Of a DNA stretch of 64,000 nt, positions 1 to 64,000 are shown one piece after another. The stretch is from Serinibacter arcticus (lineage in GTDB: Bacteria > Actinomycetota > Actinomycetes > Actinomycetales > Beutenbergiaceae). The stretch covers positions 1,178,001 through 1,242,000 of the forward strand of contig NZ_PYHR01000002.1 of NCBI RefSeq assembly GCF_003121705.1, written 5' to 3'. The notes beneath the pieces were generated by a model. It saw nothing but the letters and a program-made list of their open reading frames with translations. It had not been told where the DNA came from and did no database searches. Both the position numbers and the translations under genes were made by a program. Every line of letters starts with the position of its first letter. Position 1 is the first letter of the stretch.

Positions 1-1031
1 AGCCACGGCGAGACGCCCTCGTCGGCGGAGGCGCCCGACGGCGAGACGGTGCCGGAACCGTCCGGCGCCGCGATGACCCACGAGTTGTAGTAGTTCACGC
101 CGAGCACGTCGATCGGGGCCGCGATGACGTCGAGGTCGCCCGGCTGCACGAGGTCGGCGGGCCAGATCTCGGCGACGTCGTCGAGGAAGGTCTGCGGGTA
201 GGCGCCGGAGAAGATCGGGCCGGTGAAGCAGCCGTACATGCCATCCTCGAGGCGGCGGACGGTGTCGCGGTCCGCCTCGCTGGCGGGGTCCAGCGGGGCG
301 TACCGCGAGAAGTTCAGCGTGATGCCGAGGTCGAGCTCGGCGTCGGCCTCGCGCAGCGCCGTGATCGCGTGACCGTGGCCGAGCAGGAGGTGGTGCAGGG
401 CGCGGAGCGCGCCGGCGTCGTCGGTCACCCCGGGCGCGTGCTGACCGCCCGCGTAGCCGAGGAACGCCGAGCACCACGGCTCGTTGAGCGTGGTCCAGCT
501 GCTCACGCGGTCACCGAGCGCGGCGTGCATGTCCATCGCGTACTCGGCGAACAGGAAGGCGGTGTCGCGGTGGCGCCAGCCGCCTCGCTCCTCCAACGCC
601 TGCGGGAGGTCCCAGTGGTACAGCGTCAGCCAGGGCGAGATGCCGGCGGCGAGCAGCTCGTCGACGAGCCGGTCGTAGAACGCCACGCCCGCCGGGTTGA
701 GGTCGCCGCCGTCGGGCCGGACCCGCGCCCACGACGTCGAGAACCGGTAGGTGTCGACGCCGAGCTCCTTCATGAGCGCGACGTCGGCCGGGTAGCGGTG
801 GTAGTGGTCGTCGGCGATCTCACCGGTGTCACCGTTGACGACGGCGCCGGGGATGCGGGCGAAGTGGTCCCAGATCGAGTCGGTCCGGCCGTCCGTGTGG
901 CTGGCGCCCTCGATCTGGAACGCGGCGGTGGCCACTCCCCAGGAGAAGGCGGGCCCGAAGGTGCGGGCGATGCTCGTGTCCGGGGCGGGCCAGGGCGAGA
1001 CGGGGCGTGGGTCCGGCGTCGTTGAGGTCAC
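1..1031 (-). CDS. GH1 family beta-glucosidase, 3' part beyond window
   Basis: Glycoside hydrolase family 1 enzyme, expected to hydrolyse beta-linked glucosides or related disaccharides in the cytosol. About 343 N-terminal residues are visible; a full protein of the family has 450-480, so the C-terminal third with the catalytic nucleophile lies left of the window. Seen: the family opening FSWGVATAAFQIEG, the block SIWDHF, the YRFSTSWARVRP strand, WDLPQALEERGGW, and the acid/base motif TLNEPW. No signal peptide is evident. The GTG start at 1031 is chosen because TACACT lies six bases upstream (1038-1043), the leaderless arrangement common in this window. The call is firm; substrate is not. Confidence 0.93.
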   Translation of the reverse strand, partial: MTSTTPDPRPVSPWPAPDTSIARTFGPAFSWGVATAAFQIEGASHTDGRTDSIWDHFARIPGAVVNGDTGEIADDHYHRYPADVALMKELGVDTYRFSTSWARVRPDGGDLNPAGVAFYDRLVDELLAAGISPWLTLYHWDLPQALEERGGWRHRDTAFLFAEYAMDMHAALGDRVSSWTTLNEPWCSAFLGYAGGQHAPGVTDDAGALRALHHLLLGHGHAITALREADAELDLGITLNFSRYAPLDPASEADRDTVRRLEDGMYGCFTGPIFSGAYPQTFLDDVAEIWPADLVQPGDLDVIAAPIDVLGVNYYNSWVIAAPDGSGTVSPSGASADEGVSPW

Positions 1032-1037
1032 GGCGCG

Positions 1038-1043
1038 AGTGTA
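1038..1043 (-). promoter_or_regulatory. -10 element (TACACT), leaderless start of GH1 gene
   Basis: TACACT on the minus strand ends six bases before the GTG start at 1031. Transcription would begin at or next to the start codon. No Shine-Dalgarno sequence lies between. Confidence 0.5.
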
Positions 1044-1103
1044 GGTGCCGAGGTGCGCGCCGTCGCGGGGAGGCCCTCACGCCCGCGCCCGCTCCCCCGT
1101 CGA

Positions 1104-1183
1104 GGGGGTACTTCCCGCCCCTCCCGGGGGTACTTTCCGACCCTCCAGGGGGCACTTCCCGACGCCCCCGGGGCACATCCGGC
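1104..1183. repeat. Four tandem 22-bp units, GGGGGTACTT type
   Basis: Units begin at 1104, 1126, 1148 and 1170 with exact 22-bp spacing. The shared core is GGGGGTACTTCCCGAC in the first three; the last is diverged (GGGGCACATCC). The array sits between the end of the sufE-like gene and the start of the GH1 gene, both on the minus strand. It resembles the GAGGGG arrays at 60042-60240. Confidence 0.75.
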
Positions 1184-1190
1184 GCCGACC

Positions 1191-1643
1191 TCAGCGCGCG
1201 GCGACCCGCTCCGCGACCTGGCGCTTGGTCCGGGTGAGCAGCGCCGTCATCCCGCGCAGCCGCAGCGGCGACACGGCCTCGGCCAGCCCCAGCGTGAGCG
1301 GGTAGTCGCTGGGGACGGCGGCCACCTCCTCCGGCGTGAGGCCGTCGATCCCCTCGGCGAGGATCCCGGCGAACCCGCGCGACGTCGGTGCCCCGGGCGG
1401 GGCCGAGGCGAGGAACCGGACGTGCGCGACGCCGTCGTCCCCCTCCACCAGCTCGGTGAAGAACGCGATCGGCGACTGGCACTCCGGCACCGGCTCCAGC
1501 AGCTCGGGCCGCGCCGCGTACTCCTCCGGCAGGTCGGGGAGCCCGTGGGAGAACTCGAGCAGCAGCTGCAGGCGGTCGGCGACGCCGAGCGCGAGGAAGT
1601 CCTCGCGGATCGCCGCGAGCGCCGGGGGCAGGGTGTCGGTCAC
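1191..1643 (-). CDS. SufE family Fe-S cluster assembly/sulfur acceptor protein
   Basis: About 150 aa, the usual SufE length. SufE accepts persulfide sulfur and passes it on for Fe-S cluster or other sulfur chemistry. Seen: the central RLQLLLEFSHGLP and the conserved Cys55 in the PVPECQSP loop, the sulfur-accepting position of the family, followed by a domain ending in a basic helix. The GTG start at 1643 is preceded at six bases by GAGGAT, a -10-like hexamer. It is divergent from a two-domain rhodanese at 1817; in other actinobacteria such SufE-like proteins are found beside the same sulfurtransferase, which suggests the two act together. Confidence 0.88.
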   Translation of the reverse strand: MTDTLPPALAAIREDFLALGVADRLQLLLEFSHGLPDLPEEYAARPELLEPVPECQSPIAFFTELVEGDDGVAHVRFLASAPPGAPTSRGFAGILAEGIDGLTPEEVAAVPSDYPLTLGLAEAVSPLRLRGMTALLTRTKRQVAERVAAR

Positions 1644-1777
1644 CCCGCCATCCTCCCACCGCGGCGGTCCGCCCCAGCGGTCGGCCGTCCCCCGAAGCGG
1701 TCGGTCGTCGCCCGACGCCGACCCGTCTCGCATGCCGGGACCCCCGTCGTCGCTCCGCGGACGGCGACGGCGGCGCA

Positions 1778-1783
1778 TAGGGT
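1778..1783 (+). promoter_or_regulatory. -10 element (TAGGGT) of the sulfurtransferase gene
   Basis: TAGGGT about 33 bases before the ATG at 1817. A GGGAGG ribosome binding site at 1805-1810 lies between, so this transcript would have a short leader. Confidence 0.4.
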
Positions 1784-1816
1784 GGTCGGCGTCGTCGCCA
1801 CCCAGGGAGGATCACC

Positions 1817-2728
<912 letters not shown>

Positions 2729-2732
2729 CCCC

Positions 2733-2764
2733 GTCCGGGTCAGGTCGCGTCCGGGTCAGGTCGC
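2733..2764. repeat. Short tandem duplication (2 x 16 bp) between convergent genes
   Basis: GTCCGGGTCAGGTCGC occurs twice back to back, with a third partial copy (GACCGGGTCAG) following. It fills the gap between the convergent rhodanese and SRPBCC genes. Probably a local slippage product. Confidence 0.6.
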
Positions 2765-2771
2765 GACCGGG

Positions 2772-3257
2772 TCAGCCTTCGAGCGACGCCCGCGCCGCCT
2801 CGACCACGACGGCGTCCGCGCACCCGCGCGCGAAGCCCGCGATCCGGCGGTCGATGTCGCGACCGAGCACCCAGGTCCCGACGCGCTCCGCCAGCGGGGC
2901 CAGCCACGCCGGCCGGCACACGAAGTTGTACCGCCACGTCGCGAGGGTCGCGCCGTCGCCGTCGGGCACGAACCGCCAGCCGGCGGCGAGCCGCTCGAAG
3001 AACCACGGCCCCGTGACCATCCGCATGCCCGAGGTCGTGGGCGGCCGGTGAGAGACGTACTCGCTCACCATCGACAGACCCGAGCGGTGGGTGGTGCGGG
3101 TCCGCACCCCCTTGCCCGGCGCCGTCGCGCCGTCGAGGAACCGCTGCCGCGCTATGAAAGGGTCCCAGCGCAACCGGATCTCCCCGGTGGTCTGCGAGAC
3201 CGCGAACGCGACCTCCACCGGCACGGGCACGACCACGGACGACTCGACGACGGGCAT
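2772..3257 (-). CDS. SRPBCC (START-like) family protein
   Basis: 161 aa, the length of a single SRPBCC/polyketide-cyclase-like fold that binds a hydrophobic ligand. Seen: the N-terminal VESSVVVPVPVEVAFAVSQ strand-helix typical of the fold, RWDPFIARQRFLDG, and a C-terminal amphipathic helix ending FARGCADAVVVEAARASLEG. The start is ATG at 3257. The ligand is unknown. It is convergent with the rhodanese gene and lies just downstream of nrdG, 54 bp away. Confidence 0.72.
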   Translation of the reverse strand: MPVVESSVVVPVPVEVAFAVSQTTGEIRLRWDPFIARQRFLDGATAPGKGVRTRTTHRSGLSMVSEYVSHRPPTTSGMRMVTGPWFFERLAAGWRFVPDGDGATLATWRYNFVCRPAWLAPLAERVGTWVLGRDIDRRIAGFARGCADAVVVEAARASLEG

Positions 3258-3311
3258 CCGGCGAGTATCCCAGCGGACGGTGTCGCGCGGTCGATCGGGT
3301 CGACGAACCGT

Positions 3312-4034
3312 TCACCTCACCACGAGCGAGGGGAACCCGAGCCCCGTCACCTCGGCCGCGAGCGCCGCGAACTCCTCGTCCCACCCGGGCGGGTGCGCGT
3401 CGGCGAGCGCGAGGGTTCCCTCGGCGCGGGCCTGCTGGAGCGCGTAGGAGCGCACGCCGAGGCGACGCAGCTCGCGGGCGAGGGCGAGGGTGCGGTCGGC
3501 CATCCCCGGCGCCACGGTCGTACGCACCTCGTGCCCGAGGCCTCGTCCCGCGGCGTCCAGCACGAGACCGAGGCTCCGCCACGCCCGCTCCCCCGCCCGC
3601 GCCGTCCCCACGAGCTCGGCGTAGTCGCCCGGCAGCGCCTTGACGTCCAGCCCGACCCAGTCGAGCTCGTCCAGCACCGCGGCCAGCCGCCCCGGGTAGG
3701 CCCCGGCCGTGTGGAGCCCGACGGCGAAGCCCGCCTCCCGCACCCGGCTCACCGCTGCGACGAGTGCGGGCTGGCGGGTGGGCTCGCCGCCGGTGAACAC
3801 CACGCCGTCGAGCAGTCCGTGCCGACGGTCCAGCAGCGCCGCGACCTCGCCCCAGGACACCGTACCCAGGGTGCGGGACGGGAGGAGGTCGGGGTTGTGG
3901 CAGTACCGGCACCGCCACGGGCAGCCCTGGAGGAAGACCGTGGCGACCAGGCGGTCCGGCCAGTCGACCGTCGAGAGCGGGACGAGGCCCGCGATCCGGA
4001 GGTCGCCTGCCGCCGGACCGGCTCCCGCCCTCAC
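3312..4034 (-). CDS. nrdG: Anaerobic ribonucleotide reductase activating protein (radical SAM)
   Basis: Radical SAM enzyme, about 240 aa, that installs the glycyl radical on NrdD using S-adenosylmethionine and a [4Fe-4S] cluster. The cluster motif is CPWRCRYC (Cys38, Cys42, Cys45), followed by the FTGGEPT block that contacts SAM. The GTG start at 4034 overlaps the nrdD stop codon by four bases (GTGA), so translation is coupled. It is longer than E. coli NrdG (154 aa), which is usual for this NrdG type. Confidence 0.92.
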   Translation of the reverse strand: MRAGAGPAAGDLRIAGLVPLSTVDWPDRLVATVFLQGCPWRCRYCHNPDLLPSRTLGTVSWGEVAALLDRRHGLLDGVVFTGGEPTRQPALVAAVSRVREAGFAVGLHTAGAYPGRLAAVLDELDWVGLDVKALPGDYAELVGTARAGERAWRSLGLVLDAAGRGLGHEVRTTVAPGMADRTLALARELRRLGVRSYALQQARAEGTLALADAHPPGWDEEFAALAAEVTGLGFPSLVVR

Positions 4035-5833
4035 GCGAGCGCCGGCTCGCGGAACGGCGTCCGCTCCGCGTACTCGCCCTTCTTGCCGATGTTGAACGAC
4101 GACACCGGCCGGTGGTAGCCCATGACGCGCGTCCAGACCTCGCACACGACCTCGCCCCGTCCCTCCGAGACGCACGTCCCGCACGTCGGCTGCTCGCCGA
4201 CGAGGTAGCCGTGGTTCGGGCAGATCGAGAACGTCGGGGTGATCGTCACGTACGGCAGGGAGAACCGGGTGAGCGACCGTCGCACCATCTCCTTGCACGC
4301 CTGCGCCGAGGTCACCCGCTCGCCCAGGTAGAGGTGGAGCACCGTGCCGCCCGTGTACTTGCGCTGCAGATCGTCCTGGAGCTCGAGGGCGAGGAACGGA
4401 TCGGTCGTGTGGGCCACGGGCAGCTGCGAGGAGTTCGTGTAGTACGGGTTCGACGCCGTTCCCGCCTGCAGGATCCCGGGGTACCGACGCCGGTCCTCCT
4501 TGGCGAAGCGATAGGTCGCGCCCTCGGCCGGCGTGGCCTCGAGGTTGTACAGGTGCCCGGTCTCCTCCTGGAACTCCACGAGGCGCGCGCGCACGTGGTC
4601 GAGCACACGGACCACGAGCGCGTGACCCTCCGGTGTCGTGAGGTCCTCGGCGTCCAGGAAGAAGTTGCGCACCATCTCGTTCATGCCGTTCACGCCGAGC
4701 GTGGAGAAGTGGTTCTCGAGCGTGCCGAGGTAGCGCCGCGTCCAGGGGTAGAGGCCGTCGTCGATGAGGCGCTGCACCACCACCCGCTTCACCTCCAGGC
4801 TGTCGCGGCCGATCTCCAGCAGCCGGTCGAGCTCGGCCAGCAGCCCCGCCTCGTCGTGCGCGTGCAGGTGGCCCAGCCGCGCGCAGTTCACGGTGACGAC
4901 GCCGATCGACCCCGTCTGCTCCGCCGAGCCGAACAGCCCGTTGCCGCGCTTGAGCAGCTCACGCAGGTCGAGCTGGAGGCGGCAGCACATCGAGCGGATC
5001 ATGCCGGGGTCCAGCTCCGAGTTGATGAAGTTCTGGAAGTACGGCAGCCCGTAGCGGGCGGTCATGGCGAACAGCGCGTCGGCGTTGGGGCTGTCCCACG
5101 CGAAGTCGTCGGTGATGTTGTAGGTCGGGATCGGGAAGGTGAAGACCCGCCCGTCGGCGTCGCCCCGCGTCATCACGTCGATGTAGGCGCGGTTGATCAG
5201 GTCCATCTCGGCCTGCAGCTCGCCGTAGGTGAAGTCCACCGCTTCGCCCCCGATCAGAGGCGTCTGCCCGGCGAGGTCGGCGGGCGGGTTCCAGTCGAAG
5301 GTGAGGTTCGTGAACGGCGTCTGGGTGCCCCACCGCGAGGGGACGTTGAGGTTGTGGACCATCTCCTGGAGGCACTGGAGGACCTCGTCGTAGGTCATCG
5401 CGTCGAGCCGGACGAACGGCGCGAGGTAGGTGTCGAACGAGCTGAACGCCTGCGCACCGGCCCACTCGTTCTGCAGCGTGCCGAGGAAGTTGACGATCTG
5501 CCCGCACGCGCTGGACAGGTGCCGCGGCGGATGCGAGGAGATGGCCCCCGGAACCCCGCCGAACCCCTCCTCCACGAGGGTCCGCAGGCTCCAGCCGGCG
5601 CAGTACCCGGCGAGCATGTCGAGGTCGTGCACGTGGAGCGCCCCCTCGCGGTGGGCGAGCCCGACCTCGGGGGCGTAGACGCGCTCCAGCCAGTAGTTCG
5701 CCACGACCTTGCCCGACGTGTTCAGGACGAGTCCACCGAGCGAGAAGCCCTGGTTGGCGTTGGCGTTCACGCGCCAGTCCGACCGCTCCAGGTACTCCTC
5801 GATCGTGGCTGCGGCATCGACGTGGACGGGCAT
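4031..5833 (-). CDS. nrdD: Anaerobic ribonucleoside-triphosphate reductase (class III)
   Basis: Oxygen-sensitive reductase that makes dNTPs from NTPs with a glycyl radical. The protein is 600 aa, shorter than E. coli NrdD (712), because it begins at the catalytic barrel (NANANQGFSLGGL) and lacks an N-terminal ATP-cone. Seen: HVHDLDMLAGYCAGW, VNFLGTLQNEWAGAQAFSSFD, the C-terminal zinc cysteines (ICPNHGY, PTCGTC), and the radical loop RVMGYH with Gly572. It is followed by nrdG with a four-base overlap. A NrdR-type box lies 70 bp upstream of the ATG, so NrdR control is likely. The gene implies that the host makes DNA without oxygen at least some of the time. Confidence 0.96.
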   Translation of the reverse strand: MPVHVDAAATIEEYLERSDWRVNANANQGFSLGGLVLNTSGKVVANYWLERVYAPEVGLAHREGALHVHDLDMLAGYCAGWSLRTLVEEGFGGVPGAISSHPPRHLSSACGQIVNFLGTLQNEWAGAQAFSSFDTYLAPFVRLDAMTYDEVLQCLQEMVHNLNVPSRWGTQTPFTNLTFDWNPPADLAGQTPLIGGEAVDFTYGELQAEMDLINRAYIDVMTRGDADGRVFTFPIPTYNITDDFAWDSPNADALFAMTARYGLPYFQNFINSELDPGMIRSMCCRLQLDLRELLKRGNGLFGSAEQTGSIGVVTVNCARLGHLHAHDEAGLLAELDRLLEIGRDSLEVKRVVVQRLIDDGLYPWTRRYLGTLENHFSTLGVNGMNEMVRNFFLDAEDLTTPEGHALVVRVLDHVRARLVEFQEETGHLYNLEATPAEGATYRFAKEDRRRYPGILQAGTASNPYYTNSSQLPVAHTTDPFLALELQDDLQRKYTGGTVLHLYLGERVTSAQACKEMVRRSLTRFSLPYVTITPTFSICPNHGYLVGEQPTCGTCVSEGRGEVVCEVWTRVMGYHRPVSSFNIGKKGEYAERTPFREPALA

Positions 5834-5903
5834 GGGGGCGACTCCTCAGGGTGCGGCGCAGGTGACGCCCACCACCATATGGAGTAGTCGAGGATCACTC
5901 ATG

Positions 5904-5919
5904 ACACTACATCTAGTGG
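5904..5919. promoter_or_regulatory. NrdR box upstream of nrdD
   Basis: ACACTACATCTAGTGG matches the 16-bp NrdR consensus (ACACTATATATAGTGT-like) at 13 of 16 positions and is a good palindrome. It lies 70-86 bp before the nrdD start. NrdR boxes normally come in pairs about three helical turns apart; the expected partner near 5871-5888 is only weakly similar. Confidence 0.72.
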
Positions 5920-5971
5920 TCACGGTGATCCATCCCACAGCCGGCCGGGACCTTCGACCCTGGCGGGGTTC

Positions 5972-6739
5972 CTACCGCGGCGCGACGGCGAGGCCCCGCT
6001 CGGCGAACACCGCCGCCGCCGCGGCGGGCACGTCCGTGACGAGGCCGTCGACGCCGAGGTCCAGCAGGCGGTGCATCTCGGACGGGTCGTTGACCGTCCA
6101 GACGTGCACCACGTGACCGTGCGCGTGCGCCGTCGCGAGGAACTCCGGCGTGACCACCCGGAGGCCCTGGTAGGTCAGCGGCACCTGAACCGCGCGCCCG
6201 GTCGGTCCCGGCACGCGCGGCCGCCAGCCGCGACTCTCGGCGAGGAGCCGGAACGCATCCGCCATCCCCATCCCGAGCGCGGTCCGGCCGCGCGTGACGC
6301 GGGCGACCGTCGCGAGGCGCCTCGACGAGAACGAGGTGAGGCAGACGCGGCCGGCCGCCCCGGCCTCCCGCACCGCCCGCAGGGTCGGTCCGACGACGGG
6401 GTCGGTCTTCACGTCGAGGTTGAGCCGCAGGTCGGGCTGCTCTGCCAGCAGCTCGTCCAGCCGGAGGGCGCGCTCGCCGTCGACGTCGCGCATGAGGTCG
6501 AGCTCCCACCACGTGACGTCGGACACCTTCCGGGGGTCGGAGAACCGCCGCTCGAGCGTCTCGTCGTGCGCGAGGACGGCGACGCCGTCGCGCGTGTGCC
6601 GCAGGTCCGTCTCCATCGTGGTGACGCCGGTCGCGAGCATCGCTGCGACGGCGGCTCGCGTGTTCTCGGCGGCCGTCTCCATCCCTCCCCGGTGGGCGAG
6701 GATCACGGGTGCGCCGATGCTGAAGATGGTGTGAGTCAC
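5972..6739 (-). CDS. Glycerophosphodiester phosphodiesterase family protein
   Basis: 255 aa GDPD-type enzyme, expected to split glycerophosphodiesters into glycerol 3-phosphate and an alcohol. Seen: the N-terminal catalytic HRGG with AAENTRAA, METDLRHTRDGVAVLAHDETLERRF (metal-binding Glu/Asp and second His), NLDVKTD, and the C-terminal VHVWTVNDP motif with GVDGLVTDVP. There is no signal peptide, so it is cytosolic. The GTG start at 6739 has CAGGAT six bases upstream, as in the leaderless genes around it. Confidence 0.9.
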   Translation of the reverse strand: MTHTIFSIGAPVILAHRGGMETAAENTRAAVAAMLATGVTTMETDLRHTRDGVAVLAHDETLERRFSDPRKVSDVTWWELDLMRDVDGERALRLDELLAEQPDLRLNLDVKTDPVVGPTLRAVREAGAAGRVCLTSFSSRRLATVARVTRGRTALGMGMADAFRLLAESRGWRPRVPGPTGRAVQVPLTYQGLRVVTPEFLATAHAHGHVVHVWTVNDPSEMHRLLDLGVDGLVTDVPAAAAAVFAERGLAVAPR

Positions 6740-6808
6740 CCCACCATCCTGCCCCCTGCGTCAGAACCGCCCCGACGACCGTGCTAATGTTTTCTCTCGC
6801 AACGCCAT

Positions 6809-6880
<72 letters not shown>

Positions 6881-6884
6881 CAGA

Positions 6885-6916
6885 TGAGGCCCCGTCACTT
6901 CGGTGACGGGGCCTCA
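6885..6916 (+). terminator. Hairpin terminator after tRNA-Lys
   Basis: Perfect 14-bp stem TGAGGCCCCGTCAC with a TTCG tetraloop, five bases after the tRNA. No long T-run follows, as is common in actinobacteria. Confidence 0.85.
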
Positions 6917-6970
6917 GTCGTCTCCCGGGGCATCCCCTGGGCTCGTCTGGGCCCCGCGCGAGGCATTCGG

Positions 6971-6976
6971 TAAACT
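6971..6976 (+). promoter_or_regulatory. Possible -10 (TAAACT) of the BCCT gene
   Basis: TAAACT stands out in GC-rich sequence about 155 bp upstream of the ATG at 7130. It would give a leader of about 150 nt. I cannot identify a convincing -35. Confidence 0.35.
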
Positions 6977-7129
6977 TCGTCGCGGTCCGGGCAGACGGCC
7001 TGGCCGACAGGTCCCCCTCGCCCCCGACGGGTGAAGTGCGTGGATCGGCGGGAGAGCCCCGTCCTGCCCGTGGCGGAGGTCCCGCCACCGGTGCCGTCGG
7101 CGAGTCGCCGAGAGCCGGAAGGACGCATC

Positions 7130-8905
7130 ATGCCGCACGACCCCGAGGTGGACGCCGTCCCCTCCTCCCAGGCCGACGCGGCCCCGACCTCCACGGCTGA
7201 CGCGGCCCCCCGCGCCTCCGCCGTCGGACCGGTCTTCCGCTGGTCAGCCGCCCTCATCCTCAGCTTCCTGGCCGCCACGCTGCTCTTCCCCGAGCAGGCC
7301 GAGCGGACGCTGACCTTCCTCCAGCGCGAGGTGATCTCGACCTTCGGCTGGTACTACACGCTGCTGGTCGTCGCGCTCGTCGTGTTCTGCCTCGTCGTCG
7401 CCTTCGGTCCCTCGGGCCGCATCGTGCTGGGCCGACGCGGCGAGAAGCCGGAGTTCTCCCTCGGCGCGTGGTTCTCGATGATCTTCGCGTGCGGCATGGG
7501 CATCGGCCTCGTGTTCTGGGGCCCGGCGGAACCGCTGTCCCACTTCGTCGAGCCCCGACCGGGCGTCACGGGCGAGGGCGCCGACCTCGCCAAGGCCGCG
7601 ATGACCCAGACGTTCCTTCACTGGGGACCCCAGGCGTGGGCGATCTACGCGGCCGTCGGCCTCGCGCTGGCGTACTCGATGCACCGTCGCGGCAAGCCGC
7701 TGTCGGTCCGCTGGACCCTCGAGCCACTCCTCGGTGACCGGGTGAAGGGCCGCTGGGGCGACGTCATCGACGTCGTCACCGTGCTCGGCACCGTCTTCGG
7801 CGTGGCGACCACGCTCGGTTTCGGCGCGCTGCAGATCACGGCCGGGCTGGACCACACGGGCGTCGTCTCCTCCTCGGCGACCGTCCAGATCCTCGTCGTG
7901 CTCGTGGTGACGATCCTCGCGACCATCTCCGTCGTCTCGGGCGTCGACCGCGGCATCAAGATCCTCTCCAACCTCAACATGGTCCTCGCGGCCTTCCTGC
8001 TGATCGTCGTCCTGGCGCTCGGACCGACGCTGTTCCTGCTGCGCGAGACGATCGAGTCGGTCGGCGCCTTCCTGCAGACCTACGTCGGACAGTCCTTCGA
8101 GCTCCTCGCCTACGACGGCGACGCGGGCTCCGACTGGAAGCAGCAGTGGACGATCTTCTACTGGGGCTGGTGGATCTCGTGGGCGCCGTTCGTGGGCGTC
8201 TTCATCGCACGCATCTCGCGCGGTCGCACCGTCCGCCAGTTCGTGCTCGGCACGATGCTCGCCCCCACGCTCGTCACCTTCGTGTGGTTCGGCATCTTCG
8301 GTGGCAGCGCCATCCACCGCCAGCTGTTCGGTGCCGGTGACCTGGCCGGGGCCGACGGCGCGACGGTCGAGCCCGACTACGTGATGTTCGACCTGCTCGA
8401 CGGACTCGCCGGCACCCGCATCTGGATCGCGCTGATGCTCGTGCTCATCGCCGTGTTCTTCGTGACCTCGGCCGACTCCGGCGCCCTCGTGGTCGGGATG
8501 CTGTCCTCGGGCACCAGCGAGCCGCCGACCTGGCTGCGCATCCTGTGGACGTTCTCGATCGGCGCCGTGGGGGTGGTCCTGCTCCTGCGCGGCGGGCTCG
8601 GGACGATGCAGACGGCGACGATCCTCATCGCCCTGCCCTTCAGCGTCGTGATGATCGGCATGCTCGTGGCGCTCACCCGCTCGCTGCGGGAGGAGAACGC
8701 CGAGCACGCGGCGCTCGAGCTGCAGCGCGAGCGCGACGAGGTGACGGCCCACGTCGTGGAGGCCGTGGCCAACGACCCCGACCTCTCCGACGCCCTCGCG
8801 CGGGGACTGACCTCCCCGAACGGCGACCCGTCGCGACGGCGTGTGCGCGACCAGGTCGCGCGCGTCCTCGAGCGTCCGTCGGGGTTGCGACCGCCGAAGC
8901 GGTGA
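7130..8905 (+). CDS. BCCT family transporter (betaine/carnitine/choline type)
   Basis: Secondary transporter of quaternary ammonium compounds, usually Na+- or H+-coupled, for osmoprotection or choline uptake. 591 aa, with a hydrophilic Ala/Ser-rich N-tail of about 35 residues, twelve predicted membrane segments, and a charged C-tail of about 90 residues. Seen: SLGAWFSMIFACGMGIGLVFWGPAEPLSHF and the signature WTIFYWGWWISWAPFVG followed by FIARISRGR. GGAAGG seven bases before the ATG at 7130 decides the start over an in-frame upstream ATG. The long charged tail is the region that senses osmotic stress in relatives such as BetP. Exact substrate unknown. Confidence 0.92.
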   Translation: MPHDPEVDAVPSSQADAAPTSTADAAPRASAVGPVFRWSAALILSFLAATLLFPEQAERTLTFLQREVISTFGWYYTLLVVALVVFCLVVAFGPSGRIVLGRRGEKPEFSLGAWFSMIFACGMGIGLVFWGPAEPLSHFVEPRPGVTGEGADLAKAAMTQTFLHWGPQAWAIYAAVGLALAYSMHRRGKPLSVRWTLEPLLGDRVKGRWGDVIDVVTVLGTVFGVATTLGFGALQITAGLDHTGVVSSSATVQILVVLVVTILATISVVSGVDRGIKILSNLNMVLAAFLLIVVLALGPTLFLLRETIESVGAFLQTYVGQSFELLAYDGDAGSDWKQQWTIFYWGWWISWAPFVGVFIARISRGRTVRQFVLGTMLAPTLVTFVWFGIFGGSAIHRQLFGAGDLAGADGATVEPDYVMFDLLDGLAGTRIWIALMLVLIAVFFVTSADSGALVVGMLSSGTSEPPTWLRILWTFSIGAVGVVLLLRGGLGTMQTATILIALPFSVVMIGMLVALTRSLREENAEHAALELQRERDEVTAHVVEAVANDPDLSDALARGLTSPNGDPSRRRVRDQVARVLERPSGLRPPKR

Positions 8906-8959
8906 CGTCGGGGTGACGCAGCGGGGTCGCGGATGCACCGGGCGACGGCGGCTGCCCGT

Positions 8960-8965
8960 TACGGT
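8960..8965 (+). promoter_or_regulatory. -10 element (TACGGT), leaderless start
   Basis: TACGGT lies six bases before the GTG at 8972. There is no ribosome binding site. Confidence 0.45.
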
Positions 8966-8971
8966 GTGTCC

Positions 8972-9925
8972 GTGACCACCGCTGCGCGCATCGCTCTCGT
9001 GACCTGCTCCGACCTCCCCGAGGGCGACCCGGAGGACCGGGCGCTCGTCGTCGCCCTCGCCGAGCGCGGTGCGACGGCGACCATCGCCATCTGGGACGAC
9101 GCGGGCGTCGACTGGACCCAGTTCGACGTCGTCGTGCTGCGCAGCGTCTTCGACTACAGCCTGCGCCGCGACGAGTTCATCGCCTGGGCCGAGTCGGTCC
9201 CGCAGCTGCGCAACCCGCTGAACGTCATCCGGTGGAACACGGACAAGCACTACATCGACGACCTCGCCAAGGCGGGGCTGCCCGTCGTCGACACGCAGTG
9301 GCTCGAGCCGGAGCGCAAGTACGAGAAGCGTGACCTGCACAACCGCTTCCCGGCGCGCGAGGACTTCGTGGTGAAGCCGGCCGTGTCCGCGGGTTCCGCC
9401 GACACCGGTCGGTACACCGCGACCGACGCCGACTCCCGCCGCCTGGCGATCAAGCACGCGCTGCGCCTGCTCGAGGCCGGCCGCTCCGTGATGGTGCAGC
9501 GGTACATGCCGGAGATCGACACGTACGGCGAGAGCGCCCTGGTCTTCCTGCACGGCGAGTACTCGCACGCGATCCACAAGGGCGCGATGCTCGTGGGCGA
9601 GGACACCGGCGACAGCGACTCCTACACCCCCGAGACCATGCAGCCGTGGGAGCCGTCCGAGCTGGAGATCACCGCGGCGCGCAACATCATCACCGAGGTG
9701 CGCCGCCTCATCCCCGGCCGCTCGGGCCAGTCGCGCCCCCTGCTGTACGCCCGTGTCGACCTCGTCATCCGCGGCGACCAGACGCCGCTGCTGATGGAGC
9801 TCGAGCTCGTCGAGCCGTCGCTGTACGCGTCCCTCTCCCCCGGCGCGCTCGACCGCGTCGCGAGCGCGATCCTGCGCGAGGTGGCCTACGGCTCCGACGC
9901 TCACAACGACCGCACCGCCGTCTGA
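8972..9925 (+). CDS. ATP-grasp domain protein of unknown substrate
   Basis: 317 aa protein with an ATP-grasp fold: N-terminal Rossmann-like part (RIALVTCSDLPEGDPED, VVLRSVFDYSLRRDEFIAW), central DFVVKPAVSAGSADTGRY that matches the ATP-binding KP-x-SAGS strand of the RimK/DcsG/glutathione-synthetase-like group, VMVQRYMPEIDTYGESALVFL, and a C-terminal metal-binding LLMELELVEPSLY. Such proteins form amide or peptide-like bonds using ATP. The GTG start at 8972 is preferred because TACGGT sits six bases ahead. No partner gene that would reveal a substrate is adjacent. Confidence 0.8.
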   Translation: MTTAARIALVTCSDLPEGDPEDRALVVALAERGATATIAIWDDAGVDWTQFDVVVLRSVFDYSLRRDEFIAWAESVPQLRNPLNVIRWNTDKHYIDDLAKAGLPVVDTQWLEPERKYEKRDLHNRFPAREDFVVKPAVSAGSADTGRYTATDADSRRLAIKHALRLLEAGRSVMVQRYMPEIDTYGESALVFLHGEYSHAIHKGAMLVGEDTGDSDSYTPETMQPWEPSELEITAARNIITEVRRLIPGRSGQSRPLLYARVDLVIRGDQTPLLMELELVEPSLYASLSPGALDRVASAILREVAYGSDAHNDRTAV

Positions 9926-9974
9926 GGCAGGGACGCCGGGGCGGTCCCCCGCAGCACGCAGCGCCCGATCGCCC

Positions 9975-9980
9975 TAGGGT
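9975..9980 (+). promoter_or_regulatory. -10 element (TAGGGT), leaderless start of orn
   Basis: TAGGGT six bases before the GTG at 9987, no Shine-Dalgarno sequence between. Confidence 0.5.
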
Positions 9981-9986
9981 GGACCG

Positions 9987-10610
9987 GTGACTTCGCGAGC
10001 CGTGGACCCCATCGTCTGGATCGACTGCGAGATGACGGGCCTCGACGCCCGTCGGGACGCCCTCATCGAGGTGGCGGTGATCGTGACCGACTCCGACCTC
10101 ACGCCGCTCGGGGAGGGCATCGACATCGTCATCGCCCCGACCCCCGGGTCGGTCGAGCAGATGAGCGACCTGGTCCGCACGATGCACACGAAGTCGGGTC
10201 TCCTCGAGGAGCTCGACGCCGGCGTCTCCATGGAGGAGGCCCGTGCGCAGGTCCTCGAGTACGTGCGCAGCTACGTCCCCGAGCCCCGCAAGGCGCCGCT
10301 CGCGGGCAACTCCGTGGGCACCGACAAGGTCTTCCTCGACCGGGAGATGCCCGAGCTCGTCGAGCACCTGCACTACCGGATCATCGACGTCTCCTCGATC
10401 AAGGAGCTCGCCCGCCGCTGGTACCCGCGCGCGTACTTCGCCTCGCCCAGGAAGCAGGGCGGCCACCGCGCGCTGGCCGACATCGCCGAGAGCATCGACG
10501 AGCTGCGCTACTACCGCACGGCGCTGTTCCCCGACGGCGACGGCCCGGCCTCGTCCGACCTGCGCAAGCGGGCCGCGCTGATCTCGGCCAGCCCCACCCC
10601 CGCCGGCTGA
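9987..10610 (+). CDS. orn: Oligoribonuclease
   Basis: DEDDh 3'-5' exonuclease that degrades 2-5 nt RNAs and pGpG to mononucleotides. 207 aa, close to the usual 180-200 with a short C-tail. All family blocks are visible: IVWIDCEMTGLD (first Asp/Glu), LAGNSVGTDKVFLDREMP, HYRIIDVSSIKELARRWYP, and KQGGHRALADIAESIDELRYYR with the catalytic His and last Asp. The start is a leaderless GTG. It precedes tRNA-His. Confidence 0.97.
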   Translation: MTSRAVDPIVWIDCEMTGLDARRDALIEVAVIVTDSDLTPLGEGIDIVIAPTPGSVEQMSDLVRTMHTKSGLLEELDAGVSMEEARAQVLEYVRSYVPEPRKAPLAGNSVGTDKVFLDREMPELVEHLHYRIIDVSSIKELARRWYPRAYFASPRKQGGHRALADIAESIDELRYYRTALFPDGDGPASSDLRKRAALISASPTPAG

Positions 10611-10648
10611 GGCCGGGCGCCGGCGCACGAAGCACTCGAAAAACGGGC

Positions 10649-10654
10649 TACACT
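10649..10654 (+). promoter_or_regulatory. -10 element (TACACT) of tRNA-His
   Basis: TACACT about 30 bases before the mature tRNA 5' end. No clear -35 was recognised. Confidence 0.45.
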
Positions 10655-10684
10655 AGTCCGGCACTGTTCAACGACAGTGGCATG

Positions 10685-10757
10685 GTGGGTATAGCTCAGC
10701 TGGTAGAGCGCCGCGTTGTGGTCGCGGATGTCGCGGGTTCAAGTCCCGTTACTCACC
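10685..10757 (+). tRNA. tRNA-His (anticodon GTG)
   Basis: Acceptor GTGGGTA pairs with TACTCAC. D arm GCTC/GAGC, anticodon arm CCGCG/CGCGG with loop TTGTGGT, T arm GCGGG/CCCGT. An encoded G at 10684 and C73 at 10757 supply the G-1:C73 pair diagnostic of tRNA-His. Confidence 0.97.
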
Positions 10758-10762
10758 CCGGT

Positions 10763-10794
10763 ACGACGGCGGGTCCCTCGGGGCCCGCCGTCGT
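10763..10794 (+). terminator. Hairpin terminator after tRNA-His
   Basis: Arms ACGACGGCGGG and CCCGCCGTCGT, with three inner C-G pairs and one wobble pair around a TC turn, starting six bases after the tRNA. Confidence 0.75.
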
Positions 10795-10928
10795 CGTTCC
10801 CGGACCGTTGTCCGCCTCCCTGGACTCGCTCCACGCCACGGCGAGGAGCGGGGTAGCGTTGGCCCGGCGTCGCGCATCGCCGACGACGCCGCCCCCACGG
10901 TGATCCAGACTGCAAGGAGCCCTCTTCC

Positions 10929-11405
10929 ATGGCCAAGCTCGAGGTGGGCGACATCGCCCCAGACTTCACTCTCGACGCCGCGGGTGGCGGGAGCGTGACC
11001 CTCGCCGAGCTGCGAGCCGACGCCCCCAACGGCGTCATCATCTACTTCTACCCGGCCGCCGGGACGCCCGGCTGCACCACGCAGGCCTGCGACTTCCGCG
11101 ACTCCCTGGCCTCACTCCAGGGCGCCGGTTACTCGGTCGTGGGTATCTCCCCCGACACGGTCGCGAAGCTCGACGCCTTCGCCGAGCGCGAGGGCCTCTC
11201 CTACCCGCTCGCCGCCGACCCCGACCGCGAGGTGCTCGAGGCTTACGGTGCGTACGGCGAGAAGACGATGTACGGCAAGACGGTGACCGGCGTCATCCGC
11301 TCGACCTTCGTCGTCGCCCCCGACGGCCGCCTCACGCTCGCCCAGTACAACGTGCGCGCCACCGGCCACGTGGCCAAGCTCCGCCGCGACCTCAAGGTCG
11401 CCTGA
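10929..11405 (+). CDS. bcp: Thioredoxin-dependent thiol peroxidase (peroxiredoxin BCP/PrxQ)
   Basis: Atypical two-cysteine peroxiredoxin that reduces hydrogen peroxide and organic peroxides at the expense of thioredoxin. 158 aa, the standard length. Seen: GDIAPDFTL, then YFYPAAGTPGCTTQACDFRD with peroxidatic Cys49 and resolving Cys54 in the +5 position, and the C-terminal block GVIRSTFVVAPDGRL. AAGGAG upstream supports the ATG. It stands alone between tRNA-His and a terminator. Confidence 0.96.
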   Translation: MAKLEVGDIAPDFTLDAAGGGSVTLAELRADAPNGVIIYFYPAAGTPGCTTQACDFRDSLASLQGAGYSVVGISPDTVAKLDAFAEREGLSYPLAADPDREVLEAYGAYGEKTMYGKTVTGVIRSTFVVAPDGRLTLAQYNVRATGHVAKLRRDLKVA

Positions 11406-11428
11406 GCCTCCCCGAACCGAGCACGACG

Positions 11429-11470
11429 GCGAGGGCGGTCACCCGGGCTCGTCCCGGTGACCGCCCTCGC
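11429..11470 (+). terminator. Hairpin terminator after bcp
   Basis: Arms GCGAGGGCGGTCACC and GGTGACCGCCCTCGC, 15 bp, loop of 12, starting 24 bases after the bcp stop codon and just before the tRNA-Leu promoter. Confidence 0.85.
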
Positions 11471-11482
11471 TGCGTCCCTGGG

Positions 11483-11488
11483 TAGGGT
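11483..11488 (+). promoter_or_regulatory. -10 element (TAGGGT) of tRNA-Leu
   Basis: TAGGGT 12 bases before the tRNA-Leu 5' end, so only a few leader bases would be removed. Confidence 0.45.
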
Positions 11489-11500
11489 GGGAGATCGCTG

Positions 11501-11582
11501 GCGCGAGTGGCGGAATTGGCAGACGCGCAGGATTTAGGTTCCTGTGTCCTCGGGCGTGCGGGTTCAAGTCCCGCCTCGCGCA
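11501..11582 (+). tRNA. tRNA-Leu (anticodon TAG)
   Basis: Acceptor GCGCGAG/CTCGCGC, anticodon arm CAGGA/TCCTG with loop TTTAGGT, long class II variable arm, T arm GCGGG/CCCGC, A73. Reads CUA and related leucine codons. CCA is not encoded. Confidence 0.96.
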
Positions 11583-11719
11583 CATCTCGACCTCCCGTGC
11601 GCACCCGTGGTCGCGACACGCGGCGTGCCGCGCACACCGGGCGCCCACCGAGCGGCAGCCCGCGGGCCGCAGGACCGCCGGTCCGTGCGACGCTGGGGCC
11701 CCACCCGCGAAGGAGTCCC

Positions 11720-12355
11720 GTGCCGAGAGCCGCCCGTCCCCGTCCGGACCGCCCCGAGGCGACGCCGTCGGCGCCCGTCCCGACGCCCGTCCCCGTCTGG
11801 GCGCTCGCCTCCGCCGTCGTCGCCCCGATCGCGATGATCGGCGGCTGGACCCTCGCGCAGGCGCTGCAGCCGTCGTTCGACCCCGTCCGCGAGACCATCA
11901 GCACCCTCGCCGAGGCTGACCGGACCGCGCCCGTGGTGCTGGGGGCGGCGCTGGTCGTCACGGGTCTGGCCCACCTCGTCACCGCGGCGGGACTGGGGCG
12001 TCTGCGTCCCCTCGGCCGCGCCGCCCTCGCGCTCGGCGGCCTCGCCACGCTCGCCGTCGGCCTGCTGCCCTCGGACGCCCACCCGCTCCCCCACGGGATC
12101 GCCGCCGGTATCGGCTTCGGCGCCCTGGCCCTCTGGCCCGTCCTCACGACGCGCCGCGCCGGCGCCCCGATCGAGCGCCCGACGGCGACCGTCACCGCGA
12201 GCGTCGTGCTCCTCGCCCTGGTCGGGTCGTTCGTCGTGCAGCTCGCCGGCGGCGAGAGCTCGCCCGCGATCGGTCTCACGGAGCGCCTCGCGGCCGGCGC
12301 GCAGTCCCTCTGGCCGCTGGTGGTCGTGCTCGCGCTGCGGCGTCGTCGGGACTGA
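11720..12355 (+). CDS. DUF998 family membrane protein
   Basis: 211 aa with a Pro/Ala-rich N-terminal tail of about 25 residues and six hydrophobic segments. Seen: the family start pattern VVAPIAMIGGWTLAQALQPSFDPVRETISTLAE, a Pro/His loop LLPSDAHPLPHGIAAGIGF, and TERLAAGAQSLWPLVVVLAL near the end. Function unknown. AAGGAG four bases before the GTG at 11720 decides the start. Confidence 0.8.
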   Translation: MPRAARPRPDRPEATPSAPVPTPVPVWALASAVVAPIAMIGGWTLAQALQPSFDPVRETISTLAEADRTAPVVLGAALVVTGLAHLVTAAGLGRLRPLGRAALALGGLATLAVGLLPSDAHPLPHGIAAGIGFGALALWPVLTTRRAGAPIERPTATVTASVVLLALVGSFVVQLAGGESSPAIGLTERLAAGAQSLWPLVVVLALRRRRD

Positions 12356-12429
12356 GCGAACGATCCTTGCCCGCCGCGCTCCTCGCGCGGCACAGTGGCC
12401 TCATCTCGTTCCTGAGGAAGGTGAGTGCT

Positions 12430-12702
12430 GTGGCACGTCGACGTGGCCCCGGTCCCAGCGTGAAGGATCCCGAGCTCTACGAAGAGCTCCGTGACGAGGG
12501 CAACAGCAAGGAGAAGTCGGCGCGCATCGCCAACGCCGCCGCCGCACGGGGGCGCTCCGCCGTCGGGAGGAAGGGCGGCGAGGCCGGCAGCTACGAGGAC
12601 TGGACGGTCGCCGACCTGCGCAAGCGGGCCGCGGAGCTCGACGTCCCCGGTCGCTCGAAGATGCGCAAGGCCGCGCTCGTCGACGCCCTGCGCAACCACT
12701 GA
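12430..12702 (+). CDS. Small basic protein with SAP/Rho-N-like C-terminal domain
   Basis: 90 aa. The N-terminal half (RRRGPGPSVKDPELYEELRDEGNSK and EKSARIANAAAARGRSAVGRKGG) matches a small actinobacterial family of unknown role (DUF7218-like, from memory). The C-terminal 40 residues (YEDWTVADLRKRAAELDVPGRSKMRKAALVDALRNH, a run of two helices) look like a SAP or Rho N-terminal nucleic-acid-binding helix pair. GAGGAAGG nine bases before the GTG at 12430 supports the start. A nucleic-acid-binding role is an inference. Confidence 0.65.
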   Translation: MARRRGPGPSVKDPELYEELRDEGNSKEKSARIANAAAARGRSAVGRKGGEAGSYEDWTVADLRKRAAELDVPGRSKMRKAALVDALRNH

Positions 12703-12717
12703 CGTCCCCGTGTCCTC

Positions 12718-13275
12718 GTGAGCGCCACCGATCCCGACGACCCCGGCGTCCCCGACGACGTCGCCCTGGCCCACGGCCGCGACGAGTCGGGCGCCGAGCG
12801 GGCCGACCGGAACTGGAGCGAGCTCCTCCAGGAGCTGCGCGTCATGCAGACGGGCGTGCAGGTGCTCACGGGCTTCCTCCTGACCCTGCCCTTCCAGCAG
12901 CGGTTCGCGGAGCTCGACCGTTACCAGCTCACGCTCTACCTCGCGCTCGTCTGCCTCTCGGTCGCCACGACCGGCGTGCTCATCGCCCCGGTCGCCGTGC
13001 ACCGCTCGGTCTTCCGACGGGGTCTCAAGGCACCGCTCGTGACGGCGAGCGACCGGCTCACGCGCCTCGGTCTGGTGATGCTCGGCCTCGTGGTGACCGG
13101 GACGGCGATGCTCGCGTTCGACGTCGTCCTCTCGCGGACCGCCGGAATCGTGGTGGGTGCGTGCGCGGCGACCCTGCTGGCGGTCCTGTGGGTGCTGGTG
13201 CCGCAGCGGCTCGGCGCGGCGGCCCGTGACGCGGCCCGCGACCGCGCCCGGACGGTGGCGCACGTCTCACCCTGA
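12718..13275 (+). CDS. DUF6328-like membrane protein
   Basis: 185 aa. An acidic N-terminal region of about 30 residues is followed by NWSELLQELRVMQTGVQVLTGFLLTLPFQQRF, which is typical of the DUF6328 family, then four hydrophobic segments and a basic Arg-rich tail. No catalytic motif is visible and function is unknown. The GTG start at 12718 follows the previous gene by 15 bp, so the two may be cotranscribed. Confidence 0.7.
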   Translation: MSATDPDDPGVPDDVALAHGRDESGAERADRNWSELLQELRVMQTGVQVLTGFLLTLPFQQRFAELDRYQLTLYLALVCLSVATTGVLIAPVAVHRSVFRRGLKAPLVTASDRLTRLGLVMLGLVVTGTAMLAFDVVLSRTAGIVVGACAATLLAVLWVLVPQRLGAAARDAARDRARTVAHVSP

Positions 13276-13311
13276 CCCCGTCGGGTGGCCGGGTGAGGTA
13301 GGAATGAGGGT

Positions 13312-13851
13312 GTGAGTGACGTGCGCGCCGATGACCAGGGCCCCTGGCTCTCCCCCGAGAACCTCGACTTCGTCCGCCGCAAGGTGCCGATGGTGTACGT
13401 GGACGTGGTGCCCGTGCGGCTCGACGGCGACGGTTCCCTCGCCCGCGTCGGCCTCCTCCTGCGCAGCCCGCGCGAGGGTGGCCTGTGGCGCACCGTGATC
13501 TCCGGGCGCGTACTCCTGCACGAGACGATCCGGGCCGCGATCACGCGCCACATCGAGAAGGACCTCGGCCAGATGGCGCTGCCGCGCATCCCGGCCTCCC
13601 CGCAGCCCTTCACCGTGAACGAGTACTTCCCCACGGTCGTCCCCGGCGGCTACGCCGACCCGCGCCAGCACGCCGTTTCGCTCGCGTACGTCGTGCCGAT
13701 CGACGGCGACGCCTCCGCCCAGAAGGACGCGCTCCAGCTGACCTGGCTGACGCCGGAGGAGGCGCTGGACCCCGCCGTCCGCGGCGAGTGCGTGTCGGGC
13801 CACGGGGCGCTCGTCGCGGGTGCGATCGCGCACCTCGGCGCCCTGCGCTGA
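13312..13851 (+). CDS. DUF4916 / NUDIX-like protein
   Basis: 179 aa. Begins WLSPENLDFVRRKVPMVYVDVVPVRLD, the hallmark of the actinobacterial DUF4916 group within the NUDIX fold. Later blocks: LLLRSPREGGLWRTVISGRVLLHETIRAAITRHIEKDLG and TVNEYFPTVVPGGYADPRQHAVSLAYVVPI. The canonical NUDIX box (GX5EX7REUXEEXGU) is not intact: the region HETIRAAITRHIEKDLG has the helix but lacks the REXXEE core. It may therefore bind rather than hydrolyse a nucleotide-like ligand. The GTG start is the first available. Confidence 0.75.
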   Translation: MSDVRADDQGPWLSPENLDFVRRKVPMVYVDVVPVRLDGDGSLARVGLLLRSPREGGLWRTVISGRVLLHETIRAAITRHIEKDLGQMALPRIPASPQPFTVNEYFPTVVPGGYADPRQHAVSLAYVVPIDGDASAQKDALQLTWLTPEEALDPAVRGECVSGHGALVAGAIAHLGALR

Positions 13852-13889
13852 CGCCGGCCACCAGCCGTCGGGCCGCCGTCGGGGAGGAC

Positions 13890-14288
13890 TCAGCCCAGCG
13901 TGGTGCGTGGGGGACGCGCGTCGTAGGCGTCCCGGTGCTCGAGCACCTGCTCGATGTGGGCCTCGGCCCAGCGCGACAGCGACCGCAGCGGCTCGTGCAG
14001 GCTCTGCCCGAGCGGCGTGAGGGAGTACTCCACGCGCGGCGGCATCTCGTCGTAGGCCGCGCGGGACACGATGCCGTCCCGCTCGAGACGCTTGAGGGTG
14101 TCCGACAGCACCTTGCCGCTGATGCCGTCGACGGCGTCGCGCAGCTGCGTGAAGCGGTGCGGTCCCTCGCTCAGCACGACGACGATCATCGCCGTCCACT
14201 TGTTGGCGATCTCCGCCAGCGACGTGCGCGACGGACAGGTCGCCACCAGGACGTTCCAGGCCGGGGTCGAGGTGGTGGGCGGGCTCAT
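13890..14288 (-). CDS. HxlR family transcriptional regulator
   Basis: 132 aa winged-helix repressor/activator of the MarR-like HxlR family. Seen: CPSRTSLAEIANKWTAMIVVVLSEGPHRFTQLRDAVDGISGKVLSDTLKRLERDGIVSRAAYDEMPPRVEYSLTPLGQSL in successive blocks, the complete HxlR domain with the single Cys near the N-terminus. GGGAG nine bases before the ATG at 14288 favours this start over the ATG at 14297. It is divergent from a SnoaL-like gene with a palindrome between them, so it probably controls that gene and itself. Confidence 0.9.
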   Translation of the reverse strand: MSPPTTSTPAWNVLVATCPSRTSLAEIANKWTAMIVVVLSEGPHRFTQLRDAVDGISGKVLSDTLKRLERDGIVSRAAYDEMPPRVEYSLTPLGQSLHEPLRSLSRWAEAHIEQVLEHRDAYDARPPRTTLG

Positions 14289-14315
14289 CGGTCGCATCTC
14301 CCTTGGTGACGTTGA

Positions 14316-14329
14316 GGTAACAGGTTACC
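14316..14329. promoter_or_regulatory. Palindrome GGTAAC-AG-GTTACC, probable HxlR operator
   Basis: Perfect 6+2+6 inverted repeat in the 59-bp gap between the divergent hxlR-like and SnoaL-like genes. It is AT-richer than its surroundings and lies beside the -10-like TACCGT (14336-14341) of the SnoaL gene. Confidence 0.6.
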
Positions 14330-14335
14330 GATCGA

Positions 14336-14341
14336 TACCGT
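14336..14341 (+). promoter_or_regulatory. -10 element (TACCGT), leaderless start of SnoaL-like gene
   Basis: TACCGT six bases before the ATG at 14348, seven bases from the HxlR-type palindrome. Confidence 0.45.
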
Positions 14342-14347
14342 CGGCTC

Positions 14348-14740
14348 ATGACCACACCGCTGCAGACCCTGTCCTCCTACAACGACGCCCTCGCGGCCGG
14401 CGACATGGACGCCTTCGTCGCTCTCCTGGCGCCGGAGATCGTCTGGCACCAGCCCGGCTCCCATCCACTCAGCGGCGACCACACGGGCCCCGGCGCCGTG
14501 CTGGACCTGCTCGGCGGATTCATGACGGCGAGCGCCGGCACCTTCCAGGTGCGCCCGACCGACGCGCCCCGGGTGAACGGTGACCTCGTCGCCCTGCCCG
14601 TGGAGTTCAGCGGCGCGCGCGAGGGCCGCGCCGACCTCGCGATGGCCGGCACCGACCTGTTCCGCATCTCCGGCGGGCTCATCCGCGAGGTCTGGCTGTT
14701 CTCGGCCGATCAGGACGTGGAGAACGCGTTCTGGGCGTGA
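14348..14740 (+). CDS. SnoaL-like / NTF2-like family protein
   Basis: 130 aa, a single cone-shaped NTF2-like domain. Seen: LSSYNDALAAGDMDAFVALLAPEIVWHQPG at the N-terminus (the classical SnoaL opening), HPLSGDHTGPGAVLDLLGGF, and FRISGGLIREVWLFSADQDVENAFWA at the end. These proteins often act as isomerases, hydrolases or small-ligand binders; the substrate is unknown. Probably the target of the divergent HxlR regulator. Confidence 0.85.
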   Translation: MTTPLQTLSSYNDALAAGDMDAFVALLAPEIVWHQPGSHPLSGDHTGPGAVLDLLGGFMTASAGTFQVRPTDAPRVNGDLVALPVEFSGAREGRADLAMAGTDLFRISGGLIREVWLFSADQDVENAFWA

Positions 14741-14779
14741 GCGCCTGACGACGACGCCGGCCTCGGCCACCCGGCGGGC

Positions 14780-16396
14780 TCAGACCGCCGGGTCGCCCAG
14801 GTCGATCGTCGGCCAGTCGGCGTAGTCCTCGCGCATCAACCGGTCGTGCGTCGCGACGACGACCGCGCACACCACCCACCGCAGCCACCCCGTCATCGAG
14901 TCGACGAGGTCGACCGCGAGGTGGTTGGTGGGCTCGTCCAGCAGCAGCACGTGCGGCGCCGTCATGAGGATGAGCGCGAGGTCCAGCCGCCGCCGCTGCC
15001 CCACGGACAGCTCCGTGACCGGTCGGTCGAGGTCCTCCTCGGTGAGCAGCCCGGTCGCGGCGATCGGCACGAGCTCGTCGGGGTTGACGCGACCGCGCCG
15101 CACCTCCTCGAGCACGACGCGGGCGGCGACGTCGAACCCCGTCTCGCCCGGCTTCAGCTCCAGCCGGCTCTCCTGCCACAGCACCCCCACGCGCACACCG
15201 GGCGCCGTCGCCGCCTCGGACAGCAGCCCGAGCAGCGTCGACTTGCCGCGGCCGTTGGGGCCGACCAGCAGCAGACGGTCCTCGCGTCCGACGGCGAGCA
15301 TCAGGTCGGGCCGCTCGAGCCGCCCGGGCACGTGCGCGCCGGGGAGCAGCAGGAGCGGTGCGTTGCCGTGCCCGTCCGGCTCGCCCCCGAGGTGCGGCCA
15401 GTCGACCTCCGGCGGGGGCGGTGGGACCGAGACGGCCCTGGCCTCGAGCGCGCGCAGCTGCCGGTCGGCCGCCGTGATGTGCTGCTTGGCCCGCGTGCCC
15501 CGGCGGTGCTTGTCGGACCCCTTCGGCGGCCGCCACTCGTCCGAGAGGCCCTCGTAGGAGGAGTCCCGGCTCCAGAACAGCTCCTCGAGCCGCTTCTGCT
15601 CGGTGCGGAACCGGGTGCGCCAGCGTGCGAGCGCCGCATCCTTGGAGGCGCGGTAGTCGGCGTAGTGCAGCGCCCCGTACCGGGCGGGCGGTCCGGACAT
15701 CGTGGAGTCGAGGTCGACGATCTCGGTCACGACGTCGTCGAGCAGCTGCCGGTCGTGCGTCACCAGGACGACGGCCCCCGGCCACACCGCGAGGCGGTCG
15801 GTGAGGTGCTCGATCGCGGCGACGTCGAGGTGGTTGGTCGGCTCGTCCAGCAGCAGGATGTCCGAGCGCTCGGCGAGCGCGCACGCGAGGTGCACGCGGT
15901 ACCGCTCCCCCACGCTCATCTGCGCCAGAGGCCGGGCCGGGTCGCGCGGGGCACCGAACCGCGTCAGCGCCTCGTCCAGCTCCCGGTCGGCGTCCCACGC
16001 GCGCTCGTTCTCGTAGGCGGCGACGGCATCGGCCACCTCGCGCAGGGCGTGCGGGTCGTCCGAGCTCGCCCTCGCCGCGGCCTCCTCGAGCCGGACCTGC
16101 GCGGCCCGCGTGCGCTGCATGCTGGCGGCGAGCAGGTCACCCAGGGTCTCGTGCGTCGTCACCTGGAGCTCCTGCGCGACGGTGGTGAGGGTGCCGCGAC
16201 GACGCACGGTGCCCGTGGCGGGCTCGAGCTCACCTCCGAGCAGGCGCAGCAGCGTCGACTTCCCGCTGCCGTTCTCCCCGACGAGACCGATGCGGTCGGT
16301 CCCGCTCACGGTCAGCCGGACGTCGGCCAGCACGGGCCGCCCCGGGTAGGCGTAGGAGACGCCGCGGGCGGCGATCAGGCCGGTGCGGGCGCTCAT
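14780..16396 (-). CDS. ABC-F family ATP-binding protein (ribosome-associated type)
   Basis: 538 aa with two ABC domains and no membrane segments, as in the ABC-F family, members of which bind the ribosome and aid translation or protect it from antibiotics. Domain 1 (about 7-225): GENGSGKST, MSVGERYRV, LLLDEPTNHLD. Linker of about 90 residues rich in Arg/Glu/Lys (DYRASKDAALARWRTRFR to GTRAKQHITAADRQLRALEAR). Domain 2: GPNGRGKST, LSVGQRRRLDLALIL, LLLDEPTNHLAVD. The ATG start overlaps the stop of the phosphotransferase gene (ATGA). Whether it confers resistance cannot be told from sequence. Confidence 0.88.
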   Translation of the reverse strand: MSARTGLIAARGVSYAYPGRPVLADVRLTVSGTDRIGLVGENGSGKSTLLRLLGGELEPATGTVRRRGTLTTVAQELQVTTHETLGDLLAASMQRTRAAQVRLEEAAARASSDDPHALREVADAVAAYENERAWDADRELDEALTRFGAPRDPARPLAQMSVGERYRVHLACALAERSDILLLDEPTNHLDVAAIEHLTDRLAVWPGAVVLVTHDRQLLDDVVTEIVDLDSTMSGPPARYGALHYADYRASKDAALARWRTRFRTEQKRLEELFWSRDSSYEGLSDEWRPPKGSDKHRRGTRAKQHITAADRQLRALEARAVSVPPPPPEVDWPHLGGEPDGHGNAPLLLLPGAHVPGRLERPDLMLAVGREDRLLLVGPNGRGKSTLLGLLSEAATAPGVRVGVLWQESRLELKPGETGFDVAARVVLEEVRRGRVNPDELVPIAATGLLTEEDLDRPVTELSVGQRRRLDLALILMTAPHVLLLDEPTNHLAVDLVDSMTGWLRWVVCAVVVATHDRLMREDYADWPTIDLGDPAV

Positions 16397-17406
16397 GCGG
16401 CCTCCGTCAGTCGGGTCAGGTCGTGGTCGGCGTCGGGCAGCCAGCGGGCCGTCTCGGCCGGGGTGGCCTCCGCGAGGGCTCGACGCCAGGCGTGGGTGCG
16501 GTTGACGGCGTGCAGGCGCTCCACGTGGGGCCACAGCGCGGCACCGACCGCCGGGTCGACGTCCCACGCGTCGCAGTAGGCGCCGAGCACGGCGTCCCAG
16601 CCGGCGCCGTCGCCGAGGAGTCCGTGCGGCACGGCGAGGAGCTCGAGCGCGCAGCTCAGGTCGGAGTCGCCGAGATCGAACAGGCGGAGACCGTCGACGC
16701 CGTCGCGACCGCCTGCTGTCACGTTGCCCGGGTGCAGGTCGCCGTGGTTCCAGGTCACCGGGAACGGGGACGCGAGCAGCGCCTCGCCCGAGGCGAGCAC
16801 CGCGGGCCGGAGCCGTCCCAGGCGGGCGGTGCGCTCGCCGTCGTCCTGCCCGTCGCGGGCCCCCGACGCCACGAGGGCGTCGAAGCGCTCGGCGACCGTC
16901 GCGGCTGAACCGTCGGGCAGGCCCGCCGCGGTCAGCGCATCGACGTGGGGCAGCACCTGCTGCTGGGCTCGCGCGGCGAGCGCGACGACGGCGCACCAGT
17001 CCGCCAGGCCGTCCCGCCCCTGCTCGCGCAGCGTCGCCCCGTGGTCCACGGCGAGGAACCGGCCCGTGGCGGGGTCGACGGCGAGCGGTGCGGTGACGGC
17101 CTCCGGCACGGCCCGGGCGATGATCGCCAGGACCTCACCCTCGTAGGAGGTCGCCGCGCATCCCTGCTTGAGCCAGACGTGGTGATCGATCGGCGGGGCG
17201 GTCGGGTGGGGCGGCGCCGTCAGGACGAGCTGGGTCGACCAGGGCCGCACCCGCACCTGCCGGGGCGGACCGACCACCTCGCGACCGAGGTCGCGCAGCA
17301 CGGCGCTCGCCCACGCCGTCGCCGCGGCGAGCCACGGCTCGCCGCTGACGACCTCGCTGAAGCTGCCCGCCGCCGTCGCCGACCCGGCCCCCGCTGCCAC
17401 GGTCAC
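16393..17406 (-). CDS. Aminoglycoside phosphotransferase-like kinase (APH fold)
   Basis: 337 aa protein kinase-like fold. The catalytic loop is NHGDLHPGNV (HxDxxxxN) and the metal site LFDLGDSD stands in the DFG position. The N-lobe has the sequence HHVWLKQGCAATSYEGEV, with a probable ATP-positioning Lys. Four-base overlaps join it to rdgB (GTGA at 17403-17406) and to the ABC-F gene (ATGA), so the operon is tightly coupled. Substrate unknown: the family includes antibiotic, sugar, choline and homoserine kinases. Confidence 0.82.
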   Translation of the reverse strand: MTVAAGAGSATAAGSFSEVVSGEPWLAAATAWASAVLRDLGREVVGPPRQVRVRPWSTQLVLTAPPHPTAPPIDHHVWLKQGCAATSYEGEVLAIIARAVPEAVTAPLAVDPATGRFLAVDHGATLREQGRDGLADWCAVVALAARAQQQVLPHVDALTAAGLPDGSAATVAERFDALVASGARDGQDDGERTARLGRLRPAVLASGEALLASPFPVTWNHGDLHPGNVTAGGRDGVDGLRLFDLGDSDLSCALELLAVPHGLLGDGAGWDAVLGAYCDAWDVDPAVGAALWPHVERLHAVNRTHAWRRALAEATPAETARWLPDADHDLTRLTEAA

Positions 17407-18035
17407 CGACCCGACAGCGCGGCCACGACGTCGGGCGCGAGGGCGCGGAACGCCTGCCCGCGGTGGCTGATCGCGTTCTTCTCCGCCGGGGTGAGCTCGG
17501 CGCACGAGCGCGTCTCGCCGTCGGGGACCAGGATCGGGTCGTAGCCGAAACCACCCTCGCCGGCGCGCTCGCGCAGCAGTGTGCCGGGCAGCCGGCCCTC
17601 GCGGGTCAGCTCCTGCCCCTCGGGCGTCACGAGCGCGGCGGCGCACACGAAGGCCGCGCGGCGGTGGGAGTCCGGCACGTCGCCCAGCTGGGCCAGCAGC
17701 AGGTCGAGGTTGGCGGCGTCGTCGCCGTGTCGGCCGGCCCAGCGGGCGGAGAAGATGCCGGGAGCGCCGCCGAGCACCTCGACGGCGAGGCCCGAGTCGT
17801 CCGCGATCGCGACGAGCCCGGTGGCGCGCGCCAGCGCACGGGCCTTGAGCAGCGCGTTCTCGGCGAAGGTCACGCCGTCCTCGACGACGTCGGGCACCTG
17901 GGGGTACGCGTCCGCGCCGACGACGGCGGCCGGGTCGAGACCCGGCAGCGCACCGTCGGGACCGGTGAGGATCGCCCGCAGCTCGCCCACCTTGTGGGCG
18001 TTGCGGGTGGCGAGCACCAGGAGGGGCGCCGTCAC
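17403..18035 (-). CDS. rdgB: XTP/dITP diphosphohydrolase (RdgB/HAM1)
   Basis: 210 aa non-canonical purine NTP pyrophosphatase that removes dITP and XTP from the nucleotide pool. Seen: the N-terminal [14 protein letters not shown] (SxNxxK motif variant), [41 protein letters not shown], and [15 protein letters not shown]. The GTG start at 18035 overlaps the rph stop by four bases. The rph-rdgB pair is widely conserved in bacteria, and its position here is classical. Confidence 0.96.
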
Positions 18036-18796
18036 GCGCGGAACCCCGCGACGGGCGCCGCGAGCGCGGCGGCCTGGAGGCGCGTCAGCTCGGCGGTGCC
18101 GGCGAGGGCGAGGTCGAGCAGCGCGTTGAGCTCCTCGCGGTGGAACGGGGCGCCCTCGGCGGTGCCCTGGACCTCGACGAACGAGCCGGACCCGGTGACG
18201 ACGACGTTCATGTCCGTCTCGGCCCGCACGTCCTCGACGTAGGGCAGGTCGAGCATCGGGACCCCGTCGATGATGCCGACGCTGACGGCGGCGACCGAGT
18301 CGCGCAGCACCGTGCCGGGCTTCACGTGCCCCTGCTTCTGACCCCACGCGACGGCGTCGGCCAGCGCGACGTAGGCGCCCGTGATCGCGGCGGTGCGGGT
18401 GCCGCCGTCGGCCTGGAGGACGTCGCAGTCGAGCACGATCGTGTTCTCACCGAGGGCGGAGTGGTCGATCACGGCGCGCAGGCTGCGGCCGATGAGGCGG
18501 GAGATCTCGTGGGTGCGGCCGCCGATCTTGCCGCGCACGGACTCGCGGTCGTTGCGGCTGTTGGTGGCGCGCGGGAGCATCGCGTACTCGGCCGTCACCC
18601 AGCCCTCACCGCTGCCCTTGCGCCAGCGCGGGACACCCGCGGTGAACGAGGCGGCGCACAGCACGCGGGTGCCGCCGAACTCCACCAGCACGCTCCCCTC
18701 GGCCTGGTCGAGCCAGCCGCGGGTGATGCGGACGTCGCGGAGCTGGTCGGGGGTGCGGCCGTCGGCGCGCACGCCGCTGGAGGAGAGGGAGGTCAT
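18032..18796 (-). CDS. rph: Ribonuclease PH
   Basis: 254 aa phosphorolytic 3'-5' exoribonuclease that trims tRNA 3' ends. Seen: [98 protein letters not shown] and [17 protein letters not shown]. Length and motifs are complete. The start is leaderless: TAACCT lies seven bases before the ATG. First gene of the rph-rdgB-APH-ABC-F operon. Confidence 0.97.
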
Positions 18797-18803
18797 GCCC
18801 TCC

Positions 18804-18809
18804 AGGTTA
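18804..18809 (-). promoter_or_regulatory. -10 element (TAACCT), leaderless start of rph
   Basis: TAACCT on the minus strand, seven bases before the ATG at 18796, just after the ppc terminator hairpin. Confidence 0.5.
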
Positions 18810-18813
18810 CGCG

Positions 18814-18852
18814 GGAGCGGGGGCGGACCTCGTGACGGTCCACCCCCGCTCC
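18814..18852 (-). terminator. Hairpin terminator of ppc
   Basis: 16-bp stem GGAGCGGGGGCGGACC against GGTCCACCCCCGCTCC (one mismatch) with a 7-base loop, 18 bases beyond the ppc stop codon and before the rph promoter. Confidence 0.8.
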
Positions 18853-18870
18853 TGCGTCACCGCGGACGGA

Positions 18871-21522
<2,652 letters not shown>

Positions 21523-21641
21523 CGGGGCTACCTCTCGTTGACGAACGCCTCGCAGATTAACGCCCCTGCGTGACGAGTGCGTTGCGCGTTCATGGCACGG
21601 ACAAGACGAACCGGGGATCGACCCTCGCGTCGGGGCCGTGC

Positions 21642-22418
21642 TCAGACCTCGAACGTCGCGCCCGGCGTGGCGACGGCGAGCTCGCCGTCGAACCGCGCGG
21701 CCGCGGCCGCGGTGATCGCGTCGGCGTCCGCCCACGGCTGCAGGTGCGTCAGCACGAGGCGGCGAGCACCGCCGTCGGACGCCACGGCGCCGGCGCGCGA
21801 GCCGGTGAGGTGGATGCCGCGCACGGTCTCGTGCTCGCCGAACGCGGCCTCGGCCAGCAGGAGGTCGACGTCGGCGGCCACGCGCAGCGCGCCGTCGCAG
21901 TGGTCGGTGTCGCCCGTGTAGCCGAGCGACGCCGGAGCGGTCCGGTCCTCGCGCGGGCCCACGATCCGCACGCCGAAGGCCGGCACCGGGTGGAGCACCG
22001 CGTGCGGCGTCACCTGCAGCCCGGCGATCTCGACGGCGACGCCGTCGGCAAAGGTCCGGACGTCGAAGATCGCGGCGACCTCCGCCGTCGTCGTCATCGA
22101 CAGCTCGGCCAGCCGCTCCGCCGTCCCCTCCGGCCCGTAGACGAGCACCCGCGGGCCGGGCGACCCGGGACCGTACTGCAGCCAGACGGCGAGCGCCGTG
22201 ACGTCGGCGCAGTGGTCGGGATGGAGGTGGCTGAGCAGGACGGCGTCGATCTCGTGCGGGTCGAGGTGGCGCTGCAGCGGACCGAACGCGCCCGACCCGA
22301 GGTCGAGGAGCACGCTGCGGGTGCGGCCGTCGGCGTCGTCGGCCTGCAGCAGGTAGCTGGACGCGGCGGACGTGGGCGAGGGCATCGAGCCCGAGCAGCC
22401 CAGCACGGTGAGCCTCAT
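21642..22418 (-). CDS. MBL-fold metallohydrolase (RNase Z-like/ cAMP phosphodiesterase-like)
   Basis: 258 aa single-domain metallo-beta-lactamase fold enzyme. The metal motif is [10 protein letters not shown] (HxHxDH). Further metal residues are H in [13 protein letters not shown], Asp in [11 protein letters not shown], and His in VLTHLQPW. The opening [24 protein letters not shown] resembles the actinobacterial group beside murI, annotated as RNase Z-like or cyclic-nucleotide phosphodiesterase. ATG overlaps the murI stop (ATGA). The murI-MBL order, with rph and rdgB some 3 kb further on, is a familiar actinobacterial neighbourhood. Confidence 0.88.
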
Positions 22419-23257
22419 CGCAGGACCACCCGCGGCAGCTCGCCGGTGACCTCGACGGCGTCGTGGACGTCGGGCACCTCGGGCCCGAGGAAGCGGCGCG
22501 CGAGAGTCCGGAACGCGCGGGTGTCCCCCGTCGCGAGGAACTCGTGCCGCGGGGCGGGAGCGGCGTCCTGGCGCAGCAGGTCGGCCGAGACGAGCGTGCG
22601 GTAGAGGTCCTTGGCGGTCTCCTCCGCGGAGGAGACGAGCGTGACGCCGTCGCCCATCACGTAGCTGATGACGCCGGTGAGCAGCGGGTAGTGCGTGCAG
22701 CCCAGCACGAGCGCGTCGACCTGCGCCTCGCGCAGCGGCTCGAGGTAGGTGCGAGCGGCGTCGAGCACCGAGGTGCCCGACGTGATGCCCTGCTCGACGT
22801 ACTCCACGAACGCGGGGCAGGCCTGCGTGAACAGCTCCAGGTGCGGGGCGGCGGCGAAGGCGTCCTCGTAGGAGCGCGAGGAGATCGTGGCGTTGGTCCC
22901 GATGACGCCGACCCGACCGGTGCGGGTGGCCGCGACGGCGCGGCGGACGGCGGGGTGGATCACCTCCAGCACGGGGATGCCGGCCGGCTCGTAGCGCTCG
23001 CGCGCGTCGCGCAGCACGGCGGAGGAGGCGGAGTTGCAGGCGATGACGAGCGCCTTCACCCCGGAGTGGACGAGCGTGTCGAGCATCTCCAGGGAGTAGG
23101 AGCGCACCTGGGCGATCGGGCGGGGGCCGTAGGGCGTGCGCGCGGTGTCGCCGAGGTAGCGCACGGCCTCGTGCGGCAGCTGGTCGAGCACGGCGCGCGC
23201 CACCGTCAGCCCCCCGACGCCGGAGTCGAAGATGCCGATGGGGAGGTCGCGCTGCAT
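22415..23257 (-). CDS. murI: Glutamate racemase
   Basis: 280 aa enzyme that makes D-glutamate for peptidoglycan. Both catalytic cysteines are present: [13 protein letters not shown] and [11 protein letters not shown]. The N-terminal [17 protein letters not shown] and [13 protein letters not shown] are diagnostic. The ATG at 23257 has TACCCT seven bases upstream (leaderless). It heads a two-gene operon with the MBL gene. Confidence 0.97.
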
Positions 23258-23264
23258 GGCTCCC

Positions 23265-23270
23265 AGGGTA
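23265..23270 (-). promoter_or_regulatory. -10 element (TACCCT), leaderless start of murI
   Basis: TACCCT on the minus strand seven bases before the murI ATG. Confidence 0.5.
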
Positions 23271-23358
23271 GATCGCCGATCCGCGCGATCCGGCCCTGCG
23301 TGAGGGAGGTCACGCCGGTGGCCGCGCTGGTGCGGCGGTCGTCCGGGCGGCGCCGGGT

Positions 23359-23997
23359 TCAGGCGGTGTCGGGCAGCTCGGAGAGCATCGCCTCGAGGAG
23401 CGACTCCTGCAGCCAGGACAGCGCCAGGTAGAGGGAGGCGAGCGCGCGCGAGACCTCGTCGTCCCCCGACGCCGCGACCTCCTGCAGGCGCTCCGCGGCC
23501 TCCGCGTCCTCGACGCCGAGCCGCTGGGCGAGCACGAGGCGGACGTCGGTGAGGGCGCCGGCCCAGACCATGGCGCGGTCGTCGGGCACGCGGATCTCGT
23601 CCTCGCCGCGGCTCAGGTCCCACCAGACGCGGCGCAGGCGCTCACCCTTCGAGCGCCGCACCGAGTCCTCGGTGAGCCGACGGTGCTCGGCCGCGACGTC
23701 GTCGTCCTCGCTCCCGGGGGGCAGGAGACGGGCGAGCGCCGGGTCGTCGGGGACGAGCGCGTCGGCCTCGTCCGGCTCCGACCAGTGCAGCTGGGGGAAG
23801 CCGTCGTCGCCGGTGGCCCCGCCGGTGGCCCCGCCGTCGGGCTGGGTGGGCGCGTCGCCGTCGGTCGGAGCCTGGACGTCCGCGACGCCGTAGCCGAGCA
23901 GCTCGGCGACGTCGCCGACGACCGAGGCCACGATCGCGCGCTCGGTCGGGTCGAGCCGGGTGACGTAGCCGGAGCGGGTGCGGCGGAACGCGTGCAT
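23359..23997 (-). CDS. DUF2017 family protein
   Basis: 212 aa. Family features: N-terminal [33 protein letters not shown], and a C-terminal helical part [14 protein letters not shown] and [18 protein letters not shown]. The middle holds an acidic, low-complexity insert with a GGATGGATG repeat (about residues 56-63). DUF2017 genes regularly follow clpS in actinobacteria; a role near the ClpS/ClpP proteolysis system is only an inference. ATG overlaps the clpS stop codon by one base (TGATG). Confidence 0.85.
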
Positions 23998-24326
23998 CAG
24001 GCGGTGTCCTTCTCGAGGGTGGCCCACAGGCCGTAGGTGTGCAGGGCCTCGACGTGGGCCTCCATGCGCTCGCGCCCGCCCTCGGCGACGACGGCGCGGC
24101 CCGCGTGGTGGACCTGGAGCATCAGCTCCTCCGCCTTCTCGCGCGAGAAGCCGAAGTGGGTGCGGAACACGTAGGTCACGTAGCTCATGAGGTTGACCGG
24201 GTCGTCCCAGACGACGGTGCGCCACGCGGGCGCCGGCCGGACGTCGGCCGCCGCGACGGGCTGCTCACGCGTCTCGGGGGGCGCGACGGCGGCCCGGGCG
24301 GGCGCGATCGATCCGAGCAGCGGCAT
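23997..24326 (-). CDS. clpS: ATP-dependent Clp protease adaptor ClpS
   Basis: 109 aa adaptor that hands N-degron proteins to the ClpA/ClpC unfoldase. The core is complete: [20 protein letters not shown] (with the Asp-Asp-Pro-Val-Asn motif), [25 protein letters not shown], and a final helix [18 protein letters not shown] disordered Ala/Pro N-tail of about 30 residues precedes the core. TACCCT six bases before the ATG suggests a leaderless start. Confidence 0.95.
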
Positions 24327-24332
24327 GACTCC

Positions 24333-24338
24333 AGGGTA
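24333..24338 (-). promoter_or_regulatory. -10 element (TACCCT), leaderless start of clpS
   Basis: TACCCT on the minus strand six bases before the clpS ATG. Confidence 0.5.
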
Positions 24339-24378
24339 GGCCGACGGGCGTGGACCGCGCGGCTGCGTCCTCGTGACC

Positions 24379-24397
24379 TGAGGTTAGGCTCGCCTTG
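24379..24397. promoter_or_regulatory. IdeR/DtxR-like iron box before the HtaA-SLH gene
   Basis: TGAGGTTAGGCTCGCCTTG matches 15 of 19 positions of the DtxR/IdeR consensus (TWAGGTTAGSCTAACCTWA), with the conserved core AGGTTAGGCT intact. It overlaps TAGGCT, a plausible -10, and lies about 60 bp before the ATG. Iron-dependent repression is the expected effect. Confidence 0.65.
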
Positions 24398-24455
24398 CAC
24401 GCTCGCGGCTGTCGCCGTCGGGCGCTCCCCCTCCCTCCGCCCCGGAAGGCTCGCC

Positions 24456-25871
24456 ATGCCCGCCACGCCCGAGCTCCCGGCCCGCCGCCCCCGGCGCCGC
24501 CTGCTCACCAGCCTCGTCACCGCCGTCGCCCTGCTCCTTCCCGTCCTCGCGGCCCCCGCCGCGAGCGCCGCGCCGCGCACGCTGACGAACGTCCAGCTCG
24601 AGTGGACGGGATCGGCCGCGGTGCAGAAGGCGCCGCCCGTCGGCGGCTCCAACTACCTCTCCGCCGGGGTCTCCAACGGAGAGCAGGCCGACTACCGCGT
24701 CGGCAGCGGCTCGGCGCTCGTGCTCCACCGCTCGGCCGCCGGTCAGGTGAGCGTGCCGACGTGGAGCACGCGCGCGGCCACCGCCCCGGTGGCGGGCGCC
24801 AGCCAGGTCGCCCGCCTCAACGGCGGAACCGCGGTGATCGCCGACGACGGGAGCGCCGTCGTCACGTTCACCGGGTCCTTCAGCGTCAACATGTACGGCG
24901 GGATGGTCCCGTTCACGATCGTCGACCCGCAGGTGACGATCGCCGCGAACGGGACGGGCGAGCTCGTCGCCGACCTCGTGGGGTACGCCTCGACCATGGC
25001 GAACCCCGTGAAGGTTCCGCTGGCCCCGGTCGCCGACGTCACGATCGCGACGTTCTCCGGCGTCTCGCTCAACCCGGCCGGGAGGACGACGATCACGCCG
25101 CGCTACGAGGGCGAGCGCGTGACCGTCCCCGCGGGGACGACCCAGCAGAACCGGCAGGTCGCCGGCTGGGGCTCCTGGCCCCAGGAGTTCGTCGACTTCC
25201 AGGTCGCCACCGGCCTCAGCTCCTACTGGTACTCCTCCGGCGGGGCGGCCGACCCCGACAAGAAGCCGCTCCCGTTCACGCTGAACACCGCCCCGACCGA
25301 GACGACGGTCTTCCGCGACGTCCCGCAGGGCACGCAGTTCTTCACCGAGATCGGCTGGCTGGCGATGGCCCGGGTCTCCACGGGCTACGAGGTGTCCGAG
25401 GGCGCCCACGAGTACCGGCCCCTCGCCCCCGTGGCGCGCGACGCGATGGCCGCCTTCCTCTACCGCCTCCAGGGCTCACCGCCCGTGACGCTGCCCGCGA
25501 GGTCGCCGTTCCGCGACGTCCCGACCACCAACCAGTTCTACAAGGAGATCGTCTGGCTCTCCCAGCGGGGCATCTCCACCGGCTGGGACGTCGGCGGGGG
25601 CGTGAAGGAGTTCCGCCCCCTGGTGCCCGTCGCCCGCGACGCGATGGCCGCCTTCCTCTACCGGTACGCGAACCCCGGCACCACCCCGCCGCCGGCGACC
25701 TCGACCTTCCTGGACGTCCAGACCACCACGCAGTTCTCCCGCGAGATCGCCTGGCTGGCGTCGCAGGGCATCTCCACCGGCTGGGCGGTGCCCGGCGGCA
25801 CGCAGTTCCGGCCGCTCGATCCGGTCAACCGCGACGCGATGGCCGCGTTCCTCCACCGCCTCACGCACTAG
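24456..25871 (+). CDS. Secreted HtaA-like heme-binding domain protein with three SLH-like repeats
   Basis: 471 aa. A signal peptide is clear (basic RRPRRR, hydrophobic LLTSLVTAVALLLPVLA, ending ASA). Residues about 42-225 resemble an HtaA domain, known from corynebacterial heme uptake: NVQLEWTGSAAVQKAPPVGG, VVTFTGSFSVNMYGGMVPF and TIVDPQVTIAANGTGELVADL. Three repeats of about 55 residues follow, each of the form FRDVP..FF..I.WL...ISTG..V....FRPL.PV.RDAMAAFLYR, the SLH-like type that retains proteins at the cell surface. GGAAGG precedes the ATG. The iron box upstream fits a role in heme capture. The HtaA assignment rests on motif similarity. Confidence 0.75.
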   Translation: MPATPELPARRPRRRLLTSLVTAVALLLPVLAAPAASAAPRTLTNVQLEWTGSAAVQKAPPVGGSNYLSAGVSNGEQADYRVGSGSALVLHRSAAGQVSVPTWSTRAATAPVAGASQVARLNGGTAVIADDGSAVVTFTGSFSVNMYGGMVPFTIVDPQVTIAANGTGELVADLVGYASTMANPVKVPLAPVADVTIATFSGVSLNPAGRTTITPRYEGERVTVPAGTTQQNRQVAGWGSWPQEFVDFQVATGLSSYWYSSGGAADPDKKPLPFTLNTAPTETTVFRDVPQGTQFFTEIGWLAMARVSTGYEVSEGAHEYRPLAPVARDAMAAFLYRLQGSPPVTLPARSPFRDVPTTNQFYKEIVWLSQRGISTGWDVGGGVKEFRPLVPVARDAMAAFLYRYANPGTTPPPATSTFLDVQTTTQFSREIAWLASQGISTGWAVPGGTQFRPLDPVNRDAMAAFLHRLTH

Positions 25872-25899
25872 GCACGCTGCCGGTCGAACCACCGAGCCC

Positions 25900-25905
25900 T
25901 AGGGT
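25900..25905 (+). promoter_or_regulatory. -10 element (TAGGGT), leaderless start of FixC-like gene
   Basis: TAGGGT six bases before the ATG at 25912. Confidence 0.5.
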
Positions 25906-25911
25906 GGGGAC

Positions 25912-27243
25912 ATGTCCCTGGCCAGCGACGACGTCGACTTCGACGCCGTCGTCGTGGGCGCAGGTCCGGCCGGCAGCCTCGCGGCCCTGCGCCTGGCGCA
26001 GCGCGGGCTCTCCGTCGTCCTGATCGAGCGCGGCGAGGCGCCCGGCGCCAAGAACCTCTCCGGCGGCGTCCTCTACCCCTACGAGCTCGCGACGGCGATC
26101 CCCACCTTTGCCGCGCAGGCCCCCGTCGAGCGCACGGTCACCCGCCACGTGACCACGTTCCTCCAGGCCGACTCTGCCGTCAGCCTCGACTACGCGGGCG
26201 ACCACCTCGCCTCGCCCGTCGCCACCGCCGACACCGCCGCCCCCAACGCCGTCACCGTCCTGCGCGCCCGCCTCGACCCGTGGCTCGCCGCCCGCGCGGA
26301 GGAGGCCGGGGCCTTCCTCATGCCCGGCGTGAAGGTCGACGCCCTCGAGCGGGACGCGGGCGGCGCCGTCGTCGGCGTCCGGGCGGGCGAGGAGGTGCTG
26401 CGCTCCCGCGTGGTGGTCGCGGCCGACGGCGTGAACTCCTTCCTCGCGCGCGACGCCGGACTGCGCCCCAAACCGCCCGCGCACCACCTCGCCGTCGGGG
26501 TCAAGGCGGTCCTCGCGATGGAGCCGGGCCGGATCGCCGACCGGTTCGGTGTCGACGACGCGGGTGGCGCCGCGCACGCCGTGGTCGGCGACGCGACGGC
26601 GGGGGTCGCCGGCGGCGGCTTCGTCTACACCAACCGCGACTCGCTCTCGGTCGGGCTCGTGCTGCGGCTGGACGACCTCGTGAGGTCGGGCCGGACCGCC
26701 CACGAGCTCTTCGAGCGCTTCCTCGCCCACCCGGGCCTGCGCCGCTACCTGGCCGGCGCCGAGGCCGTGGAGTACGGCTCGCACCTCGTGGCCGAGGGCG
26801 GCCTGGCGATGGTCGGCGAGGTGGTCCATGACGGCCTCGTGCTCACCGGCGACGCCGCCGGCCTGACGATCAACTCCGGCCTCGTGCTGCGCGGCATGGA
26901 CCTCGCGGTGGCGTCCGGGATCGCGGCGGGCGACGCCGTCGCCGACGCGATCGAGGCCGGCGACGTCACCCGGACCGGGCTCGAGCGCTACCGCACCGCG
27001 CTGGAGGCGACGACGGCGATGGCCGACCTGCGCACGTACGAGCGCGCCCCGGCGTTCTTCTCGCGCCGCGGCCCGTACGGGCCGTGGGGCCGGACGGCGG
27101 CGGACGTGCTGCGCGCCGCCTACACGCTCGACGGCGCCCCGCGCCGCCCGGTGCGCACCCTCGTGAGGGACGCGCTGCGCCGCTCCGACGCGTCCCCGAC
27201 GACGTGGGCGCAGGACGCGTGGGCGGCGGTGAGGTCGCTGTGA
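25912..27243 (+). CDS. FixC-like FAD-dependent oxidoreductase (ETF-quinone oxidoreductase type)
   Basis: 443 aa flavoprotein of the FixC/ETF:quinone oxidoreductase family, which passes electrons between an electron-transfer flavoprotein and quinone. Seen: VVVGAGPAGSLAALRLAQRG (FAD dinucleotide motif), EAPGAKNLSGGVLYP (characteristic of FixC), VVAADGVNSFLAR, and LTGDAAGLTINSGLVLRGMDLAVASG. A ferredoxin-like FixX gene follows with a four-base overlap. FixA and FixB are not in the window. The start is a leaderless ATG. Confidence 0.9.
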   Translation: MSLASDDVDFDAVVVGAGPAGSLAALRLAQRGLSVVLIERGEAPGAKNLSGGVLYPYELATAIPTFAAQAPVERTVTRHVTTFLQADSAVSLDYAGDHLASPVATADTAAPNAVTVLRARLDPWLAARAEEAGAFLMPGVKVDALERDAGGAVVGVRAGEEVLRSRVVVAADGVNSFLARDAGLRPKPPAHHLAVGVKAVLAMEPGRIADRFGVDDAGGAAHAVVGDATAGVAGGGFVYTNRDSLSVGLVLRLDDLVRSGRTAHELFERFLAHPGLRRYLAGAEAVEYGSHLVAEGGLAMVGEVVHDGLVLTGDAAGLTINSGLVLRGMDLAVASGIAAGDAVADAIEAGDVTRTGLERYRTALEATTAMADLRTYERAPAFFSRRGPYGPWGRTAADVLRAAYTLDGAPRRPVRTLVRDALRRSDASPTTWAQDAWAAVRSL

Positions 27244-27515
27244 CCCGGCCACCGGTCTCCGCCCGCCTGGGCACCACGCGGTTCGTCACCGACACGATCC
27301 GTCACATCGACCCCTCGCAGCTGCGGGCAGGCAGCCCGGCCGCCCGCGCCGTCATCGCCGTCTGCCCGGCCGGCGTCTACCGCGAGCACGGGGAGGACGT
27401 CGTGGCCGACGACGCGGCCTGCCTCGAGTGCGGCGCGTGCCTCGCCGTCGTCGAGGAGGGCCTGCGCTGGACCTACCCCCGCGGCGGCCAGGGCGTGAGC
27501 TTCCGCCAGGGCTGA
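27240..27515 (+). CDS. FixX-like ferredoxin
   Basis: 91 aa. Holds four cysteines: one in AVCPAGVY and three in CLECGAC, enough for a single [4Fe-4S] cluster as in FixX. The N-terminal SARLGTTRFVTDTIRHIDP and C-terminal WTYPRGGQGVSFRQG match the family. The GTG start at 27240 overlaps the FixC-like stop codon (GTGA), which implies a stoichiometric complex with it. Confidence 0.9.
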   Translation: MTRPPVSARLGTTRFVTDTIRHIDPSQLRAGSPAARAVIAVCPAGVYREHGEDVVADDAACLECGACLAVVEEGLRWTYPRGGQGVSFRQG

Positions 27516-27570
27516 GTCCGCTCCCGCCCCCGGGACCGAACCCGTCCCGACACCCCCGGCGGCTGCCGGA

Positions 27571-27576
27571 TATCGT
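27571..27576 (+). promoter_or_regulatory. -10 element (TATCGT), leaderless start of pncB
   Basis: TATCGT eight bases before the ATG at 27585. No ribosome binding site is visible. Confidence 0.45.
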
Positions 27577-27584
27577 TGCCAGCC

Positions 27585-28922
27585 ATGACCACCAGCGCGA
27601 GCACCGCTCTGCTCACCGACCGCTACGAGCTCACGATGATCGACGCGGCGCTCGCCGACGGCACCGCCGACCGCCGCTGCGTCTTCGAGGTGTTCGCCCG
27701 CCGCCTCCCGACGGGTCGGCGCTACGGCGTGCTGGCCGGCACGGGCCGGCTGCTCGAGGCCATCGCCGACTTCCGCTTCGGGGAGCAGGAGCTCGACTGG
27801 CTGCGCGAGCAGTCCGTCGTCAGCGAGCAGACCCTCGCCTACCTGGCCGACTACCGCTTCCGCGGCAGCATCACCGGCTACGCCGAGGGCGAGCTGTACT
27901 TCCCCGGCTCCCCCCTGCTCGTGGTCGACGCCACGTTCGCCGACGGGGTCATCCTCGAGACCCTGATCCTGTCGATCCTCAACTACGACTCCGCCGTCGC
28001 GGCCGCCGCGTCCCGGATGACGTCAGCCGCCGGGGACCGGCCGTGCCTGGAGATGGGATCGCGCCGCGCCCACGAGGCCGCGGCCGTCGCCGCCGCCCGC
28101 GCGACCGCCGTCGCCGGCTTCTCCGCGACCTCCAACCTCGAGGCCGGCCGCCGCTACGGCCTGCGGACCATCGGCACGGCCGCGCACGCGTTCACGCTGC
28201 TGCACGACGACGAGCGCTCGGCCTTCGTCTCGCAGGTCGCCTCCGCAGGGCCCGGGACGACCCTGCTGGTGGACACCTACGACGTCGAGCAGGGCGTCAT
28301 CACCGCGGTCGACGCCGCCGGGACCGCGCTCGGCGCCGTACGCCTCGACTCGGGCGACCTGCTCACGGTGGCCCGCGAGGTGCGCGAGCAGCTCGACGGC
28401 CTCGGCGCGACGGGCACGAGGATCGTCGTGTCCTCGGACCTGGACGAGTACGCGATCGCGGCGCTCGCCGTCGCCCCCGTCGACTCCTACGGCGTCGGCA
28501 CCTCGGTCGTCACCGGCTCGGGCGCCCCGACGTGCGGCATGGTCTACAAGCTCGTGCTGCGCGAGGGGAGCGACGGCCACATGCACGCCGTCGCCAAGGC
28601 GTCGGCGGGCGGGAAGTCGAGCGTCGGCGGGCACAAGGTCGCCGGACGCCGGATCGAGCACGGCCTGGCGACGGAGGAGGTCGTGGTCCTCTCCCCCGAC
28701 TCCGACGTCCCCGCGCTGCACCAGATCGCCGAGGTCGACGAGCTCCGGCCGCTGCACGTCCCGCTCGTCGTGGACGGCGTCGTGGACCCGACGTACACCG
28801 GTGCCGAGGGCGTGCGCCGCGCCGCGGAGCGGCACGCCGCGTCGCGCCTCGAGCTGCCTCGGGCGGCCTGGCGCCTGTCGGCGGGCGACGCCGCGATCCC
28901 GACCGAGATCATCACGGTCTGA
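27585..28922 (+). CDS. pncB: Nicotinate phosphoribosyltransferase
   Basis: 445 aa salvage enzyme that makes nicotinate mononucleotide from nicotinate and PRPP. Seen: ALLTDRYELTMIDAAL at the N-terminus, RRCVFEVFARRLPTGRRYGVLAG, LEMGSRRAHEAAAVAAARA, GTAAHAFTLLHDDE, and VRLDSGDL. Complete. The start at 27585 follows a -10-like hexamer; an in-frame TTG nine bases earlier is less likely. The de novo NAD genes nadB and nadC lie at the other end of the window, so the host has both salvage and synthesis. Confidence 0.95.
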   Translation: MTTSASTALLTDRYELTMIDAALADGTADRRCVFEVFARRLPTGRRYGVLAGTGRLLEAIADFRFGEQELDWLREQSVVSEQTLAYLADYRFRGSITGYAEGELYFPGSPLLVVDATFADGVILETLILSILNYDSAVAAAASRMTSAAGDRPCLEMGSRRAHEAAAVAAARATAVAGFSATSNLEAGRRYGLRTIGTAAHAFTLLHDDERSAFVSQVASAGPGTTLLVDTYDVEQGVITAVDAAGTALGAVRLDSGDLLTVAREVREQLDGLGATGTRIVVSSDLDEYAIAALAVAPVDSYGVGTSVVTGSGAPTCGMVYKLVLREGSDGHMHAVAKASAGGKSSVGGHKVAGRRIEHGLATEEVVVLSPDSDVPALHQIAEVDELRPLHVPLVVDGVVDPTYTGAEGVRRAAERHAASRLELPRAAWRLSAGDAAIPTEIITV

Positions 28923-28950
28923 CGCCTCCCGCCCACCATTCGAACGGCGG

Positions 28951-28969
28951 TAAGGCATGGCTAACCTCA
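28951..28969. promoter_or_regulatory. IdeR/DtxR-like iron box before the HemS-like gene
   Basis: TAAGGCATGGCTAACCTCA agrees with the DtxR/IdeR consensus at 15 of 19 positions; the right half GGCTAACCT is perfect. It is directly followed by TAGACT (28975-28980), a good -10. It is the second such box within 4.6 kb, and again before a heme-related gene. Confidence 0.65.
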
Positions 28970-28981
28970 CGCGTTAGACTC

Positions 28982-29008
28982 GTCCGGGCGCCGCGGTGGC
29001 GCCCGGAC
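28982..29008 (+). promoter_or_regulatory. Perfect hairpin in the leader of the HemS-like gene
   Basis: 11-bp stem GTCCGGGCGCC/GGCGCCCGGAC with a 5-base loop, right after the -10 element and about 20 bases before the start codon. No T-run follows. It may stabilise the mRNA 5' end or affect translation. Confidence 0.5.
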
Positions 29009-29027
29009 ATCGAGCGCGGGAGTGGAC

Positions 29028-29978
29028 GTGGCGGACAGCTGTGGGTGCGGGGGCGGACTCGCCCCCTCGTGCGGGCGCCGTGGTTTCAGCGACCTCCAGC
29101 TCCTCGAGGACCTCTCCCCCGGCGGCCTGAGCCCCCTTGCGACCGACGTGGCGGCGCTGTGCGACCACCTGCAGCTGCTCGAGGGCGCGACGGCGATCAC
29201 CAGCGGTCACGGTGCTGCGCTGGCCGCGACCGGTCGGTACGGCGCCCCGAGCACCGTCGGCGGGGCGCTCGCCCAGCCCGGTGTGACGCTGCGGTACCTG
29301 CCGGGCACCGTGACGACAGCGTTGCGCGTCGAACCACGCCCGTCGGTCCACCTCTCCCAGCCCGTCGCCGCCTCCGTGGACCTGTTCGACGGCGGTGGGC
29401 GCCGCGTTCACCAGGCCCGCCTGGCCGCGCCCGAGGACCTCCGGCTGCTCGACTCGGTCGGCCCGCCGACCGCCGGGACGGCCGACGCCACCGCCGTCGC
29501 GCCCCCCACCCCCGTCCTCGCCCGCCCCGGGCTGGACGACCAGATCGATCTCGTCGACTCCCACCTCACCGACGCCGGCGGCGCGCGCCTGCGCACGCTG
29601 CTGGGGCACGACGGCGGCCACGCCCGCCCCGTCGACCCGCAGCGGCTCGAGGCCGTCGTGGCGGGCGTGGCCGAGCTGGGTCTGCGCCCCACGTTCACGG
29701 TGACCTCGGGGATCCAGCAGTCGCACACCGGTCGAGTCGAGGCGATCGGGCACGCCGGCCGCACGCTCCGGCTGCGCTCGGGCGGGGCCGTCCTCGCCGT
29801 CTCCAGCACGTCGGTGCACCGGATGTGGGTCACGACGGCGCAGGGCCCGCACGGTCCGACGTCCGCCGTCGAGCTGTTCGACGCCGAGGGCCGCGCCCTC
29901 GTGCTGATCACCCTGACCGGGCACCACCCCGTCCCCGCGCACCGCGCGTGGGAGGAGCTCCTGATCGCCCAGCAGTAG
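29028..29978 (+). CDS. HemS/ChuX-like heme-handling protein (two-domain)
   Basis: About 316 aa. The protein has two related halves, as in HemS/HmuS: the first around YLPGTVTTALRVEPRPSVHLSQPVAASVDLFDGGGRRVHQARL, the second VEAIGHAGRTLRLRSGGAVLAV, then SVHRMWVTTAQGPHGPTSAVELFDAEGRALVLITL. Both end in the family pattern S-x-ELFDAxG. HemS-type proteins bind or degrade heme in the cytosol. An unusual N-terminal CGCGGGLAPSCGRRG adds three cysteines. An IdeR-like box upstream supports iron control. The family call is by motif only. Start: GTG at 29028 with GGGAG upstream; GTG at 29022 is possible. Confidence 0.65.
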   Translation: MADSCGCGGGLAPSCGRRGFSDLQLLEDLSPGGLSPLATDVAALCDHLQLLEGATAITSGHGAALAATGRYGAPSTVGGALAQPGVTLRYLPGTVTTALRVEPRPSVHLSQPVAASVDLFDGGGRRVHQARLAAPEDLRLLDSVGPPTAGTADATAVAPPTPVLARPGLDDQIDLVDSHLTDAGGARLRTLLGHDGGHARPVDPQRLEAVVAGVAELGLRPTFTVTSGIQQSHTGRVEAIGHAGRTLRLRSGGAVLAVSSTSVHRMWVTTAQGPHGPTSAVELFDAEGRALVLITLTGHHPVPAHRAWEELLIAQQ

Positions 29979-30020
29979 GCCGGGCTCCCGGGAGACCCGA
30001 CCAGCCCCACCCGGACGGGT

Positions 30021-30067
30021 GCTGCGGTCGTTGCGGATGAGGGTGACCCATCCGCAACCACCGCAGC
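30021..30067. repeat. Long near-perfect inverted repeat between convergent genes
   Basis: 19-base arms (30021-30039 and 30049-30067) with one internal C:C mismatch and a 9-base loop. The arms contain GCTGCGGT and GTTGCGGATG. It lies 43 bp after the HemS-like stop and 60 bp from the helicase stop. A bidirectional terminator is the simplest role, but the stem is longer than usual. Confidence 0.75.
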
Positions 30068-30126
30068 AGCGGTGTGGGGTGGCGTGTGGGCCGGGCGAGC
30101 ACCGGGGCGGGCCGAGCCGACCGGGC

Positions 30127-32022
30127 CTAGGACTTCCCGACGAACCAGTTGCGCACCTGCGCGATGCGCGAGCGGAGCTGCTCCGCGTTCGCGAGCGGCA
30201 CCTCGGGCCCGCCCGAGTGCTGGCGCAGCCGCGAGTGCACGACGCCGTGCGGCGTGCTGGACCGGCGGGCCCACGCCGAGACGAGCTGGTTGAGCTCCTT
30301 GCGCAGCCGCGTGAGCTCGCGGTGGTCGACGACGTCGGGCGCCGCCTCGGCCACGCCCACCGCGCCGGTGGCCTCCCCCGCACGTCCGTGACCGGAACGC
30401 ATGTGGGACGCCTGCCGGGCGCGCAGCGCCGAGGCCATCTCGTCCGTCTCCATGAGACCGGGGATCGCGAGGAAGTCGGACTCGACCTCGCCGCCGATGT
30501 CGCCGCCGGTGCCGAACTGGCCGCCGTCGAACAGGACGTGGTCGAAGGAGGCCTGAGCCTCGAGCGCCTGGAAGCCGGGGCCGTCGAGGTCGCTGGACGC
30601 CTTCTCCTCGCGGTTGGCCTCGGCGAGCGCGGCGTCGTCGAGCATCTCGCCGTCGGGCCCGACCTCCTTGCTCGGGCGGTCCAGCGCGTGGTCGCGCTCG
30701 ACCTCGAGCTCGCCGGCCAGGCCGAGCAGCACGGGCACGCTGGGCAGGAAGACCGACGCGGTCTCACCGCGGCGTCGGGCCCGCACGAACCGGCCGACGG
30801 CCTGGGCGAAGAACAGCGGCGTCGCCGTGGCCGTCGCGTAGACGCCCACCGACAGCCGCGGCACGTCCACGCCCTCGGACACCATGCGGACGGCGACCAT
30901 CCAGCGCTGGCGCCCCTGGGCGTACTCCTCGATGCGGCTCGAGGCCCCGTCGTCGTCCGACAGCACGACGACGGCGGGTTCCCCCGTGATCGCGCGCAGC
31001 TGGGCGGCGTAGGCGCGCGCCACGGTCTGGTCCGTCGCGATGACGAGGCCACCGGCGTCGGGCACCGAGCGGCGCACCTCCGACAGGCGGGTGTCCGCGG
31101 CCCGCAGGACCGCGGGGATCCACTCGCCGTCGGGCGCCAGCGCGGTGCGCCAGGCCTGGCCGATCATGTCCTTCGTCAGGGGCTCACCCAGGCGGGCGCT
31201 GACCTCGTCGCCGGCGCTGGTGCGCCACCGCATCTGGCCGGAGTAGGCGAGGAACATCACGGGACGCACGACGCCGTCGCGCAGCGCGTCGCCGTAGCCG
31301 TACGTGTAGTCCGCGCTCGAGCGGCGCACGCCGTCGGAGTCGGGCTCGTAGCTGATGAACGGGATCGGCGCCGTGTCGGAGCGGAACGGGGTCCCGGTCA
31401 GCGACAGCCGCCGCGCCGCGGGCTCGAAGGCGTACCGGACGCCGTCGCCCCAGCTCAGAGCGTCGCCGGCGTGGTGCACCTCGTCCAGGATCACGAGCGT
31501 CGGGGCGGACCTGGTACGGGCGTGGTGGAGCTCCGGGTTGGCCGCCACCTGGGCGTACGTCAACGCCACGCCGTTGAAGTGCGAGCCGTGCCGCTGCTGC
31601 GCGTTGCGGAAGGTCGGGTCGATCGCGATGCCGACGCGGGCGGCCGCGTCGGCCCACTGGGTCTTGAGGTGCTCGGTCGGCGCGACGACGGCGATGCGCG
31701 TGACGATCTTGCGCGCGAGCAGCTCGGTGGCCACGCGGAGCGCGAAGGTCGTCTTGCCGGCGCCCGGGGTGGCGACGGCGAGGAAGTCGCGCGGGTTCCG
31801 CTCGCCGTACGCCTCCAGCGCGGCGGCCTGCCAGGCCCGCAGGTTGCCCGCGGTCCCCCACGCGGCGCGCGCCGGGAAGGCCGGGGAGAGGTGCTCGGCC
31901 GCCGACGGCGACGGGGTGCTGGGGAGAGGTGGTGCGGCGGGGCGGAGGGCGTCGAAGAGGTCGGGCTCGGCCTGGTGCGACGCTGCACCGCCTTCGTCAC
32001 CCGCGCGCCGGAGCGCGCTCAC
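30127..32022 (-). CDS. DEAD/DEAH-box superfamily 2 helicase
   Basis: 631 aa SF2 helicase. Motif I ATPGAGKTT, Ia VVAPTEHLKTQW, motif II DEVH (LVILDEVHHAGD), motif III SLTGTPF, and motif VI QAVGRFVRARR are all present in order. The N-terminal 55 residues are Ala/Pro/Ser-rich. The C-terminal 230 residues are mostly charged and helical and look specific to the family. GTG at 32022 overlaps the DUF3039 stop by four bases. This pair is conserved in actinobacteria; its nucleic-acid substrate is not known to me. Confidence 0.9.
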   Translation of the reverse strand: MSALRRAGDEGGAASHQAEPDLFDALRPAAPPLPSTPSPSAAEHLSPAFPARAAWGTAGNLRAWQAAALEAYGERNPRDFLAVATPGAGKTTFALRVATELLARKIVTRIAVVAPTEHLKTQWADAAARVGIAIDPTFRNAQQRHGSHFNGVALTYAQVAANPELHHARTRSAPTLVILDEVHHAGDALSWGDGVRYAFEPAARRLSLTGTPFRSDTAPIPFISYEPDSDGVRRSSADYTYGYGDALRDGVVRPVMFLAYSGQMRWRTSAGDEVSARLGEPLTKDMIGQAWRTALAPDGEWIPAVLRAADTRLSEVRRSVPDAGGLVIATDQTVARAYAAQLRAITGEPAVVVLSDDDGASSRIEEYAQGRQRWMVAVRMVSEGVDVPRLSVGVYATATATPLFFAQAVGRFVRARRRGETASVFLPSVPVLLGLAGELEVERDHALDRPSKEVGPDGEMLDDAALAEANREEKASSDLDGPGFQALEAQASFDHVLFDGGQFGTGGDIGGEVESDFLAIPGLMETDEMASALRARQASHMRSGHGRAGEATGAVGVAEAAPDVVDHRELTRLRKELNQLVSAWARRSSTPHGVVHSRLRQHSGGPEVPLANAEQLRSRIAQVRNWFVGKS

Positions 32023-32363
32023 GCGTCCTGTCCGCCGGACCCGGAACCACCCGAGCCGTCAGAACCGCCGGAGTCGCCCGATCCCCCGTGCATGCCCGCG
32101 TAGATCTCCTTGCAGGCGGGGCACACCGGGAACCGGCTGGGGTCGCGCGTCGGGAGCCAGATCTTGCCGCAGAGGGCGATCACGGGCTCGCCCGACATGG
32201 CCGAGGCGAGGATGCGGTCCTTGGGCACGTAGTGCGCGTAGCGCTCGTTGTCGCCCGGCTGGGTCTGGCGCCGGGTCTCGTGGCGCTCGAGGGTGCTGGT
32301 GGAGCCCTGGGTACCAGGCCCCGACGGAGCGTCGGGGGCGCTGGGGGGAAGGGGCTCGCTCAT
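32019..32363 (-). CDS. DUF3039 family protein, probable zinc-binding
   Basis: 114 aa. Core: STLERHETRRQTQPGDNERYAHYVPKDRI in two blocks, SGEPVIALCGKIWLPTRDP, FPVCPACKEIYAGM. The cysteines CGK and CPAC probably bind zinc. The tail is Gly/Ser-rich low complexity. The start at 32363 has TACACT seven bases upstream (leaderless). First gene of a two-gene operon with the helicase. Confidence 0.85.
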   Translation of the reverse strand: MSEPLPPSAPDAPSGPGTQGSTSTLERHETRRQTQPGDNERYAHYVPKDRILASAMSGEPVIALCGKIWLPTRDPSRFPVCPACKEIYAGMHGGSGDSGGSDGSGGSGSGGQDA

Positions 32364-32370
32364 GCCTCCG

Positions 32371-32376
32371 AGTGTA
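32371..32376 (-). promoter_or_regulatory. -10 element (TACACT), leaderless start of DUF3039 gene
   Basis: TACACT on the minus strand seven bases before the ATG at 32363. Confidence 0.5.
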
Positions 32377-32433
32377 CGTGCCCCCACCGACACGACCCGG
32401 GCCCCGACGCACCCCGCCAGGGCCGGATCGGCG

Positions 32434-34070
32434 TCAGTGCTTCGGCCAGGACCGGATCGTCGTGAGCATCACCACACGGCGACGGTCCAGGATCCGACCG
32501 CCCCACCGCAGGCCGACGACGGCCGCGGCGACGCCCGTGGCTAGGCCGACGACCAGGGTCAGCCAGCCCCACGCGGCACCGACGGCGAACACCGGGATCA
32601 GGGTCAGCGCCGTCGGGATCACCACGACGCCCAGCACCACGAACGACCCCAGCTGGGCCACGAACGTCGCTCCCATCGCGCCCGTCTGGTTGGACATCGG
32701 GTTGGTCCCGGGCGGCGGCGCCGGGTACGGCACGGCCGCGCTGAACACTCCCGAGACCCCGGTCCCGGCCCCGAGCAGCGCGAGGGTCAGTCCGAGCACC
32801 GCCGGGACGAGGGCCGCCCGACCGCCCAGCGCCGGCGTCGCGATCGCCAGCACCACGGTGACGGGCACCAGCCAGAGCAGGACGCCGAGCGCCCGGCCCC
32901 AGCGGTCGTCGATCCCCCGCACGTCGGCGGCCACGTGGAGCCAGAACGCCGTCGAGTCGTAGGCGACGTCGTCGTGCACGGCCCACGCGCCGACCCACGC
33001 CATCAGCGGGGCGACGGCGAGCACGGCCCAGGAGACGGCGGTCGCCCGGTCGACGCCGGTCTCCTGGTTGGAGATCAGCACCGCCATGACGATCGGGACC
33101 ACGGGCAGGAAGATCAGCGAGAACGCCTGCACCAGGTAGCGCGGATCGCCTCGCCAGTAGCGCAGCGAGCGACCGGCGACGGCGGCGGCCCCCGGGCTCA
33201 CGCCGCGCCCCACGAGGCGGGCGACGATCGGCAGCCGCGTGCTGCGCGAGGTGCTGGAGCCGCCGTCGGACCCGACCGTCGTCATGGCGCGGTCCAGCAG
33301 CCGGCGGTACAGCGGCAGCCCGACGGCGATCACGACCGCCACGATCGCGAGCCGCGCCGCCGCGAGGCCCCAGGCCCCCGACGCGACGTCGGCGGGGATC
33401 GCCCACGGCGCCCCGAACGGTGTCCACGCCGCGACGGCGGCGATCGCGTGGAAGGAGAACCCGGACCAGTCCTGACCACCGAGGAAGGACGGCGTGAGGG
33501 AGAGGACGAGGACGAGGACCATCGCCACCATGCCGGCCACGTCTCGGCCCGCCGTCCGCGCATGGCGCCGGACGCCGCCGTCGTCGTGATGCGGGCGAGC
33601 AGGAAGCACATGACGGCGCCGAGGAACCCGCACAGCAGCGCGACGAGCACCGTGACGATCGAGGTGACCGCCCCGGCGGTGCTGAGCCAGGCGAACGCCG
33701 AGCCGAGGGACAGCAGGACCGTGACGATCCCGGGGATCGACACCGCCCCGGCGATGAGCAGACCGACGGCGAACTGTCGGCTCGGCGAGAGGTAGACCGC
33801 GAACCGCTGCGGGTCGAGCGTGCTGTCGAGCCCGAACGCCAGGACCGGGACGACGGTCCACCCCAGCACCATCAGCGATCCGCCCAGCACGAGCGCCGTG
33901 GTGCGGATCTCGTCGTCGACGGCGTTGAGGGCAGCCATCGCGGTGACCCCGAGCGCCAGCAGCCCCAGCCCGTAGAGCACCCCGAGGGCGAGCAGGACGA
34001 TGCGCCACTTCTCGCGCAGCAGGGTGTTGCGCAGGAGGGTGAGTCTCAGTCGTGCGAGGGTCGCAACCAC
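32434..34070 (-). pseudogene. ABC exporter permease, interrupted by a frameshift near 33546
   Basis: Membrane partner of the ATPase at 34046-34876. The first part (from GTG at 34070: VVATLARLRLTLLRN, then several membrane helices to LLARITTTAASGAMRGRRA) and the second part (DVAGMVAMVLVLVLSLTPSFLGG to the end RRRVVMLTTIRSWPKH) are in different frames. Adding one base at about 33546-33548 restores MRGRRARDVAGMVAMVL and one uninterrupted protein of about 545 aa. The total length, 1637 bp, is one short of a multiple of three. The start lies within the last 25 bases of the ATPase gene. Either a sequencing error in a G/C run or a recent mutation. Confidence 0.85.
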
Positions 34071-34876
34071 GGCAGACCTCCCGTCACCTCGGTCGCGCCG
34101 ACGAGCTCCGCGAAGCGGTGCTCGAGGTTGCCACCGCCGACCTCGGCGATCGTGCCCGAGGCCACCAGCGCGCCGGCGTTCATCACCGCGACGTGGGTGC
34201 ACAGGCGCTCCACGAGCTCCATCACGTGGCTCGAGAGCACGACCGTGCCGCCGTTGGCGACGAAGTCGCTCAGCAACCCGCGGATGTGCGAGGCGGAGAC
34301 CGGATCGACCGACTCGAACGGCTCGTCGAGCACGAGCACGCTCGGCGCGTGCACCATCGCGGTGGCCAGTCCGATCTTCTTCGTCATGCCGGCCGAGTAG
34401 TCGGCGACGAGCTTGCCCGCCTCCTCCGCGAGACCGAGGACCTGGAGCAGGTCGTCGGTGCGCTGCTTGACCACGGCGGGGTCCATCCCGCGCAGCAGGC
34501 CGGCGTACGTGACGAGCTCGGCGCCCGTGAGCCGGTCGAACAGCCGGAAGCCGTCGGGCAGGACGCCGAGCTGGCGCTTGGCCGCGTGCGGGTCCTTCCA
34601 GACGTCGACGCCGTGCACGAACGCGGTGCCCGTGTCGGGGGTGAGCAGGCCCGTGGCCATGCTCAGCGTGGTGGTCTTGCCGGCGCCGTTCGGCCCGACG
34701 ATCCCGAAGTAGGACCCGGCGGGGATCACGAGCTCGAACTGCTGCACCGCGACCTTGGGCCCGAAGCGTTTGAACAGGCCCCAGGTGCGCAGCGCGGGGA
34801 CGGGCTGTCCGGGCTGGGCGGGGACGGGCTGGCTCGGTTGACCGGGGGCGGCGGGAGGGGTGACGGCGTCGACCAT
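34046..34876 (-). CDS. ABC transporter ATP-binding protein (exporter type)
   Basis: 276 aa ATPase. A Pro/Gln/Ala-rich N-tail of about 28 residues precedes the ABC domain. Walker A GPNGAGKTT, Q-loop region KRQLGVLPDGFRLFDRLTG, signature YSAGMTKKIGLA (degenerate, lacking the LSGGQ consensus), Walker B VLVLDEPFESVDP, H-loop VVLSSHVMELVERLCTHVAVM. It resembles ATPases of ABC-2 type exporters. CAGGGT six bases before the ATG suggests a leaderless start. The permease follows with overlap. Substrate unknown. Confidence 0.9.
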   Translation of the reverse strand: MVDAVTPPAAPGQPSQPVPAQPGQPVPALRTWGLFKRFGPKVAVQQFELVIPAGSYFGIVGPNGAGKTTTLSMATGLLTPDTGTAFVHGVDVWKDPHAAKRQLGVLPDGFRLFDRLTGAELVTYAGLLRGMDPAVVKQRTDDLLQVLGLAEEAGKLVADYSAGMTKKIGLATAMVHAPSVLVLDEPFESVDPVSASHIRGLLSDFVANGGTVVLSSHVMELVERLCTHVAVMNAGALVASGTIAEVGGGNLEHRFAELVGATEVTGGLPWLRPSHD

Positions 34877-34945
34877 GCCTCCACCCTGACACCCGGAACG
34901 CGTCGGCGGATCCTCCGCGCGACGGAGATCGGTAGTCGGGAACGA

Positions 34946-34986
34946 CGAAGGGACGGGACCCGCCGATGGCGGTTCCCGTCCCTTCG
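34946..34986 (-). terminator. Hairpin terminator of the HU gene
   Basis: 19-base arms (CGAAGGGACGGGAcCCGCC against its complement, one mismatch) around the 3-base loop GAT, about 40 bases after the HU stop codon. Confidence 0.85.
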
Positions 34987-35026
34987 GACCCTCGGGCGGC
35001 GGATCAGCGTCCGCGCCCTGACGGGG

Positions 35027-35308
35027 TCACTTGCCGACGGCGGCCTTGAGCGTGCTGCCGGCCGAGAGCTTCACGCCGTAGCCGGCGGGGATGGAGATCT
35101 CCTCGCCGGTGCGCGGGTTGCGGCCCGTGCGGGCGGCGCGCTCGACGCGCTCGGCCGAGAGCAGGCCGGTCACCTTGACGGCCTCGCCCTTGCCGAGGTT
35201 CTCGATGAGGACCTCCTGGAAGGCGGCGAGTGCGTCGTCGGCCTGCTTCTTGGTCAGCGAGGCCTTCTCGGCGATGGCAGCAACGAGGTCGGTGCGGTTG
35301 ACGGTCAC
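35027..35308 (-). CDS. hup: HU family DNA-binding protein
   Basis: 93 aa nucleoid protein that bends DNA as a dimer. The whole HU fold is visible: MTVNRTDLVAAIAEKASLTKKQADDALAAF, GEAVKVTGLLSAERVERAARTGRNPRTGEEI (with the DNA-intercalating RNPRTGE arm) and a short end AGSTLKAAVGK. It lacks the long Lys/Ala-rich tail of mycobacterial HupB. GAAGGGGA upstream of the GTG at 35308 supports the start. Followed by a strong terminator; a -10-like TAGTGT lies upstream (rc of 35355-35360, approximate). Confidence 0.95.
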   Translation of the reverse strand: MTVNRTDLVAAIAEKASLTKKQADDALAAFQEVLIENLGKGEAVKVTGLLSAERVERAARTGRNPRTGEEISIPAGYGVKLSAGSTLKAAVGK

Positions 35309-35516
35309 AGGTTTCCCCTTCGTTCGTCGCGCGCAGTGTGCGCGCTGTCGGTGGGAGACACTACGCGCTTCCGACCAACTTTCCGCACAAACACGCCGTT
35401 TCTCGCGTGTCACCCCCGGCGGGGAGCCGCCGCGGACGGCGTCCCGACGCCGATCGCGACCCTCAGGCAACATTCAAGGCGCATCGCCCTGACCTGCGAC
35501 GACGCGGCCTCCGCCG

Positions 35517-35897
35517 TCAGGCCCGCGCGTCGATCGGGGTCTCGCCCGGCTCCCTGCCCGGCTTCTCGTGCGGCGTCGCGAGCTTGAGCCCGATCACGCA
35601 CCCGACGATGCCGACCAGGAAGGCGACCTTGAGCGGTGAGGCCGACTCGGTCCCGGTGAGCATCGCCCACCCGACGGTCAGCGCGGCCCCCACCCCGACC
35701 CAGACGGCGTACGCGGTGCCCATCGGGATGGCGCGCATGGCGAGCGCGAGGCCCACCATCGAGAACGTGAGGGCGACGGCGAAGACGAGCGTCGCCGTCG
35801 GGACGGAGAAGCCGTCGGACAGGCCGAGGGCGGTCGCCCAGACGGCCTCGAGCACGGCGCTGAGCAGGAGCACGATCCACGCGTTGCGGCTGGTCAT
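35517..35897 (-). CDS. SMR family transporter, second subunit of guanidinium exporter pair
   Basis: 126 aa with four membrane helices. Seen: NAWIVLLLSAVLEAVWATALGLSDGF with the essential membrane Glu (LEAVWA), and AIPMGTAYAVWVGVGAALTVGWAML. The pattern EAVWA and GTAYAVWVGIGA is that of the SugE/Gdx clade, which exports guanidinium in exchange for protons, not the EmrE multidrug clade. A hydrophilic tail of about 18 residues distinguishes it from its partner. It begins two bases after the partner's stop codon. Together they probably form a heterodimer under the riboswitch at 36254. Confidence 0.9.
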   Translation of the reverse strand: MTSRNAWIVLLLSAVLEAVWATALGLSDGFSVPTATLVFAVALTFSMVGLALAMRAIPMGTAYAVWVGVGAALTVGWAMLTGTESASPLKVAFLVGIVGCVIGLKLATPHEKPGREPGETPIDARA

Positions 35898-35899
35898 GG

Positions 35900-36238
35900 C
35901 TAGGCCACCACCTTGAGGCCGACGACGCACAGCACCAGGCCGAGGAGCAGCAGCACCCGCACGCGGGTGACCTTCTCGGCACCGGAGACCATGCTCCAGA
36001 CGACGGCGAGCAGCGCACCGATGCCCACCCAGACGGCGTAGGCCGTCCCGGTGGGGATGGCGGTCATCGCGTAGGCGAGACCGGCCATCGACGCGGCGAG
36101 CGCGACGACGAAGACGACCGTGGGAACGAGCCGGCGGAACCTGTCCGAGGCGGCGAGAGCGGCGGCCCAGACGGCCTCGAGGATCCCGGAGACGACCAGC
36201 ACGGGCCAGTGCGCCTCGAGGGTGGAGAGTGCGGACAC
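35900..36238 (-). CDS. SMR family transporter, first subunit of guanidinium exporter pair
   Basis: 112 aa, four helices. Seen: WPVLVVSGILEAVWAAALAASDRF (Gdx-type LEAVWA with the essential Glu), AIPTGTAYAVWVGIGALLAVVWSMV. GTG at 36238 has AGGAAGG seven bases upstream, and that ribosome binding site directly follows the guanidine-III riboswitch. First gene of a two-gene operon. Confidence 0.9.
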   Translation of the reverse strand: MSALSTLEAHWPVLVVSGILEAVWAAALAASDRFRRLVPTVVFVVALAASMAGLAYAMTAIPTGTAYAVWVGIGALLAVVWSMVSGAEKVTRVRVLLLLGLVLCVVGLKVVA

Positions 36239-36253
36239 GACAGAGCCTTCCTG

Positions 36254-36290
36254 GCCGTCTTGTCTGGGCGGGTACAGCTCCCTCGTCCGC
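36254..36290 (-). ncRNA. Guanidine-III (ykkC-III) riboswitch
   Basis: On the minus strand the segment contains GCGGACGAGGGAGCTGTACC, then CGCCCAGACAAGACGGC. It matches the class III guanidine riboswitch: the conserved ACGAGG, GTACC and ACAAGACGGC, helix GCGG/CCGC, and a pseudoknot GCTGT with ACGGC. The SMR gene's ribosome binding site starts two bases after it, so guanidine binding would control translation. The pairing with a two-gene SMR operon in an actinobacterium is the known arrangement. Confidence 0.85.
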
Positions 36291-36399
36291 TCGCGCGTCC
36301 GTGCGCAGCTCGAGGTTCTCACGCCCGACGGCGGCGGGCCAGCCCCGGTGAGGCGTCTCACCACCCGGCGGGGCGCTGTCGCCCGGGAACCGGCCGTGG

Positions 36400-36405
36400 C
36401 AGGAT
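36400..36405 (+). promoter_or_regulatory. -10-like hexamer (CAGGAT) before DUF4287 gene
   Basis: CAGGAT seven bases before the ATG at 36413; the same spacing as the other leaderless genes but with C in place of the first T. Confidence 0.35.
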
Positions 36406-36412
36406 CCCGCCC

Positions 36413-36706
36413 ATGTCCTTCCAGGCGTACCTCGACGCGGTCGAGAAGAAGACCGGCCTCACCCCCCGCCAGCTCGTGGCGCTCGCGGCCGAGAAGGGCT
36501 TCGACGCCCCTGGCACCAAGGCCGGGCCGATCCTCGCCTGGCTCAAGGAGGACTACGACCTCGGCCGCGGGCACGGCATGGCGATGGTCCACGTGATCAC
36601 CAAGGGTCCGCAGATCGACAGCAGGCACGTCGGGACCACCGGCGTTCACCGTGACGCCTCGGACACGCTCTGGCTCGACGGCACCGCCACCAACCCCGAC
36701 GCGTGA
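36413..36706 (+). CDS. DUF4287 family protein
   Basis: 97 aa. Nearly the whole protein is the DUF4287 domain: SFQAYLDAVEKKTGLTPRQLVALAAEKGF and TKAGPILAWLKEDYDLGRGHGMAMVHVIT. A short tail (TLWLDGTATNPDA) ends it. Function unknown; the domain also occurs fused to DUF5655. The stop codon lies inside a 17-bp tandem duplication (36692-36725). Confidence 0.88.
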   Translation: MSFQAYLDAVEKKTGLTPRQLVALAAEKGFDAPGTKAGPILAWLKEDYDLGRGHGMAMVHVITKGPQIDSRHVGTTGVHRDASDTLWLDGTATNPDA

Positions 36707-36725
36707 CGAACCCCGACGCGTGACG
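36692..36725. repeat. 17-bp tandem duplication over the DUF4287 stop codon
   Basis: AACCCCGACGCGTGACG twice in direct succession; the first copy contains the DUF4287 stop codon. Likely slippage. Confidence 0.65.
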
Positions 36726-36727
36726 CG

Positions 36728-37501
36728 TCAGCGCGCGACGCTGTGCTCGTGCGCGAGGGACAGCCGGGACTTGATGCTCAGCAGCGTCTCGATGATGTAG
36801 TCCTCGCGACCGCCGTCCAGCCGGTTCATCGGCACGGCCACGCTCAGTCCGTCGACCGCCGGGCGGCCGAACGGCAGCGCGACCCCGAAGCAGCGCACCC
36901 CGATGCAGGACTCGTCGCTCTCGACGGAGTACCCCAGCCGGGCGCCCTCCTCGATGATCTCGAGCAGGCGTCCCCTGTCCGTGGTGGTGCGGGCGGTCAT
37001 GGCCGGGATGGCGTCGGGCACCCGGCCGGCCCGCTCGTCGACGGGGAGCTCCGCCAGGACCGCTCGACCCAGCGCCGTGGAGTACGCGGGCAGCCGCCGG
37101 CCCACCGCCGACATCATGCGCAGCGGCTGGGGTGACTCGCGCTTGGCCGTGTAGATGACGTCGACTCCCTCGAGTCGGCCGAGGTTGACCGTCTCGCGCG
37201 TCGCGGCGGCGATCTCGTCCATGAACGGCGCCATCCGCGCGAGGACCGGGTCCCCCGCGAGGTAGGCCGAGCTGACCACCAGGGAGTGGATCCCGAGCTG
37301 GTAGACGCTGCCGGTCGGATCGGTCTGCAGCCACCCGCGCTCGGTCATCGTGCGCAGGAGCGCGTGCAGGCTGCTCTTGGGGATGCCCAGCCGCGTGGAG
37401 AGCTGCAGCTGCGTGCCCGGACCGTGGGCGGCGATGTCGTCGAGGAGCTCGAGCGCTCGCGCCGCCGACTTCACGGCCCCGTTCGTGGTCACGTCCGGCA
37501 T
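36728..37501 (-). CDS. IclR family transcriptional regulator
   Basis: 257 aa. Helix-turn-helix at about residues 10-70 (SAARALELLDDIAAHGPGTQLQLSTRLGIPKSSLHALLRTM), then the IclR ligand domain (LGRLEGVDVIYTAKRESPQ, YSTALGRAVLAELP, GYSVESDESCIGVRCFGVALP). AGAGAGG before the ATG supports the start. It is divergent from kduI, with palindromes between, so it most likely controls the sugar-acid operon. Confidence 0.93.
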   Translation of the reverse strand: MPDVTTNGAVKSAARALELLDDIAAHGPGTQLQLSTRLGIPKSSLHALLRTMTERGWLQTDPTGSVYQLGIHSLVVSSAYLAGDPVLARMAPFMDEIAAATRETVNLGRLEGVDVIYTAKRESPQPLRMMSAVGRRLPAYSTALGRAVLAELPVDERAGRVPDAIPAMTARTTTDRGRLLEIIEEGARLGYSVESDESCIGVRCFGVALPFGRPAVDGLSVAVPMNRLDGGREDYIIETLLSIKSRLSLAHEHSVAR

Positions 37502-37574
37502 CGCCGCCGCCTCTCTGTGCGCCCCCTCGATCCCGCAGGACTGTCGAGCCCATCGTACCGCCGGCATCCACGTA

Positions 37575-37594
37575 TGTGAACCCGTGTGTTCACA
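37575..37594. promoter_or_regulatory. Palindrome TGTGAAC-n6-GTTCACA, probable IclR operator
   Basis: Perfect 7-bp arms with 6-bp spacer between the divergent iclR-type gene and kduI, about 73 bp before the regulator start. Confidence 0.7.
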
Positions 37595-37646
37595 TCCATG
37601 AACTGACTTCTCCTCCTTGACCGATCGTCCCGTCGCGCGTACGTTT

Positions 37647-37668
37647 CCGTTCACACACACGAACACGG
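37647..37668. promoter_or_regulatory. Second operator-like inverted repeat upstream of kduI
   Basis: CCGTTC near one end and GAACACGG at the other around an ACACACAC spacer, 19 bp before the kduI start. It repeats the GTTC/GAAC half-sites of the palindrome at 37575 and overlaps the region where RNA polymerase would bind. Confidence 0.5.
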
Positions 37669-37686
37669 TTCACGAAGGAGTGACGA

Positions 37687-38505
37687 GTGCTTCAGGTTCG
37701 CTATTCGACGTCCCCATCCACCGCCGAGACGGCCACGACCACGCAGCTGCGCGAGGCCTACCTCGTGGAGGACCTCTTCCGCGACGGCGAGGTCAACGGC
37801 GTCTACACGCACGACGACCGCCTCCTCGTCGCGGGCGCGGTGCCCGCCGCCGGCGAGCTCGCCCTCCCGTCCTGGCCGAAGGTTCTCGGTGTCGAGACCC
37901 ACCTCGCCCGCCGCGAGCTCGGTGTCGTCAACGTCGGCGGTCCCGGCGAGGTGGTGGTCGACGGCGAGCCGTACCGCCTCGAGCACCTGGACGGCCTGTT
38001 CGTGGGCCGCGGCAGCGACGTCACCTTCTCCGGCACCGGCGCCGCCTTCTACCTCGTCTCGGCGCCGGCCCACGCGACGTTCCCGACGACGCTGATCCCC
38101 CGCGCCTCGGTCACCCCGGTCGACCTCGGCTCGCCGGAGGCGGCCAACGAGCGCCGCCTCTACCGGTACGTCTGGGGCCAGGAGGTGCAGTCGGCCGCGC
38201 TCCAGATCGGCATGACGGTCATCGCCCCCGGCTCCGTCTGGAACACCTTCCCGCCGCACCTGCACGACCGGCGCACGGAGGTCTACCTCTACCTCGACCT
38301 GGCCGCGGACGACCGCGTGCTGCACGTGATGGGACGCCCGGGCGCCACGCGTCACCTCGTCGTGGCCGATCGCCAGGCCGTCATCTCCCCGCCGTGGTCG
38401 GTCCACAGCGGGGCGGGAACCGGGTCGTACGCGTTCGTGTGGGCGATGGCCGGCGAGAACACGACCTACACCGACCTCGCACCGGTCGCGGTGGAGGAGC
38501 TGTGA
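37687..38505 (+). CDS. kduI: 5-dehydro-4-deoxy-D-glucuronate isomerase
   Basis: 272 aa cupin isomerase that converts 5-keto-4-deoxyuronate (from pectin, alginate or glycosaminoglycan breakdown) to 3-deoxy-D-glycero-2,5-hexodiulosonate. The zinc site is visible: His191 and His193 in PPHLHDRRTEVYLY, Glu198, and His240 in WSVHSG. Also present are YFxG-like REAYLVEDLF and DGLFVGRG. AAGGAG eight bases before the GTG at 37687 defines the start. First gene of an operon with kduD; divergent from the IclR regulator. Confidence 0.95.
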   Translation: MLQVRYSTSPSTAETATTTQLREAYLVEDLFRDGEVNGVYTHDDRLLVAGAVPAAGELALPSWPKVLGVETHLARRELGVVNVGGPGEVVVDGEPYRLEHLDGLFVGRGSDVTFSGTGAAFYLVSAPAHATFPTTLIPRASVTPVDLGSPEAANERRLYRYVWGQEVQSAALQIGMTVIAPGSVWNTFPPHLHDRRTEVYLYLDLAADDRVLHVMGRPGATRHLVVADRQAVISPPWSVHSGAGTGSYAFVWAMAGENTTYTDLAPVAVEEL

Positions 38506-39308
38506 CGACGGGCGCGCCGACGGCGACCCTCGACTCCTCCCCCGACGCCGAGCCGCGCTCCCCGTTCGACCTGCACGGCCGCACCGCGCTGATCACCGGG
38601 TCGGGGCGGGGCCTCGGCCAGGGGGTGGCGCTCGGCCTCGCCCGGGCCGGCGCCGACCTCGTGCTCGTCGGCCGACCCGGCAGCCAGCACGAGACCCGCG
38701 CCCTGGTCGCCGACCTCGGTCGCGACGTCGAGGTGCTGGAGCTGGACGTGTCCGACCTCGACGCCGTCGAGCGGGTCAGCGCCCGCACCCTGGAGAACCA
38801 CCAGGTCGACATCCTCGTCAACAACGCGGGGATCATCGACCGCGCGGACTCGGCCGAGGTCGGCTCGGCCGACTGGCACCGCGTGCTCGACGTCAACCTC
38901 ACCGGCCTGTTCTTCCTGTGCCAGCAGCTCGGGCGCCCGATGGTCGAGCGCGGCCACGGCAAGATCGTCAGCATCGCGAGCCTGCTGTCCTTCCAGGGCG
39001 GCCTGCGCGTCGCCTCGTACACGGCCGCCAAGCACGGCGTCGCCGGGATCACCAAGGCGCTCGCCAACGAGTGGGGCCCCCACGGCGTCCAGGTCAACGC
39101 GATCGCCCCCGGCTACATGGCCACGGACAACACCGCCCCGCTGCGCGAGGACCCCGAGCGCTCGCGCTCGATCCTCGAGCGGATCCCCGCCGGCCGCTGG
39201 GGCACCCCGCAGGACGTCTCCGGCGCCGCCGTCTTCCTCAGCTCCTCCGCCGCCGACTACGTCAACGGGCACGTGCTCGTGGTCGACGGCGGCTGGCTGG
39301 CCCGCTGA
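38502..39308 (+). CDS. kduD: 2-deoxy-D-gluconate 3-dehydrogenase (KduD), SDR family
   Basis: 268 aa short-chain dehydrogenase that makes 2-keto-3-deoxygluconate from the KduI product. Seen: TGSGRGLGQGVALGLARAGAD (cofactor motif), NNAGIIDR (NNAG), SIASLLSFQGG (Ser) and YTAAKHG (Tyr-x3-Lys), then INAIAPGYMATDNT-like VNAIAPGYMATDNTAPLR, which is typical of KduD. GTG at 38502 overlaps the kduI stop (GTGA), with about 20 non-conserved N-terminal residues. Confidence 0.9.
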   Translation: MTTGAPTATLDSSPDAEPRSPFDLHGRTALITGSGRGLGQGVALGLARAGADLVLVGRPGSQHETRALVADLGRDVEVLELDVSDLDAVERVSARTLENHQVDILVNNAGIIDRADSAEVGSADWHRVLDVNLTGLFFLCQQLGRPMVERGHGKIVSIASLLSFQGGLRVASYTAAKHGVAGITKALANEWGPHGVQVNAIAPGYMATDNTAPLREDPERSRSILERIPAGRWGTPQDVSGAAVFLSSSAADYVNGHVLVVDGGWLAR

Positions 39309-39367
39309 CCCACCGACCCACCGACCTCTTCTCCCCCAGTCCGCAGCACCCGACAGAAGGATCAACG

Positions 39368-40501
39368 ATGATCACGTCCCGTCCCACGATCGCGCTGCTC
39401 AGCCTCTCGCTGGCAGCCCTCTCCCTCACGGCCTGCACCGAGGAACCCACCGGCGGCGGCGCCGAGACCTCGGCCTCCGAGACCGGCGGCGCCACCGGTG
39501 AGACCAGCGAGGCCGCGGCCGGCTCCGAGGCCTGCGACCCCGCCGACGTCCAGCTCGTCGGTCAGGTCCGCAACGAGTCCAACCCCTACGAGGCGTCGTG
39601 GCTCGACGGCGGCGACGCGTTCGCCGAGTCCGTCGGCCTGACCCAGCAGCGCCTGACCTACGACGGCGACTCGACCAAGCAGCAGGAGCAGATCCGTCAG
39701 CTCCTCGCGGGCGACACCACGTGCCTCGTGCTCAACGTCCTGCCCAACGGCGACTCCGACACCACGCCGATCGTCAAGGGCGCCGACGAGGCCGGTGCCT
39801 TCCTCGTCACCCAGTGGAACAAGCCGGCCGAGCTCAGCCCGCTGGACCACGAGCGCTGGATCAGCCACATCACCTACGACGGCGTGGAGTCCGGCAAGCA
39901 GATCGGCGACGCGCTCGCGGAGGCGATCGGCGACTCCGGCGGCATCATCGCGCTGCAGGGCGTGCTCGACACCGCGGCCGCCAAGGACCGCTACGCGGGC
40001 CTCGAGGCGTCCCTCGCCGAGCACCCCGACGTCGAGCTCCTCGACCAGCAGACGGCGAACTTCTCCCGCGCCGAGGCGCTGACCGTCACCAAGACGCTGC
40101 TCACCAAGCACGGCGACGCCGTGACCGGCATCTGGGCGGCGAACGACGACATGGCGCTCGGAGCGCTCGAGGCCGTGCAGCAGGCGGGCCTGGCGGGCAA
40201 GGTCGCCGTCGTCGGGATCGACGCCGTCCCCGACGCGCTCACCGCGATCGAGGACGGGTCGATGACCGCGACGGTCTCGAGCGACGGGCCGTGGCAGGGC
40301 GCCATCGGCCTGGCCATGGGCTACTGCGTCGCGACCGGCGAGCTGAGCATGGACGACGTCGAGGACGCCGACCGCGCCTTCTTCGCCGAGCAGTTCCTCA
40401 TCACGGCGGACAACGTCGCCGACTTCGTCGAGCCGGCCTCCGACCCGGCCGACTTCGAGTGCGACAACCTCTTCAACCGCGTGGCCGGCCCGCTGTCATG
40501 A
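39368..40501 (+). CDS. Sugar ABC transporter substrate-binding lipoprotein (ribose type)
   Basis: 377 aa periplasmic-binding-protein fold, anchored to the membrane by a lipidated Cys23 (lipobox LTAC). An acidic Gly/Thr/Glu linker follows. Family 1 features: QQEQIRQLLAGDTTCLVLNVL, GIIALQGVLDTAAAKDRYAGLE, GIWAANDDMALGALEAVQQAGL, VVGIDAVPDAL. AGAAGG upstream of the ATG at 39368. Its neighbours suggest a sugar-acid or unsaturated uronate as ligand, but the ligand is not shown by the sequence. Confidence 0.92.
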   Translation: MITSRPTIALLSLSLAALSLTACTEEPTGGGAETSASETGGATGETSEAAAGSEACDPADVQLVGQVRNESNPYEASWLDGGDAFAESVGLTQQRLTYDGDSTKQQEQIRQLLAGDTTCLVLNVLPNGDSDTTPIVKGADEAGAFLVTQWNKPAELSPLDHERWISHITYDGVESGKQIGDALAEAIGDSGGIIALQGVLDTAAAKDRYAGLEASLAEHPDVELLDQQTANFSRAEALTVTKTLLTKHGDAVTGIWAANDDMALGALEAVQQAGLAGKVAVVGIDAVPDALTAIEDGSMTATVSSDGPWQGAIGLAMGYCVATGELSMDDVEDADRAFFAEQFLITADNVADFVEPASDPADFECDNLFNRVAGPLS

Positions 40502-41505
40502 CTTCTGCACCCCCCGCCGTGGACGTCGTCGCGGCGCGCCCCCAGCCTCGGCGGGGGGTGTCGCTCCGGGACGCCGGGCCGCCGATAGCGCTGGTGGTCA
40601 TCGTCGTCGCGTTCTCGATCCTGAGCCCGCAGTTCCGGACCATCGGCAACCTTCAGAACATCCTCGACGCCTCGGCGGTGCTCGCCGTCGTCGCGTGCGG
40701 GATCACGTTCGTCCTGCTGACCGGATCGATCGACCTCTCCGTCCCGGGCGTGATGGCGACGTCGGCCCTGACGGTCTCGCTCCTGGTCGCCAACAACCGC
40801 AACGGTCTCGACCTCGGCCTGCTGGGCATCGTGATCGCGATCGCCGCGGGCGCGGCCCTCGGGTCGCTCAGCGGGGTGCTGCTGGTCTCGTTCAAGGTGC
40901 CGTCGTTCATGACGACGCTCGGTGTCTCGGCGATCGGGCTGGGTCTCGCGACCCTCCTGTTCGCCGGGGTGCAGCCCAACATCACCGACCCCCTCCTGAC
41001 GAGCTGGGCCCGCGAGCGGTTCCTCGGCTTCAGCTACCTCGTGTGGATCGCCGTGGCGTGCGTGCTGCTCGGCTGGGCCCTGCAGCGCCACACCCGGCTC
41101 GGCCGGTACGCGTACGCCATCGGTGGCGCCGAGGAGGTGCTCAGCCTCTCGGGCGTGCGGGTGGCACCGTACAAGGTGGCCGTCTTCGGTCTCGCCGGCG
41201 CCTTCTACGGGCTCGCCGGCGTCATGATCACGAGCCAGCTCGGGGCCGGGCTCGTCCAGGCCGGCGCCGGCCTCGACTTCTCGGCCATCACGGCGGCCGT
41301 CGTGGGAGGCACCCTGCTCACCGGGGGCCGGGGCGGGGTGCTGCACTCCGCCGTCGGCGTCCTCCTGACGATGGCCCTCACCAACGGCCTCGTCCAGATC
41401 GGCGTCAGCCCGTACTGGCAGGGCGGCGTCCAGGGACTCATCGTCGTCGTCGCGGTCGCCGCGGCCGTCCTCCCGCTCCGCAGAAGGAACCAGGTGGTGA
41501 AGTGA
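40498..41505 (+). CDS. Sugar ABC transporter permease (RbsC type)
   Basis: 335 aa, about ten membrane helices. Seen: LTGSIDLSVPGVMATSALTV (conserved GxIDLSVG region, with P in place of G), the cytoplasmic coupling loop TRLGRYAYAIGGAEEVLSLSGVRV, and AITAAVVGGTLLTGGRGGVLHSAVGVLL. The ATG overlaps the binding-protein stop (ATGA). One of two permeases in this operon. Confidence 0.93.
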   Translation: MTSAPPAVDVVAARPQPRRGVSLRDAGPPIALVVIVVAFSILSPQFRTIGNLQNILDASAVLAVVACGITFVLLTGSIDLSVPGVMATSALTVSLLVANNRNGLDLGLLGIVIAIAAGAALGSLSGVLLVSFKVPSFMTTLGVSAIGLGLATLLFAGVQPNITDPLLTSWARERFLGFSYLVWIAVACVLLGWALQRHTRLGRYAYAIGGAEEVLSLSGVRVAPYKVAVFGLAGAFYGLAGVMITSQLGAGLVQAGAGLDFSAITAAVVGGTLLTGGRGGVLHSAVGVLLTMALTNGLVQIGVSPYWQGGVQGLIVVVAVAAAVLPLRRRNQVVK

Positions 41506-43064
41506 GCATCGACACGGACAGCAGGTCCACCCCCTCCCCCGTCCCGAGCGAGGTCCCGGCGCTCGAGATCCGCGGGCTCGTCAAGCACTACCCCGGCGTC
41601 AGGGCGCTCGACGGCGTCGACCTCGTCGTGCACCAGCACGAGGTGCTCGGCCTCGCCGGCGAGAACGGCGCCGGCAAGTCGACGCTCCTCAAGGCGCTCG
41701 TCGGCCTCGTCCGCCCCGACTCCGGCGACATCTACGTCCGGGGCCAGAAGGTGAAGCTGCGCAGCGTCGTGGACGCCGCGAACCACGGGATCGGGATGGT
41801 GTTCCAGGAGCAGTCGCTCGTGCCCAACCTCACGGCCGCCGAGAACATCGTGCTCGGCAGCGAGGGCGCCGGCGTGCGCACCGGGCTGTACCGCTGGGGC
41901 ACGCTGCGCACGCTGGCGCAGGAGCAGCTGGACAAGATCGGCTCGACCATCGACCCGCTGGCACGGACCGACACGCTCAGCTTCGCCGACCGCCAGATGG
42001 TCGAGATCGCGAAGGTGCTGCGCATCGAGCAGCGCACGAACGTGGCCCCCGTGATCATCCTCGACGAACCCACCTCGGTGCTCGAGTCCGGGGAGGTCGA
42101 GACCCTCTTCACCCAGGTGCGCCGGCTGCGCGAGTTCGCGTCCGTCATCTTCGTCTCGCACCGGCTCGACGAGGTGCTCGAGGTGTGCGACCGCGTGGCC
42201 GTGCTCCGCGGCGGCCGGTCGGTCGGCGAGGTCGCCACCGCCGGCGCCGTGCCCGGTGACCTGCACCGCATGATGATCGGCTCGACCGGTTCGGACGACC
42301 ACTACCACTCGGCCACCGCCAGGCCCGTGGCGGAGCTCGAGCCGCGGCTCGTGGTCCGCGGCCTCACCGGGAAGACGTTCCGCGACGTCGACCTCGACAT
42401 CCGCGCGGGCGAGATCCTCTCGATCGTCGGCGTGCACGGCTCCGGCCGCGAGGACGTCTGCCGCTCGCTCTTCGGGGCCGAGGAGGTCTCGGCGGGCGAG
42501 GTGACGCTCGACGGCGAGCGCCTGGACCTGTCCGGCACCCGCGCCGCCTGCGCGGCCGGGGTCGGGTACGTGCCCGCCGAGCGCAAGATCGAGGGCATGG
42601 TCGGCCCGATGTCCGTGGCCGACAACATGACGCTCGCCAAGCAGGGGGTGCGCTGCAGCGGACCGCTCGTCGTGCCGCGGAAGCAGACGTCCGTCGTCGA
42701 CCGCTGGATCGAGCGCCTGTCCATCCGCACGCCGAACCGCGGCACCGCGATCCAGCGGCTCTCCGGCGGGAACCAGCAGAAGGTGGTGCTCGCGCGGTGG
42801 CTCGTCGCGGGCGACGTCCGCCTGCTGCTCCTGGACCACCCGACGCGCGGCCTGGACATCGGCGCGCGCTCGGAGGTCTACCGCCTGATGCGGGAGCTCG
42901 CCACCAGCGGCGTGGCCACGCTCCTCCTGGCCGACAGCCTCGAGGAGGCCATCGGCATGGCCGACCGGATCGTCGTCATGAGCGACGGTCGGATCGGCGC
43001 CGAGGTCGCCTGCCCGAACGGCGGCAAACCGACCCCGCTCGACCTCGTGAAGGAGATGGTGTGA
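41502..43064 (+). CDS. Sugar ABC transporter ATPase (RbsA type, two ABC domains)
   Basis: 520 aa with two fused ABC domains. Domain 1: GENGAGKST, TLSFADRQMVEIAKVL, VIILDEPTSVL, FVSHRL. Domain 2: the usual degenerate Walker A GVHGSGRED, LSGGNQQKVVLARWL, and DHPTRGLDIG, where the Glu of Walker B is replaced by His (LLLDHPTRG; normally DEPTRG). This replacement is a known kind of variation in one site of such transporters. GTG at 41502 overlaps the permease stop (GTGA). Confidence 0.93.
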   Translation: MSIDTDSRSTPSPVPSEVPALEIRGLVKHYPGVRALDGVDLVVHQHEVLGLAGENGAGKSTLLKALVGLVRPDSGDIYVRGQKVKLRSVVDAANHGIGMVFQEQSLVPNLTAAENIVLGSEGAGVRTGLYRWGTLRTLAQEQLDKIGSTIDPLARTDTLSFADRQMVEIAKVLRIEQRTNVAPVIILDEPTSVLESGEVETLFTQVRRLREFASVIFVSHRLDEVLEVCDRVAVLRGGRSVGEVATAGAVPGDLHRMMIGSTGSDDHYHSATARPVAELEPRLVVRGLTGKTFRDVDLDIRAGEILSIVGVHGSGREDVCRSLFGAEEVSAGEVTLDGERLDLSGTRAACAAGVGYVPAERKIEGMVGPMSVADNMTLAKQGVRCSGPLVVPRKQTSVVDRWIERLSIRTPNRGTAIQRLSGGNQQKVVLARWLVAGDVRLLLLDHPTRGLDIGARSEVYRLMRELATSGVATLLLADSLEEAIGMADRIVVMSDGRIGAEVACPNGGKPTPLDLVKEMV

Positions 43065-44053
43065 GCACCCCCGTCCTGACGAAGCCCGCCCCGGAGGCGG
43101 TGATCCGGCGCGGCCCGACGGCGGCGGCACGCCTCACCTCGCTGATGCCGGTGATCGCCCTGGTGACGCTCGTCGTCGCGCTCGCGATCGCCGACCCGGG
43201 ATTCCTGACCGAGCGCAGCCTGGTGGCGGCCGTCAACACGGCGGCGCCGCTGGCGGTCCTCGCCGCCGGCGCCACCCTCGTGGTGCTGTGCGGGGGCATC
43301 GACCTGTCGATCGCGGCCCTGGCCTCGTTCTCCTCCGTGCTGCTCGCGATGTGGCTGCCGATCCTCGGGGGCGCGAGCATCCTCGCCGTCGTGGCGGTCG
43401 CCGGCGCGATCGGTGCGCTGCAGGGCGTGCTGCACGTGACGCTGCGCATCCCCTCGTTCATCGTCACGCTCGGCGGGATGAGCATCCTCGCGGCCGTCGG
43501 ACTGGTCATCTCGAACGCGGGCCCGATCCCCGTCGTCGACGACCGGCCCCTGGCCTGGCTCAACCTCTACGTCGCGGGACGCGTCCCGATGGCGGTGCTG
43601 GTCGCCGTCGTCGTGATCGCGGCGATCGCCCTGGTGGTCCGCCTGACCCCGCTCGGCAGCTACGTCACGGCGACCGGGTACTCCGAGTCGGCCGCCCGGC
43701 TCGCCGGGGTCCCGGTCGACCGCGTCAAGATCGGCGCGTTCTGCGCCTCGGGCGCGTGCGCCGGCCTCGCGGCCGTCATGCTGGTCTCGCGCAACTACAG
43801 CGGCAGCCCGACGATGGCCGACAACCTGCTCCTGCCCGCCGTCGCGGCGATCGTCGTGGGCGGCACGGCGATCACCGGCGGCCACGGCAGCCTCTGGCGG
43901 ACGCTGGCCGGTGCGCTCGTCGTCACCCTGCTCCGCGTCGGCCTCCCCATCGTCGGGGTCCCGTCGGCGTACGAGCAGATCCTCTACGGCGCGATCATCG
44001 TGGTCGCCGTCGCCCTCACCCTCGACCGGTCCAAGATCCTCACCGTCAAGTAG
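43061..44053 (+). CDS. Sugar ABC transporter permease (RbsC type), second copy
   Basis: 330 aa. Seen: CGGIDLSIAALASFSSVLLAMW (GxIDLS), RIPSFIVTLGGMSILAAVGLV, the coupling loop TPLGSYVTATGYSESAARLAGVPV, and AAIVVGGTAITGGHGSLWRTLAGALV. It overlaps the ATPase stop (GTGA). Similar in plan to the first permease but clearly diverged; together they probably form a heterodimer channel. Confidence 0.93.
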   Translation: MSTPVLTKPAPEAVIRRGPTAAARLTSLMPVIALVTLVVALAIADPGFLTERSLVAAVNTAAPLAVLAAGATLVVLCGGIDLSIAALASFSSVLLAMWLPILGGASILAVVAVAGAIGALQGVLHVTLRIPSFIVTLGGMSILAAVGLVISNAGPIPVVDDRPLAWLNLYVAGRVPMAVLVAVVVIAAIALVVRLTPLGSYVTATGYSESAARLAGVPVDRVKIGAFCASGACAGLAAVMLVSRNYSGSPTMADNLLLPAVAAIVVGGTAITGGHGSLWRTLAGALVVTLLRVGLPIVGVPSAYEQILYGAIIVVAVALTLDRSKILTVK

Positions 44054-44120
44054 CCTGCTCCGCCTCGCGGCGTCGGCTCCCCGTCTCCACGCACCCCGCA
44101 CTCCTCCGAGAAAGGCCACC

Positions 44121-45617
44121 ATGTCGACCGACACCTCCCCCCTCCTTCCCGCCGTCCACGAGTTCCTCTCCGCCCCCAAGCAGCTGCTGATCGACGGCGC
44201 GTGGGTCGACGCGGCCGACGGGCGCACGTTCGCCACGCTCAACCCCGCCACGGAGGAGGAGCTCGTCCAGGTCGCTCGCGGCTCCGCCGTCGACGTCGAC
44301 CGCGCCGTCGCCGCCGCCCGCCGGGCGTTCGAGTCCCCCTCCCCCTGGTCGCGGATGACCCCGCGCGACCGCTCGCACCTGCTCTGGCGGATCGGCGACC
44401 TCATCGAGGCGCACGCGGACGAGTTCGCCCAGCTCGAGTCGCTGGACAACGGCAAGCGCGTCGAGGCGGCCCGCGACGGCGACGTCGCGACGGCGGCCGA
44501 GCTCTTCCGCTACTTCGCCGGCTGGGCCACGAAGATGGAGGGCACGACGATCCCGATGTCGGTGCCCGGCCGCGAGTTCCACGCCTACACCCGGCGCGAG
44601 GCGCTCGGCGTCGTCGCCGGCATCGTGCCGTGGAACTTCCCGCTCCTGATGGCCTGCTTCAAGATCGTCCCGGCCATCACGGCCGGCAACACGGTCATCC
44701 TCAAGCCCGCCGAGCAGACGCCGCTGACGGCCCTGCGCCTCGGCCAGCTGCTGCTCGACGCGGGCGTGCCGGCCGGTGTCGTGAACATCGTGCCCGGGTT
44801 CGGCGACGCCGGGGCCGCGCTGGTCGAGCACCGCGGTGTGGACAAGGTCGCGTTCACCGGCAGCACCGAGGTCGGCAAGAAGATCGCCGCCGCAGCCGCC
44901 GGGAACCTCAAGAAGGTCTCCCTCGAGCTGGGCGGCAAGGCCCCGAACATCATCTTCGCCGATGCCGACATCGACGCCGCGATCGCCGGCGCCGTGCTCG
45001 GCGGGTACTTCAACGAGGGCCAGTGCTGCGTCAACGGCTCCCGGCTGTACGTGCAGCGCGAGGTGTTCGACCGCGTCATCGAGGGCGTGGCCGCGGCTGC
45101 TCGGGCGATCACCGTCGGCGACGGGTTCGCCGACGGCGCGTCGATGGGTCCGCTGGTGTCGCAGGAGCAGCACGAGAAGGTGCTCGGCTACATCCGTGGC
45201 GCCGTCGCCGACGGCGCCACCCTGGCCGCCGGCAGCGCGGACGCGGCGTTCGACCGCGGCTACTTCGTGCACCCGACGCTCATCACCGGTGTCACGGAGG
45301 AGATGGCCGTGCAGACCGACGAGATCTTCGGCCCGGTCGTCACCGCGATCCCGTTCGACACCGAGGACGAGGTCGTCGCGGCCGCCAACAACACCGTCTA
45401 CGGCCTGGCGGCCGGCGTCTGGTCCCGCGACCTCGGGACCGCGCACCGCGTCGGCGCCAAGCTCCGCGCCGGGACGGTCTGGCTCAACACCTGGCACGCG
45501 GACGACGTCACGCTCCCCCGCGGCGGCTTCAAGCAGTCCGGCTGGGGCCGCGAGCTCGGCTCGTTCGGGCTGGACGACTACACCGAGCTCAAGACGGTGA
45601 TCGCCGAGCTGCGCTGA
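44121..45617 (+). CDS. Aldehyde dehydrogenase family protein
   Basis: 498 aa NAD(P)-dependent aldehyde dehydrogenase of the betaine-aldehyde/general ALDH type. Seen: GIVPWNFPLLMACFKIVPAI, ILKPAEQTPLTAL, AFTGSTEVGKKI, LELGGKAPN (catalytic Glu) and GYFNEGQCCVNGSR with catalytic Cys303. Last gene of the kdu/ABC operon, ended by a strong terminator. A role in oxidising a semialdehyde from sugar-acid breakdown (for example 2-oxoglutarate semialdehyde) is an inference. AAAGG lies before the ATG. Confidence 0.93.
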   Translation: MSTDTSPLLPAVHEFLSAPKQLLIDGAWVDAADGRTFATLNPATEEELVQVARGSAVDVDRAVAAARRAFESPSPWSRMTPRDRSHLLWRIGDLIEAHADEFAQLESLDNGKRVEAARDGDVATAAELFRYFAGWATKMEGTTIPMSVPGREFHAYTRREALGVVAGIVPWNFPLLMACFKIVPAITAGNTVILKPAEQTPLTALRLGQLLLDAGVPAGVVNIVPGFGDAGAALVEHRGVDKVAFTGSTEVGKKIAAAAAGNLKKVSLELGGKAPNIIFADADIDAAIAGAVLGGYFNEGQCCVNGSRLYVQREVFDRVIEGVAAAARAITVGDGFADGASMGPLVSQEQHEKVLGYIRGAVADGATLAAGSADAAFDRGYFVHPTLITGVTEEMAVQTDEIFGPVVTAIPFDTEDEVVAAANNTVYGLAAGVWSRDLGTAHRVGAKLRAGTVWLNTWHADDVTLPRGGFKQSGWGRELGSFGLDDYTELKTVIAELR

Positions 45618-45630
45618 GCGGCGTCGCAGC

Positions 45631-45666
45631 AGCAGGGCCCGCACCCCTCGGGGTGCGGGCCCTGCT
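45631..45666 (+). terminator. Strong hairpin terminator of the kdu-ABC-ALDH operon
   Basis: Perfect 17-bp stem AGCAGGGCCCGCACCCC/GGGGTGCGGGCCCTGCT with a two-base turn, 14 bases after the ALDH stop. It could also serve the convergent tautomerase gene. Confidence 0.9.
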
Positions 45667-45683
45667 GTCGCTGCCGGGGTCGG

Positions 45684-45911
45684 TCAGGAACCGTCGGCGA
45701 GCGACGCGACGACGCCGGCCCGGCTGTCGTCCTCGCTGGCGAGCACGCCGCCGTTGGCCACGATGTCGGGCGTGATCTCGCTGAAGACCATGCGCACGTC
45801 CTGGCGGCGCGCGCCGAGCACGTCGACCGCGGCGTCGGCGACGATCCGGGCGAAGTCGCGGCGCTGGTCGACGGTGCGGCCCTTGAGCAGCTCGACGGTG
45901 ATGTTGGGCAT
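45684..45911 (-). CDS. 4-oxalocrotonate tautomerase family protein
   Basis: 75 aa with the N-terminal catalytic Pro after Met (MPNITVELLKGRTVDQRRDF), ITPDIVANGG and a C-terminal SRAGVVASL. These small enzymes move double bonds in keto-enol or unsaturated acid substrates. AGGAGAGAG upstream fits the ATG at 45911. It is convergent with the ALDH gene across a terminator, so it is a separate unit; its nearness to a sugar-acid operon suggests but does not prove a shared pathway. Confidence 0.85.
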   Translation of the reverse strand: MPNITVELLKGRTVDQRRDFARIVADAAVDVLGARRQDVRMVFSEITPDIVANGGVLASEDDSRAGVVASLADGS

Positions 45912-46106
45912 GGGATCTCTCTCCTGTGGTGGGCCGGATCGTCCATGATCTCGACCTGGGTTCATCCTTGTGAATCAGTGTATCGACGCGGGGCACGTCG
46001 GGGAAGCGCCCGGGCTCGCGGATCGGTGGCCCGTCGGAGCCTGCGACGTGCACCGCCGATCAACCGCTTCGACCGCGCAGGGGCACCCCGTGTGAGGATC
46101 GAGCCC

Positions 46107-46136
46107 ATGTCCTCGCCGACGCGAAAGCGGCCGTGA
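46107..46136 (+). CDS. Nine-codon ORF overlapping the CPBP start (leader peptide or frameshifted N-terminus)
   Basis: ATG at 46107 encodes MSSPTRKRP and stops at TGA 46134-46136, overlapping the GTG of the next gene by four bases. GAGGAT lies seven bases upstream, the leaderless spacing of this genome. Adding one base near CGGCC would fuse it in frame to the CPBP protein. Either a coupled leader peptide or the true N-terminus with an indel. Confidence 0.4.
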   Translation: MSSPTRKRP

Positions 46137-46939
46137 CCTACCTGCTGGGACGCGACGACCCCGTCCACCGGCTGCGTCCGAGCCTCGCCAGCGGGCTCGC
46201 GGCGGTCCTCGTCGCGGCCGGTCTCGTGCTGACCCTCCAGCTCGGGAGCGGCATCCCGCTCCGGGCCTGGAGCTCGTCGGAGCGGGCGATCGTCCTGACC
46301 GAGATCCTCCCGGCCGCCGTCGCCGCCGTCGTGCTGCTCGCGTTCGTCGGCTGGGCCCGGTGGGACGCCGTGCGGCGCGACCCGTTCCGGCTGCCGACGT
46401 CGCCGTTCGTGCTCGCCGTCGTGGCTCTCGCCTCGCTCGCCGTCCTCGCGCGTCTCGCGCTCGCCGACTGGGGCGCCCCGACGGCACGGGTCCTCGCGCT
46501 CCTCGCTCTCAGCGCCGCGGTGACCGGCGTCGCCGAGGAGCTCGCGCTGCGCGGCGTGCTCCTCCGGTCGCTGCGCGTGGGGCGGCGCCCCGAGATCGTC
46601 GCGGCCCTCGGGACGACGGCGGCCTCCGCAGTCCTCCAGGTGCCCGTGCTCGCCTTCACCGCGCGGGGGTTCGGCCCGGTCGACGTCGCCGTCGCCGTCG
46701 CCCTCGGGGCGCTGCTGTACCTCGTCCGGCGCGCGACCCGGACGCTCGTGGCCGCCGTCGCGCTCCACCTCGCGTGGGACCTGGGCACGCTCGTCGACCG
46801 CGCGGGCGACGGCGCCGCGCTCACCGGGCCGGCGGCCGTCGTCGCCGTCGTCGTCGTGGCGCTCGTCACGTGGGCGTTCGTGGCCACGGCGCGCGGCGAT
46901 CGCACGCGGCGTGCGCTCGTGGATCCGCGGCTCGCCTGA
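46133..46939 (+). CDS. CPBP-like intramembrane protease homolog
   Basis: About 268 aa, seven or eight hydrophobic segments. It carries the CPBP/Abi motif 1 GVAEELALRGVLLRSL (EExxxR) and a later HLAWD in motif 3/4 position. The His of motif 2 (FxxxH) is not visible in VLQVPVLAFTARG, so protease activity is uncertain. No good ribosome binding site stands before the GTG; the overlap with the nine-codon ORF suggests translational coupling or a one-base loss. Confidence 0.7.
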   Translation: MTYLLGRDDPVHRLRPSLASGLAAVLVAAGLVLTLQLGSGIPLRAWSSSERAIVLTEILPAAVAAVVLLAFVGWARWDAVRRDPFRLPTSPFVLAVVALASLAVLARLALADWGAPTARVLALLALSAAVTGVAEELALRGVLLRSLRVGRRPEIVAALGTTAASAVLQVPVLAFTARGFGPVDVAVAVALGALLYLVRRATRTLVAAVALHLAWDLGTLVDRAGDGAALTGPAAVVAVVVVALVTWAFVATARGDRTRRALVDPRLA

Positions 46940-47005
46940 CGGCTCGATCGAGCACCCGAGCCATCCCGGATCCTGGCGCGGTGTCCACGAGGGCCCCGGC
47001 ACGTC

Positions 47006-47011
47006 TACGGT
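47006..47011 (+). promoter_or_regulatory. -10 element (TACGGT), leaderless start of UDG-like gene
   Basis: TACGGT six bases before the ATG at 47018. Confidence 0.45.
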
Positions 47012-47017
47012 GGAGGG

Positions 47018-47620
47018 ATGTTCCTCGACGGCCCGAACGGGCTCACCGATCCGAGCCTCGTCCAAGCCAGGAAGGAGCTCCTCGCCACGCAGGCCGAGGG
47101 ACTCACGCGCTGGCACGAGACGACGCAGGCCCTTCGTCCCGAGCTCCCGCTCCCCGAGTTCGACCCGGCCGAGGCCGGTGCTCGCGCCCGGGCGCTCCTC
47201 GTCCTCCAGGCACCGGGCAAGTCCGCCGACCCGACCGAGGGCTCGGGCTTCGTCAGCGTCGACAACGAGGACCGCACCTCCACGAACCTGTGGAACCTGC
47301 GCGAGCACGTGGGTTTCCACGACCACGTGCTGATCACCCACATCATGCCGTGGTACCTCGGCGAGGGCGTCAAGCCCAGCCGGCTCGACCTCCAGCACGG
47401 CGGACGCGCTCTCATCAACCTGCTCCCGGTGCTGCGCGACCTGCACGTCATCATCCTCATCGGCGGCGAGGCCCAGAAGACGTGGGACTCCTACGTCGCC
47501 CCCGCGGTGCGCACGCGCGCCCTCGTGCTGCGCTGCCCGCTCCCGACGGCGCGCGCGCTCAACAAGCCCGACGACGCCTCGGCGATGACGCTGACGCGGG
47601 CGCGCGACCTGGTCCAGTGA
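47018..47620 (+). CDS. Uracil-DNA glycosylase superfamily-like protein
   Basis: 200 aa. ALLVLQAPGKSADPTEGSGFVSVDNEDRTSTNLWNL resembles the UDG superfamily region (motif A, then the ligand pocket), and HVIILIGGEAQKTWDSY plus RCPLPTARALN resemble the later strands and motif B. The catalytic residues of the known DNA glycosylase families are not clearly present, so activity is open. It overlaps the next gene by four bases. Confidence 0.55.
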   Translation: MFLDGPNGLTDPSLVQARKELLATQAEGLTRWHETTQALRPELPLPEFDPAEAGARARALLVLQAPGKSADPTEGSGFVSVDNEDRTSTNLWNLREHVGFHDHVLITHIMPWYLGEGVKPSRLDLQHGGRALINLLPVLRDLHVIILIGGEAQKTWDSYVAPAVRTRALVLRCPLPTARALNKPDDASAMTLTRARDLVQ

Positions 47621-48039
47621 CCCGGGACGGCGTGGCCATCGACCTCTCCCCCGAGGGTGAGGTCCTGCTGTCGGAGTACCACCTCGCGACGCTGTCGACG
47701 ATCGCGCCGTCGGGCCTGATCCACGCCGTCGCCGTCGGGTTCACGCTGTCGGACGGCGTGGTGCGCGTCATCACGAGCGACGGCAGCCAGAAGGTGCGCA
47801 ACGTCGAGCGGGACGGCCGCGCGACCGTGGCGCAGGTGGCCGGTCCGCAGTGGATCAGCATCGCCGGCCACGCCGTCGTCTCGCGCGACCCCGAGCGGGT
47901 GGCCCACGCCGTCGCGCTCTACGCCGCCCGCTACCGCCAACCGCGACCGAACCCGCAGCGCGTGGTCATCGAGCTGCACCCCGAGAAGGTGCTGGGCTCG
48001 GCCGGCCTGTTCGCGAGCAGCGACGCTCCCACGAGCTGA
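47617..48039 (+). CDS. PPOX-class, probable F420-dependent flavin-like oxidoreductase
   Basis: 140 aa split beta-barrel of the pyridoxamine-oxidase-like superfamily. Seen: LLSEYHLATLSTIAPSGLIHAVAVGFTL, VRVITSDGSQKVRNVERDGRATVAQ, WISIAGHAVVSRDPERV, and YAARYRQPRPNPQRVVIEL. The pattern is close to actinobacterial F420-dependent PPOX proteins. GTG at 47617 overlaps the upstream stop codon (GTGA). Substrate unknown. Confidence 0.82.
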   Translation: MTRDGVAIDLSPEGEVLLSEYHLATLSTIAPSGLIHAVAVGFTLSDGVVRVITSDGSQKVRNVERDGRATVAQVAGPQWISIAGHAVVSRDPERVAHAVALYAARYRQPRPNPQRVVIELHPEKVLGSAGLFASSDAPTS

Positions 48040-48071
48040 TCCCCCGCCAACCCGAGGACGCCCCGCAACGA

Positions 48072-48109
48072 CGAGAAGCCCGGACCCCCTGCGGGGTCCG
48101 GGCTTCTCG
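48072..48109. terminator. Strong hairpin terminator between PPOX gene and tmRNA
   Basis: Perfect 17-bp stem CGAGAAGCCCGGACCCC/GGGGTCCGGGCTTCTCG with loop CTGC. It ends the PPOX unit and, from the other side, the tmRNA gene 16 bases away. Confidence 0.9.
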
Positions 48110-48125
48110 GGTCGTGCTCACGGGG

Positions 48126-48490
48126 TGGAGGTGGCGGGAATCGAACCCGCGTCCGACGGTGTGGAACCAGGGCTTCTCCGAGTGCAGTCAGCTGCTGTTC
48201 TGCTTGGCCCCGGCTGTGTCGCTGACAACCAGCCGACGGGCCCAGTCAACTAAGTGTTCAAGCAGCCCCGTTGACGAAGGCTACGAGCAGTGGCTCTCTT
48301 GGTGACGCCAGCAACCCGGTCGAGAGCACCCCGGGACTGACGGACTTCTACCTTCGCTCAGGCGGCGAGGGTGAAGTCGGTGCGCTTGGAATCGGCACCT
48401 ATAGGTTTGCGCGGATCGTTAACGAGATAACCGTGCGTCCTCGACTCGCTTCCCCTGGCTGAACGGCCGTCGTCGAAACCGTTCACCCCC
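48126..48490 (-). ncRNA. ssrA: tmRNA (transfer-messenger RNA)
   Basis: 365 nt. 5' end GGGGGTGAACGGTTTCGACG and 3' end ...GGGTTCGATTCCCGCC, CACCTCC-A form the alanine tRNA-like part; the acceptor GGGGGTG pairs with CACCTCC. The tag frame (minus strand 48396 to 48358) reads ADSKRTDFTLAA then TGA: an actinobacterial type ending in LAA. CCA is not encoded. With SmpB (gene 3.7 kb away) it rescues stalled ribosomes and marks the peptide for proteolysis. Confidence 0.96.
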
Positions 48491-48607
48491 GTGTTCTGTT
48501 GTCAAACAGTGCCCTCCCGCCGCCGGAGCGCCGGACGGGACGGTTCAGTCTACTCGTGCAGCGCCGCCGCGGCCACGGGTATTCCGACGACCGCTCCTCC
48601 CGGTGGC

Positions 48608-49657
48608 TCAGGCCGCCGCCAGCGCGGCGTCCACGAGCGGCTTCACCTCGGTGCCGAGCCGCTCGATCGCCCGGAGCTGCTCGACCTGCGGCATGCCCGC
48701 GACGTCCATCTGGAAGATCTGCCTGGTGTGGCCGACGGCGCCGTGCGTGCGCACCACCTTGTCGGCCACCTCCTGCGCGCTCCCGACGGCGTACGCCCCG
48801 TCCGGCGCCGCCGTCGCCTCGAAGGTGATCTTGTTCGGCGCCGCGAAGCCGCGCTCCCGGGCGATCGCGCTCATGCTGCGGTGCCAGTACGGGTAGAACG
48901 CCTCCCGCGCCGAGCGGGCGTCAGCCCCCACGAAGCCGAAGCCCGACAGCGTGACCGCGGGGGTCGCCGTCGGGAACGCCGCACGGGCGCGGAACTCCCG
49001 CCGGTACAGGGAGGCGAGCGGAGCGAACTGGCTCGGCCTCCCGCCGATGATCGCGTAGTTGATCGGGAGGCCGAGCACCGCGGCGCGGACGGAGGACTGC
49101 GGGTTGCCGCCCGTCGCGAGGGCGAGGTTGAGGTGGCGGCCGCGGCCGGTCACGTCCGCAGGCCGCGGGAGCACGACGGCGTCGCGCAGGGCGGGCCGGA
49201 ACCGCCCGGACCAGGTGATCGACTCGTCGTGCGCGCCGGCGTCGTCGAGCGCGAGGAGCAGCTGGATCTTCTCGTCGTACAGCTCGTCGTAGTCCTCGAG
49301 ATCCGCCCCGAACAGCGGGTAGGACTCGATGAACGAACCGCGGCCGGCGAGCAGCTCCGCCCGGCCGCCGGAGAAGGCGTCCATCGTGGCGAACTGCTGG
49401 TAGACCCGGACGGGGTCCTCCGTCGACAGCACCGTGACGGCGCTGCCCACACGGATGCGGCTGGTCTGCGCGAGGGCCGCGGAGATCACGGTGGCCGGCG
49501 AGGAGATGGCGTACTCGGCGCGGTGGTGCTCACCCAGGCCGACGTAGTCCAGCCCCACCTCCTCGGCGAGCCGGACGCGCTCCAGCACGTTGCGCAGCGT
49601 GGTCGCGGCGTCGTCCCCGTCGGAGACGTCGCCGAAGGTGTAGATCCCGAGCTCCAT
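48608..49657 (-). CDS. LLM-class flavin-dependent oxidoreductase
   Basis: 349 aa luciferase-like monooxygenase. Begins MELGIYTFGDVS, then VRLAEEVGLDYVGLGEHHRAEYAISSPATVISAALAQTSRIRVGSAVTVLS, GGRAELLAGRGSFIESYPLFG, and QEVADKVVRTHGAVGHTRQIFQMDVAGMP. It uses reduced FMN or F420; substrate unknown. In-frame ATGs at 49666 and 49672 are alternatives to the chosen start; none has a strong ribosome binding site. Confidence 0.88.
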   Translation of the reverse strand: MELGIYTFGDVSDGDDAATTLRNVLERVRLAEEVGLDYVGLGEHHRAEYAISSPATVISAALAQTSRIRVGSAVTVLSTEDPVRVYQQFATMDAFSGGRAELLAGRGSFIESYPLFGADLEDYDELYDEKIQLLLALDDAGAHDESITWSGRFRPALRDAVVLPRPADVTGRGRHLNLALATGGNPQSSVRAAVLGLPINYAIIGGRPSQFAPLASLYRREFRARAAFPTATPAVTLSGFGFVGADARSAREAFYPYWHRSMSAIARERGFAAPNKITFEATAAPDGAYAVGSAQEVADKVVRTHGAVGHTRQIFQMDVAGMPQVEQLRAIERLGTEVKPLVDAALAAA

Positions 49658-49701
49658 GGCGGTCATATTCATCCGAACGCATGGACCTCGTCGTCTGTTC
49701 C

Positions 49702-50112
49702 CTACTTCTTGCGCCGGTTGTCCAGCAGCAGCGCGAGCCCGATGCCGAGGAGGAAGACGTCCTTGGCGATGCCGATGCCCTCCGGGCTCGGGCGGACGCC
49801 GTCCACGGTCAGGCCGGGGGTCTTGTGGTACATCCACAGCAGGCCGCCGGAGAAGGCCGTCAGGCCGAGGCCGGCGACCACGCGCGGGACGAACGGCAGC
49901 AGCAGCGCCGCCCCGAGGGCGGTCTCCGCGACGGCGAGCAGCTTGCCGAACTCCTCGGGCTTGAGCTCCTTGACCTGCGGGAAGGCGTTCGACGCCATCG
50001 CCTGGAGGCCGGCCGCCGACTCGGCGTCGAGCGCGAGCTTGCCGATCCCCGAGTTGAGGATGAACGCACCGGACGTGGCGCGGAGCGGGAGACGGTGCAG
50101 GGCAGCGGACAC
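49702..50112 (-). CDS. DoxX-like small membrane protein
   Basis: 136 aa with four hydrophobic segments: AFILNSGIGKL, LLAVAETALGAALLLPFV, VVAGLGLTAFSGGLLWMY and FLLGIGLALLLDN. The LNSGIGKL motif and the size fit the DoxX/DoxD-like group. GGAGGT before the GTG at 50112 supports the start. Function not known. Confidence 0.7.
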   Translation of the reverse strand: MSAALHRLPLRATSGAFILNSGIGKLALDAESAAGLQAMASNAFPQVKELKPEEFGKLLAVAETALGAALLLPFVPRVVAGLGLTAFSGGLLWMYHKTPGLTVDGVRPSPEGIGIAKDVFLLGIGLALLLDNRRKK

Positions 50113-50188
50113 GGGTGACCTCCAGGGGGCAGCGGTGAAGTGGTCCGCCTCCAGCCTACGTCGGGCCCGTGGCTCGAGGCCCGGTCGG

Positions 50189-52098
50189 CTACCAGCCGCC
50201 GCCACCTCCGCCGCCGACCCCGCCACCCACCGAACCCGACCAGGTGGCGCCGCCGCTCGAGCCGGAGCCCGGGGCGGTGACCGTCGTGGCGGAGGCGACG
50301 CCGGAGGTGAGGTCGCCGAGCGAGCGGCCGAGGTCGCCCATCGCCCAGACGCCCGGGTAGGCGAGGTAGGCCGGCGAGGTGAACCAGACCGGCTGGACGA
50401 GCTCGCCACGCCTGACCGCGCCCGCGAAGGCGTCCGTCCAGCGCTGCTCGAGGCGAAGTGCGACGGCGTAGGGCAGGTACGCCTCGAACACGCTCGGGAC
50501 GAGGCGCTCGCTCCCGGCGGCCCAGGCGGGCGTCTCGGAGGTCACGTCGGTGAGGAACCGCTCGAACTCGCGGGCCTCGCGGGTCAGCTCGCTCCCCCGC
50601 GCGGTGCGGGTCGGCATGGAGCCGGCCACCGCCGTCGTGACGATGCCGACGGCGAGCACCGCGATCCCCACCAGACCCCAGCCGACCGTCAGCGCGAGCG
50701 CGGCCGTCCCGACGAGGCCGGCCAGGATCAGGCCGATCCCGGCGAGGTACCAGCGCCCGCGGACCCGGCGCGGGCTCCCGGCGAACCAGCCCTGCTCGGT
50801 CACGGCGTCGTCGAGATCCTTCTGCGCCTGCGCGATCGCCGCGGCGATCTCGCCGGAGGCGAGGCTGACCAGGACCACGTCCTCGTCGCCGAAGATGCCC
50901 TCGACGAGGGTGCGCTCGTAGGGGCGCAGGTCGTGGGGCCCGGGGGCGCGAACCAGCTGGAAGTCGCGGTCGTCGGGGTCGCGGTCGTCGGGGTCGCGGT
51001 CGTCGGGGTCGAGGTCGTCGCCGGCCAGGTCATCGCCGTCCTCGTCGTCGCCGTCGACGGTCGCCGGCACGACCTCGATGTGGATCACCCCGCGCACGGC
51101 GAGGTCGAGCAGCACGGCCACGACGTCGTGGGTCTGGGCGCGCTCGTCGATCAGCGTCCCGAACTCGCCGGCGGGGACCCCCGCGGGCGGCTCGGTGCGG
51201 AAGCCCTCGGGCACGGCGTCTCCGGCGGCCCCGCCCCCTCGAGGAAGCCCGGCGTGTCCGCGGTGGCGTCACGACGGCGACGACGCGTCAGCAGCACAGC
51301 CCCCACCCCGCCGACGGCGGCCACCGCGCCGACCGTGCCGGTGACGGGCGAGACGGTGAAGGCGTTGCCCCAGGTGCGACGGGGCGCGTAGGCGACGCTC
51401 GCCGTCGGGAAGGTGTCAGCGGGGTACAGCGCGGCGACGGTGAGGCCCTGACCGGGGTCGAGGCGGCTCTGCTCGACGGTGACGCCGACGTCGCCGGGCG
51501 TCGTCGCGCCGTCGCAGACCCGTGTCGAGCCGACGCCGCCGGGCAGGCACCTCAGCGAGCTGACGGGCTCGGGGGCGACCAGGCGGACGCTGACGTCCTC
51601 CAGCGGCACCTCCCACCCGAGCCCGATCACGTTCCAGATCACGGCGTCGGGATCGGCGGCGGACTCCCCCGGCGTCGCCAACGAGTCCACGTGGTAGCTG
51701 AGGGTGTAGCTCTGGACGTCACCGATCTCCACGCTCTCGCTGCCCACGCGCACGACGACGAAGCCGTCCTCGCGCTCGACGAGCAGGTCGGTCGGGGCGC
51801 CCGTGCTGCTGGTGACCTCGATGTCGCTGACCTCGAGCACGCGGTAGCGGTCGGGATCGCCCTCGATCTCCTGGCGCTCGACGATGCTGAGGTAGGGACC
51901 GTGCGCGTCGTCGTCGGGACCGAAGTCGAAGTCCAGGTCGATCGTGACGCGGGCCCCGCCGTCGGGCTCGAGCTCGGCGGTCAGGTCGTAGCGCGTGATC
52001 CGCCAGTCGTCGGAGTCTGCAGCGGCGGTGACGGCCGAGCCCAGGACGAGGGCCCCGGCGAGGGCGACGGCGGCGGTCAGGCGGCGGACCAGGGGCAC
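50189..52098 (-). pseudogene. DUF2207 predicted membrane protein, frameshift near 51234
   Basis: Signal peptide (RRLTAAVALAGALVLGSAVTAAA), then the DUF2207 ectodomain (DWRITRYDLTAELEPDGGARVTIDLDF), one membrane helix (VGAVAAVGGVGAVLLTRRRRR), and a cytoplasmic part with PEGFRTEPPAGVPAGEFGTLIDERA, two more helices and a Gly-rich end (VGGGVGGGGGGGW). The first frame runs to about 51234 and the second begins there. Adding one G to the run in GAGGGGGCGGGG gives FLEGGGAAGDAVPEGF in one frame, and the total, 1910 bp, is one short of a codon multiple. GGAGAA lies before the GTG start. Probably a homopolymer indel rather than real decay. Confidence 0.85.
50966..51010. repeat. Three exact 15-bp repeats inside the DUF2207 gene
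   Basis: Unit GCGGTCGTCGGGGTC (plus strand) three times, encoding (DPDDR)n in the cytoplasmic acidic loop. The 15-bp period keeps the frame, so copy number could vary without breaking the gene. Confidence 0.85.
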
Positions 52099-52143
52099 GG
52101 TTCTCCTCGGGGTCGGACGTGCGCTCGGACCTGACCGGTGAGG

Positions 52144-52662
52144 TCAGACGAGCTCGCGGGTGCGCATGGCGCGGTGCGCCTCGCGCATGTCCTGCTTCTC
52201 CCGCAGGGTCTGACGCTTGTCCCACTCCTTCTTACCGCGCGCGAGCGCGATCTCGACCTTGGCGTGGCTGCCCAGGAAGTACAGCTCGAGCGGGATGATC
52301 GTGTAGCCCTTCTCACCGATCTTGCCGGCGAGCTTGTCGATCTCCGCGCGGTGCAGCAGCAGCTTGCGCTTGCGTCGCGGGGCGTGGTTGGTCCAGGTGC
52401 CCTCGGCGTACTCGGCGATGTGCACGCCCTCGAGCCAGGCCTCGCCGCGGTCGATCAGCACGAAGCCGTCCACCAGGGACGCGCGTCCGGCGCGCAGCGA
52501 CTTCACCTCCGTGCCGGTCAGGGAGATCCCCGCCTCGTAGGTGTCGTCGATGTGGTAGTCGTGGCGCGCCTTCTTGTTGCGGGCCACCACGGTCTTGACC
52601 GGACGGTCCCCCTTCGCGGCGGCCGACCGAGCGGCGCGCTCGGCGTTCTTCATGCGGGACAT
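52144..52662 (-). CDS. smpB: SsrA-binding protein
   Basis: 172 aa RNA-binding protein that partners tmRNA in ribosome rescue. Seen: [39 protein letters not shown] in blocks, [39 protein letters not shown] and the basic tail [20 protein letters not shown] at 52662 is chosen because TAGGCT lies eight bases before it; a GTG at 52668 would be too close. The gene follows the prfB-ftsEX-M23 group as in many actinobacteria. Confidence 0.96.
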
Positions 52663-52670
52663 GGTCACCC

Positions 52671-52676
52671 AGCCTA
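52671..52676 (-). promoter_or_regulatory. -10 element (TAGGCT) of smpB
   Basis: TAGGCT on the minus strand, eight bases before the ATG at 52662. Confidence 0.45.
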
Positions 52677-52705
52677 GTCGCGCCGACCGCGGGCGGGCAC
52701 GGGCT

Positions 52706-53419
52706 TTACGCCCGGTCCGTCGCCTGCGAGCTGCCGTGGATGTTCGTGATCCGCCCGGCGTCGTCGAACGTGAACGCGAAGGCGCCGTCCGCGAGCGACA
52801 GGGTCGTGCCGTCCCAGCCCAGGTCGCGCAGCACGGCGTAGCTCGACAGGGCGCGCCGGTGGTCGGTGACGGCGCCCGTGCTCAGGACCTCGGGCAGCAG
52901 CCGCCCCACGCGCGGGAACGTGGCGGGAGGCAGCGTCAGCCCCTCCAGCAGCATCCACACGCGGGTGCCGCCGGCGACGGCGCCGGAGTAGGTGAACCAG
53001 GTGCCCGACGCGATCGCGGCGGCCCGTGCGAGGTCGGCCGAGAGGGCGTAGCCGGGGGTGGGCTCCTGCGGGGCGCCGGGGGCGTCGGCGGGGTCGAAGG
53101 CCACCTCGCCGGAGGTGAGCTCCGCGATCCCGTACCGCTCCCCGACCTCACGGGTCGCCGTCGCGGCGCGCAGCACCTGCGGGGAGTACCCGGACGGGTT
53201 GGCCCAGCCCCAGAGCCACGAGCGCGGCCCGGGGGCCGCCGACCCCAGCAGCTGGACCGGGTAGGTCGCCTGGTGCTCGCCGTCGAAGCTGAACGTGCCG
53301 GCCGCCAGGTCGACGCCCCACCGGGCGTCCTCACCGTGCAGGTCGGTCAGGTGGAGCTGCGCCTCGTGGGAGAGGAACGCGGCGTCGTCGACCAGTGCCC
53401 GCAGGCCGGGGGAACGCAT
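52706..53419 (-). CDS. DUF6882-like protein
   Basis: 237 aa. Seen: [20 protein letters not shown] (WxWxNPS core of the family), [16 protein letters not shown], and [23 protein letters not shown]. No catalytic motif is recognisable and there is no signal peptide or membrane helix. GAGGTG nine bases before the ATG gives the start. It sits between smpB and the M23 hydrolase gene; a role in that set is unproven. Confidence 0.6.
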
Positions 53420-53491
53420 CGGTGATCACCTCGTGGGTCGTGCGGAGCGGTCGGCCGTCCGGCCGGGCCCGCCCAGTCTGGCAGAGCCGGG

Positions 53492-54922
53492 TCAGTTGGA
53501 GCGGTTCCAGCCCGGGAGGTTCTCCGGGTTGATGGGCGTGCCGTTGCGCCAGACCTCGACGTGCACGTGGCAGCCGGTGACGGCGCCGGTCATGCCGGTG
53601 TAGCCGAGCACGGCCCCCTGCGAGATCGACTGGCCGTTGCTCACCGCGAACCGCGAGAGGTGGTTGTAGACCGAGACGTAGGAGTCGCCGTTGATGACGC
53701 CGTGGTCGATCAGCACCTGGTTGCCGTGCGTGCCGTTGCCCCGCGCGGGGCGCACGCCGACGACGGTGCCGTTGCCCGCGGAGACCTGGGCGTTGCCGCA
53801 GGCCGAGCGGATGTCGGTGCCGTTGTGCATGTAGCGGCCACCGTTCATCGGGTAGATCCGCATGCCGAACGGGGAGGTGACGTGGAACGGCGCCGGGACC
53901 GGCGGGATCAGCCCGGACCCGCCGGTGCTGGCCGGGGGTGCGGGGGCGGGCGCCGGGGCCGGCGCGGGGGCGGGGGCGTTGGTCGGGCGGTTGGCCGCCG
54001 CCTCGGCCTGGCGCTGACGCTCGGCCTCGGCCGCAGCGGCCGCCTCGGCGGCCGCCGCCTCGTCCGCCTTGCGCTTCTCCTCCGCCTGACGCGCGCGCTC
54101 GGCGGCCTGGGCCTCGAAGATCGCCTGGATCTCGGCGTCGAGCGTGGCGTTGTCGGCCGCGATCTCCTGCTGCTGCACCTCGATCGAGTCCTTGTAGCCC
54201 TCGAGCTCCGTCTTCTTCGCGCCCTCCTGCTCCTTGAGCGAGGCGAGCTCGTCGCGGTGGCTCTGGGCGTCGACGCGGGCGTCGTCAGCAGCCACGACGG
54301 CCTCGTCCGCCTCGATCTTCAGCTCGCCGATGCGGACGTTGACCGCGTCGAGGCGGGACTGGGAGTTGCGCTGGGTCGCGGCCGTGGTCTCGAGCTCGTC
54401 GAGCACCTGTCCCTGCGAGCGCATGGCCGAGTTCACGGCCGAGGTGCGGGTCGCGAACTCCTCCGGGCTGTTGGCGTCGAGCACCACCCGCAGCGCGGTG
54501 AAGCCGTCGCCGCCGCGGTGCGTGGAGCGAGCGAGCTCCCCGATCCCGTCCTCGGTGCTGGCGATCTGGGTCTTGGAGTCCTCGATCTCGATCGTGAGCG
54601 TGCCGGCCTCGGTCTCGGCGACCGTCAGCCGGTCGGTCACGGACGTCTGGTGACGCTCGGCGGCCGCGAGGTCCTCCTCGGCCTGGTCGAGCTCGGCCTG
54701 GGCGATCGGGATCTCGCCCTCGAGGCGCGTGAGCTCGAGGTAGACGGTCTGCAGGGAGGCGTCGGTGCCCTCGAGCTCGGAGGACAGACGCTCCTGCTCG
54801 GTCTTGTTCGCCTCGCGCTGGCTCTGGAGGTCCTCGAGGTTGTCGGCCTGCGCCACCCCGGCCCCCGTGACGAGCAGGACGGCGGCGAGCACGACGGCAC
54901 CGACGCGGGTGCGGTAGGTCAT
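53492..54922 (-). CDS. Secreted M23 family peptidoglycan endopeptidase with coiled coil (FtsEX partner)
   Basis: 476 aa. Signal peptide (AVVLAAVLLVTGAGVAQA), long coiled coil at about residues 27-300, Ala/Glu-rich then a (AP)n linker, and a C-terminal LytM/M23 domain. Metal and catalytic motifs: HNGTDI (HxxxD), the YNHLSRF region, and HVHVEV. The layout (coiled coil plus M23) is that of EnvC-type hydrolase activators or hydrolases controlled by FtsEX. It follows ftsX by 10 bp with a GGGAG site, so control by FtsEX is a strong inference. If active it would cut peptide cross-links at the septum. Confidence 0.92.
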   Translation of the reverse strand: MTYRTRVGAVVLAAVLLVTGAGVAQADNLEDLQSQREANKTEQERLSSELEGTDASLQTVYLELTRLEGEIPIAQAELDQAEEDLAAAERHQTSVTDRLTVAETEAGTLTIEIEDSKTQIASTEDGIGELARSTHRGGDGFTALRVVLDANSPEEFATRTSAVNSAMRSQGQVLDELETTAATQRNSQSRLDAVNVRIGELKIEADEAVVAADDARVDAQSHRDELASLKEQEGAKKTELEGYKDSIEVQQQEIAADNATLDAEIQAIFEAQAAERARQAEEKRKADEAAAAEAAAAAEAERQRQAEAAANRPTNAPAPAPAPAPAPAPPASTGGSGLIPPVPAPFHVTSPFGMRIYPMNGGRYMHNGTDIRSACGNAQVSAGNGTVVGVRPARGNGTHGNQVLIDHGVINGDSYVSVYNHLSRFAVSNGQSISQGAVLGYTGMTGAVTGCHVHVEVWRNGTPINPENLPGWNRSN

Positions 54923-54932
54923 CCGATCTCCC

Positions 54933-55856
54933 TCAGACCTTGGTGTAGCGGGACAGGCTCACGAGCGAGCTGATGGCGGCGATGGCGATGCCGATGCCGG
55001 CGAGGGCGGGCGCGATGAGCCAGACCTCCGCCGTCGTGACGTAGTCGGTGACGAAGCCGACCTGGCCGCTGAGCCAGTCCTCCACCCCGTACCTGACCCC
55101 GAACCAGAGCGTGCCCGTCGCGAGGACGGCCCCCAGGAGCGCGGCCAGCGCGCCCTCGAGCATGAACGGCAGCTGGATGAAGAAGTTGGAGGCGCCGACG
55201 AAGCGCATGATCTCGGTCTCCCGCCGTCGACTCATGGCCGACAGCCGGATCGTGGTGGTGATGAGGAGCACGGCGGTGATCGTCATGACGACCGCCAGCC
55301 CCACGGACAGCACGGTCGCGCGGTTCATCACGAGGAAGATCGGTTGGAAGATCTCGCGCTGGTCGAGGACCTCCTCGACACCGGTCCTGCCAGCCACCTC
55401 GTCCATCACGATGTCGATCTGGGTGGGATCGGTGAGCTTGACGCGGAAGGACGCCTGCATCTGGTCGACGTCGAGCAGCTCGAACCAGTCCTCCTCGCCG
55501 GCCTGCTCGCGCACGGCCTCGTAGGCCTGCTCCTTCGTCTCGAAGAAGACCTCCTCGACGTAGGGCTGCATCGCCGGCGCCTCGAGGATGCCGCGGATCT
55601 CCGTGATCTGCTCCTCGGTGGCCTCGCCACCGGCACAGGTCTCCACGCGCGGGGGGCCCGTGGGGCAGAGGAAGACCGACACCTCGACGCGGTCGTACCA
55701 CTCGCCCTTCATCTTGCCGATCTGCATCTGCAGGAGGGAGGCGGAGCCGACGAACGTGAGGGAGACGAAGGTGACGAGCACGACCGACACCGCCATCGAG
55801 AGGTTGCGCCGCAGTCCCTGGCCGATCTCGCCGAGGACGAATCTGAGGCGGCTCAT
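54933..55856 (-). CDS. ftsX: Cell division protein FtsX
   Basis: 307 aa permease-like protein. One N-terminal helix ([18 protein letters not shown]), a large extracytoplasmic loop (about 45-175, with [12 protein letters not shown]), then three more helices after [20 protein letters not shown], a conserved FtsX motif. FtsX transmits FtsE ATPase action to a cell-wall hydrolase. ATG overlaps the ftsE stop (ATGA). Confidence 0.96.
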
Positions 55857-56623
55857 GCGGTGCGCTCCTGCGTGGTCGGGCCGTTCTCGGTCGCGCCGCT
55901 GCCGGTGGCGCCGGTGGCGCCGGTCGCGGCCGGGTCGGGCTGGAGCACGTAGCGGCCCTCGGCCTCGTCACGCACGACCTCGCCGTCGACGAGCTGGACG
56001 ACGCGCTTGCGCATCTGGTCGACGATCACCTCGTCGTGCGTGGCCATGACGACCGTGGTGCCGGTGGAGTTGATGCGGTCGAGCAGGCGCATGATGCCTG
56101 CCGACGTCGCGGGGTCGAGGTTTCCGGTCGGCTCGTCGGCCAGGAGGATGCTCGGCCTGTTGACGATGGCGCGCGCGATCGCGACGCGCTGCTGCTCGCC
56201 GCCGGAGAGCTCGTGCGGCAGACGCTTGCCCTTGCCCGCGAGCTTCACGAGCTCGAGGACCTCGGGGACCTCGCGCGCGATGGTGTGGCGCGGTCGGCCG
56301 ATGACCTGCTGGGCGAAGGCGACGTTCTCGAACACGGTCTTGTTCTGCAGCAGCCGGAAGTCCTGGAACACGACGCCGATCTGGCGGCGCAGCCCGGGGA
56401 CCTTCCACTGCGAGAGCGTGGTGATCTCGCGGCCGGCGACGTGCACGCGGCCGGAGGTCGCGCGCTCCTCCCGCAGCACGAGGCGGAGGAACGTGGACTT
56501 GCCCGAACCGGAGGCACCGACGAGGAAGACGAACTCCCCGCGCTCCACCTCCAGGGACACGCGGTCCAGCGCGGGGCGAGCCCCTCGCTTGTAGACCTTG
56601 GAGACCTTGTCGAAACGAATCAC
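55853..56623 (-). CDS. ftsE: Cell division ATP-binding protein FtsE
   Basis: 256 aa. Core ABC domain: Walker [31 protein letters not shown], signature [15 protein letters not shown], Walker [14 protein letters not shown]-loop [11 protein letters not shown]. After about residue 225 there is a tail of about 30 residues with a [11 protein letters not shown] low-complexity run, absent in the E. coli protein. ATG at 56623. Upstream gene is prfB, 170 bp away. Confidence 0.96.
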
Positions 56624-56794
56624 AGCAGCACGTCACTCACAGCGGGCCGGTCTCGGGGGTGTCTGCACGTCGGTCGCACTCCGGCCCGGATCACCATAAG
56701 CACTCCGACCGAGGCCGCTCGGCGCGCCACGCCGGTCGCAGGCGTCCCTGGGAGCGCCCTGGGAGCAGGATCGGCGGTACGGATCGGCGACGCC

Positions 56795-57913
56795 TCAGCC
56801 CTGCTCCGCCGCGGTCTGCTGCTGCCGACGCCAGCGGATCCCGGCGTCGATGAAGTCGTCGATGTCGCCGTCGAACACGGCCGAGGGGTTGCCGGACTCG
56901 TGCTCCGTGCGCAGGTCCTTGACCATCTGGTACGGCTGCAGCACGTAGGAGCGCATCTGGTCGCCCCAGGACGCCTTGACGTCGCCCGCGAGCTCCTTCT
57001 TCTTCGCGTTCTCCTGCTCCTGGCGCAGCAGGAGGAGGCGCGACTGGAGCACGCGCATCGCGGCGGCGCGGTTCTGGATCTGGGACTTCTCGTTCTGCAT
57101 CGACACGACGACACCGGTCGGGATGTGGGTGAGGCGCACCGCGGAGTCGGTCGTGTTGACCGACTGGCCGCCGGGGCCGGACGAGCGGAAGACGTCGACC
57201 CTGATCTCGTTCTCGGGGATCTCGATGTGGTCGGTCTGCTCGATGAGCGGGATGACCTCGACCGCGGCGAACGAGGTCTGGCGACGACCCTGGTTGTCGA
57301 ACGGCGAGATGCGCACGAGGCGGTGGGTACCGGCCTCGACGCTCAGCGTGCCGAACGCGTACGGCGCCTTGACCTCGAAGGTCGCGGACTTCAGTCCCGC
57401 CTCCTCCGCGTAGGAGGTGTCGAGCACGGACGTCGGGTAGCCGTGGCGCTCGGCCCAGCGCAGGTACATGCGCAGGAGCATCTCGGCGAAGTCGGCGGCG
57501 TCCACGCCGCCGGCGCCGGAACGGATGGAGACGACGGCCTCGCGGGCGTCGTACTCCCCCGCCAGCAGCGTGCGGACCTCGAGCTCGCCGAGGACCTTGT
57601 GGATCTGGACGAGCTCCGTCTCCGCCTCGGCGAGCGACGCGGCGTCGTCCTCCTCGGCGGCCAGCTCGACGAGGGCCTCGAGGTCGTCGATGCGATCGGC
57701 GAACTTGGTGAGGCGCTCGAGGTCGGCCTGGGCGTGGCTCAGCCGGCTGGTGACGCCCTGCGCCTTCTCGGGGTCGTCCCACAGGTCGGGCGCTGAGGCG
57801 GCCGCCTCGAGCTCGGCGATCGTCGCGCGCAGCTTGTCGGGGTCGCTGACGAGCGAGATCTGGTTCAGGGTGCCGCGGAGCGAGGTGATCTCGGCGGTGA
57901 AGTCGGTGGCCAC
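56795..57913 (-). CDS. prfB: Peptide chain release factor 2
   Basis: 372 aa class I release factor that reads UGA and UAA. The codon-recognition SPF (ISPFDNQG) and the catalytic GGQ ([13 protein letters not shown]) are both visible, as is [25 protein letters not shown]. The gene is continuous: there is no in-frame TGA needing the +1 frameshift used by many other bacteria. GTG at 57913 has TAGGCT eight bases upstream. It starts the prfB-ftsE-ftsX-M23-smpB block. Confidence 0.97.
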
Positions 57914-57921
57914 GATGAGCC

Positions 57922-57927
57922 AGCCTA
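57922..57927 (-). promoter_or_regulatory. -10 element (TAGGCT) of prfB
   Basis: TAGGCT on the minus strand, eight bases before the prfB GTG. Confidence 0.5.
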
Positions 57928-57939
57928 CCGTCGCCGCGA

Positions 57940-58715
57940 TCAGTCGATCGGAAGGCGGCGCAGGAGCAGGTGCGTGATCAGCGCGGCGACGGCGATGCAC
58001 GGCAGCGCGACCCACCAGCCCCAGGCCGTCGCGCCGAACCCCGAACCCGCCTCGACGTCGTCGAGCAGGCCCCAGTGGGCGACGAGGGAGGGCGCCAGGA
58101 CGAACGGCAGCGCCAGCGTCCCGGCCCAGCCGCCGAGGCGGCGGTAGACGAGGTTCACCGCGAGCCCCGACAGGAACGCCGTCGTGCCGAGGACCGCGAG
58201 CGAGGCGGCGGCCGGCAGCGCGCCCTCGAACGGCGGGACGTCGTACCCCGCGGGCATCCCGGCCCACGCGAGACCGGCGATGACGCGGACCAGCGCCGTC
58301 ACCAGCACGCTCGCCACCGCGAACGAGATCCCGACGACCGGGGCGGCCAGCAGCCAGCCACGCGTGGCGGAGCGACGCGTGCCGCCGGCGGCGACGTGGA
58401 TCGTGAGGAACCCGGCCGCCGTGACGACCCCATCACGAACAGGAACACCTGGGGGGCGCCCACGGGACCGACGGAGATGACGATCTCGCCGTCCTGGCTC
58501 TCCAGGAACCGGGCGAGGAGGGACGTGGCGACGACCTGGACCACCGTGAAGATCGCCCAGAACCACAGGCCGATCGTCCAGACCATCCCGAGGGCGCTCC
58601 AGAACGCCTGACTGGTGGCGCGGGTCTCGAGGCGGCGCCGGCGCTCGGCGCGGTCGGGGGCGGCCGACGGGACGGGCGGGACGGCGGGAGCGGCAGGCAC
58701 CGAGGGTACGGTCAT
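57940..58715 (-). pseudogene. ABC transporter permease of the GntR/YtrA-type operon, frameshift near 58430
   Basis: Small hydrophobic permease, about 258 aa if repaired. The first part (from ATG 58715, LETRATSQAFWSALGMVWTIGLWFWAIFTVVQVVATSLLA to VFLFVMG) and the second ([37 protein letters not shown] to the end LLLRRLPID) lie in different frames. One extra G in the GGGG run at 58428-58431 restores [12 protein letters not shown]. Total 776 bp, one short. ATGA overlap with the ATPase gene. Third gene of the operon. Confidence 0.85.
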
Positions 58716-59599
58716 GACTCCTCCTTCGGGGAGCGGCGGGTGAGGTCGACGAAGAGGTCCTGCAGGGAGACGCCGCCGACGTCGATCCCCTGCTCGCGGG
58801 CGAGGGCCGCCAGGGTGGCGCCGTCGTCGCCCGCGGCCGTGCGGACGGTGAGCTGCGCCGTCGGACCGAGATCGCGACGAGCGAGCACCTCCCTGGTGCC
58901 GACCAGGCGCTCGAGGTCGCTCGCGCGGCCGGTGAGGCTGAGGCCGCCGGCGCGGACGTCGTCGGCGTCGCCGGCGACGAGCACGCGGCCGGCGTCGAGG
59001 ATCACGACGTCCTCGAACATCCGCTCCACCTCGGAGATCAGGTGGCTGGAGATGACGATGGTGCGGGGGTGCGCGGCGTAGTCGGCCAGCAGCGCGTCGT
59101 AGAACGTCTGCCGATTCGGGGCGTCCATGCCGATGTAGGTCTCGTCGAGGAGCGTGATCGGCGCCCGCGCGGCGAGGCCGATGATCGCGCCGACCATCGA
59201 CGTCTGGCCGCGGGAGAGGTGGGCGACCTTCTGCTGGACGTCGAGCTCGAAGGCGTCGGCGAGGCTCCGCGCGGCGTCGGCGTCCCAGTGCTCGCGCAGG
59301 TCCGCGTAGTAGGCGAACGTGTCGCGCACCTTCTCGGTGTCGAAGACGTCACCGCCCTCGCGCACGAGCTGGGTGTCCGCCATGGTGACGGCGTTGTCGA
59401 ACGGGTCCTCGCCGTCGACCAGGATCTCGCCGGACGTCGGGCGGTCGAAGCCCGCGGCGAGCGCGAGCAACGTGGACTTGCCTGCGCCGTTGCGGCCGAG
59501 CAGGCCGGTGATGGCGCCCGAGCGGATCTCGAGGTCGACGGCGTCGAGGGCGGTGACGTCGTCGTAGTGCTTGGTCAGGGCTCGAGTCGTGATGCTCAT
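58712..59599 (-). CDS. ABC transporter ATP-binding protein (YtrB/exporter type)
   Basis: 295 aa. Walker A GRNGAGKST, Q-loop region, signature LSRGQTSMVGAI (degenerate), Walker B ITLLDETYIGMD (Asp then Glu, but Thr-Tyr instead of the usual Pro-Thr), H-loop VISSHLISEVERMF. Such ATPases follow GntR regulators of the YtrA class and export or protect against cell-wall stress compounds. ATGA overlaps the GntR stop. Confidence 0.9.
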   Translation of the reverse strand: MSITTRALTKHYDDVTALDAVDLEIRSGAITGLLGRNGAGKSTLLALAAGFDRPTSGEILVDGEDPFDNAVTMADTQLVREGGDVFDTEKVRDTFAYYADLREHWDADAARSLADAFELDVQQKVAHLSRGQTSMVGAIIGLAARAPITLLDETYIGMDAPNRQTFYDALLADYAAHPRTIVISSHLISEVERMFEDVVILDAGRVLVAGDADDVRAGGLSLTGRASDLERLVGTREVLARRDLGPTAQLTVRTAAGDDGATLAALAREQGIDVGGVSLQDLFVDLTRRSPKEES

Positions 59600-59961
59600 C
59601 GCTGCTCCCCCATCCGGGTGGTGATGCGCTCGCGCAGGGCCTCGGCGGTCAGGCCGAGGCGCAGGGCTGCGTCGATCGCGGGGTCGAGGACGTCGCGGAC
59701 GTAGGTCTCGCGGTCCTTCGCCAGCAGCGCCTCGCGGGCGCCGGGGGCGACGAACATGCCGAGGCCGCGGCGCTTGTAGAGCACGCCCTCCTCGACGAGG
59801 CCGGCGAACGCCTTGGCGGCGGTGGCCGGGTTGATGCGGTAGGTCGTGGCGAACTGGGTCGTGGACATGACCTGCTCCTCCTCTCCGAGGTCGCCGGCGA
59901 GCACCTGGTCGCGCACGTGCCTGGCGATCTGCACGTACAGCGGATCGGGTCCGTCGAACAT
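59596..59961 (-). CDS. GntR family regulator (YtrA subfamily)
   Basis: 121 aa: short N-terminal winged helix (PLYVQIARHVRDQVLAGDLGEEEQVMSTTQFATTYRINPATAAKAFAGLVEEGVLYKRRGLGMFV) and a C-terminal helix of about 40 residues without a FadR/HutC effector domain, the YtrA pattern. GGAGG four bases before the ATG at 59961 gives the start. It leads a gntR-ATPase-permease operon and probably represses it. Confidence 0.93.
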   Translation of the reverse strand: MFDGPDPLYVQIARHVRDQVLAGDLGEEEQVMSTTQFATTYRINPATAAKAFAGLVEEGVLYKRRGLGMFVAPGAREALLAKDRETYVRDVLDPAIDAALRLGLTAEALRERITTRMGEQR

Positions 59962-60041
59962 GACGCCTCCTTGGTTCGTTACTCCACTAATGAACCACGG
60001 AACGCGCCGCCCGTCAACGGCGAGGGGTTTCGGCACCACCC

Positions 60042-60125
60042 GCGAGGGGGTTACGCACACCGGCGAGGGGGTTACGCACACCGGCGGGGGGGTTACGCAC
60101 ACCGGCGAGGGGGTTACGCACATGT
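60042..60125. repeat. Four exact-period 21-bp tandem repeats (array A)
   Basis: Units start at 60042, 60063, 60084 and 60105. Units 1 and 2 are identical: GCGAGGGGG then TTACGCACACCG. Unit 3 has A to G at position 4; the last diverges at its 3' end. A looser copy lies at 60019. The region between the GntR start (59961) and the cysteine desulfurase stop (60242) holds no gene. Confidence 0.88.
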
Positions 60126-60136
60126 CAGGGGTACCG

Positions 60137-60240
60137 AAGCCCCTCGTCGATGGTGCACAAGCCCCTCGCCGACGGTGCACAAGCCCCTCGCCGATGGTGC
60201 AGAAGCCCCTCGCCGGTGTGCAGAAGCCCCTCGCGGGTGG
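60137..60240. repeat. Five 21-22-bp tandem repeats, inverted relative to array A (array B)
   Basis: Units start at 60137, 60159, 60181, 60203 and 60224 (last partial), core AAGCCCCTCGCCGATGGTGC. The reverse complement, GGCGAGGGGCTT, shares GCGAGGGG with array A, so the two arrays face each other. Array B ends at the stop codon of the cysteine desulfurase gene. Confidence 0.88.
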
Positions 60241-60241
60241 G

Positions 60242-61414
60242 TCAGGGGAGGAGCGCGCGGACGGCGGCGACGACGGCAGTGGCCGCGTCTGCCAGCTCCG
60301 CCGGCGTCGTGCTGCGCGACCACGTGAAGCGCAGCGCCGTCTGGGCCGCCTCCCGCTCCACGCCCATCGCCGTCAGCACGTGGGAGGGCTCGTCCGACCC
60401 GGCGTGGCACGCCGACCCCGAGGAGCTCAGCACGCCGCGCTGCTCCAGCTCGAGCAGCACCGCCTCGCCGCTCACGCCGCCGAGCACGAACGACGCGTGC
60501 CCCGGCAGCCGCATCCTCGGGTGGCCCGTCAACCGCAGCCCCGGCAGCAGCGGCCCCGCGCCCGCGAGCACCGCGGCCACGAAGTCCTCGCGCTGCGCCG
60601 CGACCGGGTCGACGCCGTCGGCCGCCGCCGCCGCCCGCTCCGCCTCGGCGAGCCGGAGGGCGACGGCGAACGCGACCGCCCCGGCGACGTTCTCCGTGCC
60701 CGACCGTCGGCCCCGCTCCTGACCGCCGCCGTGCAGCAGCGGCTCGAACCGCACGCCGCGCCTGACCCACAGCGCCCCGGTGCCCTTCGGCGCCCCGACC
60801 TTGTGGCCCGAGAGCGTGAGCGCGTCGACCCCGAGCGCACCGACGTCGAGCGGCAGCCACCCCGCCGCCTGGACGGCGTCGGTGTGCAGCGGCACGCCGG
60901 CCGCGCGCGTCAGCGCGGCGACCTCCGCCACGGGCTGCACCGTGCCGACCTCGTTGTTGGCGAGCTGGAGGGAGACGAGCGCGACGGCGTCGCCGTCCGC
61001 CGCGAGCTCCGCCGCGACGCGCGCGGGATCGACCCGGCCCTCGCCGTCGACCTCCAGCGCCGTCACGGTGAAACCGAACCGCCCGAGCCAGTGCGCGGAG
61101 GCGAGCACGGCGTCGTGCTCGACGGCGGAGACCAGCACCCGCGTCGCGCCCACCGCCTCGCGGCGCGCGAGCGCCAGGCCCTTGACCGCCGTGTTGTCGC
61201 CCTCCGTGCCGCCCGAGGTGAACGTCACCTCGGCGGGCCGCCCGCCGAGCACCGCGGCGACCCCGCGCCGGGCCTCCTCCAGCGCGCCGGCCGCGTCGTG
61301 CCCCAGCGCGTGCACCGAGGAGGGGTTGCCGAACCGGCCGGTCAGGTGCGGCCACAGCGCCTCGAGCACCTCGCGGCGCACGGGCGTCGTGGCGGCGGCG
61401 TCGAGGTAGACCAC
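60242..61414 (-). CDS. Cysteine desulfurase (IscS/NifS-like)
   Basis: 390 aa PLP enzyme. Seen: MVYLDAAATTPVRREVLEAL, NPSSVHALG, FTSGGTEGDNTAV, ALVSLQLANNEVGTVQP, the PLP lysine in LSGHKVGAPKGTGAL, and the catalytic-Cys loop SSGSACHAG. GTG at 61414 follows the nadC stop by four bases. Its place after nadB-nadC suggests it is the NadS-type enzyme that supplies sulfur to the [4Fe-4S] cluster of quinolinate synthase; a general role is also possible. Confidence 0.92.
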   Translation of the reverse strand: MVYLDAAATTPVRREVLEALWPHLTGRFGNPSSVHALGHDAAGALEEARRGVAAVLGGRPAEVTFTSGGTEGDNTAVKGLALARREAVGATRVLVSAVEHDAVLASAHWLGRFGFTVTALEVDGEGRVDPARVAAELAADGDAVALVSLQLANNEVGTVQPVAEVAALTRAAGVPLHTDAVQAAGWLPLDVGALGVDALTLSGHKVGAPKGTGALWVRRGVRFEPLLHGGGQERGRRSGTENVAGAVAFAVALRLAEAERAAAAADGVDPVAAQREDFVAAVLAGAGPLLPGLRLTGHPRMRLPGHASFVLGGVSGEAVLLELEQRGVLSSSGSACHAGSDEPSHVLTAMGVEREAAQTALRFTWSRSTTPAELADAATAVVAAVRALLP

Positions 61415-61418
61415 GGTC

Positions 61419-62297
61419 CTACCGCCCCTCGCCGATCGCGATGTCGAGCCCGAGGTCGATCGCGCCGGCGCCGTGGGTGAGCGCCCCGACCGAGACGAGG
61501 TCGACGCCGGTGCGCGCGATCTCCCCGATGCTCGCGAGCGTCACGCCTCCGCTGGCCTCGACCAGCGCGCGTCCCGCGACCTGGGCGACCCCGGTCCGCA
61601 GATCGGACAGGCCGAAGTTGTCGAGCATGATCGTGCCGACCACGCCCGAGGAGAGCACCGGCTCGATCTGGTCCAGCCGGTCGACCTCGACCTCGATGTG
61701 CGTGGTGTGCGGCAACCGCGCGGCCGCGGCCCGCAGGGCGTCGGTCAGCTCGTCGGCGGGCACGGTGGTGAGGTGGTTGTCCTTCACCATGACGGCGTCC
61801 GACAGCGAGTAGCGGTGGTTGTGCCCGCCCCCGCACGTGACGGCGTGCTTCTCCAGCGCCCGCAGCCCGGGCGTGGTCTTTCGGGTGTCCACGACCCGGA
61901 CCGGGCGACCCGTCGCCGCCGAGACGGCCCCGTCCACGGCGTCGACGTGCTGCCGCGTCCGCGTCGCCACCGCCACCGTCCGGGCGAGGAGGTTGAGCAG
62001 CACCCGCTCCCCGCGGAGCACGGCGCGTGCCGGCCCCGAGATCTCCGCGAGCGCGTCGCCCGGGGCGAACGCCTCGCCGTCGGGCACGACCGCGGAGACG
62101 ACGACGGCGGGGTCGACGGCGCGCATCACGGCCGCGACCACGTCGCCGCACGCCATCACGCCGGCCTCGCGGGCACGCACCTGGGCCGAGGCGACCGCGG
62201 TCGCCGGGACGAACACCTCCCCGGTGACGTCCCCGAACGGTGCGTCCTCGGCGAGGGCGAGGGCGACGACGGCGTCCAGCGCCTGGGTGGTGAGCAT
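61419..62297 (-). CDS. nadC: Nicotinate-nucleotide diphosphorylase (carboxylating)
   Basis: 292 aa enzyme that makes nicotinate mononucleotide from quinolinate and PRPP. Seen: LAEDAPFGDVTGEVFVPA, LLNLLARTVAVATRTRQHVDAV, VVDTRKTTPGLRALEKHAVTCGGGHNHRYSLSDAVMVKDNHL in blocks (DTRKTTPG and RxGLxD-like SLSDAVMVKDNH), EVEVDRLDQI. GGAGG before the ATG at 62297. Between nadB and the desulfurase. Confidence 0.97.
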   Translation of the reverse strand: MLTTQALDAVVALALAEDAPFGDVTGEVFVPATAVASAQVRAREAGVMACGDVVAAVMRAVDPAVVVSAVVPDGEAFAPGDALAEISGPARAVLRGERVLLNLLARTVAVATRTRQHVDAVDGAVSAATGRPVRVVDTRKTTPGLRALEKHAVTCGGGHNHRYSLSDAVMVKDNHLTTVPADELTDALRAAAARLPHTTHIEVEVDRLDQIEPVLSSGVVGTIMLDNFGLSDLRTGVAQVAGRALVEASGGVTLASIGEIARTGVDLVSVGALTHGAGAIDLGLDIAIGEGR

Positions 62298-62355
62298 GCG
62301 GTCCTCCTGGTGTGGCTGGTGTCGCAGGTCTCGATGAAGCCGCGCGCGGCCCGGC

Positions 62356-64000
62356 TCAGACGAGCGAGGAACCGAGCCCGGCGGAGCGGCGCGACGGCGC
62401 GAGCAGCACCTGGTGACGCTTTTCGCCCGGGGCGTCCGCGGCGGCGTCGCGGCGCGTGTGGGCGCCGAGCGACCCCGTGCGGGCCGCGGCGGCGGCCACG
62501 AGGGCGCGAGCCGCGAGCAGCATGTTGGCGTCCTCGATGTCGCGGGCCGAGAGGCCGAGCATCGCGTCCGGCAGGAGCGACGGCGTCGCGAACCCGGCCA
62601 GCACGCTCGCCGCGCGGGCGAGCCCCTCGCCGTCGCGCGTGAGTCCGGCGTGCTCCCACAGCAGCTCCTGGAGCTGTCCGCGGTCCCAGTCGGCGGCACC
62701 GGGCGCGTCGTCGAGCTCGACGGCGGCGGGCAGCGACCAGGCGCCGTCGGACGGCGCGGCCGCGCGCGGCTCCTCGCCCAGCGCGGCGGCGACCCGACGC
62801 GCGAAGACGGCGGCCTCGAGCAGCGAGTTCGACGCGAGACGGTTGGCGCCGTGGACCCCCGTGCAGGCGACCTCGCCGACCGCCCACAGCCCGGGGACGG
62901 AGGTCCGACCCGCGAGGTCCGTGCGCACGCCGCCCATCCAGTAGTGCGCGGCCGGCGTCACCGGGACGGGCTCGGTCGTGATGTCCAGCCCGCGCTCGGC
63001 GCAGGCCGCCACGATGGTCGGGAAGCGCTGCGCGACGGCGGCGGCCCCCAGCCGGGTGGCGTCCAGCCGGACGGGCGAGCCCTGGCGGGCCTCCTGCTCG
63101 GCGATGGCCCGCGCCACGACGTCGCGCGGGGCGAGCTCGGCGGCCGGGTGGACGTCGACCATGAAGCGGCGACCGGCGTCGTCGATCAGCACCGCACCCT
63201 CGCCGCGGACGGCCTCGGAGACGAGGAAGGGGTGCTCCCCCGCCAGCACGGTGGGGTGGAACTGCACCATCTCGAGGTCGGCGACCTCGGCGCCGGCGCG
63301 CAGCGCGATCGCGACGCCGTCGGCGGTCGCTACCAGCGGGTTGGTGGTGGCCCTGTAGAGCTGGCCGGCGCCACCCGTGGCGAGCACGACGGCGTCGGCA
63401 TCGAGGTGCTCGACGTCGCCCTGCGGCGTGCACACCAGGAGGCCGACGACGGCGGGCGGGCCGCTCGCGTCGGCCGCGCCGGGCAGCGCGTCGTCGTCGG
63501 ACAGGTCGGACAGGTCGGAGAAGGCGTGGGCGTCGTGGCCGGGCGCGTCCTCGTCCCCCTCCCGCACGACGTCGATCGCGTGCGTGTGCTCGCGGATCTC
63601 GATGCGGCGCCCGAGGGCGGCGACGACGAGCGCCCGGACGATCTCGGCCCCGGTGGCGTCACCGCCCGCGCGGAGCACGCGGGGGTAGCTGTGGGCGGCC
63701 TCGAGGGCGCGGCAGAGCACGCCGCCCTCGCGGTCGAAGGTGACACCGAGCTCGAGGAGAGCGTCGATCGCCGTCGGCCCGTCGGCGGCGAGCGCCATCG
63801 CGGCGGCGGGGTCGGACAGCCCGGCCCCGGCGCGACGCGTGTCGCTGACGTGCGCGACGACCGTGTCCGGCTGGGGGCCGACGACGGCGACGCCGCCCTG
63901 GGCCCAGGCGGTGTTCGAGTCCGCGAGCGCACCCTTGGTCACCAGGGTGACCTCGTGCTGCTCGCTCGCCTCGACGGCGGTGAGGAGACCGGCGAGACCC
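62356..64000 (-). CDS. nadB: L-aspartate oxidase, 5' part beyond window
   Basis: FAD enzyme that oxidises L-aspartate to iminoaspartate, the first step of bacterial NAD synthesis. About 548 residues visible; the first residues, with the dinucleotide motif, lie right of the window. Seen: VTLVTKGALADSNTAWAQGGVAVV, HSYPRVLRAGGDATGAEI, VVLATGGAGQLYRATTNP, MVQFHPTVLAG, GEGAVLIDDAGRRFM, VTPAAHYWMGGVRTDLAGRTSVPGLWAVGEVACTGVHGANRLASNSLLEAAVFARR. An acidic insert (GHDAHAFSDLSDLSDDDAL) carries a small repeat. nadB-nadC-desulfurase forms one operon; nadA may lie upstream, outside the window. Confidence 0.97.
   Translation of the reverse strand, partial: GLAGLLTAVEASEQHEVTLVTKGALADSNTAWAQGGVAVVGPQPDTVVAHVSDTRRAGAGLSDPAAAMALAADGPTAIDALLELGVTFDREGGVLCRALEAAHSYPRVLRAGGDATGAEIVRALVVAALGRRIEIREHTHAIDVVREGDEDAPGHDAHAFSDLSDLSDDDALPGAADASGPPAVVGLLVCTPQGDVEHLDADAVVLATGGAGQLYRATTNPLVATADGVAIALRAGAEVADLEMVQFHPTVLAGEHPFLVSEAVRGEGAVLIDDAGRRFMVDVHPAAELAPRDVVARAIAEQEARQGSPVRLDATRLGAAAVAQRFPTIVAACAERGLDITTEPVPVTPAAHYWMGGVRTDLAGRTSVPGLWAVGEVACTGVHGANRLASNSLLEAAVFARRVAAALGEEPRAAAPSDGAWSLPAAVELDDAPGAADWDRGQLQELLWEHAGLTRDGEGLARAASVLAGFATPSLLPDAMLGLSARDIEDANMLLAARALVAAAAARTGSLGAHTRRDAAADAPGEKRHQVLLAPSRRSAGLGSSLV

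Follow-up and report, generated by a model that had tools for sequence, protein, structure and literature searches.

The window, a stretch of 64,000 nucleotides from the genome of Serinibacter arcticus (G000:C2:1178001-1242000, with G000 denoting the window's own genome), contained two facing tandem arrays in the gap between two genes of the minus strand. The gene immediately upstream of the arrays in the sense direction encoded a cysteine desulfurase-like aminotransferase of class V (PF00266; 60242..61414, minus strand), and its own upstream neighbour was a nadC-like quinolinate phosphoribosyltransferase gene (61419..62273, minus strand). Downstream of the arrays, a GntR-type regulator gene (59596..59961, minus strand; Pfam score of 25.1 against a cut-off of 27) was followed by the gene for an ABC transporter ATPase (58712..59599, minus strand). 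Array A occupied 60018..60122 on the plus strand and array B 60131..60235 on the minus strand, and the 60123..60130 gap between them formed the loop of a predicted long hairpin. The five units of array A spanned 60020-60121 (+) and faced the five of array B at 60131-60235 (−). The gntR start was 58 bases from array A. An earlier note, made from the letters of the sequence, had described two facing arrays in the gap from the gntR promoter to the 3' end of the desulfurase gene, and this arrangement was confirmed by TRF and by the positions of the units. Array B had been described as ending at the stop codon; its outermost core in fact started 7 bases after the desulfurase TGA.

Array A was reported by TRF at 60018-60122 with 5.0 copies and 90% matches, and the 21-bp period given previously was retained. 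The array consisted of five units rather than four, with cores at 60020, 60042, 60063, 60084 and 60105, of which the first was a variant; the unit at 60084 reads GCGGGGGG. Array B was reported at 60137-60234 with a period of 22, 4.5 copies and 92% matches, and the description as five inverted units was correct except that the innermost unit (60131) was a variant. Owing to the variant units and to spacings of both 21 and 22 bp in each array, the internal periodicity was not exact throughout. When each array was read in its own orientation, both showed the same sequence GCGAGGGGNTTNNGCAC with a short tail, which was longer in some units of array B (CACCATC). Unit A, GCGAGGGGGTTACGCACACC, aligned over its full length with unit B, GCGAGGGGCTTCTGCACACC (minus strand), and their cores differed only before the TT and in the two bases that follow. 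Hence, the view that the arrays share GCGAGGGG and differ in the rest had to be abandoned, and a single unit in two orientations replaced the two related but distinct units proposed before.

The window arrays are, with near certainty, one site of a family of 21-22 bp tandem repeats at gene ends. The unit was composed of the core GCGAGGnnnTTnnG and a spacer of 7-8 bp, and an element contained 2-8 copies of the unit, beginning a few bases past a stop codon where the neighbouring genes were convergent or codirectional. In G000, the 18-bp unit pattern (at most 2 mismatches) gave 188 matches against 30 for the reversed control, and the two-unit pattern gave 60 against 0, indicating that the arrays were not due to chance. 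The arrays were spread over most of the G000 chromosome. In the G000 stretches, which were chosen for their arrays, TRF periods of 21 and 22 were found 32 and 81 times, with a next highest count of 20. Among 133 arrays, 81 had at least four units and 52 had two or three. The period close to two helical turns, pointed out earlier for the window, was thus a property of the whole family. Because the search procedure required the core (at most 2 mismatches, with at least 2 exact cores), the conservation of the core is in part a product of the search; the stretches examined were those carrying arrays. No match above the gathering score was obtained with Rfam 15 in nine array loci.

The distribution of the family was explored with two patterns. 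The strict pattern, corresponding to dialect A of G000, had no match in the 23 other genomes of the taxonomic family or in 296 other genomes of the order, and none in a broad collection of genome contigs that may exclude the window's own genome. A family confined to one genome was nevertheless rejected, because arrays were present at the orthologous junction in G004 and G005, two congeners of G000. With the period kept, pairs of the generic core GCGAGGnnnTTnnG were found 177 times in G000, 104 in G023 (another genus), 29 in G005, 20 in G004 and 4 in G006 (Miniimonas); the other 19 of the 24 family genomes had none, and the reversed control was 0 in all 24. In a scan of 396 genomes of the order, 20 matched: these same five with 4-201 matches and 15 with one each, against a reversed control of one match in each of eight genomes, G005 among these. 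When 396 genomes of Actinomycetota were scanned, multiple matches were confined to G000 and two others had one each; the control likewise gave two genomes with one. In the broad contig collection, the generic pattern matched at least 120 stretches from many phyla, a count that is uncontrolled and that random 21-bp tandem repeats can inflate. Of eight genomes behind such matches, only that of Krasilnikoviella flava carried arrays at many loci, with 16 pair matches of a TAG dialect against 0 in the control. The nine-letter core was therefore common to at least four genera. Homology is claimed within Micrococcales only. Several metagenome-assembled genomes of rumen Bacteroidales (L093, L098, L105, L106, L116, L136 and L140) had tandem arrays with a 22-bp unit of the AAATAAGCGCGAGGCGCTTCCG type, and several of these loci also showed the short palindrome AAGCGC/GCGCTT; these arrays are likely a separate family.

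Each genome had its own spelling of the unit. In G000, dialect A carried GG after the hexamer with a spacer that was mostly CACCACC, and both window arrays belonged to it; dialect B carried CC with spacers such as GTGCGGT and GTCCACT and accounted for 93 pair matches. The 67 sites in the G000 stretches examined comprised 33 of pure A, 31 of pure B and 3 mixed. The corresponding letters were mainly TGG, CAG and CGG in G023 (spacer CAGGYAC), TAC or CAC in G004 (with GGCGTTC), and TAC, GGT and GAC in G005. The junction orthologous to the window site in G004 and G005 was spelled differently, with units like CGCGAGGTACTTCTGGGCGT and CTCGCGAGGTACTTGTGGGG. A possible third-dialect array, GGGGGTACTTCCCGACCCTCCC (1104..1173, plus strand; period 22, 3.2 copies), was observed in the window next to the end of a gene on the minus strand, the stop of which was near 1191, and a comparable 22-bp array of five copies, GCCCCTCGAGGGGGTGGTTGCG, lay between convergent genes at G000:C2:2308139-2308247 (L029).

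The identity of units over the five variable core positions was higher within the same array than between different sites in G000 (0.770 vs 0.687) and G023 (0.824 vs 0.732), and little higher in G005 (0.538 vs 0.497) and G004 (0.534 vs 0.501). The greater likeness of same-array units in G000 is what independent local slippage of unrelated sequences would produce. This origin is next to impossible, because the same core occurred at 67 sites in G000 and also in other genera, where the reversed controls gave 0; the family-wide matches bear out the earlier view that more than local slippage was at work. The local amplification in G000 and G023 also agrees with neutral repeats, which would arise by ordinary recombination and slippage with no dedicated enzyme and be left where they are harmless, and so does the absence of Y1_Tnp from all five array-bearing family genomes. 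The retention of nine core positions across genera argues against them.

Sites persisted at some orthologous gene ends while the dialect changed. Facing arrays were present at the window site in G000, G004 and G005, where both flanking proteins matched (77-84% identity). Three of the 12 sites in G004 matched a G000 array site (two by both flanks and one by one flank), as did 1 of the 16 in G005, and 7 of the 33 sites in G023 had at least one flanking protein in common with a G000 array site. A further G004 site and three G005 entries, two of them a duplicate, matched by one flank only at another place. According to a rough estimate in which about 3% of the G000 gene ends carry arrays, chance retention would give fewer than one site per genome.

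The placement of the arrays was evaluated using a GC-frame gene caller made for this analysis. The addition of further stretches to those with the 133 arrays and the merging of neighbours gave 128 sites, namely, 67 in G000 (71 before overlapping stretches were merged), 33 in G023, 16 in G005 and 12 in G004. Six sites were inside gene calls and one had no gene call on one side. The remaining 121 comprised 59 convergent, 54 codirectional and 8 divergent sites; one of the divergent sites is a duplicate, since the G005 sites 43318 and 3642994 are one sequence (100% over 6001 bp) and were counted twice. In these stretches, the gaps of 60-1500 bp that lacked an array were distributed as 25 convergent, 151 codirectional and 89 divergent (p 2.8e-19), a comparison in which gaps shorter than 60 bp were excluded and the convergent excess may thereby be inflated. 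The depletion of divergent gaps is safe, and the convergent excess is partly due to gap length. For codirectional sites, the array was nearer to the upstream stop in 48 of 54 cases (median of 10 vs 77 bp). All six Krasilnikoviella loci read, from the 16 pair matches in that genome, were at a gene 3' end (four convergent, one codirectional sense and one codirectional antisense), and both Miniimonas loci read were at a gene 3' end and convergent. The depletion of divergent gaps (8 of 121) would also be expected of neutral repeats.

Two arrays of G000 were observed inside called long open reading frames (L026 and L033; G000:C2 2001429 and 2521723). Three others (L022, L037 and L045; G000:C2 near 1301755, 2786736 and 3173404) lay beside copies of about 2.4 kb with 89-94% identity. 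Ribosomal RNA near these repeats was ruled out, because the shared 2.4 kb holds a gene for a DUF222 protein (688 aa in L037).

The tight anchoring to stop codons would be explained if the arrays were boundary elements of the host, in which rows of protein-docking positions two helical turns apart limit read-through or separate transcription units and selection keeps the arrays that work at gene ends. In convergent gaps, arrays of a single orientation were nearer to the stop of the in-sense gene in 35 cases against 16 (p 9e-4), 23 of the 59 convergent gaps had at most 30 bp outside the array, and some sites persist between genera, all of which is in keeping with a boundary role. However, single-orientation arrays at codirectional sites were in sense in 24 cases and in antisense in 17 (p 0.35), one shared site (G000 3316498 and G023 2674239) differed in its orientation against the genes, and most gene ends carried no array. 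A boundary function is therefore possible but doubtful. The same anchoring is not predicted by a role in nucleoid organisation, in which arrays would seed a filament of nucleoid protein with no local effect. The constant period of 21-22 bp and the spread over most of the chromosome would suit such filaments, and the available part of a survey of constant-size repeats proposes this role for repeats of 20-21 and 52 nt (PMC8161180); overall, it is distinctly improbable for the present arrays.

The stability of the arrays as RNA was also assessed. The window site gave a strong predicted fold for either strand (z −9.6 and −11.1), with no T-run after the strong stem, and the two sub-threshold matches of Rfam 15 in 59000-61500 were not on the arrays. 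Transcribed facing arrays could hence pair into a long stem, by which transcription would be terminated or the 3' end of the mRNA protected, as in the multi-hairpin terminator suggested in the earlier note. Single arrays of at least three units were moderately stable in the sense direction in G023 (28 arrays, mean z −2.56) and G005 (11, −2.53), with −1.35 for the five arrays of G004. The mean z in G000 was −0.66 (68 arrays, sd 1.65), which is not unusual. Moreover, 100 of the 121 classified sites contained a single orientation only. The identity between facing arms, compared with that between units of different sites, was 0.653 vs 0.687 in G000, 0.744 vs 0.732 in G023 and 0.513 vs 0.501 in G004, whereas the facing arms of G005 were somewhat more alike (0.577 vs 0.497). 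There was thus little sign of selection for paired arms: it was unsupported in G000 and hardly supported in G023 and G004, and G005 leaned the other way. Near-perfect palindromes ending some Krasilnikoviella arrays would favour a hairpin, and the lack of an Rfam match on the arrays tells against one. Taken as the general function, an RNA hairpin is quite unlikely and the terminator proposal is poorly supported. In the Krasilnikoviella flava loci L089 and L304, the terminal palindrome CGAGGTAGTTCGAACTACCTCG resembled a forward array capped by an inverted half unit. A GC-rich inverted repeat was seen by eye directly before the arrays at L025 and L046 (G000:C2 near 1742087 and 3245169), and some sites may therefore carry a conventional hairpin as well.

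Sites with both orientations were facing in 17 cases and back-to-back in 4 (p 0.007). Successive arrays at a distance of 300-3000 bp formed 16 pairs, of which 14 faced inward (8/9 in G000, 3/4 in G023, 2/2 in G005 and 1/1 in G004). Under four equally likely orders, the latter result has a probability of about 3 in 10 million. The facing order noticed in the window is thus meaningful, as had been supposed, and the 14 inward pairs of 16 add to the case against neutral repeats, which are rather unlikely. One to three called genes were enclosed by 13 of the 14 inward pairs. The remaining pair was the G005 copy of the window site, with arrays 358 bp apart and no gene called between them. The outer genes converged in 11 of the 14 pairs; hence, either array comes after the stop codon of the outer gene on its side, and the genes in between appear as if inserted. 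The enclosed genes scanned included those for a beta-lactamase-like protein, an FGGY kinase, a TetR regulator, a GNAT acetyltransferase, a DUF3592-like protein and a family resembling AbiEi.

The AbiEi-like family was enclosed by four inward pairs, namely, L039 (protein X, 307 aa) and L232 (protein Y, 302 aa) in G000, L269 (302 aa) in G023 and, in part, L322 in G004. The members had 63-75% identity to X, and the paralogs X and Y were 74-75% identical. The AbiEi models of PADLOC matched with E values of 2.1e-13 (X), 7.6e-9 (Y) and 5.6e-15 (G023 protein), Pfam AbiEi_4 matched Y only (E 0.041), and NCBIfam gave no match to the candidate protein. REase_MTES_1575 matched weakly, with E values of 0.038 (X), 0.0048 (Y) and 0.02 (G004 piece) and scores of 14.5-17.4, under the cut-off of 38.2. 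The LD and EYDGRExH residues were invariant in the four family sequences and may correspond to the catalytic motif of PD-(D/E)XK nucleases. In G004 L322 (G004:C9 794001-795058), only the C-terminal 182 residues matched, and another small reading frame replaced the N-terminal part. The array pair around the family gene at G000 1861204/1862331 recurred in G004 (793884, 795064) and G023 (2526997, 2528069) with the orientations kept and mostly in each genome's own dialect, although one G004 unit was still CCC. Since L232, L322 and L269 are orthologous and represent a single site, the enclosed family provides two independent cases.

The outer genes of L039 were 65 bp apart in G023, with a two-unit array only, and 1193 bp apart in G000, with array, X and array in succession; judged by these coordinates, which are those of the gene caller, the array-X-array segment looks like an insertion. 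In G000, X was inside all-GG arrays (dialect A) and Y inside all-CC arrays (dialect B), a match that could be due to chance, as two sites differ in dialect by chance half the time. Homologs of X and Y with at least 60% identity were found only at array-enclosed places among the 358 loci examined, and the G005 stretches examined contained no homolog of the candidate protein. Matches of 30-35% to X and Y occurred in four loci of non-carriers (L067, L070, L072 and L073), indicating that related proteins are not confined to carriers. Furthermore, the other enclosed genes differ from one another, and enclosure thus does not single out the AbiEi-like protein.

The best reading of these results, to which a probability of about 0.38 was assigned, is a lineage-specific gene-end repeat family that resembles REPs and would be spread by a DNA-binding enzyme of its own. 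A period of 21-22 bp places every core on one face of the helix, and the core would be read in DNA by a dedicated enzyme. A system read in DNA is preferred because single arrays of G000 were not unusually stable and facing arms were little selected to pair. The enzyme may copy and homogenise the arrays of its own dialect, by analogy with what RAYTs are thought to do for REPs, and slippage would change the array length. The AbiEi-like protein, the C-terminus of which weakly resembles a restriction endonuclease and the gene for which lies between inward-facing arrays, is the best candidate for this enzyme. Protein binding, the other function suggested in the earlier note, thereby has a candidate protein. 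Arrays would survive just after stop codons, where they do the least harm and possibly some good. Spread of the family by its own means is favoured over a host boundary element because the AbiEi-like gene is enclosed by arrays. In a stronger form of this reading, which is unlikely, the repeats and the enzyme would be partners with one AbiEi-like nuclease paralog per dialect, the drifting specificity of the enzyme would respell the arrays, and the core would also be the common signal behind 20-23 nt repeats, including the CCGCGA of B. weihaiensis.

Repeats of 20-23 nt and constant size have so far been catalogued with no function or shared sequence. The shared core, the stop-codon anchoring, the retention of sites through dialect change and the candidate gene turn this puzzle into testable questions about the reader of the core, the means by which it is copied and the course of transcription when an array is absent. 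The earlier note would have been refuted by arrays missing from close relatives and from the rest of this genome, and the arrays found elsewhere in G000 and in its relatives contradict both.

In the available part of their paper, Subirana and Messeguer (2021; PMC8161180) described tandem repeats of constant size (20-23 nt), with Actinobacteria among the carriers and a function that is not known. A genome had several families, alike in length but not in sequence, short signals were common to the repeats of one species, and no sequence conservation was reported, which was an observation of the authors rather than a requirement; their search setting was at least four repeats per array. The terms "intergenic", "stop codon" and "terminat-" are absent from the main text. 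The present family fits this class, which is the closest known system, and adds new features. As far as the accessible part of the paper goes, it shares the period of 21-22, the non-coding location and the several equal-length families per genome, and differs in its shared core, stop-codon anchoring, site retention, inward pairs and candidate enzyme. The signal TCGCGG of the 21-nt repeat of B. weihaiensis (Table 2 in the part of PMC8161180 available) has the reverse complement CCGCGA, which is the 5' end of many cores here; this is a lead only. In the portions of the literature searched, neither this repeat family nor an association of repeats with a protein of this kind was found described.

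Other known systems resemble the arrays in part. Similar to an intrinsic terminator, the arrays have a 3'-end position and, where facing, form strong predicted stems; unlike a terminator, most sites are unpaired, the single arrays of G000 are not unusually stable and the window site has no T-run. The TAACTGA heptamer direct repeats of Beggiatoaceae differ in their 7-bp unit and, in the part of the source available, in their location mostly just upstream of start codons (PMC4679880). AbiEi antitoxins bind inverted repeats, according to the available sections of PMC7319586. The candidate protein matches AbiEi models in its N-terminal part and differs from these antitoxins in an additional C-terminal part, which has a weak match of nuclease type.

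The REP system is a further counterpart. REP and BIME elements are described, in the accessible part of PMC3733652, as located between unidirectional or convergent ORFs and downstream of coding regions, with neighbours often in opposite orientation; several REP families occur per species, and RAYT genes are flanked by GTAG repeats. Unlike the palindromic REP units of 20-40 bp, the units listed here are non-palindromic and form tandem direct repeats with a period of two helical turns. No invariant GTAG/CGTC tag was present among the listed units of G000, G004, G005 and G023, and GTAG occurred inside the Krasilnikoviella core GAGGTAGTT. Mobilisation by a RAYT was ruled out because the Y1 transposase (PF01797) was found in 1 of the 24 family genomes (G003) and in none of the five with arrays (G000, G004, G005, G006 and G023); rather than being a Y1 transposase, the candidate enzyme resembles AbiEi and has a weak match of REase type. 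Compared with REPs, insofar as the available part of that source describes them, the arrays share the gene-end placement, the depletion of divergent gaps and a gene for a predicted DNA-acting protein between inward-facing repeats. If the enzyme is confirmed, the repeats and the enzyme would parallel the REP-RAYT pair, with a different protein in place of the RAYT.
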